From: Hassallia byssoidea VB512170 | GTDB taxonomy: Bacteria; Cyanobacteriota; Cyanobacteriia; Cyanobacteriales; Nostocaceae | Direction of reading: 5' to 3' | Assembly: GCF_000817785.2 (NCBI RefSeq) | Contig: NZ_JTCM02000025.1 | Location: 38,869 to 75,461, forward strand | Length of the DNA: 36,593 bases | In this document: piece after piece, positions 1 to 36,593 of the stretch | Position numbering within the stretch: position 1 is the stretch's first letter | How the letters are laid out: every line of letters starts with the position of its first letter | The notes under the pieces: model-generated | The model's input: only the letters and a program-made list of their open reading frames with translations | Database searches by the model: none | What the model was told of the DNA's origin: nothing | Program-made: the position numbers and the translations under genes

Positions 1-170
1 ACCCCCGCACGGAAGTGTCCTCCCCTTGTCCTCCTTGTCCACGGACACCTTCCTCAACGGGGGGGAACCCCCGCACGGAAGTGTCCTCCCCTTGTCCACG
101 GACACCTTCCTCAACGGGGGGGAACCCCCGCACGGAAGTGTCCTCCCCTTGTCCCCTTGTCCCCGTCATC
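1..170. repeat. GC-rich tandem repeat with hairpin potential
   Basis: About three copies of one unit begin at positions 1, 67 and 124. The last period is 57 bp; the first is 66 bp because of a 9-bp insertion. Each unit holds arms GGAAGTGTCC and GGACACCTTCC that pair with one bulge, and a GGGGG-GAA-CCCCC hairpin at the unit junction. A related element with the same CCTCAACG and GCACGG blocks lies at 18346-18402. Small open frames across the array are by-products of the repeat. The stretch 171-379 before the first gene shows nothing recognisable. Confidence 0.85.
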
Positions 171-379
171 CCCCTTTTGAAAAGGTCTACTTTTTACTCT
201 TCACATAACGATCCTGACAGTCGCAGTGGGTTATGGCATATTTACTTGGCAAATTTTAAGGTTTTGAGCAGACTGAGTGTTTTGATGAGATTTTAATCAC
301 CAGCGTCCAAACGAAGTAGAACTCGCTAAAAATAACACTATAGTAAAGTTAATCGTCCTGACTCTACTGTTGAATTTTT

Positions 380-748
380 ATGGACACCAGCACATCTTCA
401 GGTAGAAATAGTGAGTCTAAAGTGCTTGATGAGTTTAAAGAGGCACACATAGAAGAAATACAAGCGATCGCCTCAACGTTAGTCAAGATCACAAACTTAT
501 CAGAGTCAGCAGTAAAACCTCATCTTGATGCCATGCTTGAGCAATTAGTGAAGTCTAAACAAAAGCCTTTATTTTATGAAACTGCTAGCGCTGAAGAATC
601 AATTCAGGCACTGAAAGATTGGAGCATAAGCCACAGACGAGATACACCGCTTCTTGACGATTATGCTGTAAGTCGGGCAGGTATATATGAGGATGATAGT
701 GATAAAATCCTGATTGTGTCGCAGTTTATAGTTATGAAAACTACATGA
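380..748 (+). CDS. Hypothetical protein, first gene of a vapBC operon
   Basis: A 122-residue acidic, soluble protein with no signal peptide or membrane segment. I do not recognise the family. It is likely helical in the first half (Glu/Lys/Ala rich). The C-terminal half has a DTPLLDDYAVSRAGIYEDD block that looks like a conserved motif. Its TGA stop overlaps the ATG of the VapB-like gene (ATGA at 745-748), so the two are probably translationally coupled. That makes it a candidate third member of the toxin-antitoxin operon, though it may simply be a host gene next to it. Confidence 0.7.
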   Translation: MDTSTSSGRNSESKVLDEFKEAHIEEIQAIASTLVKITNLSESAVKPHLDAMLEQLVKSKQKPLFYETASAEESIQALKDWSISHRRDTPLLDDYAVSRAGIYEDDSDKILIVSQFIVMKTT

Positions 749-945
749 CAATCAATCTTCAAATCGACGAAGCCTTAATTAAAGAAGCTTTAGCCCTTGG
801 CAATCAACAAACTGAACGTGATGTAGTTGAACAGGCTTTGCGTGAATATGTGCAGCGTCGCAAGCAACAAATGGTAGTTGATTTGTTTGGAACAATTGAC
901 TATGAAGAAGATTACAATTACAAACAGCAGCGACAAAAGCAGTGA
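745..945 (+). CDS. vapB: VapB-family antitoxin
   Basis: A 66-residue protein with the layout of VapB/DUF2191 antitoxins: a short N-terminal beta strand (MTINLQID), a helix-turn-helix of ribbon-helix-helix type containing TERDVVEQALREYV, and an acidic, tyrosine-rich tail that in this family binds and blocks the partner toxin. It overlaps the preceding gene by 4 bp (ATGA) and the following vapC by 4 bp (GTGA at 942-945). This is the coupling expected of an antitoxin made together with its toxin. Antitoxins of this family usually bind their own promoter; that promoter should lie before the gene starting at 380. Confidence 0.88.
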   Translation: MTINLQIDEALIKEALALGNQQTERDVVEQALREYVQRRKQQMVVDLFGTIDYEEDYNYKQQRQKQ

Positions 946-1343
946 TTGTTGTAGATACCTCTGTCTGGTCATTGGCATTGAGACGGAATACTCCTACACA
1001 AGTAATACCTGTTGTCAATCTGTTGCGTGATTTGATTGTTGACAATCGAGTAGTATTATTAGGGGCTGTGCGGCAAGAGGTGCTTTCAGGTATTCGTTAT
1101 GCTGAACAGTTTACCAGACTTAAAGACTATCTCCGCGCTTTTCCTGACTTAGAATTGACAACTGAAGACTACGAACTGGCTGCTGAATTTTACAACACTT
1201 GCCGCACAAATGGTATTCAAGGAGCCAACACAGATTTTTTACTTTGTGCAGTTGCTCATCGTCGTGGTTGGTGCATTATGACAACTGATAAGGATTTTGA
1301 GAGTTTTCAAGCATATATTCCTGTCAGTTTATTGGAGGAGTAA
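942..1343 (+). CDS. vapC: VapC-family PIN-domain ribonuclease toxin
   Basis: A 133-residue single PIN domain. It opens with IVVDTSVW, which carries the first catalytic Asp (residue 5). Further acidic residues fit the PIN metal site: Glu46 (VRQEVLSG), Asp98 (ANTDFLLCA) and Asp116 (TTDKDF). VapC toxins are Mg-dependent RNases that cleave tRNA or rRNA, held inactive by VapB. The start is GTG at 942 and overlaps the vapB stop. Length is normal for the family and no catalytic residue is missing, so it looks functional. The RNA target cannot be read from sequence. Confidence 0.92.
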   Translation: MIVVDTSVWSLALRRNTPTQVIPVVNLLRDLIVDNRVVLLGAVRQEVLSGIRYAEQFTRLKDYLRAFPDLELTTEDYELAAEFYNTCRTNGIQGANTDFLLCAVAHRRGWCIMTTDKDFESFQAYIPVSLLEE

Positions 1344-1420
1344 CCCAACTTCTCTTGTGCAGAGTTATCTAACATGTTTTTGCAACGTTTCAGCGGATTT
1401 ACGTGAGATATTGCCCTGAG

Positions 1421-1735
1421 AACTCGGAACTTCACCCTCAGAACTCGGAACTTCACCCTCAGAACTCGGAACTTCACCCTCAGAACTCGAAACTTCACCC
1501 TCGGAACTCGAAACTTCGTGTTCGGAACTCGAAACTTCGTGTTCGGAACTCGAAACTTCGTGTTCGGAACTCGAAACTTCGTGTTCGGAACTCGAAACTT
1601 CGTGTTCGGAACTCGGAACTTCACCCTCAGAACTCGAAACTTGATGTTCTGAACTCCAAAATTTAAGCTTTGAACTCGGAACGTTGAGTTCTACACTCAA
1701 ACATCGAGCTTCAAAGCTTAAAATTTCAACTTTTC
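1421..1735. repeat. 21-bp minisatellite, about 15 units
   Basis: Exact 21-bp periodicity begins at 1421. Units 1-3 match AACTCGGAACTTCACCCTCAG, unit 4 is intermediate, units 5-9 (1505-1609) are identical copies ending CGTGTTCGG, unit 10 returns to the first type, and units 11-15 decay progressively to 1735. Because 21 is a multiple of three, five or more frames stay open across the array on both strands, giving seven-residue repeats. None has a convincing start site. It fills the gap between vapC and the gene at 1760-2233. There are no unique spacers, so it is not a CRISPR. Confidence 0.95.
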
Positions 1736-1759
1736 AGGCAGAATAACTGAGTTTTTGTT

Positions 1760-2233
1760 TTAAACTGCCGACGTTTGCGGCTGTGTTTTGCGAGATTTAC
1801 GGGTAAACCTGCGTCCTAAGTCATCAATCACCGTATCTAAACCAGCTACATCACCGCTAGCTTTGGCATAATTGTAAACTAAAAGAGCTGCTGTATAAGC
1901 TTCACTGCCAGTTGCAATCAAGGTATCATCTACCAATTCTTGCAATTGCGTTAAAGATAGCAGCACAGGATACAACGCCTCAAATAATTCTACATCTAGG
2001 CGCATTTCATTTACATTAAACGACCTAGGCAGAAAATCCGGGTTTTGTGTGGCTACTTCTAAGGCTTTACTTACAAAAGCTTGACTTTTGTCACCTAGTT
2101 TCGGCAAGTATTTACGCTCATTTGCCGTCAAATCAATTAAAAACGGCAGCTTTTCTTTGATAGTAGCGATCGCTTCCATCACCGCTTCTCGGTCTTTTTG
2201 GGAAAAACTAGCACTGATACGATTATTCGCCAT
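1760..2233 (-). CDS. Hypothetical cyanobacterial protein
   Basis: A 157-residue soluble protein that I cannot assign to a named family. It is mostly helical, with a KDREAVMEAIATIKEKLPFL segment near the N-terminus and a basic C-terminus (RRFTRKSRKTQ). I start it at the ATG at 2233, not the upstream in-frame GTG at 2242: a GGAG ribosome-binding site sits 8 bases before 2233 and overlaps the GTG codon. It lies between the minisatellite and phosphoketolase, on the same strand as the latter but 93 bp away, so co-transcription is possible but not shown. Confidence 0.75.
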   Translation of the reverse strand: MANNRISASFSQKDREAVMEAIATIKEKLPFLIDLTANERKYLPKLGDKSQAFVSKALEVATQNPDFLPRSFNVNEMRLDVELFEALYPVLLSLTQLQELVDDTLIATGSEAYTAALLVYNYAKASGDVAGLDTVIDDLGRRFTRKSRKTQPQTSAV

Positions 2234-2303
2234 ATTTATCACTCCATTGGCTTAGATTATTTCAGTATTCCCAAAGTTATGAAGGCGATCGCTATTTCAT
2301 TTT

Positions 2304-2325
2304 AAGCACTAAAGTGCTTACTACG
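2304..2325 (-). repeat. AAGC-loop-GCTT-ACTACG dispersed hairpin
   Basis: AAGCACTAAAGTGCTT followed by ACTACG, directly after the phosphoketolase stop. The same plan is seen at 5170-5191 and 32067-32088. Two of the three copies sit immediately 3' of a minus-strand gene, so it may act as a 3'-end or transcript-processing hairpin. Confidence 0.7.
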
Positions 2326-2326
2326 T

Positions 2327-4744
2327 TTAACTTCCCTCGTGACCGACATCAGTGTTCTGACCTGAGTCCTGCCATTTCCAGTGAAGAATTTCTGGCATAT
2401 CTTCACCATGCTCGTTAATGTAAAGCTTATGTGAAATCAACTTGTCATGCATCATCTGCTTGACATAAGCGGCTTTATACCCTAGTTGTGGCACTCTGTC
2501 AATCACATCATCCACTAAACTAAAGCGGTCTAACTCGTTAAGGACGACCATATCAAACGGTGTGGTAGTCGTTCCCTCTTCTTTATAACCGCGCACATGA
2601 AAGTTATCATGGTTTGTGCGACGATAAGTGAGGCGATGAATTAACCAAGGGTAGCCATGAAAGGCGAAAATTACAGGTTTGTCAGTCGTAAAGAGAGTGT
2701 CGAAGTCTTTATCGCTCAACCCGTGCGGATGTTCGCTTGTTGGTTGTAGTGTCATCAAGTCTACCACGTTGACCACGCGCACTTTCAAGTCGGGGAAGTT
2801 CTGACGCAGAATATCTACTGCCGCTAAAGTTTCCAGCGTCGGAATGTCTCCCGCACAAGCCATCACCACATCGGGTTCAAAGCCTTTGTCATTGCTTGCC
2901 CATTCCCAAATGCCGATACCAAAGGTACAATGCTTAATAGCAGCTTCCATATCAAGATACTGCAACGCGGGTTGTTTGCCGGCGACGATGACGTTAACAT
3001 AGTTGCGGCTTCGCAAACAGTGGTCTGTGACTGATAGCAGGGTGTTAGCATCGGGTGGCAAATAAACCCGAATGACTTCAGATTTTTTGTTCACCACATG
3101 ATCGATAAAACCTGGGTCTTGATGAGAAAAGCCGTTGTGGTCTTGTCGCCAAACGTGGGAAGTTAGGAGATAGTTGAGAGAAGCGATCGGTCGGCGCCAA
3201 GGAATATGACGAGTAGTTTTCAACCATTTTGCGTGTTGGTTGAACATTGAGTCAATTATGTGGATAAACGCTTCATAGCAGGAGAAGAAACCGTGACGAC
3301 CGGTGAGGAGGTATCCTTCTAACCAACCTTCACAAGTATGTTCGCTCAAAATTTCCATCACTCGTCCATCGGTGGATAGCTTTTCGTCTTCTGGAAGTAT
3401 TTCGGCATCCCAAGTTCTTGTTGTCACTTCAAATACAGCGTCCAGCCGATTCGATTGAGTTTCATCGGGTCCAACGATGCGAAAGTTGCGCCGTTCGGAA
3501 TTTAGTTTGATTACATCCCGCAGGAATTTCCCCATTACCTTGGTAGCTTCGGCAACAACTGCGCCCGGTTTGTCAACTTCAACAGCGTAATTTTTAAAGT
3601 CAGGCATTTTCAGGTCGCGCAGCAAAATACCACCGTTAGCGTGGGGATTGTCTCCCATGCGACGCTGACCTTTGGGGGCGAGTTCGGCTAGTTCGGGAAT
3701 TAGTGTACCATTAGTATCGAAGAGTTCTTCCGGTTTGTAACTTCGCATCCACTGTTCCAGGAGTTTGAGGTGTTCTGGTTTGGATGCAATTTCACCAAAA
3801 GGAACTTGATGCGATCGCCAAAAGTTTTCTGTCTTTTTGCCGTCAACCTCTTTTGGTCCAGTCCAACCTTTAGGAGTTCTCAGGATAATCATTGGAAAAG
3901 GCGATCGTCCAGTATTATTATTATTCCGGGCGTCTTGTTGAATCTCTTTGATTTCCCGAATTACAGTATCTAGCGTTGCTGCCATCAATTGATGTACAAT
4001 TTCTGGGTCGGAACCTTCGACAAAGTAAGGTTTATAGCCGTAACCGACAAATAAACTTTCTAACTCTTCATGGCTGATTCGTGCCAGCACTGTTGGGTTA
4101 GCAATTTTGTAACCATTAAGATGTAAAATTGGTAGTACAGCACCATCATGCACTGGGTTGAGAAACTTGTTTGAGTGCCAACTACCTGCTAAAGGTCCGG
4201 TTTCTGCTTCACCATCACCAATAACGCAAGCAACAATCAAGTCAGGATTATCAAAAGCTGCACCGTAAGCATGGGATAGAGAATAGCCGAGTTCACCACC
4301 TTCGTGAATCGAACCCGGAGTTTCTGGTGCAACGTGACTGGGAATACCCCCAGGAAAAGAAAACTGTTTGAAGAGTTTCTTCATCCCCTCGGCATCTGGG
4401 GAAATATTCGGGTAATATTCGCTGTAAGTACCTTCGAGGTAAGTGTTAGCGACCAATCCAGGACCACCGTGACCGGGACCTGCAATATAAATCATGTTCA
4501 GGTCATTCTTTTTGATAACTCGGTTCAGGTGAGCGTAAATAAAGTTAAGACCCGGAGTTGTTCCCCAATGACCGAGAAGTCTGGGTTTGACATCTTCTTG
4601 CTTCAGCGGTTCTTTGAGTAGGGGATTGTCTAGTAAATAGATTTGTCCAACTGAAAGATAGTTAGCTGCAAGCCAATAAGCGTTGATTTTACGCAGTTCT
4701 TCATCAGTTAAAGGCTTTGATTGGGTCGGGGTTGCTAAGATCAT
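2327..4744 (-). CDS. xfp: Phosphoketolase (xylulose-5-P / fructose-6-P)
   Basis: A full-length 805-residue thiamine-diphosphate enzyme that splits xylulose 5-phosphate (and often fructose 6-phosphate) with inorganic phosphate to acetyl phosphate plus a sugar phosphate. Family signatures are intact: GHGGPG near residue 91, EGGELGY near 148, and the ThDP-binding GDGEAETG near 176 followed by the [11 protein letters not shown] block. It is cytosolic. I chose ATG 4744 because GGAG lies 6 bases upstream; the longer reading from 4792 adds an atypical 16 residues. Acetate kinase, the usual consumer of acetyl phosphate, is not in the window. The fructose-6-phosphate activity cannot be decided from sequence. 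Confidence 0.97.
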
Positions 4745-5337
4745 ACCGAACTCCATTACTTTCGTGATTTTGACCAACTTACAAGTATGCAAGTTTAGTT
4801 ATCTTGAAAATGATGGTCATCTTACTTATGACCAGTCTTTGCGATATTTACCTGAAAAAATTGGCAGTTATAGCCTTTACAGCTAGTCGGTTATTTGGTC
4901 GAATCTCAAATAAATATCCACAAATCAAGATTATGACCTTGATCGGAGGTTATCAAACAAGATAACAAATTGGATATTATTTAATTTTAGTTTTGTTTAA
5001 TTGCCAGAAGTTAAATGTTGTTTAATATATGTGTAAGAATTAATTATGATTCTTTCAAAATATCTCTTTTGGTAGAGGTTTATTATTTTATATAGTTTCA
5101 ACTTCAAATAAAAAAATTCAGATCCACTGGAACGTTTCTACTCGTAGTGGGCACTTAAGTGCCCAAATTAAGCGATAAATCGCTTACTACGAGCTATAAA
5201 AAAAGCGTAGAAGCGCGATCGCTTGCATTTAATGTATATCAAAACACATAACTCCAGATACATTTAGCAAAAATTAATCTTACATAAAGTTAGTTGTATT
5301 ACTATTCACAAAGCGAACTATAAACTTCACAACGACA
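4745..5337. other. AT-rich intergenic region between divergent xfp and arsM
   Basis: About 590 bp without a supported gene, holding the divergent promoters of phosphoketolase and arsM. It contains the nested hairpin element at 5141-5193. A half copy of the GGAACGTCTCTAC-type hairpin (GGAACGTTTCTAC, 5129-5141) abuts it. I found no convincing operator, riboswitch or small gene. Confidence 0.7.
5141..5193. repeat. Nested hairpin (three-way junction) element
   Basis: Outer arms CTCGTAGT (5141-5148) and ACTACGAG (5186-5193) enclose two perfect palindromic hairpins, GGGCACTTAAGTGCCC (5149-5164) and AAGCGATAAATCGCTT (5170-5185). The whole 53-bp element could fold as a three-way junction in RNA or extrude as a cruciform. 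The second internal hairpin plus ACTACG matches elements at 2304-2325 and 32067-32088; the first resembles CTGGGACTTAAGTCCCAG at 26716-26733. Confidence 0.85.
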
Positions 5338-6306
5338 ATGACCTATTTAGAAGCAGCAGCGCAATTCTACAGCGAAGTAGCGCAAACACCGCAAGTTGGA
5401 CTTTGTTGCGTCCAAAGTTCATCCTTGCAGTTGCCAGGATTGCATATTCCCTCGCAAATGCAGGAAATGAACTATGGTTGCGGTACCACCGTTCACGCTG
5501 CTGAACTCGCAAACCAACCTACAGTGTTATATGTTGGTGTTGGTGGTGGGTTAGAAGCGTTGCAATTTGCTTATTTTTCTCGTCGTCAAAGTGCTGTAAT
5601 TGCAGTCGATCCGGTTGCAGCGATGCGAGAAGCTGCTACACGCAATTTAGAAATTGCCGCAAAAGAAAATTCTTGGTTTGATACCAGCTTTGTAGAAATT
5701 CGCGAAGGCGATGCTTTTAACTTACCAGTTGATGATGCTTCTGTCGATGTAGTAGCGCAAAATTGCCTTTTTAATATCTTTGAACCAGAAGATTTAACTC
5801 GTGCTTTAAAAGAAGCATATCGAGTATTAAAACCAGGTGGACGCTTGCAGATGAGTGACCCGATCGCTACTTCTCCAATTCCGCTTCATTTACAACAAGA
5901 TGAGCGGTTACGAGCGATGTGTTTATCAGGCGCACTCACTTATGAAGAGTATACTCAACGTATCATCCAGGCTGGTTTTGGTCAAGTTGAAATTCGTGCC
6001 CGTCGTCCTTATCGTCTTCTAGATTCTCAAACTTACAATTTAGAAGAGAATTTACTTTTAGAAAGTCTGGATTCTGTTTCTTTCAAAGTTATCATTCCTG
6101 AAGATGGTGCTTGCATTTTCACAGGGAAAACAGCAATTTACGCGGGTGCAGAAGAAATTTTTGACGATTCAGCCGGACATATTCTGCAACGTGGAGTTCC
6201 AGCGGCAGTGTGCGATAAAACAGCCGCGAAACTTGGCGATTTCAAGCCAAAAGAGATAATCATCACTGACTCTACATGGTATTATGACGGCGGCGGTTGT
6301 TGTTAA
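5338..6306 (+). CDS. arsM: Arsenite S-adenosylmethionine methyltransferase (arsenosugar type)
   Basis: A 322-residue class I methyltransferase. The SAM-binding loop is VLYVGVGGG (residues 63-71), with an acidic strand end at VIAVDPVAAM and the late KPGGRLQMSD motif. Cysteines at 23, 24 and 48 (GLCCV, MNYGCGTT) and a C-terminal GGGCC are candidate arsenic ligands. ArsM methylates As(III) stepwise to methylated arsenicals. The form paired with ArsS feeds arsenosugar synthesis, and arsS follows two genes later. The PiT gene begins only 13 bp downstream, so the two are likely one transcript. I saw no clear ArsR-type operator upstream. Confidence 0.92.
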   Translation: MTYLEAAAQFYSEVAQTPQVGLCCVQSSSLQLPGLHIPSQMQEMNYGCGTTVHAAELANQPTVLYVGVGGGLEALQFAYFSRRQSAVIAVDPVAAMREAATRNLEIAAKENSWFDTSFVEIREGDAFNLPVDDASVDVVAQNCLFNIFEPEDLTRALKEAYRVLKPGGRLQMSDPIATSPIPLHLQQDERLRAMCLSGALTYEEYTQRIIQAGFGQVEIRARRPYRLLDSQTYNLEENLLLESLDSVSFKVIIPEDGACIFTGKTAIYAGAEEIFDDSAGHILQRGVPAAVCDKTAAKLGDFKPKEIIITDSTWYYDGGGCC

Positions 6307-6319
6307 AAAGTGATAAGAA

Positions 6320-7285
6320 ATGTTATTAGGTGCATTGTTTGTAGTTACGCTTTTTTTAGCTTATTCCAATGGAGCAAATGACAACTTCAAAGGTGTAGCA
6401 ACGTTATTTGGGAGCCAAACAGCGAGTTATAAAACAGCAATTTGGTTAGCAACGATTACAACTTTTGCGGGTTCGGTGGCTTCGATTTTTCTTGCGGAAG
6501 CATTAATTAAAAGCTTTTCTGGGAAAGGACTGGTTCCGGATGCGATCGCTAACGCAACGGACTTTCATTTAGCAGTAGCGATCGCTGCGGGTTTAACTGT
6601 GATTATCGCTACTGTAGCTGGATTTCCGATTTCCACAACTCACAGTTTAACAGGTGCGCTGGTTGGTGCGGGATTAGTAGCGATCGGCACGAAAGTTAAT
6701 TTTACAGCTTTGGGAAACTCCTTTGTTTTACCGCTGTTGCTAAGTCCGATCATTGCCATTCCTTTAGGAGCTGGAATTTACAGCTTATTTAACTATATCT
6801 ACCACAAATCCAACTTGACAAAAAACCAGAAAATTATTGACATTTGTCATTACATCAGTGCTGGTGTTGTTAGTTTTGCGAGAGGATTAAATGACACTCC
6901 GAAAATTGTCTCACTCATCCTGATTATTCAGGCTTTCTCAATTCAAGGAGGAATTATAGCTGTAGCAGTAGCAATGGCAATAGGGGGTTTACTCAACGCT
7001 AAAAAAGTTGCAGAAACCATGAGTAAAAAAATTACATCAATGAATCATACTCAAGGTTTGTCTGCCAACATTGTAACTGGACTTTTGGTAATTGCTGCCA
7101 GTCGTTTCGGACTTCCTGTTTCGACAACTCACGTTTCAGTCGGTTCAATTTTTGGTGTCGGAGTTATTTCCAAAACAGCTAATGCGCGTGTTTTTTCTCA
7201 AATTCTGCTTTCGTGGATTTTAACATTACCTACTGCCGCAATTCTTAGTGGAATTTCTTACGGATTATTGCACAGTATATCTTAG
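6320..7285 (+). CDS. PiT-family inorganic phosphate transporter
   Basis: A 321-residue polytopic membrane protein of the PiT (PF01384) family. Two signature repeats are visible: SNGANDNFKGVATL near the N-terminus and ARGLNDTPKIVSLIL near residue 190. Each half also contains a TTHS or TTHVSVG motif (FPISTTHSLTGALVGAG; LPVSTTHVSVGSIFGVG), consistent with the inverted-repeat fold. These proteins import phosphate with H+ or Na+ and often admit arsenate. Its position between arsM and arsS suggests a role in arsenic physiology, such as arsenate/phosphate balance or movement of an arsenical. That role is inference. Confidence 0.9.
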   Translation: MLLGALFVVTLFLAYSNGANDNFKGVATLFGSQTASYKTAIWLATITTFAGSVASIFLAEALIKSFSGKGLVPDAIANATDFHLAVAIAAGLTVIIATVAGFPISTTHSLTGALVGAGLVAIGTKVNFTALGNSFVLPLLLSPIIAIPLGAGIYSLFNYIYHKSNLTKNQKIIDICHYISAGVVSFARGLNDTPKIVSLILIIQAFSIQGGIIAVAVAMAIGGLLNAKKVAETMSKKITSMNHTQGLSANIVTGLLVIAASRFGLPVSTTHVSVGSIFGVGVISKTANARVFSQILLSWILTLPTAAILSGISYGLLHSIS

Positions 7286-7343
7286 GGTAGGGTGCGTGAC
7301 GGCGCAAAAATTTAAATATTGATAATAGCCTAACGCACCTACG
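7286..7343. repeat. GGTGCGT...ACGCACC dispersed inverted repeat
   Basis: The PiT-arsS gap holds GGGTGCGTGACGGCGC and, about 25 bp later, CCTAACGCACC, the outer arms of a hairpin. The same family, in tighter form, occurs three times at 13258-13382. Confidence 0.6.
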
Positions 7344-7366
7344 GTTGAATGGCACTTACTTAAATC

Positions 7367-8353
7367 ATGCTTCAAACAACAATAACACCTTTCAAACAGA
7401 AACTAAGTTCTCCCTTGACAAAAAAGGGAATTAGTGTATTACAAATTAACTTAGGTAAGCGCTGCAACCTTGCTTGTACGCACTGTCATGTGGAAGCGGG
7501 ACCCAAACGCACAGAAGAACTTACCCCGGAAATTTGCGAACAGTTAATCAAGTTAATTCATCAATTTCCAGAAATTAAAATTGTTGACTTGACAGGTGGT
7601 GCCCCTGAGATGAATTATGGATTTAAGCCACTAGTAGAAGCCGCAAAAGCAACAGGTAAACAGGTAATTGTCCGGTCGAATTTGACAATTTTCTTTGAAG
7701 ATGGTTTTGATGATTTCCCAGAATATTTTGCTCAACATCAAGTCAGAGTAGTTGCTTCTCTGCCTTGCTATTTAGCAGATAATGTTGATAAAATGCGGGG
7801 TCTTGGTGTTTTTGATGATTCGATTCGCGCTGTGCAATGGCTAAATAAAGTCGGCTATGGAAACAAGCCAGATTTAATTTTGGATTTAGTGTATAATCCA
7901 CAGTTACCTACAAGCGAAAAATTCTCCTTAACTCCCGAACAGAATAAGCTGGAACAGAATTACAAAACGTTCTTATATGAACATTTTGAAATTGTGTTTA
8001 ACAACCTATTCACAATCACAAATATTCCAGTAGGTCGAACTAAAATGCATTTAGAACGTAAGAAGCTTTACGCACCCTATTTGCAGTTCTTAGAGTCGCA
8101 TTTTAATAATAGTACAATTGAAAATTTGATGTGTCGTGATGAACTTTCAATTGACTATTTGGGTAATGTCTATGATTGTGACTTTAACCAAATGATGAAG
8201 CTACCTGCGAAAACTCGCAATGGTGAAATTCTCACAGTTGCTAAGTTGCTAGAAGCTGGTAGTTTAGACTTAATTGATGAGGTACAAACTGCTGCTTATT
8301 GTTATGGTTGTACCGCAGGATGTGGTTCGAGTTGTGGTGGTGCTTTGGTATAA
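7367..8353 (+). CDS. arsS: Arsenosugar biosynthesis radical SAM protein
   Basis: A 328-residue radical SAM enzyme. The [4Fe-4S]-binding CxxxCxxC is at Cys33-Cys37-Cys40 (KRCNLACTHC), followed by a GGAPEMNYGF substrate/SAM region. The C-terminal third is the DUF3641-type domain with clustered cysteines (CRDELS, YDCDFNQ, YCYGCTAGCGSSCGG) that probably bind auxiliary clusters. ArsS acts on dimethylarsenite made by ArsM to add the 5'-deoxyadenosyl group of SAM, the precursor of oxo-arsenosugars. Motif order and length are normal. The start at ATG 7367 is 81 bp after the PiT stop, so it may be on the same transcript. Confidence 0.93.
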   Translation: MLQTTITPFKQKLSSPLTKKGISVLQINLGKRCNLACTHCHVEAGPKRTEELTPEICEQLIKLIHQFPEIKIVDLTGGAPEMNYGFKPLVEAAKATGKQVIVRSNLTIFFEDGFDDFPEYFAQHQVRVVASLPCYLADNVDKMRGLGVFDDSIRAVQWLNKVGYGNKPDLILDLVYNPQLPTSEKFSLTPEQNKLEQNYKTFLYEHFEIVFNNLFTITNIPVGRTKMHLERKKLYAPYLQFLESHFNNSTIENLMCRDELSIDYLGNVYDCDFNQMMKLPAKTRNGEILTVAKLLEAGSLDLIDEVQTAAYCYGCTAGCGSSCGGALV

Positions 8354-8396
8354 AGTCAATTAATTTTAGATGAAAGGATTTTAAACCGCTTCTTGA

Positions 8397-8431
8397 CGCG
8401 GATAAACGCAGATAATAATTAATTATCCGCG
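8397..8431. repeat. CGCGGATAA hairpin downstream of arsS
   Basis: CGCGGATAA (8397-8405) and TTATCCGCG (8423-8431) form a perfect 9-bp stem, followed by tandem GTTCATCTGC blocks. It belongs to the 'cgcagat/atctgcg' dispersed type also seen near 20856-20885. It could end the arsM-PiT-arsS transcript, but no T tract follows, so the terminator role is uncertain. Confidence 0.55.
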
Positions 8432-8565
8432 TTCATCTGCGTTCATCTGCGGTTGTAATTTTAAATTGATGCGGTTCTATCAACCTAACCGTTTATATAA
8501 GCGTAATAATAAATACCAAATATTAATTATTTTTCAGAAAACACGCAGTAAGGAGGAAAACCCAA

Positions 8566-9270
8566 ATGACTGAAGATAATAAGATCCGCACTTTATCTGT
8601 TGATATTGGTGGCAGTGGTGTCAAGGTTCTGCTTTTGGATAGTAAGGGTAATCCCTTAAGTGAAAAAGTGCGAAAAGAAACACCGCAACCCGCTAAACCG
8701 GAACCGGTGATAAATGCAATTGTTGAGTTAGCAGCGACTCAAGCTGAATTCGATCGCGTTTCCGTAGGTTTCCCCGGTGTGGTGCGTGATGGAGTCACGG
8801 AAACGGCGGTAAATTTGCATCCAGATTGGATTAAGCTTGATTTGGCAAAGGAATTGTCACAGCGTTTAAACAAGCCTGTGCGGGTGATTAATGATGCTGA
8901 TATGCAGGGTTTGGGAGCAATTGTAGGTAAGGGTGTAGAATTGGTGATTACCTTGGGTACAGGCTTTGGTTCGGCTTTGTTTGTCGATGGTAAATTAGTG
9001 CCGAATTTGGAAATGGGGCATCATCAGTTTAGAAAAGGCGAGACTTATGAGCAACAATTGGGACGTGCAGCTTTAGAAAAAGTTGGTGATAGTAAATGGA
9101 ATCGACGCTTAGAAAAGGCGATCGCTTCTCTACAAAATCTATTCAACTATAATTACCTTTATATCGGCGGTGGTGAAGCCACAAAAGTCAAAATTCAGCT
9201 ACCTGAGAATGTGAAACTCATCCCAAATATTACTGGTTTACTCGGTGGAATTGCTTTGTGGCGAGATTAA
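8566..9270 (+). CDS. ppgK: ROK-family kinase, polyphosphate-glucokinase-like
   Basis: A 234-residue ROK-fold protein of the short form typical of polyphosphate glucokinase. It has the phosphate-binding DIGGSGVK (residues 13-20), a GFPGVV loop, the catalytic-type VINDADMQGLGA and the second phosphate loop TLGTGFGSALF. It also has MGHHQFRKGETYE where PPGK proteins carry a glucose-contacting segment. Expected reaction: glucose to glucose 6-phosphate using polyphosphate or ATP. An excellent AAGGAGG ribosome-binding site precedes ATG 8566. Phosphoryl donor preference is not readable from sequence. Confidence 0.85.
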   Translation: MTEDNKIRTLSVDIGGSGVKVLLLDSKGNPLSEKVRKETPQPAKPEPVINAIVELAATQAEFDRVSVGFPGVVRDGVTETAVNLHPDWIKLDLAKELSQRLNKPVRVINDADMQGLGAIVGKGVELVITLGTGFGSALFVDGKLVPNLEMGHHQFRKGETYEQQLGRAALEKVGDSKWNRRLEKAIASLQNLFNYNYLYIGGGEATKVKIQLPENVKLIPNITGLLGGIALWRD

Positions 9271-9431
9271 GAATTGTTAATGGTTAGTTGTTAGTGGTTA
9301 GTTGTTGGTGGATAGTTGTTGGTGGATAGTTGTTGGTTGTTGGGCATCGGGCATTTATCCCCCTTATCCCCACTCCCCCACTCCCCCACTCCCCACTCCC
9401 TACTCCCCACTCCCTACTCCCCACTCCCCTT
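9271..9431. repeat. Short tandem repeats (GGTTAGTTGTT and CCCCACT types)
   Basis: The gap between ppgK and the SDR gene begins with tandem variants of GTTAGTGGTTA and GTTGGTGGATA (about 9273-9345). It continues with a pyrimidine-only tract of heptads CCCCACT/CCCTACT (9358-9431). These are the short tandemly repeated heptanucleotides well known in filamentous cyanobacteria. No gene or operator is seen here. Confidence 0.8.
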
Positions 9432-9510
9432 CCTTACTCAGTCTTGCGAAAGATGTCGCGAGGCTTAATAAAAATTATTAATTGGAAGGAGAGGGTAGGG
9501 ATGATAAAGT

Positions 9511-10527
9511 ATGCAATTGAAGCCGATAAATCAGCAAGTGGTAGCCATCGTTGGCGCCTCCAGTGGAATTGGACGGGAAACAGCGCTTTTGTTTGCGCGA
9601 CGCGGTGCAAAGGTAGCAGTAGCAGCGCGGAGTGAATCAGGGTTGAATTCCTTGGTGAACGATATTCAAAGCTTTGGTGGTGAAGCGATCGCCATTGTTG
9701 CAGATGTCAGTGACTTTGAACAGGTAAAGGCGATCGCCGATCAAACTGTGGCAGAATACGGAAGGCTCGATACTTGGGTTCATGCCGCTGCTACAGGTAT
9801 ACTCGCACCTTTTGAAAAAATCACACCCGAAGAGTTTCAACGAGTTATTGATGTAACTTTGATGGGACAGGTTCATGGTGCGATGGCAGCATTACCCTAC
9901 CTGAAACAAGAAGGACGCGGGGCATTAATTCATATTTCTTCAGTGGAAGGTAAGCGCGGTTTACCGTTGCAAAGTCCTTACTCTGCGGCAAAGCATGGTT
10001 TAGAAGGTTTCTTAGAAGCGTTGCGGGTAGAGTTGCAGTATGAAAAGTTGCCCATCAGCGTCACCTCAATACTGCCTTCTGTTATTAACACACCTTACTA
10101 TAATAAAGTTGCCACCAAATTAGGCGTGAAACCGACAGGGATACCACCATATTACGATCCTAGCCTTGTTGCTAAAGCGATTCTTTATGTTGCCGAACAT
10201 CCCACCCGTGATTTTATCGTTGGGGATGTGGGTAGAGTGTTAGATGTGCTACAAAGAGTTTCGCCTCCTTTAGTGGATTCAGTCTTGACGGCAATTGGTA
10301 TTCCCGGACAGCGTACCAACGAACCGAAGTCAGAAGACGCACCAAACAATCTTTTTGAACCGATTGCAGGTTATGACAAAGTTAAGGGAGACTTTGGCAA
10401 GCTTGAAATTCCAAGTTTCTTAGATTGGTTCGATATGAACCCGCCGGTTAAATGGGGTGCTTTAGCGGTTGCGGCTTTGGGTGTTGCAGCGTTTCTCGGT
10501 GGGTGGGTAAATGGGAATGATGTTTAA
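9511..10527 (+). CDS. SDR-family oxidoreductase with C-terminal membrane anchor
   Basis: A 338-residue classical short-chain dehydrogenase. The Rossmann nucleotide loop is GASSGIG (residues 15-21), the catalytic Ser lies in HISSVEG, and Tyr157 and Lys161 are in SPYSAAKHG. Arg40 after the second strand suggests NADP(H) preference. About 80 residues beyond the SDR core end in a hydrophobic helix, roughly 316-334 (WGALAVAALGVAAFLGGW), which probably anchors it to a membrane. The substrate is unknown. It is not obviously in an operon. Confidence 0.88.
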   Translation: MQLKPINQQVVAIVGASSGIGRETALLFARRGAKVAVAARSESGLNSLVNDIQSFGGEAIAIVADVSDFEQVKAIADQTVAEYGRLDTWVHAAATGILAPFEKITPEEFQRVIDVTLMGQVHGAMAALPYLKQEGRGALIHISSVEGKRGLPLQSPYSAAKHGLEGFLEALRVELQYEKLPISVTSILPSVINTPYYNKVATKLGVKPTGIPPYYDPSLVAKAILYVAEHPTRDFIVGDVGRVLDVLQRVSPPLVDSVLTAIGIPGQRTNEPKSEDAPNNLFEPIAGYDKVKGDFGKLEIPSFLDWFDMNPPVKWGALAVAALGVAAFLGGWVNGNDV

Positions 10528-10643
10528 GGAGTTTTAGCTTTGGGGTGAACGAGCGATCGCATTTACTGATTGTAGAGTGCGATCGTCTTGCAGCATAACA
10601 ATCGCGTTATGTTGCGTCGATGGTGGGCAAATAAAGCAACTCC

Positions 10644-11177
10644 CTAAACTACCTGATTTTTCACGTGATAAAAAAGCAACACAACACCGTTTTTGTAAAT
10701 CTTGCTGTTGGTGAGTTCCAGTGAAGTCTGCTTGACTACTCCGGAAAAAAGTGGAATCCCTGAGCCTAATAGTAAAGGATTTAACTTCAAGATTATCTCG
10801 TCAATCAAGTTTTCGGCAAATAGCATTGTAGCTAAATCAGCGCCACCGCAGAGGTATATATCTTTACCCGTTTCATCCTTCAACGCTCTAACAAATTCAA
10901 CAACCTTCTCGGAAACGATCGCCACATTCTCATCCGGACTTTCCTTCATCGTGCGGGAGATAACATACTGCTTCATACTTGGGTAAGGATTGGTTACACC
11001 TTCTTTTAACCCCACCTCGTATGTCTTGCGTCCCATCAAAACGGCATCAAACCACTTGTAAGACTCCAAATAATCAGCCACATGCTCACCTTGAAAAAGA
11101 AAACCGTCAAATGAGCCGTCTTGGTGGGCAATAAACCCATCAACGGTGCAAGCTACGTAATACTTCAGTTTTCGCAT
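10644..11177 (-). CDS. Dihydrofolate-reductase-like (RibD C-terminal) protein
   Basis: A 177-residue protein of the RibD-C/DHFR-like superfamily: KYYVACTVDGFIA at the N-terminus, the VLMGRKTYEVG loop, and IYLCGGADLATML plus LLLGSGIPLF for NADPH binding. Members reduce pterin or pyrimidine-like substrates, but most small ones, including this, have no known substrate. I start at ATG 11177 because AGGAGG lies 6 bases upstream. The longer reading to 11249 runs into a dispersed repeat and adds 24 arginine-rich residues with no homology signal. Confidence 0.85.
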   Translation of the reverse strand: MRKLKYYVACTVDGFIAHQDGSFDGFLFQGEHVADYLESYKWFDAVLMGRKTYEVGLKEGVTNPYPSMKQYVISRTMKESPDENVAIVSEKVVEFVRALKDETGKDIYLCGGADLATMLFAENLIDEIILKLNPLLLGSGIPLFSGVVKQTSLELTNSKIYKNGVVLLFYHVKNQVV

Positions 11178-11199
11178 ATCTAACCTCCTGGTTCGTAAT

Positions 11200-11270
11200 G
11201 AGCGGTTTACCCTTCGGGTTCGCCAGTCGCTCATGGGGGAGACCCCCAAGACCGCGCTGGCTCACCGCTC
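11200..11270. repeat. Multi-stem palindromic element
   Basis: Outer arms GAGCGGT (11200-11206) and ACCGCTC (11264-11270) enclose ACCCTTCGGGT, a CCAG...CTGG pair and GGGGGAGACCCCC. The inner part (GCCAGTCGC...GGGG...CCC...GCGCTGG) is shared with 18354-18396, so this is a dispersed cyanobacterial repeat. It lies just upstream of the DHFR-like gene. Confidence 0.8.
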
Positions 11271-11340
11271 AGATCAACGGTTTTAAGGGATAGAGCCACT
11301 TACTACCTTAAAAAGCGTTTATTTATGCCCATCCAGATTC

Positions 11341-11388
11341 CCGCGCTAACCCAAACTGCTCAATTACCGCCGCATTTGTCCTCAAATA
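11341..11388 (-). pseudogene. rtcA: Fragment of rtcA 3' region
   Basis: Bases 11341-11387 match 12176-12222 of the intact rtcA gene with only 5 differences in 47, in the same orientation. Read on the minus strand the fragment encodes LRTNAAVIEQFGLAR, against LTTNAAVIEQFGLAR in RtcA. Most differences are synonymous, so it once lay in a functional rtcA. Similarity stops abruptly at about 11388, just before the mazEF module. It is either a remnant of a second rtcA copy or one arm of a duplication that accompanied insertion of mazEF. Confidence 0.8.
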
Positions 11389-11456
11389 ATGTGAATTGTA
11401 ACTATTTTATTCTTTTCCACATAATATTATGATCAAATAAAAAGGTAGGTTCATGT

Positions 11457-11756
11457 GTGAAATCAACTTTGTATTTGACAGCAAAAGTCTTACCGGGAAA
11501 TAAAATTGAGATTCAAAATTTAAACCTAACAGAAGGACAAACAGTTGAGGTCATAATTATAATTTCGGAATCTAATACTTCTATTGACTCTGAAAATAAC
11601 CAGTCTCCTTCTTTGCAGGAACGTCAGGCTTTCCTCAAATTACCTCTTAGCGATCGCAGACGAATTCTGGAAACTCAAGCCGAAACAATGCTGTCTCACT
11701 ACCAGCAAGATTCTGAATGGCAAGAGTTAATGGCGGGTGACATAATTGACTACTAA
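11457..11756 (+). CDS. Putative antitoxin of a MazF-type module
   Basis: A 99-residue protein starting at GTG 11457, after an AGGTAGG element. It opens with a beta-rich half (LYLTAKVLPGNKIEIQNLNLTEGQTVEVIIII) resembling the small DUF104/AbrB-like antitoxins of cyanobacteria. An acidic tail follows, with QERQAFLKLPLSDRRRILETQAE, a segment commonly seen in antitoxins paired with MazF/PemK toxins. Its stop overlaps the toxin start by about 11 bp. The antitoxin role rests mainly on this arrangement. Confidence 0.78.
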   Translation: MKSTLYLTAKVLPGNKIEIQNLNLTEGQTVEVIIIISESNTSIDSENNQSPSLQERQAFLKLPLSDRRRILETQAETMLSHYQQDSEWQELMAGDIIDY

Positions 11757-12111
11757 TCCTGACATGCCTAAGCGTGGGGAAATTTGGTTAGTTAATTTTG
11801 ACCCTACAATAGGTGCAGAAATCAAAAAAGTACGCCCCGCAGTAGTTATTAGTGCTGATGCTGTGGGGAAATTACCTATTAAATTGATTGCTCCAATTAC
11901 AGATTGGAAACCTTCTTTTGCTCAAAATATTTGGCACGTCAAAATCGAGCCAGATACTAGCAATTGTTTGACGAAAGTTTCCGCAATTGACGCATTGCAA
12001 TTAAGAGGAGTAGACTTGCAACGATTCATTCACAAGTTAGGTATTATGTCAGACATTACCATGTCCGCAATTTCAATTGCGATTGTGACTATTATTGAAG
12101 CGGAAATATAA
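11746..12111 (+). CDS. mazF: MazF/PemK-family endoribonuclease toxin
   Basis: A 121-residue MazF fold protein. PKRGEIWLVNFDPTIGAEI and KKVRPAVVIS are the classic N-terminal strands and loop of the CcdB/MazF family, with TKVSAIDALQLRGVD matching the conserved mid region. MazF toxins cut mRNA at short sequences until neutralised. The start is probably TTG 11746, overlapping the antitoxin stop; the alternative ATG 11764 is in the same frame and removes six residues. It converges on rtcA with 7 bp between stops and is flanked by an rtcA-derived direct repeat. Confidence 0.9.
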   Translation: MTTNPDMPKRGEIWLVNFDPTIGAEIKKVRPAVVISADAVGKLPIKLIAPITDWKPSFAQNIWHVKIEPDTSNCLTKVSAIDALQLRGVDLQRFIHKLGIMSDITMSAISIAIVTIIEAEI

Positions 12112-12118
12112 TATAAAT

Positions 12119-13168
12119 CTAATATTTTTGATAAGGTTCCACTACCACTATCTTCTCCACATCATCCACCATTACCCGCGCTAGCCCAAATTGTTCAATT
12201 ACCGCTGCATTTGTCGTCAAATGCAGACTTACCTCAGCCACGCGATACTCGCTTTTCTCGCTAGCTAATGCAGCCGGTAGCAATAACTGATCCGCCAAAT
12301 GTTCATCTACTGGTGCGCTTGTTTGATGAAACTTCAGCAACTCCTCACAAGCGATTTCCGCAACTTTTTCTGATGACAACCGCTTCTCTCCCAACCCACT
12401 AAACCCAGCTAAACTATTTTTATATTTAGCGGTGAGAAACAAACCAGCCCCAGGTGCAATACCTTTTTCTCGCAATGCTTGCACAGCAACTTTTAATTTG
12501 GCTTCTTGCAATATATTCTCAGCACGATTTGCCATGCGTTGGGGAATATTGGCAGGTAATTCTGTTACCACTGCCAGTCCCCGCACTTGTTGCAAGTCAC
12601 CGCGTTCGAGCAACTTGATACCAGTGGGTTTATTACCACCACTTACGCGCAATTGCACTTCTCCCCCACCTTGAGGATACCATCCCCAAGCGCCAAGTTT
12701 TACTTGAGCTTCCACGCCCATTTGCTGTAACATTGGCAGATAGACTTGCTCAATGTAGGTCGTTGAAGGGCTAAAAGCAACGTGAGTTCCACCTCGTAGC
12801 GTTACTTGGGAATCACCATCAGCTAGCGCCAAAGGTAAGAGGATAGTTTGCAATACTAAAGTAACCGCACCCGCAGAACCACCTTCTCGCGCTTCGCTGA
12901 CATCAAAGGTGTAATTTCCCGCTTGCACAGAACTACCGGGAATGAATTCTAGCATCATTGAACCGAAAGCATCACCCCGCACTTTGGCATGACAAATTGC
13001 CGCAGCAGCACGAACTGATGTCAAGTGTTGTGCTGCTAACCCCGGCTTTTTGCGTCCAGCGCGAATGTTGTAAATGCGTATGGATTCACCGGTGATGGCA
13101 GCGAGACTTAAGGAGGTGCGGAGAACTTGTCCACCTCCTTCTCCATAGGAACCGTCAATTTCAATCAT
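12119..13168 (-). CDS. rtcA: RNA 3'-terminal phosphate cyclase
   Basis: A 349-residue RtcA that uses ATP to turn RNA 3'-phosphates into 2',3'-cyclic phosphates through an enzyme-AMP intermediate. Visible family blocks are GSYGEGGGQVLRTSLSL near residue 6, RAGRKKPGLAAQHL near 36, GGSAGAVTLVLQT near 98, and VDEHLADQL with the AMP-accepting His at about 290. I start at ATG 13168; the TTG three codons upstream is less likely. No RtcB ligase is in the window. The upstream region carries two palindromes that may be operators. RNA repair beside several RNase toxins is a suggestive but unproven context. Confidence 0.95.
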   Translation of the reverse strand: MIEIDGSYGEGGGQVLRTSLSLAAITGESIRIYNIRAGRKKPGLAAQHLTSVRAAAAICHAKVRGDAFGSMMLEFIPGSSVQAGNYTFDVSEAREGGSAGAVTLVLQTILLPLALADGDSQVTLRGGTHVAFSPSTTYIEQVYLPMLQQMGVEAQVKLGAWGWYPQGGGEVQLRVSGGNKPTGIKLLERGDLQQVRGLAVVTELPANIPQRMANRAENILQEAKLKVAVQALREKGIAPGAGLFLTAKYKNSLAGFSGLGEKRLSSEKVAEIACEELLKFHQTSAPVDEHLADQLLLPAALASEKSEYRVAEVSLHLTTNAAVIEQFGLARVMVDDVEKIVVVEPYQKY

Positions 13169-13182
13169 GGGGTGCAATTCCT

Positions 13183-13212
13183 TTGTATTATTGTAGGATT
13201 ACAATAATACAA
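13183..13212. promoter_or_regulatory. Perfect 13-bp inverted repeat before rtcA
   Basis: TTGTATTATTGTA (13183-13195), a GGAT spacer, then TACAATAATACAA (13200-13212). The perfect dyad centre lies about 30 bp upstream of the rtcA start, a natural operator position. A second, smaller dyad with the shared TACAATA core is at 13405-13422. No regulator gene is adjacent. It could equally be a 5'-UTR hairpin. Confidence 0.65.
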
Positions 13213-13245
13213 TGTGTAAAGATATAGGACTAATATTTGATTTTT

Positions 13246-13382
13246 GAAATACACGTAGGGTGCGTTACGGCAAAGCCTAACGCACCGAGACATCACAGAA
13301 ATACACGTAGGGTGCGTTACGGCAAAGCCTAACGCACCGAGACATCACAGACGGTGCGTTAGGACGAATGTCCTAACACACC
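13246..13382. repeat. 52-bp tandem duplication plus third GGTGCGTT hairpin
   Basis: A 52-bp block is repeated exactly in tandem (13246-13297 and 13298-13349). Each copy holds the hairpin GGTGCGTTA...TAACGCACC. A third, slightly different hairpin GGTGCGTTAGGAC...GTCCTAACACACC follows at 13353-13382. The three hairpins fill most of the 378-bp gap between rtcA and the Uma2 gene; the element family also appears at 7286-7343. Confidence 0.9.
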
Positions 13383-13404
13383 CTACCCATACTTTTTGAT
13401 ATGT

Positions 13405-13422
13405 GTAGTATTACAATACTAC
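13405..13422. promoter_or_regulatory. Second palindrome, GTAGTATT-AC-AATACTAC
   Basis: A perfect 8-bp dyad with a 2-bp centre, sharing the TACAATA core with the larger dyad at 13183-13212. It lies beyond the duplicated hairpins and could be a distal operator or an unrelated repeat. Confidence 0.45.
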
Positions 13423-13502
13423 TAAATGTCAAGATAGTTTGTCATGCTGTTAACCATTAAGAATTATTGGCGTTGCATATTAACGTGATGATTCGACGTA
13501 TT

Positions 13503-13531
13503 GTAGAGACGTTCCACTGGAACGTCTCTAC
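13503..13531. repeat. GTAGAGACGTTCC hairpin, copy 1
   Basis: GTAGAGACGTTCC, a short loop, then GGAACGTCTCTAC, a perfect stem. Other copies: 14372-14400, 16674-16703, 22729-22759 and 36097-36126, and a half copy at 5129-5141. All copies are intergenic. Confidence 0.9.
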
Positions 13532-13546
13532 GATTAATCCAAAAAA

Positions 13547-14125
13547 TTATGCAAAAATTAATTGTAAATCTAACACAAAACCAGGAAGAACATCCTCACC
13601 AGATAAACTAGTAGGAGATTGTAAAACTTCTACCTCTACCAAAGGTCGATAAATTTCTACTTGTTTCTTTTTCGGATTAATCAACCAACCCAAACGCAAA
13701 CCATTTTCTATATATTCCTGCATTTTTGCTTGAGTCTCTTCTAAATCATCGCTTTCAGATACCAATTCGACTACAAAATCAGGACACAAAGGTAAAAACT
13801 TCTTTCGTTGACTTGAAGTGAGTGCATCCCATCTTTCTATCTTTATCCAAGACGCATCGGGGGAACGAGTTGCACCATTTGGAAGTTTAAAACCTGTGGA
13901 AGAATCAAAAGCTTTTCCGAGATGATTTTGACGACTCCAAAACCATATTTGACCTAATAAATCAAAGTTACGGTTTCCCGTTTCTCCCCCAGTGGGTGAC
14001 ATAATAACTAATTCTCCATATCGCGTCAATTCTAGTCGTAATTCTTTGTTAAAAATCACAACTTGTTCAAATTGTTCATCTGTAAATTTGAGATTTGGGG
14101 GTAACTGTAAAGTTAAGGCACTCAT
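13547..14125 (-). CDS. Uma2-family (DUF820) putative endonuclease
   Basis: A 192-residue Uma2/DUF820 protein, a family massively expanded in filamentous cyanobacteria with a PD-(D/E)XK nuclease-like core. The expected residues are visible: GELVIMSPTGGETGNRN, SPDASWI (catalytic Asp), PDFVVELVSESD (Glu) and the downstream IENGLRLGWLINPKKKQVEIYRP. The N-terminus LQLPPNLKFTDEQFEQ is typical. The biological role of this family is unknown. The gene stands alone between hairpin repeats. Confidence 0.92.
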   Translation of the reverse strand: MSALTLQLPPNLKFTDEQFEQVVIFNKELRLELTRYGELVIMSPTGGETGNRNFDLLGQIWFWSRQNHLGKAFDSSTGFKLPNGATRSPDASWIKIERWDALTSSQRKKFLPLCPDFVVELVSESDDLEETQAKMQEYIENGLRLGWLINPKKKQVEIYRPLVEVEVLQSPTSLSGEDVLPGFVLDLQLIFA

Positions 14126-14151
14126 AGTTAATTCTCCAGAAAAATGTGATA

Positions 14152-14341
14152 TTAGGTTGATAGAAGCTTGCTTTTACCAGGATTCATCAAATTGTAGGGG
14201 TCAACCATTTGCTTAAATTTTAGATTACGGCAATGCGATCGCTCTCCTCTCTTCTTCTATAAAATAAGAATGGGGATTAGCAATAAATACGTTTTTCTCT
14301 TGGCGATCGCGTATAATTCCATTGAGGCGTTCTTTGCGCTC
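14152..14341 (-). pseudogene. C-terminal remnant of an FAD-linked oxidase
   Basis: Read on the minus strand from 14341, one frame gives ERKERLNGIIRDRQEKNV, then FIANPHSYFIEEERR and a stop. The next frame continues RNLKFKQMVDPYNLMNPGK and ends at TAA 14154-14152. Together these match the tail of FAD-binding (GlcD/FAD_binding_4-type) oxidases, where FKQMVDPYNLMNPGK is nearly invariant. There is at least one frameshift, no start and no FAD-binding domain. A GTAGAGACGTTCC-type hairpin lies just beyond the 5' break at 14372-14400. Confidence 0.75.
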
Positions 14342-14371
14342 TTAACCGCACCAGTAGCTTTCTTAGGAGTT

Positions 14372-14400
14372 GTAGAGACGTTCCAATGGAACGTCTGTAC
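14372..14400. repeat. GTAGAGACGTTCC hairpin, copy 2
   Basis: GTAGAGACGTTCCA...TGGAACGTCTGTAC with one mismatch, 30 bp beyond the broken end of the FAD-oxidase remnant. The rest of 14400-14628 shows no supported gene; a 79-codon open frame there has no recognisable domain and runs through the hairpin. Confidence 0.85.
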
Positions 14401-14628
14401 AAGAGTCAAAAGTCAGAATTGCATTTTGTGCAAAGCTACGCGGACTGTATAAACGGTATTTTTGCATCGAAAGCCTCTTGCAACGTTCTTCACCCTGAGT
14501 AGCGGTGTAAAATCCAACAAGCATTATATTCTGACTTCTGAATTTTTCTTTATCGGCGCTTTCATGCCATTTCTTTAATATAAAGTTATATAAGGCACTC
14601 AAAAAGAAAAATTACAGCGCCTAGATTT

Positions 14629-15099
14629 TTAGCTGATTCGCAGTGTACATTCTAAAATTAACTTTTGATTTACCAAAGAATATGGTTGAATTTCTAAAGC
14701 GCGTTGAAAAGCTTTGATTGCTTCACCGTACTCGCCAAGTGCGGCATAACACAAGCCCATACCGTGAAGTGCGCCAAAATGTACTGGTATTATTTCCACA
14801 ACTTTCTGACAGTCTGCTAGCGACTTATAATATTTGCGGCTGCTGTAGTAGAGAAAAGCGCGACGATTCCAAGCTTCAGCAAAATCTGGTTGTTGTTTGA
14901 TCAGTTGGTTCAGCACTGTTTCGGCTTCGGCTAGTTCCCCAGCGTCTAGTAGCTTTTGACTGCGGTCTATGGTTTCTAGCCCAGAAATTCCCTTTTGCTT
15001 GAACCAGATGCGCCAAAGTTTCCTAGTCGCGTGTTCGCGCACTGTTTCGTCAGGATTTTTCAAATCTTCAAGTAAGGAATTGATTGATAAAGAATCCAT
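14629..15099 (-). CDS. TPR-repeat protein with N-terminal HEAT-like segment
   Basis: A 156-residue soluble helical protein. The first 35 residues (SLLEDLKNPDETVREHATRKLWRIWF) look like a HEAT-type helix pair. At least three tetratricopeptide units follow; the clearest is GALHGMGLCYAALGEYGEAIKAFQRALEIQP, with the canonical small and aromatic residues and terminal Pro (quoted here only as a landmark from about residue 108: GALHGMGLCYAALGEYGEAI). TPRs mediate protein-protein contacts; the partner is unknown. It is divergent from the URC genes. Confidence 0.85.
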   Translation of the reverse strand: MDSLSINSLLEDLKNPDETVREHATRKLWRIWFKQKGISGLETIDRSQKLLDAGELAEAETVLNQLIKQQPDFAEAWNRRAFLYYSSRKYYKSLADCQKVVEIIPVHFGALHGMGLCYAALGEYGEAIKAFQRALEIQPYSLVNQKLILECTLRIS

Positions 15100-15220
15100 G
15101 AATTTGAGGTTAGAGATTGTATATTAGTAATTTCGCACAAAACTATTCAATTAAATCACTTTTAAAGGCATCTTTAAATTATGACAATTGCAATGCTCGG
15201 CAATTATCGTGCTATTTGTT

Positions 15221-15234
15221 GTAGTCAGTAATAC
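15221..15234 (+). promoter_or_regulatory. Candidate NtcA site (GTA-N8-TAC) upstream of URC operon
   Basis: GTAGTCAGTAATAC matches the NtcA core GTAN8TAC, 130 bp upstream of the URC1 start. A TATATC sequence lies about 20 bp downstream as a rough -10 box. Nitrogen control of a uracil-degrading operon is plausible, but the core is short enough to occur by chance in intergenic DNA. Confidence 0.4.
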
Positions 15235-15363
15235 TGTTAGTGCGTTTACGCAATATATCAAGTCATTAGCACAAACTTTATAAAAGTGAAAAGGGTGTCT
15301 TGGCAGTTGACAAATCCCTAGTAAATAATAGTTGATAAAAAGATAACAAAAAATAAATTGACT

Positions 15364-16620
15364 ATGCCAAAACAAAACAGCGTTTCTCGGCATATTGTTC
15401 TGACTTCTCATCCCAGTCGTTCTGGTCCCAAACCGATCGCGATTAACTGGGGTGCTGCTGACCCGATGCAACGAGGTCCAGTGATTGCTACTTTAACAAA
15501 GTCGGCGCACCGCAATGTTATAGGCACTCATTCGGGTGGTTATGCGGTTTATCGCGCTTTAGCAGTGGCTAGCGGATCGCTGCAATCAGATCATATAGCG
15601 GATTTAACCAACACGTCTCCAACAGAGCGTATTGGACCATATCCAAGCTGGTCAGTTGCTGATAAAATCGTCTCGCTTGACCCTTATGGAGCGATCGCCT
15701 CTGAGGTGTTTGCATCATACTACGAACAGGGATATGATATCCGTCCGACGATCGCCATCACCAAAGCGCACATTAATATGCCCGAACTGCAAGAAGCGAT
15801 CGCCAAAGGACGCTTGCAAGTTGATGGTAAAATTATGAAACCCGGTGGCGATTTGGTGGTAACTAAAGCCGCAATTGAGCCGGTTTGGTATTTACCAGGA
15901 CTTGCCAAGCGGTTTAATATCACTGAAGGCGAATTGCGTCGCGCTTTATTTGAACAAACTGGGGGAATGTTTCCAGAATTGGTCACTAGATCGGATTTGG
16001 AGGTGTTTTTGCCGCCAATTGGAGGTTTGACGGTGTATATTGTCGGTGATTTAGAAGCGATCGCCGATCCGAATAAGCCTTTAGCTGTCAGAGTACATGA
16101 TGAGTGCAACGGTTCGGATGTCTTCGGTTCGGATATCTGCACTTGTCGTCCTTATTTGGTACACGGAATTGAGGTGTGCGTGCAAACAGCACAAGAAGGA
16201 GGTGCTGGGGTTATTGTTTATTGTCGCAAAGAGGGTCGCGCCCTTGGTGAGGTTACGAAATTTTTGGTTTACAATGCTCGCAAGCGTCAAGAAGGAGGCG
16301 ATCGCGCTGATGCCTACTTTGAGCGTACTGAATGTGTGGCAGGTGTCCAAGATATGCGCTTCCAAGAACTAATGCCGGATGTACTGCATTGGTTGGGCAT
16401 TACTCGCATTGACCGCATGGTATCTATGAGTAATATGAAGTTCGATGCCATAACTCAGTCGGGAATTGAGATTGTTGAACGAATTGCGATTCCCGATGAT
16501 TTGATTCCTCAAGATGCGCGGGTGGAAATTGAAGCGAAGAAAGCTGCTGGATATTTTACCACAGGGGATGTGTTAGATGCAAACAGTTTAGCTGATGTGA
16601 AGGGACGAGGTTTGGAGTAG
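15364..16620 (+). CDS. GTP cyclohydrolase II-like protein, URC1 type (uracil catabolism)
   Basis: A 418-residue protein whose second half is a RibA-type domain. The zinc cysteines are Cys248, Cys259 and Cys261 (VHDECNGSDVFGSDICTC), spaced as in RibA, and CRKEGRALGEVTK corresponds to the RibA HRQEGRGIGL motif. The roughly 230-residue N-terminal extension is absent from riboflavin RibA and typical of the URC1/urg1 family. URC1 proteins act on a uracil nucleotide rather than GTP in the URC pathway described in Lachancea yeast. URC4 and Upp follow directly, which decides the assignment. I start at ATG 15364 rather than TTG 15358. Confidence 0.88.
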   Translation: MPKQNSVSRHIVLTSHPSRSGPKPIAINWGAADPMQRGPVIATLTKSAHRNVIGTHSGGYAVYRALAVASGSLQSDHIADLTNTSPTERIGPYPSWSVADKIVSLDPYGAIASEVFASYYEQGYDIRPTIAITKAHINMPELQEAIAKGRLQVDGKIMKPGGDLVVTKAAIEPVWYLPGLAKRFNITEGELRRALFEQTGGMFPELVTRSDLEVFLPPIGGLTVYIVGDLEAIADPNKPLAVRVHDECNGSDVFGSDICTCRPYLVHGIEVCVQTAQEGGAGVIVYCRKEGRALGEVTKFLVYNARKRQEGGDRADAYFERTECVAGVQDMRFQELMPDVLHWLGITRIDRMVSMSNMKFDAITQSGIEIVERIAIPDDLIPQDARVEIEAKKAAGYFTTGDVLDANSLADVKGRGLE

Positions 16621-16631
16621 GAAGTAGGGAG

Positions 16632-16817
16632 ACAGGGGGACAGGGGGACAGGGGGACAGGGGGAAGAACTCCCGTACAGACGTTCCACACCAAACGTCTC
16701 TACCTAACTCCTCACTCTTAACTCCTAACTCCTCACTCCCCATCCCCCCCTCTCCCCATCCCCCACTCCTCCACTCCTCCACTCCCCCACTTTCCCACTC
16801 CCCACTCCCCACTCCCC
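16632..16817. repeat. Tandem GGGGGACA and CCCCACT repeats with hairpin copy 3
   Basis: Four GACAGGGGGA units (from 16632) are followed by a GTACAGACGTT...AACGTCTCTAC hairpin (16674-16703). A pyrimidine tract of ACTCCTCACTCCC/CCCCACT heptads runs to 16817. It lies between URC1 and URC4, splitting an otherwise compact operon without an obvious terminator. Confidence 0.8.
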
Positions 16818-16851
16818 ATTCCCATTATTTACGGAGATACGAACCGCCAAG

Positions 16852-18087
16852 ATGCCAAGAACGCCAAGTTTAGAGGGTAAGGAGTTGATTGCATATCTTC
16901 GTTCTGCTTACGCTATTCGGCAACGTTGTATGCAATTGTTTGTATTGGCGACTGAAGATAAGTTGCCAAATTTTGGTTGTGATTTGATGCAGTTGAATAG
17001 GGTAGCAGATTATGTGATTTCGGTGATGCGGGGTGAGTACCCAAATTTGGATATTCCGTTTCACAGTCGTTGGCGACATTTTGAGGCTGGAGGTGTGCGA
17101 CGTTTAACTCAGTTGGATGAGATGTTGGTGGGAATGACACCGCTGCAAAAAGCGGCAGCGAAGTTTGATTTGGCGATTATTAGTGTTTTGCTGGATGCGG
17201 GAGCGGGGAATAGTTGGGGTTATTATGAGCAGGAGACTAATTTGGGTTTTGGGCGAAGTGAAGGTTTGGCTGTGGCTAGTTTCCGGATGTTTTGTCAAGG
17301 TGCTTTTTCTAGTGACCAAAAACAATCCTTAAAAGCGGATGCTCAAAAGTTGCAATTATTAACAGAAGAAGAATTGGCGGATGGGTTTCAGGTAAATGCC
17401 GAAAATCCTTTGGTGGGGGTTTCTGGGCGGTTGAAGTTGTTGCAAAAATTAGGAGAAGCTTTAGTATCTTCTCCTGATTTATTTGGCGAAGTAAATCCGC
17501 GTCCGGGAAATATGGTAAATTACTTAATGGGAAAATCTGAGAATCAGGCGATCGCTGCCACAACAGTTTTCGATGCAGTTTTAGAAGGACTGAGTGATAT
17601 TTGGTCTGGACGAGTTGAAGTTGCTGGAGTTAACTTGGGGGATGTCTGGTTTCACCCGGCTGTTGGTGATGATAATTTAGTGCCATTTCATAAGCTGTCT
17701 CAATGGCTTACCTATTCTTTGTTGGAACCTCTACAGGAACTCGGTTTAGAAATTACTAATTTAGATGCGCTGACTGGTTTGCCAGAATATCGGAATGGAG
17801 GGTTATGTCTGGATTTGGGACTTATCAAGGTTAAAGATTCACAGGTTTTGCGATCGCCTCATTTAGTATCATCAGAAGTTATAGTTGAATGGCGTGCAAT
17901 GACTGTGATTTTGTTGGATTGCATTGCGGTTAGAGTTCGGGAAAAGTTGGGTATGAGTGCTGAGGAATTGCCACTGGTGAAAATCCTCCAAGGTGGAACT
18001 TGGACAGCAGGACGAAAAATTGCCGCAGAACTCAGAACAGGTGGTGTCCCCCCTATACAAATAGAAAGCGATGGGACTGTATTCTAA
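16852..18087 (+). CDS. DUF1688 (URC4/urg3 family) uracil-catabolism protein
   Basis: A 411-residue soluble protein of the DUF1688 family, known as URC4 in yeast and urg3 in fission yeast. URC4 is required for pyrimidine-ring degradation by the URC route but its reaction is not established. Recognisable features are IPFHSRWRHFEAGG, a long LLDAGAGNSWGYYEQ block, PRPGNMVNYL, and the C-terminal LPLVKILQGGTWTAGRKIA. Length is normal and the frame is uninterrupted. The ATG at 16852 sits inside a 'ccgccaagatgccaag' repeat, so true initiation could be one of the downstream TTG codons near 16885. It lies between URC1 and upp. Confidence 0.88.
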   Translation: MPRTPSLEGKELIAYLRSAYAIRQRCMQLFVLATEDKLPNFGCDLMQLNRVADYVISVMRGEYPNLDIPFHSRWRHFEAGGVRRLTQLDEMLVGMTPLQKAAAKFDLAIISVLLDAGAGNSWGYYEQETNLGFGRSEGLAVASFRMFCQGAFSSDQKQSLKADAQKLQLLTEEELADGFQVNAENPLVGVSGRLKLLQKLGEALVSSPDLFGEVNPRPGNMVNYLMGKSENQAIAATTVFDAVLEGLSDIWSGRVEVAGVNLGDVWFHPAVGDDNLVPFHKLSQWLTYSLLEPLQELGLEITNLDALTGLPEYRNGGLCLDLGLIKVKDSQVLRSPHLVSSEVIVEWRAMTVILLDCIAVRVREKLGMSAEELPLVKILQGGTWTAGRKIAAELRTGGVPPIQIESDGTVF

Positions 18088-18431
18088 TTGTAAGTAGTTA
18101 CAGTCAGTTTGAATTAAGGAACGAGTTATGAATCAGCGATCGCATTTGGTTGCTGATGATTGTTTTGTTTGTTTTTTTAATATATGAGAATGAGCGCAGA
18201 ATTAATGGAGAACGAACCGCAGAGGACGCAGAGAACACAGAGTTTGGAAGAGTTTGGGAGAGTTTTTGCGTAAGTTTTAGAAGTAATAAAATCTCTCTTC
18301 CCCATTACCTATTACCCATTCCCCATTCCCCACTCCCCATTCCCCCAACGGGAGAGCCAGTCGCCTCAACGCGGGGAACCCGCGCACGGCGCTGGACTCA
18401 CCATTCCCCATTCCCCACTTTATATAAAAAT
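18088..18431. other. Repeat-filled gap between URC4 and upp
   Basis: No gene is supported. It holds a 'gaaccgcagagg-cgcagagaa' dispersed repeat (about 18213-18242) and CCCCATT/CCCCACT heptads (18300-18345 and 18402-18418). It also holds a palindromic element at 18346-18402 (GAGCCAGTCGC...GGGGAACCC...GCGCTGGACTCA) related to 11200-11270 and to the repeat at 1-170. An in-frame extension of upp across this region is repeat sequence, not protein. Confidence 0.75.
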
Positions 18432-19064
18432 ATGGCAAAAGTAACTTTAATTGACCATCCGTTGATTCAGCACAAATTAACGCTGATGCGTAAAGCTGAA
18501 ACTAGTACGGCAAAATTTCGCGTTCTTTTGAAAGAAATTAGCTTGTTGTTAGCTTATGAAGTGACGCGGGATTTACCGCTGAAATATGAAGTGATAAAAA
18601 CGCCATTAGCGCCAATGAATGCACCAGTGCTGGCACCGGAAAAAAAGCTGGTGTTAGTTTCGATTATGCGGGCAGGACAGGGCATTTTAGATGGAATGCT
18701 GGAGTTAATGCCATCGGTTAGGGTGGGACATGTTGGTTTATATCGCGATCCAAAGACGTTGATTCCGGTGGAGTATTATTTTAAGATTCCCGATGACGTG
18801 GATAAGCGAGATATGCTGGTGGTCGATCCGATGTTGGCTACTGGCAATTCAGCGGTGGCAGCGGTGGAAAGACTGAAATCAACTAATCCGATGTCGATTC
18901 GGTTTGTCTGCTTGCTTGCTGCACCAGAAGGCATTGAGCATTTCTGCGCGGTACATCCTGATGTGCCTTTGTATACGGCAGCAATTGATGACCATTTGGA
19001 TGAACACGGTTATATTATACCTGGTTTGGGAGATGCAGGCGATCGCTTGTTTGGTACAAAGTAA
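18432..19064 (+). CDS. upp: Uracil phosphoribosyltransferase (URC6)
   Basis: A 210-residue Upp that joins uracil and PRPP to make UMP. The PRPP loop [12 protein letters not shown] is at 130-141. The uracil-binding tail [16 protein letters not shown] is intact, as are SIMRAGQGI and [13 protein letters not shown]. Start at ATG 18432; earlier in-frame codons lie in repeats. In general this is a salvage enzyme, but directly after URC1 and URC4 it is the URC6 function, forming the nucleotide on which the pathway acts. Confidence 0.96.
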
Positions 19065-19452
19065 GCTAATAGTCAGATAAAAAAAGGTAAGAGATAAAAA
19101 GTAAATTTTGTCTTCTTCCTTTTTTAGGATTTTTTGAGTGTGTCTATTGGGGGAGGCAAAAGGTTATCCTAGCCTTTCATGATATTGTTATGTTCATATT
19201 TTGCAATAAAGCTTGATAAATAATATTCATAGTTATTGCAAACAAATGGGCATTTACTAAACAACAAACCAATAATTTTTAAACCTACATGTGGGTTTTA
19301 TCAGTGTGACTATGATTTTAATTACCTGAATGCTAGATATCAGAGGTGAAAATTTTTATGAGACTTCATCTGATTTGATAGCAAATACATGATTAATAAA
19401 AAAATAACTTTATCTTTTTTCAATAGAGTTATCTAAAATTAATAAATTATTT
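19065..19452. other. Intergenic region after upp
   Basis: About 390 bp, AT-rich, with no supported gene. A weak A/T-rich hairpin ending in a T tract (about 19079-19125) could terminate the URC transcript. The remainder presumably contains the promoter of the MpsC-like gene; no operator was recognised. Confidence 0.6.
19079..19125 (+). terminator. Possible weak terminator after upp
   Basis: AAAAAAGG and CCTTTTTT arms with imperfect pairing between them and a terminal T run, 15 bp after the upp stop. The stem is poor in GC, so this is tentative. Confidence 0.3.
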
Positions 19453-19857
19453 ATGGTTAGACCAACGATTGGACAATTAGAACGAGAAATATCACAGCGT
19501 ATTGGTTCTTTATATAATACTCAACTTGGGCTACGTCCTAGCAAAGTTATTTGTCATTGCTTTGATAAAGAAATTGTCGTAACTTTAGAAGATTCTGTTA
19601 CTCTAGTTGAGCAAACTCTTGTTGATGGTAATTATAGGAAATTAGCCGAAGAAGTTAGAGTGAGTTTAAATAAAATAATTAAGCCACAAATTAAAGCTTT
19701 GATTGAGGAAATTATTCACAGAAATGTGATAGATATAATTAGCAATTCCAGTTTAGCAACCAATCGGACTGGTATCATTGCTATTTTGGAACAGTCCCCA
19801 GCGGTTCGCAATCCGGAAGCTATTCCTAAAGTTGATTTGAATAGTGTAAGCGATTGA
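19453..19857 (+). CDS. DUF2294 / MpsC-family protein
   Basis: A 134-residue protein with the DUF2294 pattern: QLEREISQRIGSLYNTQLGLRPSKV, the IVVTLEDSVTLVEQTL strand, then LAEEVRVSLNKIIKPQIKALIEEIIHR. The domain is named after MpsC of the Na+-translocating MpsABC membrane-potential system, but many family members stand alone and their function is unknown. Here no MpsA/MpsB genes are nearby. The stop is 5 bp from the convergent permease stop. It may be the last gene of the URC cluster by position only. Confidence 0.75.
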   Translation: MVRPTIGQLEREISQRIGSLYNTQLGLRPSKVICHCFDKEIVVTLEDSVTLVEQTLVDGNYRKLAEEVRVSLNKIIKPQIKALIEEIIHRNVIDIISNSSLATNRTGIIAILEQSPAVRNPEAIPKVDLNSVSD

Positions 19858-19862
19858 GATAT

Positions 19863-20795
19863 TTACTGACGCTTTTGATTTTCGGGAAAATAAGCGATAC
19901 CCAAAGCTGCTGGTGGTGTGGATTTGCCTTTTTTGCTAACGAGAGCAAATAAGGCGATCGCGTAAGGTAACATTATCAAAAATTGATAGGGAATATTCGC
20001 ACCCAATGCCTGTATTCTTAATTGTAAAGCTTCTGTCGCCCCAAACAACAAACAAGCTAAGGCAGTACTTACAGGATGCCATCTACCAAAAATTAAAGCA
20101 GCGATCGCAATAAATCCTTTGCCAGCACTCATCCCTTCCGCAAAAAACTTTATCTGTACTAAAGTAAGATAAGCCCCTCCCAAACTAGCAAGACATCCAC
20201 CGATTATCACAGCAGTGTAACGCACAGTTTGCACTGAAACACCAGCCGTATCCGCTGCTTGTGGATATTCTCCTACAGCTCGCAAAGTTAGACCAAAGCT
20301 AGTATAAAACAATATGTATGTAGTTAAAGTAACTATTATTAATAATAAATATACGAGAATATCTTGTTGTAACAAAGCGCCAATTAGGGGAATATTGGCA
20401 AAACCGGGAATAATAATTGCTGCAATTCCGGGCAATTGTTGAGCTATACCACCACTAAATATTAGCCGTGCTAAAAAAGATGTTAACCCAGCTGCGACAA
20501 GATTAATTGCTAACCCAGATACCAACTGATCGACGCGCAAAGTTACACATAAAAAAGCATGAAGTAAACCGACGATTCCCCCAGCAATCAAGGCAGCGAT
20601 TACACCAATCCACGGATTACCTATGTAAAAGGTGGCAGCAGCACTGGTGAAAGCACCTGTAAGTAACATTCCTTCTAAGCCAATATTTAGCACTCCTGAA
20701 CGTTCAGAATAAAGTCCTCCCAAAGCAGCGAATGCGAGGGGGACGGCTAAACGCAAGCTAGCAACGAGGTAATCTGAGAAGAGGGCATTGGGCAT
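19863..20795 (-). CDS. Nucleoside ABC transporter permease (NupQ/YufQ-like), set 1
   Basis: A 310-residue inner-membrane permease of the BPD_transp_2 family, with eight or more hydrophobic helices. It carries the family's N-terminal motif LGGLYSERSGVLNIGLEGMLLTGAF and the cytoplasmic coupling region LRAVGEYPQAADTAGVSV. It closely follows the layout of B. subtilis NupQ, partner of NupP, NupO and the BMP lipoprotein in guanosine/nucleoside uptake. It is the last gene of transporter set 1, 73 bp after the first permease, with a strong hairpin between them. It is uninterrupted and looks functional. Confidence 0.92.
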   Translation of the reverse strand: MPNALFSDYLVASLRLAVPLAFAALGGLYSERSGVLNIGLEGMLLTGAFTSAAATFYIGNPWIGVIAALIAGGIVGLLHAFLCVTLRVDQLVSGLAINLVAAGLTSFLARLIFSGGIAQQLPGIAAIIIPGFANIPLIGALLQQDILVYLLLIIVTLTTYILFYTSFGLTLRAVGEYPQAADTAGVSVQTVRYTAVIIGGCLASLGGAYLTLVQIKFFAEGMSAGKGFIAIAALIFGRWHPVSTALACLLFGATEALQLRIQALGANIPYQFLIMLPYAIALFALVSKKGKSTPPAALGIAYFPENQKRQ

Positions 20796-20814
20796 AGGGC
20801 ATGGGGTATTTGGA

Positions 20815-20840
20815 TGCCCTCACCTTCCAGGGTGAGGGCA
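20815..20840. repeat. Hairpin between the two set-1 permease genes
   Basis: TGCCCTCACC (20815-20824) and GGTGAGGGCA (20831-20840) form a perfect 10-bp stem with a 6-base loop. It has no T tract, so it is more likely an intercistronic stabilising or processing hairpin than a terminator. Confidence 0.7.
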
Positions 20841-20868
20841 ATACGTACTTCAAAGTTCATTATCTGCG

Positions 20869-21924
20869 TTAATCAGCGTTTATCGGCGGTTTAATTACTT
20901 TTATCTTTTTTTCCATCGCTAGACTAATGGCAATAAACAATACAGTCAAACCTTGAATAGCATAAACTACAGTCACGGGTACACCTGCGCTGCGTTGCAT
21001 GACATTCGCACCACTACGTAGAGCCGCGAAAAATAGAGAAGTTAATATTACACCGAAAACACTACCGCGACTGAGGAAAGCGATCGCGATCGCATCAAAT
21101 CCATAACCGGATGATACTTGTTCAAACAAGCGATATTTCAACCCCATCACCTCAGAAGCACCCGCTAAACCAGCTAAACCACCCGCTAATGCCATTACTA
21201 ACATAATCGTGCGTTGGACGGAAATACCTGCGTAACGGGCAGCGATGAAGTTGAATCCGACGGCGGTGATTTGGTATCCTAGAGGCGATCGCATCAACAA
21301 TATCCACAATATCCCTGCCGCGATTAATCCCAACAAAATTCCCGCATGTGCCAAACTTCCTGGTAAAATAATCGGTAACTGTGCAGATTTGGCTATTAAT
21401 GGCGAATATGGACTAGGCGCGTTTGCTGCTTTCAAAGGATTCTGCACCAGATAGCTGACTAAGTTGATGGCAATGTAGTTTAGCAGCAACGTGGTGATTA
21501 CCTCATTCACTCCCCGCACTGCTTTCAGATAACCGGGAATCCAACCCCAAACTCCACCAAAAACAAACCCTGCGAAAAGCGCTAAAGGTATGTGAATAAA
21601 TGCGGGGAAATTTTGCACGTATAACCCTATCAAAGCACTTCCCAAAGCACCGAGATAAATTTGTCCTTCTCCACCAATATTAAATTGACCGGCACGCAAC
21701 GCGACTAGTACGCCTAAACTAGTTAATAATAGCGGTGCCATTTTCGTAAGCGTGTTACCAAAGCCAAAGTAAGTTGAGAGAGATTCTTGAAATAAGGCAG
21801 TGTATGCAGCGATTGGGTTAGCGCCGGCGAGTATGATGAGAATTGCACCGACAATGAGAGAAGATGCGATCGCAATTAGCGGTGAGATAATTGGTAGCAA
21901 TTGGATACGGTTAGTTGCAGTCAT
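20869..21924 (-). CDS. Nucleoside ABC transporter permease (NupP/YufP-like), set 1
   Basis: A 351-residue permease with about eight to ten membrane helices. It has LRAGQFNIGGEGQIYLGALGSAL, the WGWIPGYLKAVRGVNEVITTLLLNYIA block and the coupling segment ITAVGFNFIAARYAGISV, all typical of NupP. I start at ATG 21924 (MTATNRIQ): the longer reading from 21978 overlaps the neighbouring gene and includes a HIP1 site. It is separated from its ATPase gene by two toxin-antitoxin-like insertions. This intact copy shows what the broken set-2 counterpart at 29276-30334 should look like. Confidence 0.92.
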   Translation of the reverse strand: MTATNRIQLLPIISPLIAIASSLIVGAILIILAGANPIAAYTALFQESLSTYFGFGNTLTKMAPLLLTSLGVLVALRAGQFNIGGEGQIYLGALGSALIGLYVQNFPAFIHIPLALFAGFVFGGVWGWIPGYLKAVRGVNEVITTLLLNYIAINLVSYLVQNPLKAANAPSPYSPLIAKSAQLPIILPGSLAHAGILLGLIAAGILWILLMRSPLGYQITAVGFNFIAARYAGISVQRTIMLVMALAGGLAGLAGASEVMGLKYRLFEQVSSGYGFDAIAIAFLSRGSVFGVILTSLFFAALRSGANVMQRSAGVPVTVVYAIQGLTVLFIAISLAMEKKIKVIKPPINAD

Positions 21925-21958
21925 TTTGGGACATAGATTAGGGCAATGCGATCGCACT

Positions 21959-22153
21959 TCATCTGCTTTTGTTTTCAAGGTGTTGTGACTGAATCGTTGG
22001 TATTTCCTCAGCGGTTAAAGTGACGATTTTCCCATCTTGCATAATACTAATAGATTGACCAAGCTTGCGATGTCGTTCAATCGCTTCTGCAATTGCTGCT
22101 TTTACTCCAGTATTAATTTTACTGTGTAAGGTTCTCATTTCTTCTTCAGTCAT
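21959..22153 (-). CDS. Small partner protein of the zeta-like kinase
   Basis: A 64-residue protein starting at ATG 22153, with GGAGG 7 bases upstream. It overlaps the 3' end of the zeta-like gene by 8 bp and is therefore translationally coupled to it. It is mostly helical and charged (MTEEEMRTLHSKINTGVKAA), ending in a beta-like SIMQDGKIVTLTAEEIP. I do not recognise the family. It could be an antitoxin, though in the classical epsilon-zeta modules the antitoxin gene precedes the toxin. Confidence 0.7.
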   Translation of the reverse strand: MTEEEMRTLHSKINTGVKAAIAEAIERHRKLGQSISIMQDGKIVTLTAEEIPTIQSQHLENKSR

Positions 22154-22709
22154 TGATTTGCCTCCAAATTTCATCTATATAAATTATAGATTGCTGATTA
22201 ATAATACGTTCAGCTACTAACCTGGGTTCTGACTTGGAATTGTTATAAACCATCCAGCCATCACATAGCGGTAAATACAAATCAATCAGATTTCTTCGTC
22301 CTCTTTCATAGCGTCTGCGAATCACCTGTTCTGGAATCGAGTGTCCCCCACTAGCAACCCGTCTGGCTACCCTTTCGACTGCCAAATCAGCGCTTTGCAG
22401 CCAGAAATAAATTAAGTTAATCGTGTAACCTTTTGCTTTACAATCAATTATAAATGGCGCAAAAGTTCTAGCTGCTAGTGTGGTTTCAAACGCAAAATCC
22501 CTTCTCAAATTAGATAATATCCGCAGTCGCTGAATCATCAAACGTCCTGCCTCAATAGCCATAGACTCTGGATTGAATGGAGAAAGTCCAGCTGCGATCG
22601 CATCTGCGTTCACATACTCAAAGCAGTCGATAAAATTTGGCAGCAAACTCATAGAAACAGTCGTTTTACCTGAACCATTTGCACCACCAATAACGTATAT
22701 ACTCGGCAT
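22146..22709 (-). CDS. Zeta-toxin-like P-loop kinase
   Basis: A 187-residue P-loop protein. The Walker A is GGANGSGKTT (residues 8-17), followed by YVNADAIAAGLSPFNPES and the FAFETTLAART motif characteristic of zeta toxins and related kinases. The RRVASGGHSIPEQVIRRRYERG arginine cluster is typical of the lid. Zeta toxins phosphorylate UDP-N-acetylglucosamine, blocking wall synthesis; cyanobacterial homologues are mostly untested. I start at ATG 22709 because the upstream in-frame extension is translated dispersed hairpin (22729-22759). It is inserted within the set-1 transporter gene order. Confidence 0.85.
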   Translation of the reverse strand: MPSIYVIGGANGSGKTTVSMSLLPNFIDCFEYVNADAIAAGLSPFNPESMAIEAGRLMIQRLRILSNLRRDFAFETTLAARTFAPFIIDCKAKGYTINLIYFWLQSADLAVERVARRVASGGHSIPEQVIRRRYERGRRNLIDLYLPLCDGWMVYNNSKSEPRLVAERIINQQSIIYIDEIWRQIND

Positions 22710-22728
22710 ACTAATTATAAAAGGCGCG

Positions 22729-22759
22729 GTAGAGACGTTCCACACGCCCACGTCTGTAC
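22729..22759. repeat. GTAGAGACGT hairpin, copy 4
   Basis: GTAGAGACGT...ACGTCTGTAC with a longer unpaired centre (TCCACACGCCC), just upstream of the zeta-like gene and after hicB. Confidence 0.8.
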
Positions 22760-22795
22760 AAAAGTTAGGAGTTATTACTCCAGACTTGCTAGCAA

Positions 22796-23119
22796 TCAAT
22801 TTTTAGACTCAGATAACCGTTTTTCTATCCAAGAATTCAAACTTTGTCCTTCTTTCTTTGCTTTGATTGCAATTTGTTTATGTAAACTCGGATTTATTCT
22901 GACTACAAACTTACCTGAAAATGGTTTTTCAGGTTCCTCACCACGTAATGAGCAAAAGTCCAAATAAACATCTACAGAATCATGAAATGCTTGCTTCAAT
23001 TCTGCTACGGTGTTGCCTTGAAAAGTTATTACATCTCTAAGATTAATTACTTCACCATGAAAAATTTCTGCGTCATCATCAAATTCTACAATTGCTTCAT
23101 AACCTTTATAATTCATCAT
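22796..23119 (-). CDS. hicB: HicB-family antitoxin
   Basis: A 107-residue HicB. The N-terminal degraded RNase-H-like fold shows YEAIVEFDDDAEIFHGEVINL, FQGNTVAELKQAFHDSVDVYL and DFCSLRGEEPEKPFSGKF. The C-terminal ribbon-helix-helix is VVRINPSLHKQIAIKAKKEGQSLNSWIEK, the DNA-binding part that autoregulates hicAB (quoted as landmarks: FVVRINPSLHKQIAIKAKK). Two ATG codons (23119, 23116) are possible starts. It overlaps the truncated hicA fragment upstream. The antitoxin is intact although its toxin is not, as expected if the toxin was lost first. Confidence 0.9.
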   Translation of the reverse strand: MMNYKGYEAIVEFDDDAEIFHGEVINLRDVITFQGNTVAELKQAFHDSVDVYLDFCSLRGEEPEKPFSGKFVVRINPSLHKQIAIKAKKEGQSLNSWIEKRLSESKN

Positions 23120-23243
23120 TTGTCACTCCCGCTTCTGTCAAAAACCGTCGTAGCGATTTAACCGCACCTTTATCTGTTTCTTTCTCCGGATATGGTCTGT
23201 GAAAAACCGCTCTTATTTCATTAAGAACAACCTTATTAGTCAT
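23106..23243 (-). pseudogene. hicA: Truncated HicA toxin (C-terminal half only)
   Basis: A 45-codon frame from ATG 23243 to TAA 23106, overlapping hicB by 14 bp. It encodes VVLNEIRAVFHRPYPEKE and DKGAVKSLRRFLTEAGV. From memory this matches the C-terminal half of the HicA subclass that has an 'LNGVRAVFHRPHP...KGAV..VR.FL..AG' ending. The N-terminal half, including the RNA-binding start of the domain, is missing. Upstream DNA is the 3' end of the transporter ATPase, whose C-terminus runs into a GGGGGACAAGGGG-like repeat. Confidence 0.65.
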
Positions 23244-23255
23244 AAAATTGTAGGC

Positions 23256-24746
23256 TTAGGAGTTATTACTCCCCTCGTCCCCCCCTTGTCCCCCTCTTCC
23301 CCCTGCCATTAACAAACCAATTTCCTCGACTGTCGCTGTCGCTGCATCTAAAATATCGAGAAACTCACCTCTGTAAATTACCGCAATGCGATCGCTCATT
23401 GCCATCACTTCCTCTAACTCAGTAGAAATATACAAAATTGCCGCACCGCGTTTTCTTTCTGCTAACAAGCGAGAATGCACTGCTTGAGTTGCCCCCACAT
23501 CTAATCCCCGCGTCGGTTGCATTGCGACAATTAACAGCGGTTCCCCCGTCAATTCTCGCGCTAACACCACTTTTTGTTGATTTCCTCCCGACAACTGATT
23601 TACCTTCACATCTTCCCCCGTTGCCCGAATATCAAACTCTTGCATTGCAGACTTAGCGTGATTTTTAATTGCTTCTTTCTGCAATAAAAAGCGACGAGAA
23701 AAAGGCAACTTTTTAAAAGCTTTTAAAATCAGGTTTTGGGCAATACTAAATTGCAATACCAAACCGATTTTTTGCCTATCTTCCGGAATGTAACCGATAT
23801 TTTTTACGGCATCGATTTTACCGCTTTTAACAGATTGCAAATTTGTTATGGCATCTGCTAATTCACGCTGTCCATTGCCATCTACACCAGCAATTCCTAA
23901 AATTTCTCCGGCTCTAAGTTGAAATGAAACATCACGCACAGCCGTAATATTTCTTTCATCTACAACTTGCAAATTCTGCACCGATAAGACAACTTTACCT
24001 GGTGAAACGGCTGATTTATTTAACTGTAAATCAACTTCACGTCCCACCATCAATTCTGCTAATTGTTGAGGTGTAGCTTCTTTAGTATTTGTATTTGCTA
24101 CTACCTTTCCCCGTCGCAACACCGTTACTGTATCGCAGAGATTCATCACTTCATCAAGCTTGTGACTGATAAAAATAATTGTGTTTCCAGCTGCTGCAAG
24201 TTGACGGAGAATAGCAATTAAAGATTTCACTTCGGGGGGTGTTAATACTGCTGTCGGTTCATCCAAAATCAACAACTTTGCTTGACGGTAAAGAACTTTG
24301 AGAATTTCTACTCGCTGTTGCGCTCCTACTGGTAAATCTGCTACTCTCATACTGGGGTCAATTTCTAATTTATAAGCTTGGGATAAAGCGGTGATTTCCT
24401 GTTGTTTTTGCCGCAGATTTAAACGCCAGCTTTTCTCAGTTCCCAGAATGATATTTTCGGTGACGGTTAACTGAGGTACAAGCATGAAGTGTTGGTGAAT
24501 CATGCCGATACCTTGATTAATTGCGCCTTTTGAAGATGCAAAATTTACTGCTTTATCTTCAAGATAAATTTGACCTTCGTCAGGTTGATATAAACCACTA
24601 ATAATGTTCATTAAAGTGGTTTTACCTGCACCATTTTCACCTAAAATTGCGTGGATTTTTCCGGTTTCAATACTTAGGCTAATGTTATCGTTAGCAATAA
24701 ATGAGCCGAAGCGTTTGGTGATTTTTTCTAAACGTAAATATGACAT
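23256..24746 (-). CDS. Nucleoside ABC transporter ATPase (NupO/YufO-like), set 1
   Basis: A 496-residue double ATPase of the sugar/nucleoside (CUT2-like) type. The N-terminal domain has Walker A GENGAGKTT (36-44), signature LPVGAQQRVEIL and Walker B LLILDEPTAVLTP. The C-terminal domain has a degenerate Walker A (GVDGNGQRE), signature LSGGNQQKVVLAREL and PTRGLDVGA. It powers the two set-1 permeases. The last residues (AGGRGGQGGDEGSNNS) are encoded by a GGGGGACAAGGGG repeat and look like a repeat-derived tail. It lies 171 bp after the BMP lipoprotein gene and is followed by the hicA/hicB insertion. Confidence 0.93.
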   Translation of the reverse strand: MSYLRLEKITKRFGSFIANDNISLSIETGKIHAILGENGAGKTTLMNIISGLYQPDEGQIYLEDKAVNFASSKGAINQGIGMIHQHFMLVPQLTVTENIILGTEKSWRLNLRQKQQEITALSQAYKLEIDPSMRVADLPVGAQQRVEILKVLYRQAKLLILDEPTAVLTPPEVKSLIAILRQLAAAGNTIIFISHKLDEVMNLCDTVTVLRRGKVVANTNTKEATPQQLAELMVGREVDLQLNKSAVSPGKVVLSVQNLQVVDERNITAVRDVSFQLRAGEILGIAGVDGNGQRELADAITNLQSVKSGKIDAVKNIGYIPEDRQKIGLVLQFSIAQNLILKAFKKLPFSRRFLLQKEAIKNHAKSAMQEFDIRATGEDVKVNQLSGGNQQKVVLARELTGEPLLIVAMQPTRGLDVGATQAVHSRLLAERKRGAAILYISTELEEVMAMSDRIAVIYRGEFLDILDAATATVEEIGLLMAGGRGGQGGDEGSNNS

Positions 24747-24917
24747 TGCGTGTTGTGAAATAATTAGGACTTAAGCAAAAACTCTCCCAAACCCTTATTT
24801 CTCTGCGTTCTCTGCGCCTCTGCGGTTCGTTTCTTCATTATTCTGCGTAAGTGAGTTATAATAATGTTAAATTTCACGCATATTCGCAGATAAAAACTTT
24901 GCGTGAGGCTTTAATTG

Positions 24918-25964
24918 TTAAACTGTCGCCTTTTTTGCACAGCGCGTATCTTTATTACCATCTTTACAACTTTCAAAAGTTATTTTTTTATCAACAATTT
25001 CCTGTTTTGTATTTAATGCCTTTTGCTTAACTGCTGCTGGAACAATTTCGTTAAAGTTTCCCAAGTTTAAAATATCTGGTCTTTCTAAACCAATTGTATA
25101 TATTTGCCCTTTTAATTGTTTCTGTTTTGCTAATTCTGCTAGATATGCGATCGCTAAATCCATTCGCTTTACAGCACTGGTTAAAACCGCTTTTGGCGCT
25201 ACTTCTAATTGGTCTTTTGTATTCCCAAAAGCATAAACACCTTTATCTGCGGCTGTTTGTAACACGGCTGGAGAGGAATTATCTAACCATTGATAGATGA
25301 CATCAGCGCCAGCAGAAATCAATGCTAAAGTAGCTTCTTTGCCTTTAGCAACATCATTCCAATCACCTGTAAAAGTAGGGAGAATTTGTATATTTGGTTT
25401 AACTGATTTTGCCCCTAATTCAAATCCGCGTAATTCATCTTCAGTAGCGGGGAATTTCTCGCCAGCAATGTAAGCCATTTTGTTAGATTTGGTTAGGGAA
25501 GCGCCAATAATTCCACACAAATAGCTGACTTGGAGATGATCTATTCGCAAAGCGGCAATATTTTCTCCTTTAAGATTACCATTCACGCAGACAAAAAACG
25601 TGTTGGGAAATTGGGCAGCGATTTGTTCTACAGATGCGTCAAATTGTCCGCCGTGGGCAAATATTATATTGTAGCCCCTACGAGCGAAATCACCTAAAGT
25701 TTCGGCTTGGTCTGCTTGCGCGACTTTTTCGACAAAGTTAACTTCTGCACCCAGCTTTTGTTTGGCAAGGTTGACACCTTCGTAACCAGATTGATTCCAG
25801 GCTTTGTCAGTGATGGTACCAGGAAGTGCGATCGCTATCTTAAATTTTTCACCACTAGCTGCCGTGGGTGTCGTTGTTTGGTTGCTACTGCAAGCTTTTA
25901 GCAGTAAACTGGTGCTAAAGGCAACTGAACTATATAGAAATTGACGCCGATTCAATACCGCCAT
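24918..25964 (-). CDS. BMP-family substrate-binding lipoprotein, set 1
   Basis: A 348-residue periplasmic binding protein of the BMP/PnrA family. The N-terminus has a twin-arginine motif (NRRQFLYSS) followed by a hydrophobic stretch and a lipobox ending at Cys25 (LLLKAC), implying Tat export and lipid anchoring. Family blocks: KIAIALPGTITDKAWNQSGYEG, YNIIFAHGGQFDASV, LRIDHLQVSYLCGIIGA and ADVIYQWLDNSSPAV. BMP proteins bind nucleosides or related purines. It starts set 1 and is divergent from the DoxX-like gene. Confidence 0.92.
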   Translation of the reverse strand: MAVLNRRQFLYSSVAFSTSLLLKACSSNQTTTPTAASGEKFKIAIALPGTITDKAWNQSGYEGVNLAKQKLGAEVNFVEKVAQADQAETLGDFARRGYNIIFAHGGQFDASVEQIAAQFPNTFFVCVNGNLKGENIAALRIDHLQVSYLCGIIGASLTKSNKMAYIAGEKFPATEDELRGFELGAKSVKPNIQILPTFTGDWNDVAKGKEATLALISAGADVIYQWLDNSSPAVLQTAADKGVYAFGNTKDQLEVAPKAVLTSAVKRMDLAIAYLAELAKQKQLKGQIYTIGLERPDILNLGNFNEIVPAAVKQKALNTKQEIVDKKITFESCKDGNKDTRCAKKATV

Positions 25965-26097
25965 ACACTAGCCCTGAGATTGTTAGTTAATCAATGTGAA
26001 AGTCCGCACAGGCAAACGCGAATTTTCCAACTCTTGACTGAAGACATTGTGACATACAGCAAGGAAACTGAAAGAGTAAGCTCAAGCATATACTCAA

Positions 26098-26547
26098 ATG
26101 GAATACATAAAAAAGAACAAAGAACTCTTACGTGTCATCCTTGCAGTATGTCTGATCATAGTCGGAATAACGCACTTTACCGTTGCCGATCAATATGTGA
26201 GAATTGTACCGCCGCAACTCCCCAATCCTTTAGGATTAGTTTATCTGAGTGGCTTTTATGAAATTTTGGGTGGTATCGGTTTATTAGTTCCCCCTCTAAG
26301 TCAACCTGCTGCTTGGGGTTTAATTGCTCTTTTTATTGCTGTTTACCCGGCTAATATCAACATGGCGGTTAATCACATTAAAATAGACCATGTACCAGAT
26401 TCAAACTTGTTACAAGCTATAAGACTGCCCTTACAAGCAGTTTTAATTGCATGGGCTTGGTGGTATACAAAACCGAGCGATCGAGAAAAACAAGCTTCAA
26501 TTATTCCTAAATCTCTTATTCCTAAAGAACTAGAATTGTTAGAGTGA
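26098..26547 (+). CDS. DoxX-like membrane protein
   Basis: A 149-residue membrane protein with four hydrophobic helices: LLRVILAVCLIIVGITHF, GLVYLSGFYEILGGIGLLV, AAWGLIALFIAVYPANIN and LPLQAVLIAWAWWYT. The YLSGFYEILGGIGLLVP and PANINMAVNH motifs place it in the DoxX-like superfamily. Its function is unknown; family members have been linked to oxidative stress and quinone chemistry. It stands alone, divergent from BMP set 1, with no obvious tie to nucleobase metabolism. Confidence 0.82.
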   Translation: MEYIKKNKELLRVILAVCLIIVGITHFTVADQYVRIVPPQLPNPLGLVYLSGFYEILGGIGLLVPPLSQPAAWGLIALFIAVYPANINMAVNHIKIDHVPDSNLLQAIRLPLQAVLIAWAWWYTKPSDREKQASIIPKSLIPKELELLE

Positions 26548-26685
26548 GTTTTTGACATACCTCTTCTTAACCCTCTTTTAAAAGGCTTGTCATTACCAAC
26601 ATGATTTAAAAACGTGAATTTGTCTAAAGCTTTGTTACACCTCAGATTTAAGTAGTATCGGCTAAACGGACTATTAAATAATTAG

Positions 26686-26733
26686 AGTCGGATTTATCCG
26701 ACTTCAGCTTTTAGGCTGGGACTTAAGTCCCAG
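26686..26733. repeat. Cluster of three adjacent hairpins
   Basis: AGTCGGATTTATCCGACT (26686-26703), CAGC-TTTTAG-GCTG (about 26705-26718) and CTGGGACTTAAGTCCCAG (26716-26733) lie end to end before the ureidoglycolate-lyase-like gene. The last has the same plan as the GGGCACTTAAGTGCCC hairpin at 5149-5164. It could be a dispersed repeat or a structured leader. No other gene is seen in 26548-26835. Confidence 0.75.
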
Positions 26734-26835
26734 ACGGGATACTTCACAACCGATGATTTAGAGATGTTGGTAATAGTAAGTCCTAAAAAAAGACGGTTTC
26801 AGGAGTAAAATAATTAGGGAGCAAGCAGGTTTGAT

Positions 26836-27330
26836 ATGAGTACATCAAAGACAGTACAACAATTGCAGGCAGAATGGATAACACCAGAAAATTTTCGCCG
26901 TTACGGGCAAGTTATTTTTGCCAGTAAGGACGGGAAAGCTTACGATACTAAAGATGCCCAGTTAAACTTGCAAAACGGAATTCCTCGCTTTTATATTGTG
27001 CGGTTGCAACGCCAAGGGCGAAAGTTTTACAAAATAACTCGGCATATGCAATGCACTCAATGTTTGGGTTCTTTGTCAGGAAAGGATTGGTTAATTGCGG
27101 TTTGTCCTCCTGATAATAATGTTGATGAACCAGCTTTAGAAGAGATTGCAGTTTTCCGCATTCCGGGAAATTGTTTTATTAAGTTAGAGGTGGGAACTTG
27201 GCACGCAGGACCATATTTTGAGCATGAGTTTGTCGATTTTTATAATTTAGAATTGAGTGATACGAATGTGGTGGATCATTTCACTCATGATTTTGTTAAG
27301 AGTCATCAGTTAGAGTTTGAGATGGTCTAG
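26836..27330 (+). CDS. Ureidoglycolate-lyase-like (AllA family) protein
   Basis: A 164-residue cupin-like protein with the AllA order of motifs: an N-terminal ITPENFRRYGQVI (family 'F..YG.VI'), a central RHMQCTQCLGSLSGKDWLIAVCPP where AllA has its 'H....Q.F.P..G..F...V', and GTWHAGPYFEHEFVDFYNLEL near the end. Ureidoglycolate lyase releases urea and glyoxylate, the last step of allantoin (purine) breakdown. Other allantoin genes are absent here, so an alternative substrate is possible. Its stop is 1 bp from the convergent set-2 permease stop. Confidence 0.8.
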   Translation: MSTSKTVQQLQAEWITPENFRRYGQVIFASKDGKAYDTKDAQLNLQNGIPRFYIVRLQRQGRKFYKITRHMQCTQCLGSLSGKDWLIAVCPPDNNVDEPALEEIAVFRIPGNCFIKLEVGTWHAGPYFEHEFVDFYNLELSDTNVVDHFTHDFVKSHQLEFEMV

Positions 27331-27331
27331 T

Positions 27332-28234
27332 TTAATGAGTAGGACGAAAAGGTTCACCCAAAGATGCGGGTGCTACTAGTTGAATGCGCGTGGCATCGCG
27401 TGAGATAATCACCAATACCACGATAGTAGCTAAGTAGGGCAACGCAGATAAAAGATAAGGAGAAATATCAAATCCCAGTCCTTGCACTATCAACTGTATC
27501 GCACTCACGCCGCCAAATAAGTAAGCACCCAAGAGAATTATAATCGGTTTCCAGGTGGCAAAAACTACCAAAGCGATCGCAATCCATCCTCGTCCTGCTG
27601 TCATATTTTCCGCCCACAGCGGCGTATACGCAAGCGAGAGATAACAAATGCGCGATCCCCAGCCATTGCCCCACCAAACATTACCGCATTCATAGCGCAC
27701 TTTCACAACAGGCAAACCCAAAGCATCCGCTGCTGATGGTGATTCACCCACACTCCGCAGCACCAACCCTAGCCGTGTTTTACGCAAAAACCATGAAACT
27801 AAAATTACCAAAATGATTGATAAATATACTACAAGATCTTGGTTCAATAGAGGTATTGATTTGTTCATTTGTTGCAGTCCGGTAATTGTTTTACCTACGT
27901 AGTCAGCACCGACAAAAGCACTGAGTCCCGAAGCAAAAATAGTCAGGGCTAAACCGGTAGCGACTTGATTCGCACCGATGGTAATTGTTAGCACAGCATG
28001 AATTAAAGCGATCGCTATTCCCGATATTAGTGCTATCAATAACCCTAAATAAATATTACCTGTAACAACGGTGACGATAAAACCAGCTACAGCCCCAATT
28101 AACATCATCCCCTCAACGCCAAGATTTAACACCCCTGATTTTTCCGTTACTAATTCGCCTAGTGCTGCTAAAATCAGAGGTGTAGCTGCCCGCAGAGTAT
28201 CACTAATTATTGGGCTGAATGTTTGGATGTTCAT
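27332..28234 (-). CDS. Nucleoside ABC transporter permease (NupQ-like), set 2, internally frameshifted
   Basis: A 300-residue BPD_transp_2 permease opening with TPLILAALGELVTEKSGVLNLGVEGMM and ending in the usual LPYLATIVVLVII helix. Between LPVVKVRY and YLSLAYTPLWAEN the residues read ECGNVWWGNGWGSRIC, which fits no helix of this family. Shifting one base there gives VMFGGAMAG, the expected sequence. So an extra G near 27684 and a compensating change near 27640-27650 have garbled about 15 residues while keeping the frame. It starts inside the end of the deacetylase gene with a 32-bp overlap. It is probably impaired, unless this is a sequencing error. Confidence 0.85.
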   Translation of the reverse strand: MNIQTFSPIISDTLRAATPLILAALGELVTEKSGVLNLGVEGMMLIGAVAGFIVTVVTGNIYLGLLIALISGIAIALIHAVLTITIGANQVATGLALTIFASGLSAFVGADYVGKTITGLQQMNKSIPLLNQDLVVYLSIILVILVSWFLRKTRLGLVLRSVGESPSAADALGLPVVKVRYECGNVWWGNGWGSRICYLSLAYTPLWAENMTAGRGWIAIALVVFATWKPIIILLGAYLFGGVSAIQLIVQGLGFDISPYLLSALPYLATIVVLVIISRDATRIQLVAPASLGEPFRPTH

Positions 28235-29159
28235 CTGTAACCGCAGGTGTTACTGTCGGTGAAGGTACTGTTGCCATTTGTTCTTTATCTTGTATTTGCA
28301 ACAATTCAGGTATTGTTACAAATCGATAACCTTCCGCCTTCAAATCGGCAATCATTTGTGGTAATGCTTTGACAGTTTTGGCACGGTTGCCACCACCATC
28401 GTGCATCAATATAATTCCCCCTGGCTTGGCACTTTTGAGTACATTTGTTACCATTCCCGGCACTTGAGGAGAACGGCGTTCTGCGTCACCTGACTCACCA
28501 GACCACATCATTACAGCGTAGTGGTGATTTTTGGCGTAGGCAACCAATCCATTATTCAGGTAGCCTCCAGGTGGACGAAATAGAGTAGTTTTCTCACCTG
28601 TAGTTTTGTAAATAATATCTGCTGTGCGGTCAATTTCTTTAGCCGCCGTTGCAGTATCCATGCGACGATACCAATGGTGCCATGTATGATTGCCAATTAC
28701 ATGACCATCCAGGGCAACTTGTTTAGCAATTTTGGGAAACGCTTGCACCATTGACCCAACCATAAAAAATGTCGCTTTTACGTTGTTTTTCTTCAAAATT
28801 TCTAACACCTGTACCGTGTTTTTTGGTCCAGGTCCATCATCAAAAGTGAGAGCGACAACTTTATCAGTTGGTTTCAGTTTCGCTTGATAAATAGTTGTTC
28901 CCTGAAATAATTTTGGCACATCAGAAATCACATTTGTACTTGGGGCTACAGCTTGCGCCGATGTACTCATCACTTTGCCCAAATTCGCAACGTGTTGATG
29001 TTTGGGATTTTTTAAAGTTGTGTTTTTCGGCGTTTGAATTGCCAATTGATGATTAACTTTGCTTGCAGGTACAACTAAACTTAAAGCAAAACTTCCAGCA
29101 GCTGCAACTGAAGTAATTACTCCTATTAGTACAATTTTAGATAATTTCTTTCTGGACAC
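28203..29159 (-). CDS. Polysaccharide deacetylase (NodB domain), membrane anchored
   Basis: A 318-residue carbohydrate esterase family 4 protein. It has an N-terminal hydrophobic anchor or signal (about residues 9-31), a low-complexity linker, then the NodB domain: LTFDDGPGP with catalytic/metal Asp107-Asp108, metal-binding GNHTWHH (His158, His162), the RPPGGYLNN loop and ILMHDGGGN near the end. It likely de-N-acetylates peptidoglycan or another polysaccharide in the periplasm. Its place between two permease genes of a nucleoside transporter is odd; functionally it does not belong there and may be an insertion. A heptad repeat lies just upstream. Confidence 0.92.
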   Translation of the reverse strand: MSRKKLSKIVLIGVITSVAAAGSFALSLVVPASKVNHQLAIQTPKNTTLKNPKHQHVANLGKVMSTSAQAVAPSTNVISDVPKLFQGTTIYQAKLKPTDKVVALTFDDGPGPKNTVQVLEILKKNNVKATFFMVGSMVQAFPKIAKQVALDGHVIGNHTWHHWYRRMDTATAAKEIDRTADIIYKTTGEKTTLFRPPGGYLNNGLVAYAKNHHYAVMMWSGESGDAERRSPQVPGMVTNVLKSAKPGGIILMHDGGGNRAKTVKALPQMIADLKAEGYRFVTIPELLQIQDKEQMATVPSPTVTPAVTDEHPNIQPNN

Positions 29160-29176
29160 TTAAATCTCCTCACAAT

Positions 29177-29275
29177 TTGATGGTTGATAGTGGATAGTGG
29201 ATAGTTGATGGTTGATGGTTGATGGTTGATGGTTGTCAAAAGTTCCCACTAACCACTATCCACTATCCACTAACC
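29177..29275. repeat. TTGATGG / GTGGATA heptad tandem repeat
   Basis: Seven-base units TTGATGG and GTGGATA run from 29177 to about 29235, and their reverse complement (CACTATC units) follows at 29247-29275. The halves could form a long hairpin. It fills the gap between the broken permease and the deacetylase, marking the likely insertion junction. Confidence 0.85.
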
Positions 29276-30334
29276 CTATCGTCTAATTTGCAGTCGGTTA
29301 TAAATTAGCATATCTGCCGCCAAAAGAAAGAAAAATAAAATACCTTGAAATAAACTCGCTATGGCGTTAGAAAGTGCAAGTTTAATCTGCAATAATTCAC
29401 CTCCTACGTAAAGAAGCGCCATCAACAAACTAGATAAAATGATCCCTAAGGGGTTTAACCGTCCGATAAATGCGGCGATGATGGCAGTATAACCGTAACC
29501 GGGAGAAATGGTAGGGCGTAGTTGACCAATTGGACCTAGAACTTCGCACGCACCAGCTAAACCGGCTAATCCACCAGCCAGGAGTAGACTAAGCCAAATT
29601 ATGCGATCGCTCTTTATCCCAGCATACTCCGCTGCGTTTAAACTTGAACCAACTACCCGCACGCTGAAGCCAAAAAATGTCAGCCGCAGCACTCCCCAAA
29701 TTAACACAGCCGCAAAAAAAGCGAAAATTACTCCCCAATGCAACCGCGTACCCGCAATTAATGATGGTAAACTGGCAAATTCACTAAAAGGTGCAGATTC
29801 CGGAAAGTTAAATCCTTGAGGGTCTTTTAACTGTCCGCGCACCAAGTAATTTAAAATACTAATTGCAACATAATTTAACATCAAACTTGTGAGTATTTCG
29901 TTGGCATTAAATCGCACCTTCAATCAAGCGGGAATACTCCCCCAAATCGCACCACCTAACACGCCAGCAATCAAACTAAGTAAGAGTATTCCATAATTAT
30001 TTACATCGGGAAATGCCAAAGCAATAATACTACTAAAAATCGCCCCAATCGTCAATTGTCCTTCTGCGCCAATATTCCACACCTTTGCTTGAAAACATAC
30101 CGCTAAACCAACAGCAATTAATAAAATTGGTGCAGCTTTCACCGTTAATTCTGTCAATTGATAAAAGCTACTTAAAGGCGTAATAAATAGAGTTTGTAAA
30201 GCAGTAATCGGCGACTTACCCAATAAAGCAAATAGTAAGATTCCGACAGTCACCGTTGCTAAAAGTGCTACTAAAGGTGAAAGTATTTGCCAAGTTATTG
30301 ATGGTACACTACGGGGTTCAAATTTAATTAACAT
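29276..30334 (-). pseudogene. Nucleoside ABC transporter permease (NupP-like), set 2, with in-frame stop
   Basis: One continuous reading frame of 353 codons interrupted by a single TGA at 29926-29924. The sequence reads GGAIWGSIPA, stop, LKVRFNANEILTSLMLNYVAI. In the intact set-1 gene the matching block is GGVWGWIPGYLKAVRGVNEV, and homologues typically have an aromatic residue at the stop, so TGG to TGA (one base) explains it. Both halves otherwise keep the family pattern (VCFQAKVWNIGAEGQLTIGA; VRVVGSSLNAAEYAGI). Restart at the TTG right after the stop seems unlikely to give a working permease. It follows its ATPase gene by 128 bp. Confidence 0.88.
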
Positions 30335-30462
30335 TAGCTTTTTATGCGTTATGATATCAGCAGAAAAACTCTGCGTCCCTCAGCGCTGACTTTGCGCTCC
30401 TCTGCGTTTAAAAACGCTAATATTTGACGCAAAGCTGTATTTAGAATTACTTTCTCAGGCTA

Positions 30463-31974
30463 TCATGCGCCAATTCCCCCCATTAATCGCCCGATTTCAT
30501 CTCGGTTAGTATCTTGTATCGACTTGAGAGGAGAAAGTTGCCCTTTGTAGATTACACCCAGGCGATCGCATAAAACAAACAACTCATCCAAATCTTCAGA
30601 AATCACCAACACCGCAGCACCATTATCCCGCATCTCAATCAACGCTTCATGAATACTTGCAGTTGCCTTGATATCCACACCCCAACTCGGATGCGCTGCA
30701 ATCATCACCGCTGGATTTTGGTTAATTTCCCGCCCCATGATAAACTTTTGTAAATTCCCACCCGATAAACTTGCAGCAGTCGAATTTACCCCCGCTTGTT
30801 TGACATTAAAAGCAGCACAAATTCTCACAGTCCAGTTTTTCAACTTAGGAAAGCGAATCATTCCCCGACGCACAAGCCCTTGCCCGTAAGTTGTCAGCAA
30901 AGCATTTTCCTGTAAACTCAAATTTGGCACTACCCCCTTAGACAAACGGTCTTCTGGGGCGTATGCTAATCCCAAACGGCGACGGTGAGAAACATCATAA
31001 CGAGCGATCGCCATCTCACCCAACATAATCATCTCTGCCTTGGGACAGATGAATTCACCACTCAAAGCTGATAATAATTCTGATTGTCCGTTGCCAGCAA
31101 CACCCGCAATTCCCACGATTTCGCCGACGTGAAGTTGCAAATTGATATTCTGCAACGTCGTACCGAAAGGATTTTTCGGTTTCAGACACAAATCTTGAAC
31201 TTGCAAACATATCGGACCTGGTGGTTGATATTGACGTTGTTTGCTAGATAGCACATCAGAACCAATCATCATCCGTGCCAAACTTGCAGGTGTCTCTCTT
31301 TGAGGATTGCACTCTTGCACAACCGCACCATTTCGCAGCACAGTAGCATGACTGCATAAAGATTGCACCTCTTTTAACTTGTGACTGCTGAATAAAATAG
31401 AGCAACCATTAGCAGCAATTCGCCGTAAAATTGCAAACAGCTTTTCTATTTCTTGAGGAGTAAGAACCGCCGTAGGTTCATCCAAAATCAACAACTTCGT
31501 AGTTTGAAAAAGACAACGGATAATTTCTACTCTTTGCCTTTCACCCACAGCCAAAGTATGAATCGGACGGTCTGGATTAACACTTAAACCATATTCATTA
31601 GATAGAATGCGAATTTTTCTATCAACTCGTGATAAATCCCATTTTTCCGTCTTCGTAAGTGCCAAAGCAATATTTTCAGTAACAGTCAAACTTTCAAACA
31701 AAGAAAAGTGTTGAAACACCATACCAACACCAAGCATTCTTGCCTGATAAGGACTATTCAAATTAATTTTTTCTCCCTGCCAAAAAACTTCCCCAGCATC
31801 CGGACGTACCAACCCGTAAATAATCTTCATCAAAGTACTCTTGCCCGCTCCATTTTCTCCCAACAAAGCATGAATTTCACCCCGTTGAATCGTCAAATTT
31901 ATCTGATTATTTGCCAAACAATTACCATAAGTCTTACTAACATTTCTTACCTGTAAACGATAAACCTCCTTCAT
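30463..31974 (-). CDS. Nucleoside ABC transporter ATPase (NupO-like), set 2
   Basis: A 503-residue double ATPase, clearly homologous to but diverged from the set-1 protein. Domain 1 has Walker A GENGAGKST, signature LAVGERQRVEII and Walker B LLILDEPTAVLTP; domain 2 has GVAGNGQSELLSAL, LSGGNLQKFIMGRE and HPSWGVDIKA. The D-loop and H-loop (SSHKLKEV) of domain 1 are present. It is uninterrupted, unlike its two permeases. It may still serve another transporter's permeases, such as set 1. It lies 128 bp after the BMP gene and 128 bp before the broken permease. Confidence 0.93.
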   Translation of the reverse strand: MKEVYRLQVRNVSKTYGNCLANNQINLTIQRGEIHALLGENGAGKSTLMKIIYGLVRPDAGEVFWQGEKINLNSPYQARMLGVGMVFQHFSLFESLTVTENIALALTKTEKWDLSRVDRKIRILSNEYGLSVNPDRPIHTLAVGERQRVEIIRCLFQTTKLLILDEPTAVLTPQEIEKLFAILRRIAANGCSILFSSHKLKEVQSLCSHATVLRNGAVVQECNPQRETPASLARMMIGSDVLSSKQRQYQPPGPICLQVQDLCLKPKNPFGTTLQNINLQLHVGEIVGIAGVAGNGQSELLSALSGEFICPKAEMIMLGEMAIARYDVSHRRRLGLAYAPEDRLSKGVVPNLSLQENALLTTYGQGLVRRGMIRFPKLKNWTVRICAAFNVKQAGVNSTAASLSGGNLQKFIMGREINQNPAVMIAAHPSWGVDIKATASIHEALIEMRDNGAAVLVISEDLDELFVLCDRLGVIYKGQLSPLKSIQDTNRDEIGRLMGGIGA

Positions 31975-32066
31975 CCCTCTTCCCTCTTCCTTGGTGTCCT
32001 TGGCGCCTTCTCCTTCAAAGACGCCAAGGGCGAACGCGGTTCGTTTCTCATTTCACTCAAATGCTT

Positions 32067-32088
32067 AAGCGCTTCAGCGCTTACTACG
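32067..32088 (-). repeat. AAGC-loop-GCTT-ACTACG hairpin, third copy
   Basis: AAGCGCTTCAGCGCTT followed by ACTACG, 15 bp beyond the stop of the BMP lipoprotein gene. Same element and same position relative to a minus-strand gene end as 2304-2325. Confidence 0.7.
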
Positions 32089-32102
32089 GCATTTTTAACT
32101 TC

Positions 32103-33242
32103 TTAAGACTTCTGCTTCGGAAGCGTCCCCTCAACACCTTCAACATACCAATCCATAGCCAATTGTCCCTTATCATCCAACACCTTACCCTGTGGAACTC
32201 GCACCACACCTTGTTGGTCTTTCACCGGACCATCAAAAGGATGTGCCGCACCTTTAATAAACTCATCGCGCTTTGCATTCACCAATTGCTGAACATCCCC
32301 AGGAATCACCTGATTCATTGGCGAAATATCTACCATTTCTTGACTAATACCATCCCAAACATCTTGAGATTTCCAAGTTCCATTAATCACAGACAAAGCT
32401 TTCTCAGTATAAAACTTGCCCCACTTATTAATAGCTGACGTTAAATGCGCTTTAGTTCCAAACTTACTCATATCAGTATTGTAACCAAAAGCAAAAATAC
32501 CCTTTTCTTCTGCTAATTGAATTGCAGCAGCCGAGTCAGTATGCTGTGACAAAATATCCGCACCCAAATTTACCAAAGCTTGCGCGGCTTCTCTTTCTTT
32601 CGTCGGTTCAAACCAACTTTGTACCCAAATTACTCTAACTTGTGCTTTGGGATTTGTTGCCCGCACTCCTTGAGTGAAAGCACCAATCCCGCGAATTACT
32701 TCGGGAATTGGATATGCACCGACAAAACCGATGATATTAGATTTTGTCATCTTGCCCGCAATCATTCCAGTTAAATATCGTGGTTCTTCAAAACGTCCTA
32801 AATAAGTGCCGACATTAACAGCGCGTTTGTATCCAGTACAATGTTCAAAGAAAACTTTTGGAAAGTCTTTTGCGACTTTGATTGTCGGGTTCATGAAGCC
32901 AAAAGAAGTTGTAAAAATCAACTTGTTTCCGTCTAAAGCTAGTTGACGAATTACCCTTTCAGCATCAGCACCAACGCTTACATTTTCTACAAAGGTAGTT
33001 CTCACCTTATCCTGTAAATTTGCCTGCAATTCTCTACGACCTAAATCATGGGCATAAGTCCAGCCAAAATCGTTTACAGGTCCAACATATATAAATCCTA
33101 CCTTGAGAGGTTCATTTGCAGCTATTGGCGAGGCTGTAGTAGACACTTCACCCTGTTGATTGGATTTTCTGCCAGTACACCCAGCAAAGGTAAAGCCAGC
33201 CCCTGATAAAGTGGCATACTTTAGAAAGTTACGACGATCCAT
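32103..33242 (-). CDS. BMP-family substrate-binding lipoprotein, set 2
   Basis: A 379-residue BMP protein. The signal peptide carries a twin-arginine motif (DRRNFLKYATLS) and a lipobox ending at Cys22 (TFAGC), so Tat export and lipidation are likely. Domain blocks include VGFIYVGPVNDFGWTYAHDLG, FTTSFGFMNPTIKVAKDFP, YLGRFEEPRYLTGMIAGKM, VRVIWVQSWFEPTKEREAAQ and ILSQHTDSAAAI. This subtype, with PVNDFGWTYAHD, differs clearly from set 1 and probably binds a different nucleobase or nucleoside. It heads set 2; the formamidase unit upstream is separated by a terminator. Confidence 0.93.
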   Translation of the reverse strand: MDRRNFLKYATLSGAGFTFAGCTGRKSNQQGEVSTTASPIAANEPLKVGFIYVGPVNDFGWTYAHDLGRRELQANLQDKVRTTFVENVSVGADAERVIRQLALDGNKLIFTTSFGFMNPTIKVAKDFPKVFFEHCTGYKRAVNVGTYLGRFEEPRYLTGMIAGKMTKSNIIGFVGAYPIPEVIRGIGAFTQGVRATNPKAQVRVIWVQSWFEPTKEREAAQALVNLGADILSQHTDSAAAIQLAEEKGIFAFGYNTDMSKFGTKAHLTSAINKWGKFYTEKALSVINGTWKSQDVWDGISQEMVDISPMNQVIPGDVQQLVNAKRDEFIKGAAHPFDGPVKDQQGVVRVPQGKVLDDKGQLAMDWYVEGVEGTLPKQKS

Positions 33243-33446
33243 ATTGAAAAAGATTTTTTATTGGTAGCAGCAACAGAAATATACAATCATCTATTTGCCT
33301 GATTTTAGTTTTTTGCTGTGTTCGGTAACTTACTTAAAAATTGTCATAATAATGATTTCGATTATACTAAATTTTGGTTAGAAAGCGATACGAATTTTGT
33401 TAATTACATTTATACTACAATATAAGCGATCGCCTAGCTAACAACT

Positions 33447-33482
33447 CAAAAAATGTAGGTAAAGTAAATAACCTTACCTACA
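33447..33482 (-). terminator. Rho-independent terminator after the TSUP gene
   Basis: On the minus strand TGTAGGTAA pairs with TTACCTACA (33474-33482 with 33454-33462) and is followed by a run of T (33447-33453), 27 bp past the TSUP stop. It should separate the formamidase-TSUP transcript from the BMP set-2 operon. A GTA-N8-TAC match inside it is likely coincidental. Confidence 0.7.
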
Positions 33483-33508
33483 AAAAAAAGTGGTAATAAC
33501 ACCACTTG

Positions 33509-33880
33509 CTACCGGAAAAACAAATATCTACAACCAATCGCTAATAAAAAGATACCGTACAGCTTCTTCATTAATTCACTGCTAATAAACGGCTGATTGG
33601 CAAACAGCGCTCCAAATAAATTACCAACTATTAGACCAACTGCAATAAATACAGCATACTTAATATTGACATTACCGTTGCGATAATAAACAATTGCTGC
33701 TAAAATGCCGATTGGCAATATTTGAGCAGCAACTGAAGTGCCAGTAGCAAATTTCTGATCCATACCAATTAGTAAGACCATTGCAGGCACCATAATTGCA
33801 CCGCCACCGATACCAAACATACCGCCAGCAACGCCAGCGACTAAACCAATCAGCAGCATTTGAATGATTATGTTAGACAT
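33509..33880 (-). CDS. TSUP-family membrane protein, half length
   Basis: A 123-residue protein of the TauE/SafE (TSUP) family with the signature GLVAGVAGGMFGIGGGAIMVPAMVLL and four hydrophobic segments. Typical members have about 250 residues with two such halves. Single-half proteins exist in cyanobacteria and may dimerise, and there is no decayed second half in the flanking DNA. TSUP proteins move sulfite, sulfoacetate or other small anions; the substrate here is unknown. It begins 23 bp after the formamidase stop, so it is likely co-transcribed and could handle a small organic acid such as formate (inference). Confidence 0.82.
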   Translation of the reverse strand: MSNIIIQMLLIGLVAGVAGGMFGIGGGAIMVPAMVLLIGMDQKFATGTSVAAQILPIGILAAIVYYRNGNVNIKYAVFIAVGLIVGNLFGALFANQPFISSELMKKLYGIFLLAIGCRYLFFR

Positions 33881-33903
33881 AAAAAACGTTGGTAAATTGT
33901 TAA

Positions 33904-34869
33904 TTATAAACTAATTTGCTTTGTAAATATTGACTTTGGCAGCATTCCGTGAACGCCTTTTTGGGGACTGTTCACAACTTGAGTAATGCGGAAATTCACA
34001 GATATACTACACAATACATAAGCATCTTCTGGCGACAAATTTGCAAAGCGTTCCAGAAAATTAATCATGTTTTTTACAGCAAATTCTAAAGCTTCATCTA
34101 AAGTTTGACCAAACCCCATTGTAATGATATCGGTAGGAGTTTCGGCGATGGGTGTTGTTAGTTGCAAATCTTTGCGAATTTTAAGCTCAATTGTACCGTT
34201 CATCGAAGTTTCAATCGCGGTAACATTAACTTCACCGTCTCCTTGTGCGGAATGTCCATCACCAATAGAAAATAATCCACCAGCAACAAAAATAGGCAAA
34301 AATACTCTAGAATCAATTTGCAATTCGCGGTTGTCGATATTACCGCCATAACAACCAGGAGGAATTGAATTTCGGGATGTTTCGGGAGTAGCGACACCAA
34401 GAATACCAAAAAAGGGTTTGAGGGGAATTTTAATGTTACTACCTGTAGGAAATTCAGTGATATTATTTTCTAAATCGAGAGGAATGAATCTCAGGGCAGG
34501 TTGAGTAAACTGGTGTGGTAAAACTCCCCAACCTGTACGAATTGCATTGAAACCAACAGGTAAACTCGGTTTAATTGCCTTTAATTTTACCTCCAAAACA
34601 TCCCCCGCTTCCGCTCCCCGTATATAAATTGGTCCAGTAAGTAAATGCGGTCCTACACCAACTTTGCGTTCTGGGGCAAGATTTTCGCAAATGTCAATAA
34701 ATTCTGGCGTCAGAAATTCCGATGGTGCTTTGTCGTAAATGTAGTAACCAGTGTAAGTTTCCACATCAACCGTATCCCCAGAATCTACAGTCAGTGCTGG
34801 TTCTAGCTGTTGGGAGAAACCACCTAAATGAACGGTTTTCTTGGTGGCTTTTAAAATGTGGTGAGTCAT
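33904..34869 (-). CDS. Acetamidase/formamidase
   Basis: A 321-residue FmdA_AmdA family amidase that hydrolyses formamide or acetamide to ammonia and the acid. Landmarks: DTVDVETYTG, VGPHLLTGPIYIRGAEAGDVLEV, IPPGCYGGNIDNRELQIDSRVFLPIFVAGGLFSIGDGHSAQGDGEV, in which the GDGHSAQGDGE metal site is intact, and AYVLCSISVNFRITQVVN. I start at ATG 34869 (MTHHILKA), the usual N-terminus, not TTG 34929, which may overlap the promoter. A candidate NtcA site lies upstream at 34958-34971. It probably forms a unit with the TSUP gene. Confidence 0.93.
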   Translation of the reverse strand: MTHHILKATKKTVHLGGFSQQLEPALTVDSGDTVDVETYTGYYIYDKAPSEFLTPEFIDICENLAPERKVGVGPHLLTGPIYIRGAEAGDVLEVKLKAIKPSLPVGFNAIRTGWGVLPHQFTQPALRFIPLDLENNITEFPTGSNIKIPLKPFFGILGVATPETSRNSIPPGCYGGNIDNRELQIDSRVFLPIFVAGGLFSIGDGHSAQGDGEVNVTAIETSMNGTIELKIRKDLQLTTPIAETPTDIITMGFGQTLDEALEFAVKNMINFLERFANLSPEDAYVLCSISVNFRITQVVNSPQKGVHGMLPKSIFTKQISL

Positions 34870-34957
34870 CGCCGCAGTTTGTACTTGCTCAGTATTATTG
34901 CTTAAGATAGCGGGTTTGATGTCTACCAACTCATTTTTTATCCAATTTGGTTAATTT

Positions 34958-34971
34958 GTAGCTCAAACTAC
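34958..34971 (-). promoter_or_regulatory. Candidate NtcA site upstream of formamidase
   Basis: GTAGCTCAAACTAC fits GTAN8TAC and is symmetric one base further inward (GTAG...CTAC). On the minus strand an AT-rich GGATAAAAAAT lies about 17 bp downstream, where a -10 box might be, and the ATG at 34869 follows at a normal leader distance. Nitrogen control of an amidase is expected biology, but no experiment is implied. Confidence 0.45.
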
Positions 34972-35089
34972 CAGAAATGTATCATTTTAGTTACACAAAA
35001 GCTAATTTTTGTTTAAATTAACACATGAACAGTCAATCTAAAGTTAGAAAGATACAAATTCTTGATTTTTAGTTTTTGCGAGGATAAAA

Positions 35090-35494
35090 ATGGCTTTTCT
35101 AACTTATGATTGGAGTTTCGTCTATCTTCTTGCTCAGAGTAACCAAAGTTCTGGTAGCGCTGGGGGAAGTTTCTTTAGCTTTATTTTTGGGCTTGCTGCT
35201 TATATTTTCGGTTCATATTGCTTCTACAAAATCTATCAGAAACTAGGAGAACCAAACGCTTGGTTTGCTTGGATTCCGATTTTAAATAACTGGATTATGT
35301 ACAAAGCAGGAGGTCAGTCACCTTGGTGGACTATTGCAATTTTCATTCCTTTGGTGAATTTTGTTGCTTTGATTTTCCTCATCATCGCCTTTGTTAATGT
35401 TGTGAAAAAGCTTGGTAAGAATCCTTGGCTAATTTTGTTGATGATTATTCCGATAGTTAACTTTGTAGTTCTGTATAATTTTGCCTTTGGTTAA
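35090..35494 (+). CDS. DUF5684-type small membrane protein
   Basis: A 134-residue membrane protein with three or four hydrophobic helices and the motif FYKIYQKLGEPNAWFAWIPILNNW, followed by IPLVNFVALIFLIIAFVNVVKKLGKNPWL and IIPIVNFVVLY. This repeated 'P(I/L)(L/V)N' pattern is that of DUF5684 proteins, which have no known function. GAGG lies 8 bases before ATG 35090. It is followed 34 bp later by the secreted-protein gene and might share its transcript. Confidence 0.82.
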   Translation: MAFLTYDWSFVYLLAQSNQSSGSAGGSFFSFIFGLAAYIFGSYCFYKIYQKLGEPNAWFAWIPILNNWIMYKAGGQSPWWTIAIFIPLVNFVALIFLIIAFVNVVKKLGKNPWLILLMIIPIVNFVVLYNFAFG

Positions 35495-35528
35495 TTGAAG
35501 AATCAAAAGGAATTAAAAAACAACAAAA

Positions 35529-36071
35529 ATGACAAATAAGTATTTTCTCCTTTGTTTAAGAAGTGCGATCGCAAAGCGACTCCAAAAAAGTATCGCCTAC
35601 TCGTGTGTCGCAGGTATTGCTCTTTTCCCAGCATTATCAGCTAACGCCGCCCAAGTTGAACTTAGCGTTTACAAATCATCAAATACACCAGCAGCAAACT
35701 GTCCGCAAAAGGTGATTGTGACAGAACAAAACGCGCCTTACTACGAAGGAGGGTATACTATTAACGGTTCAGCAAAATTAAGTTCTTTCGCTGAATCTTT
35801 TACTATCTCTAATACTGACCCTTTTAGTGTAACTTGGGTAGCAAATCTCAAGCCTGCATTTAGTAAATGTATCGCTGCTGGTAGTATCGTCAAATCTGGT
35901 ACTGAAGATAAAAATTCTGACTTCCATCTCCGCGTGCGGTTTACTGGTGGTAAAGTATTTTTAATTTTGGATATGACGGGTTTAAAAGATGCGAATAACT
36001 TCTTTCCTGTAATTACAAAAAAAGGTGTCACTGCTGGAAATCCTACTTGGAGTTGGGGTGGAACTGACTGA
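35529..36071 (+). CDS. Secreted hypothetical protein
   Basis: A 180-residue protein with a long Sec-type signal: a basic start (RSAIAKRLQKS), hydrophobic YSCVAGIALFPALS, and an ALSANA cleavage site, giving a mature chain from about residue 41 (AQVELSVYK). The mature part is beta-rich with two cysteines (Cys58 and Cys113 by my count) that could form a disulfide. I do not recognise a domain. It is likely periplasmic or exported. Confidence 0.78.
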   Translation: MTNKYFLLCLRSAIAKRLQKSIAYSCVAGIALFPALSANAAQVELSVYKSSNTPAANCPQKVIVTEQNAPYYEGGYTINGSAKLSSFAESFTISNTDPFSVTWVANLKPAFSKCIAAGSIVKSGTEDKNSDFHLRVRFTGGKVFLILDMTGLKDANNFFPVITKKGVTAGNPTWSWGGTD

Positions 36072-36096
36072 TTTTCACAAAAACGCCGCAAACGTT

Positions 36097-36126
36097 GTAG
36101 AGACGTTCCACACCGAACGTCTCTAC
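36097..36126. repeat. GTAGAGACGTTC hairpin, copy 5
   Basis: GTAGAGACGTTC-CACACC-GAACGTCTCTAC, a perfect 12-bp stem, between the convergent secreted-protein and ureG genes. A further hairpin ATGGTGGGCA/TGCCTACCAT lies at 36165-36185. Confidence 0.9.
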
Positions 36127-36216
36127 AATAGGTGTTCCAACACCCGACATGATATGATTAATATATGGTGGGCAATGCCTACCATTTTATCTATTAATGC
36201 TATTAATAATTATAAA

Positions 36217-36593
36217 TTAACAAATATTTTGAGAAACAAACTCAATTACCTCTTTTAATCCTTGTTTAATTTTTAAGTTAGTAAAAATAAACGGTTTCTC
36301 ACCACGCATTTTTTTAGCATCCCGTTCCATTACATTTAAATCTGCTTTATTTATCACTAATAAATCAGATTTAGTAATGCCGGGACTACCTTTGCGAGGA
36401 ATTTTATCGCCAGCAGCAACTAATTCCGGACTAAAGGTAGCTGCCAAATTATCGCCACCACTTTCTAAAAAGACTAAATCTAAATCAGGAAAACGCACTT
36501 CTAACTGTTCAATTGCTGCTAAATTCATCGAAGCATCTTCGCGAATAGCTGTGTGGGGACAACCACCAGTTTCTACACCCAAAATGCGATCGC
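36217..36593 (-). CDS. ureG: Urease accessory GTPase UreG, C-terminal part, with two internal deletions
   Basis: The frame stays open to the window edge, so the 5' part lies outside. Visible UreG motifs: [20 protein letters not shown] with the metal-binding [43 protein letters not shown] (G4 base-recognition NKxD) and [20 protein letters not shown]. Two blocks normal in UreG are missing: about 9 residues (the DLTIYVIDV strand) between PELV and AAGDK, and about 8 residues (the APYVGASL loop) between NKAD-L and NVM. Both deletions keep the frame. UreG delivers nickel to urease with GTP hydrolysis; loss of a core strand makes function doubtful. Confidence 0.88.

Follow-up and report, generated by a model that had tools for sequence, protein, structure and literature searches.

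We describe a three-gene operon in Hassallia byssoidea VB512170 (Nostocaceae) that we read, with a probability of roughly three in four, as a URC-type pyrimidine catabolic operon recovering nitrogen from uracil through uracil phosphoribosyltransferase (UPRT), URC1, a Qng1-like URC4 and urease, with candidate NtcA-type control. The window, meaning the whole stretch of DNA that was analysed, covers 36,593 nt of contig NZ_JTCM02000025.1 (assembly GCF_000817785.2). What is new here is the proposal for URC4; the cluster belongs to a described kind, and the chemistry of URC1 is known. The features are listed below.

15221..15234, no strand: GTAGTCAGTAATAC, GTA-N8-TAC palindrome of the NtcA-consensus type, starting 143 bases before the URC1 ATG
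15364..16620, + strand: URC1 (urg1 type), predicted uridine-nucleotide cyclohydrolase; PF12471 N-domain and GCHII-like zinc domain
16852..18087, + strand: URC4 (urg3, DUF1688), predicted Qng1-like N-glycosidase on (phospho)ribosylurea; PF07958, fold model
18432..19064, + strand: URC6/upp, uracil phosphoribosyltransferase (uracil + PRPP to UMP); PF14681, TIGR01091
19863..20795, - strand: permease 2 of a BMP-type ABC transporter, convergent to the operon; PF02653, 127.2 bits
20869..21978, - strand: permease 1 of the BMP-type ABC transporter; PF02653, 150.4 bits
23256..24746, - strand: ATPase of the BMP-type ABC transporter, two ABC domains; PF00005, 167.9 bits, two stretches
24918..25964, - strand: BMP/PnrA-like substrate-binding protein; PF02608, 186.6 bits
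26836..27330, + strand: distant ureidoglycolate lyase relative, possible accessory; PF04115, 38.6 bits

A URC gene cluster in a filamentous cyanobacterium

The initial annotation had placed URC1, URC4 and UPRT consecutively on one strand and taken them for the URC1-URC4-URC6 core; Pfam and NCBIfam matches, all on the + strand, bore out both the arrangement and the family identities. The URC1 frame (15358-16620, +), whose first ATG is the start given earlier (15364), matched PF12471 (GTP_CH_N; 289.6 bits, residues 12-200) and PF00925 (GTP_cyclohydro2; 63 bits), and URC4 (16852-18087, +) matched PF07958 (DUF1688) with 520.2 bits over model positions 1-420 of 420. UPRT, which converts uracil and PRPP to UMP, matched PF14681 (252.6 bits) and the upp model TIGR01091 (262.4 bits; cut-off 208.35). 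In its listed reading frame (18150-19064), the first 94 residues come from translated intergenic DNA of repeat-like character; because the domain begins at residue 101 of 304 and an ATG lies at 18432, we set the gene at 18432-19064. A search of the whole H. byssoidea genome (7.5 Mb, 219 contigs) revealed one URC1 above cut-off and one DUF1688 protein.

To compare loci, we used the 80 best URC4 matches listed plus five plasmid loci, a sample that leans cyanobacterial because only the 80 best matches were kept. The gene array is not due to chance: both URC1 and UPRT lay within 3.5 kb of URC4 (midpoints, either strand) in 61 of 85 loci among the matches listed (cyanobacterial, 42 of 60; non-cyanobacterial, 19 of 25). 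URC1 was missing within this distance in 10 loci, and it was found elsewhere in the genome in all eight genomes searched. Of the other two loci, one (L037) starts at a contig end and one (L081) has URC1 about 10 kb upstream. Across 386 sampled cyanobacterial genomes, 33 had a DUF1688 match, most being without the set. The suggestion that a bacterial version would be a new place to look was not sustained, as URC-type clusters in bacteria have already been published and NCBI labels 9 of 13 plasmid rows of URC4 relatives 'URC4/urg3 family protein'.

The URC route opens the ring on the nucleotide, whereas the Rut and reductive (Pyd) routes do so on free uracil; these two share the overall task with the operon, but its three proteins belong to other families. 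Four pyrimidine degradation routes are named in a passage of PMC12507026. The same three protein families make up the URC pathway of Lachancea kluyveri and urg1-urg2-urg3 of Schizosaccharomyces pombe, which are clustered in the latter according to portions of PMC2174524 and PMC3869809. Unlike in yeast, the genes here run in the order URC1-URC4-UPRT on one strand, with an adjoining BMP-type ABC transporter and GTA-N8-TAC upstream. Yeast uses urea amidolyase, as stated in part of PMC7530994, whereas H. byssoidea encodes urease.

A proposed route from uracil to ammonia

In the proposed pathway, UPRT would form UMP from uracil and PRPP, and ordinary kinases would raise UMP to UTP. URC1, a predicted zinc cyclohydrolase with a GCHII active site, would hydrolyse the uridine-nucleotide ring twice (that of UTP, going by structure titles), presumably yielding malonic semialdehyde as a three-carbon unit together with ribosylurea 5'-phosphate(s); ribosylurea and 3-hydroxypropionate have already been published in yeast. 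Whether URC1 acts on UTP or UMP decides whether URC4 meets mono-, triphosphate or free ribosylurea. Judging by fold and alignment, URC4 would hydrolyse the N-glycosidic bond of (phospho)ribosylurea, yielding urea and ribose (phosphate), with E312 replacing Qng1 D231 and K281 replacing K199 as catalytic candidates. Urease would release ammonia and CO2 from the urea, and the three-carbon unit would be taken by a CoA-acylating semialdehyde dehydrogenase or by a reductase. NtcA may exert nitrogen control in Nostocales through the upstream GTA-N8-TAC site, and nucleosides probably enter through the BMP-type ABC transporter encoded next to the operon.

A predicted genomic route for urea nitrogen is present: urease alpha is encoded in the H. 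byssoidea genome (G000:C32:70163-71878; 980.8 bits), and urease was found in 32 of 33 URC4-positive cyanobacteria, H. byssoidea included, in a count that covers URC4-positive genomes only. The CoA-acylating semialdehyde dehydrogenase MMSDH exceeded its cut-off in only 15 of these 33 genomes, again including H. byssoidea. Among the matches listed, 8 of 85 loci have an MMSDH-family gene immediately before URC1 (7 of the 8 above cut-off); these loci are of Myxococcota and Bdellovibrio type, and none is cyanobacterial. Cytosine deaminase, uridine kinase or phosphopentomutase also stands beside URC genes in some loci. These neighbours fit the chemistry proposed for URC1 and URC4.

URC4 resembles the N-glycosidase Qng1

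We found no assignment of URC4 chemistry in the literature searched. Prompted by a likeness of motifs, a Pfam scan, the predicted fold and a profile-profile comparison linked URC4 to Qng1 (DUF2419; PDB 7u07, 7u91, 7ulc, 7u5a and 7ugk), a queuosine-5'-phosphate N-glycosidase with which the modelled URC4 has a common fold. The AF2 model of URC4 reached a pLDDT of 94 and a pTM of 0.92. When it was compared with solved structures by Foldseek, all 11 matches at E≤0.001 were DUF2419/Qng1 chains (E 7.3e-9 to 1.0e-7), and the next match had an E of 0.26. Alignment of URC4 with four Qng1 relatives by hhalign gave E 4.5e-7 over 298 columns with a probability of 92.6, this E being that of a single comparison with four Qng1 rows only; the controls gave 0.97 (URC4 vs. 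URC1) and 0.27 (Qng1 vs. URC1). Pfam Q_salvage (PF10343) matched 30 of 57 URC4s at E≤1 among the matches listed (best E 1.6e-5). The window URC4 itself had no PF10343 match at E≤1, and URC4 is thus related to this family rather than a member of it. In a search of PDB sequences, the URC4 profile found no Qng1, its only match being a MAGE-domain protein at E 0.72. Short DARPin/ankyrin matches from a sequence search (residues ~93-119, best E 0.0017) were absent with the profile and were set aside.

The hhalign register places URC4 K281 with Qng1 K199 and E312 with D231, the two active-site residues mutated in the Qng1 complexes. K281, E312, Y313, R314, E346 and R348 were invariant in 57 of 57 URC4 rows among the matches listed; these rows comprise the window and 56 of the 80 best loci, near-copies, one locus with in-frame stops (L086) and then L083, L108 and L111 having been omitted. 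Both families have the motif K-x-x-Q ... L-T-x3-[DE]-Y-[RK] ... E-x-R-A-x-T. They differ in that URC4 (411 residues) is ~90 residues longer than Qng1 (~320) at 15-16% identity, has Glu in place of Asp231 and carries its own invariant N-terminal H-x-R-W block. Their contexts also differ: two Qng1 relatives (L116 and L118) stand beside tgt-like ORFs, tgt being named by eye, whereas URC4 stands among pyrimidine catabolism genes.

Judging by its predicted Qng1 fold and the active-site alignment, URC4 most likely cuts urea off ribose by N-glycosidic hydrolysis. A shared fold does not prove a shared reaction, and URC4 might instead perform other chemistry on the URC1 product, such as ureido-group hydrolysis, phosphorolysis or a transferase reaction. 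This alternative would be in keeping with the many invariant residues that lie beyond the common motif (H71, R73, W74, D115, E137, D264, W384 and R388) and with the extra length, with TM scores by URC4 length of 0.58-0.63 against Qng1. Phosphopentomutase beside the operon in one locus (L110) would likewise fit ribose 1-phosphate as a product. We nevertheless regard other chemistry as unlikely, since the two positions mutated in the Qng1 complexes both correspond to invariant residues in URC4 and yeast URC4 is reported, in part of PMC7530994, to break ribosylurea down to urea.

The hydrolytic reading makes URC4 directly testable: it predicts that phosphorylated ribosylurea gives up urea, points to K281 and E312 as catalytic candidates and has a structural precedent in Qng1. 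If true, it would tie DUF1688, an unexplained family present in fungi and bacteria, to glycosidases hitherto associated with a tRNA micronutrient. Our searches of the open PMC literature listed no paper linking URC4/DUF1688 to Qng1/DUF2419, and the two papers listed that mention URC4, urg3 or DUF1688 were free of queuosine and DUF2419, which is not proof of novelty. Taken jointly, we judge it reasonably probable that the Qng1 (DNA-glycosylase-like) N-glycosidase superfamily has a second functional branch in URC4/DUF1688, cleaving an open-ring ureido-ribonucleotide rather than queuosine and closing the missing URC step, and that the filamentous-cyanobacterial operon is under nitrogen control via a conserved NtcA-type site, with nucleic-acid pyrimidines as a regulated nitrogen source.

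Possible nitrogen control and the role of the operon

We scanned upstream regions of 57 loci (the window, 51 other cyanobacterial loci and five plasmid loci) for GTA-N8-TAC, which we take to be the NtcA consensus. Among the matches listed, it occurred within 350 bases upstream in 25 of 57 loci; the background frequency was 196 of 2888 stretches. Nostocales-type loci carried it within 320 bases upstream of URC1 in 24 of 26 cases, whereas the remaining 26 cyanobacterial loci of the scan included only one with the site; the Nostocales set was defined after the first scan had shown the site locations. Of 576 palindrome classes tried on the Nostocales-type loci listed, none was commoner, and the N8 core came in 14 distinct yet similar versions. 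The upstream site was aligned across 20 loci. At the window site, no TAN3T -10 box was evident by eye at the canonical 20-24 bases downstream, and a divergent TPR gene shares the intergenic region. The conserved palindrome upstream of URC1 in Nostocales suggests nitrogen control of NtcA type through this candidate site.

The operon might mainly remove surplus or damaged uridine nucleotides, as pool control rather than nitrogen supply. UTP as the titled URC1 substrate would suit such a role, and with DUF1688 in 33 of 386 cyanobacteria, most of those sampled lack the set, which is therefore not needed for growth. We find this role improbable, as the operon UPRT feeds in free uracil, a transporter is linked, urease accompanies URC4 in 32 of 33 cyanobacteria and a nitrogen-type palindrome lies upstream; S. 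pombe urg1 transcripts, moreover, rise >100-fold in nitrogen starvation according to a portion of PMC2174524. Nitrogen supply as the preferred role suggests that filamentous cyanobacteria may treat pyrimidines as a nitrogen reserve.

URC1 is a predicted UTP cyclohydrolase, separate from RibA

The PRK07198 model gave URC1 769 bits (cut-off 403), and with the riboflavin RibA models URC1 was far below cut-off (63.6, cut-off 148; 56.1, cut-off 205.85). Over nearly the whole chain, it is 69-70% identical to PDB 7eev and 7ej3, both titled 'UTP cyclohydrolase', and nothing visible in its sequence would alter the reaction relative to these structures. Its positions matching E. coli GCHII C54, C65, C67, Y105, D126 and R128, which we take to be zinc and catalytic-position residues, were invariant in 32 of 32 rows among the matches listed (the window and 31 of 71 URC1 reading frames from the 80 best loci). 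With the five plasmid loci added, the URC1 reading frames listed total 76. URC1 is thus close in identity to these proteins with the zinc and catalytic-position residues kept, and UTP activity is predicted. The chemistry of URC1, which the initial annotation had treated as an open problem, is therefore largely given by these structures, and a UTP cyclohydrolase paper (Zhang et al., ACS Catal 2021) is cited in a part of PMC12507026.

In a tree of GCHII domains, one branch (support 100/100) separated the 32 URC1 rows from 13 cyanobacterial RibA rows, including one from the H. byssoidea genome; the expectation that URC1 would not group with RibA thus held. Although URC1 retains a PF00925 domain and GCHII-type residues and its usual database name is 'GTP cyclohydrolase II', its being a second riboflavin-pathway enzyme in a non-catabolic cluster is very improbable and was rejected on the NCBIfam scores and the tree split, with a separate RibA-type gene on H. 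byssoidea contig C2, close homologues titled UTP cyclohydrolase and the clustering with UPRT and URC4 in 61 of the 85 loci listed also against it.

Transporter and other neighbouring genes

The BMP-type transporter is a probable nucleoside or nucleobase uptake system. In Azospirillum (L031), the URC gene run continues after upp with a transporter composed in the same way, and L035, L103 and some cyanobacterial loci also have such a transporter close to their URC genes. A near full-length orthologue of the substrate-binding protein (at least 56% identity, a threshold chosen after viewing the list, with one fragment, G385, dropped) was present in 8 of 33 URC4-positive vs. 8 of 353 URC4-negative cyanobacterial genomes; with any match at E≤1e-20, the counts were 22 of 33 vs. 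40 of 353. A zeta-toxin-like/HicB pair sits inside the transporter gene group.

The ureidoglycolate-lyase-like product scored 29.9 bits against NCBIfam AllA (cut-off 230). Such a gene directly follows UPRT in one locus (L064) and was found in 29 of 33 URC4-positive and 73 of 353 URC4-negative genomes, counts confounded by kinship. Because it occurs in 42 of the 43 genomes from the window's own family, with or without URC4, we dropped it as a fourth URC gene and gave it no role. For DGOK, DctM, homocysteine methyltransferase, Imm11 and AhpC-like neighbours, with one protein each scanned, we propose no link. In Okeania, a FolB-like gene follows URC4.

The URC operon and its host genome

The initial annotation placed URC1, URC4 and a uracil phosphoribosyltransferase (UPRT) in a row on one strand, and family matches of the three genes confirmed this arrangement.

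URC genes of the window
15364-16620, + strand, URC1, GTP cyclohydrolase II (GCHII)-like cyclohydrolase
16852-18087, + strand, URC4, DUF1688 (PF07958)
18432-19064, + strand, UPRT (start corrected)

The cluster belongs to an already described kind. The third open reading frame as listed opens at 18150, with residues 1-94 corresponding to translated intergenic, repeat-like DNA; UPRT begins with the ATG at 18432, not at 18150. The 7.5-Mb draft genome of the host encodes one DUF1688 protein and one URC1 above cut-off, and also a separate RibA-type gene, urease and a CoA-acylating semialdehyde dehydrogenase of the MMSDH family above cut-off. Among the matches listed in the genome scan, URC4 of Plectonema radiosum shared 91% identity with the window protein and that of Tolypothrix brevis 89%, which places the host among filamentous cyanobacteria of this type.

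URC4 resembles the N-glycosidase Qng1

Pfam scans of two URC4 alignments pointed to the queuosine-5'-phosphate N-glycosidase Qng1 (Q_salvage, DUF2419, PF10343). It appeared as a weak second family in 6 of the 14 members of the first (best E 5.8e-4, matches to E 10) and matched 30 of the 57 members of the second, which comprised the window and 56 loci (best E 1.6e-5, matches to E 1); the window URC4 itself had no PF10343 match in the latter scan. We utilized AlphaFold2 to model URC4 from 57 sequences (mean pLDDT 94.0, pTM 0.92) and compared the model with 350,542 PDB chains. All 11 chains matching at E ≤ 0.001 were DUF2419/Qng1 (E 7.3e-9 to 1.0e-7), with TM scores of 0.73-0.79 by target length and 0.58-0.63 by query length. 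The best match outside Qng1 reached E 0.26, and the DNA glycosylases 1xqp (E 2.2) and 1lmz (E 2.7) appeared in the insignificant tail. Comparison of URC4 with four aligned Qng1 relatives by hhalign yielded E 4.5e-7 and a probability of 92.6 over 298 columns, the same on repeat, against control values of E 0.97 (URC4 vs. URC1) and E 0.27 (Qng1 vs. URC1).

In the alignment register, URC4 K281 and E312 correspond to Qng1 K199 and D231 (7u07 numbering), the positions changed in the deposited complexes titled K199C and D231N. Q284, Y313, R314, E346, R348 and T351 were likewise paired with Qng1, and all of these URC4 residues were invariant in 57 of 57 URC4s. At the position of R314, Qng1 has Lys.

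One report states that the URC4 product of L. kluyveri degrades ribosylurea to urea (PMC7530994), and another describes Qng1 as a nucleoside hydrolase that cleaves Q and Q monophosphate (PMC11130926). On the basis of the fold, the residue register, the yeast role in ribosylurea breakdown and the hydrolase activity of Qng1, we propose that URC4 is a ribosylurea N-glycosidase. It would hydrolyse the N-glycosidic bond of ribosylurea, probably in the 5'-phosphate form. A point against a Qng1-like glycosidase is that neither single-sequence nor profile searches gave a direct sequence match between URC4 and Qng1 among PDB chains. As far as searches of the open-access literature show, the URC4-Qng1 link is not in print, and of these results it is the one worth testing.

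URC1 is separate from RibA

URC1 combines a PF12471 N-terminal domain with a GCHII-like domain (Pfam). Grouping with riboflavin RibA, which the initial annotation had named as evidence against its reading, was not observed: a single branch with 100/100 support parted 32 URC1 from 13 cyanobacterial RibA domains. Residues matching C54, C65, C67, Y105, D126 and R128 of E. coli GCHII, zinc and catalytic positions of that enzyme, were identical and invariant in all 32 URC1 rows. The PDB structures 7eev and 7ej3, 69-70% identical to the window URC1, are titled 'UTP cyclohydrolase'; URC1 is therefore an already known enzyme, one that probably acts on UTP and not on UMP. The predicted URC1 model had a mean pLDDT of only 70.5.

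Linkage and distribution of the URC set

We analyzed linkage in 85 URC4 loci (L-numbers), the best 80 from a genome scan plus five from plasmids, counting genes with midpoints ≤3.5 kb from URC4 on either strand. URC1 was linked in 75 loci and UPRT in 68, and 61 loci had the two genes together near URC4. Ten loci had no URC1 nearby; it was found elsewhere in all eight genomes searched, and of the remaining two loci, L037 opens at a contig end, and in L081 the distance to URC1 is ~10 kb. DUF1688 was matched in 33 of 386 cyanobacterial genomes (G-numbers), and the URC set is patchy across cyanobacteria. Some copies look broken or split, with internal stops in G354 and G334, one stop in G039 and two pieces in G360, which suggests repeated pathway loss.

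Upstream control region

A GTA-N8-TAC palindrome, the consensus of the nitrogen-control regulator NtcA, lies upstream of URC1 at 15221-15234. Among 26 Nostocales-type loci (the window, L036, L038-L060 and L106, grouped by genus name after the first scan), 24 carried it within 320 bases upstream of URC1, with 14 different but similar N8 cores; it was the commonest of 576 palindrome classes, followed by an A/T-rich class in 22. In a wider scan of 57 loci (the window, 51 other cyanobacterial and five plasmid loci), it was present in 25, compared with 196 of 2888 background stretches of 350 bases; outside the Nostocales set, a single one of 26 cyanobacterial loci had it, and none of the five plasmid loci did. 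An upstream alignment of 20 loci showed the site clear against poorly conserved flanks, with a second conserved block close to URC1. Since this region is common to a divergent TPR gene, and a canonical -10 box is not evident after the site in the window, NtcA control is a suggestion. The whole window contained 12 GTA-N8-TAC sites (shuffle mean 5.67; 12 reached in 2 of 100 shuffles).

BMP-type ABC transporters

A BMP-type ABC transporter adjoins the operon, and one of the same make-up directly follows upp, the UPRT gene, in Azospirillum. Permease and ATPase relatives lay ≤9 kb away in L031, L035, L103 and 8 of the 60 cyanobacterial loci of the 85-locus set, and 14 of these 60 had one or more components (≥50% identity) ≤12 kb away. 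With kinship ignored, a close orthologue of the substrate-binding protein occurred in 8 of 33 URC4-positive vs. 8 of 353 URC4-negative cyanobacterial genomes; when every match at E ≤ 1e-20 was counted, the figures were 22 of 33 vs. 40 of 353. The nearest relative, G300, has URC4 and lacks the orthologue.

Two further genes (22146-23119, - strand), one coding for a zeta-toxin-like P-loop protein and the other for a HicB-family protein, separate the ATPase gene of this transporter from its permease genes. A second BMP-type set spans 27332-33242, with GTA-N8-TAC sites at 30437 and 33464 adjoining its genes. Its permease gene (29276-30334, - strand) is interrupted by one in-frame stop codon; the set may be inactive, or the stop codon may be an assembly error.

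Neighbouring genes

Of the 25 non-cyanobacterial loci in the 85-locus set, eight (L092, L096, L099, L100, L101, L104, L112 and L113) had a gene for an MMSDH-family dehydrogenase immediately upstream of URC1 and in the same orientation. Seven scored above the TIGR01722 cut-off of 448.5, and that of L101 just below (429.2). Enzymes of this family use CoA and convert malonic and methylmalonic semialdehyde, in keeping with a three-carbon product that is malonic semialdehyde. Other neighbours included cytosine deaminase in L031 (805 bits, same gene run) and L072 (690 bits, close by on the opposite strand), uridine kinase after UPRT in L101 and L113 (above the NF004018 and below the TIGR00235 cut-off), and phosphopentomutase before URC1 in L110 (518 bits).

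A ureidoglycolate-lyase-like gene lies at 26836-27330, and its relative directly follows UPRT in L064. This family splits urea from a carbinol, chemistry that would suit ribosylurea. However, of 43 genomes belonging to the window's family, 42 have the gene, with or without URC4.

In the Microcoleus/Tychonema loci L070, L071, L072 and L076, a gene of 360-370 residues separates URC1 and URC4; that of L072 appears nucleotidyl-cyclase-like by eye. A gene of the FolB (dihydroneopterin aldolase) family begins ~10 bases after URC4 in Okeania (L067:8416-8799, PF02152, 122 bits), and genes of like size follow URC4 in L069 and L083. The window also contains a RibD_C/dihydrofolate-reductase-like gene (PF01872; 10644-11249, - strand), with a relative (31%) only in L034 among the 85 loci.
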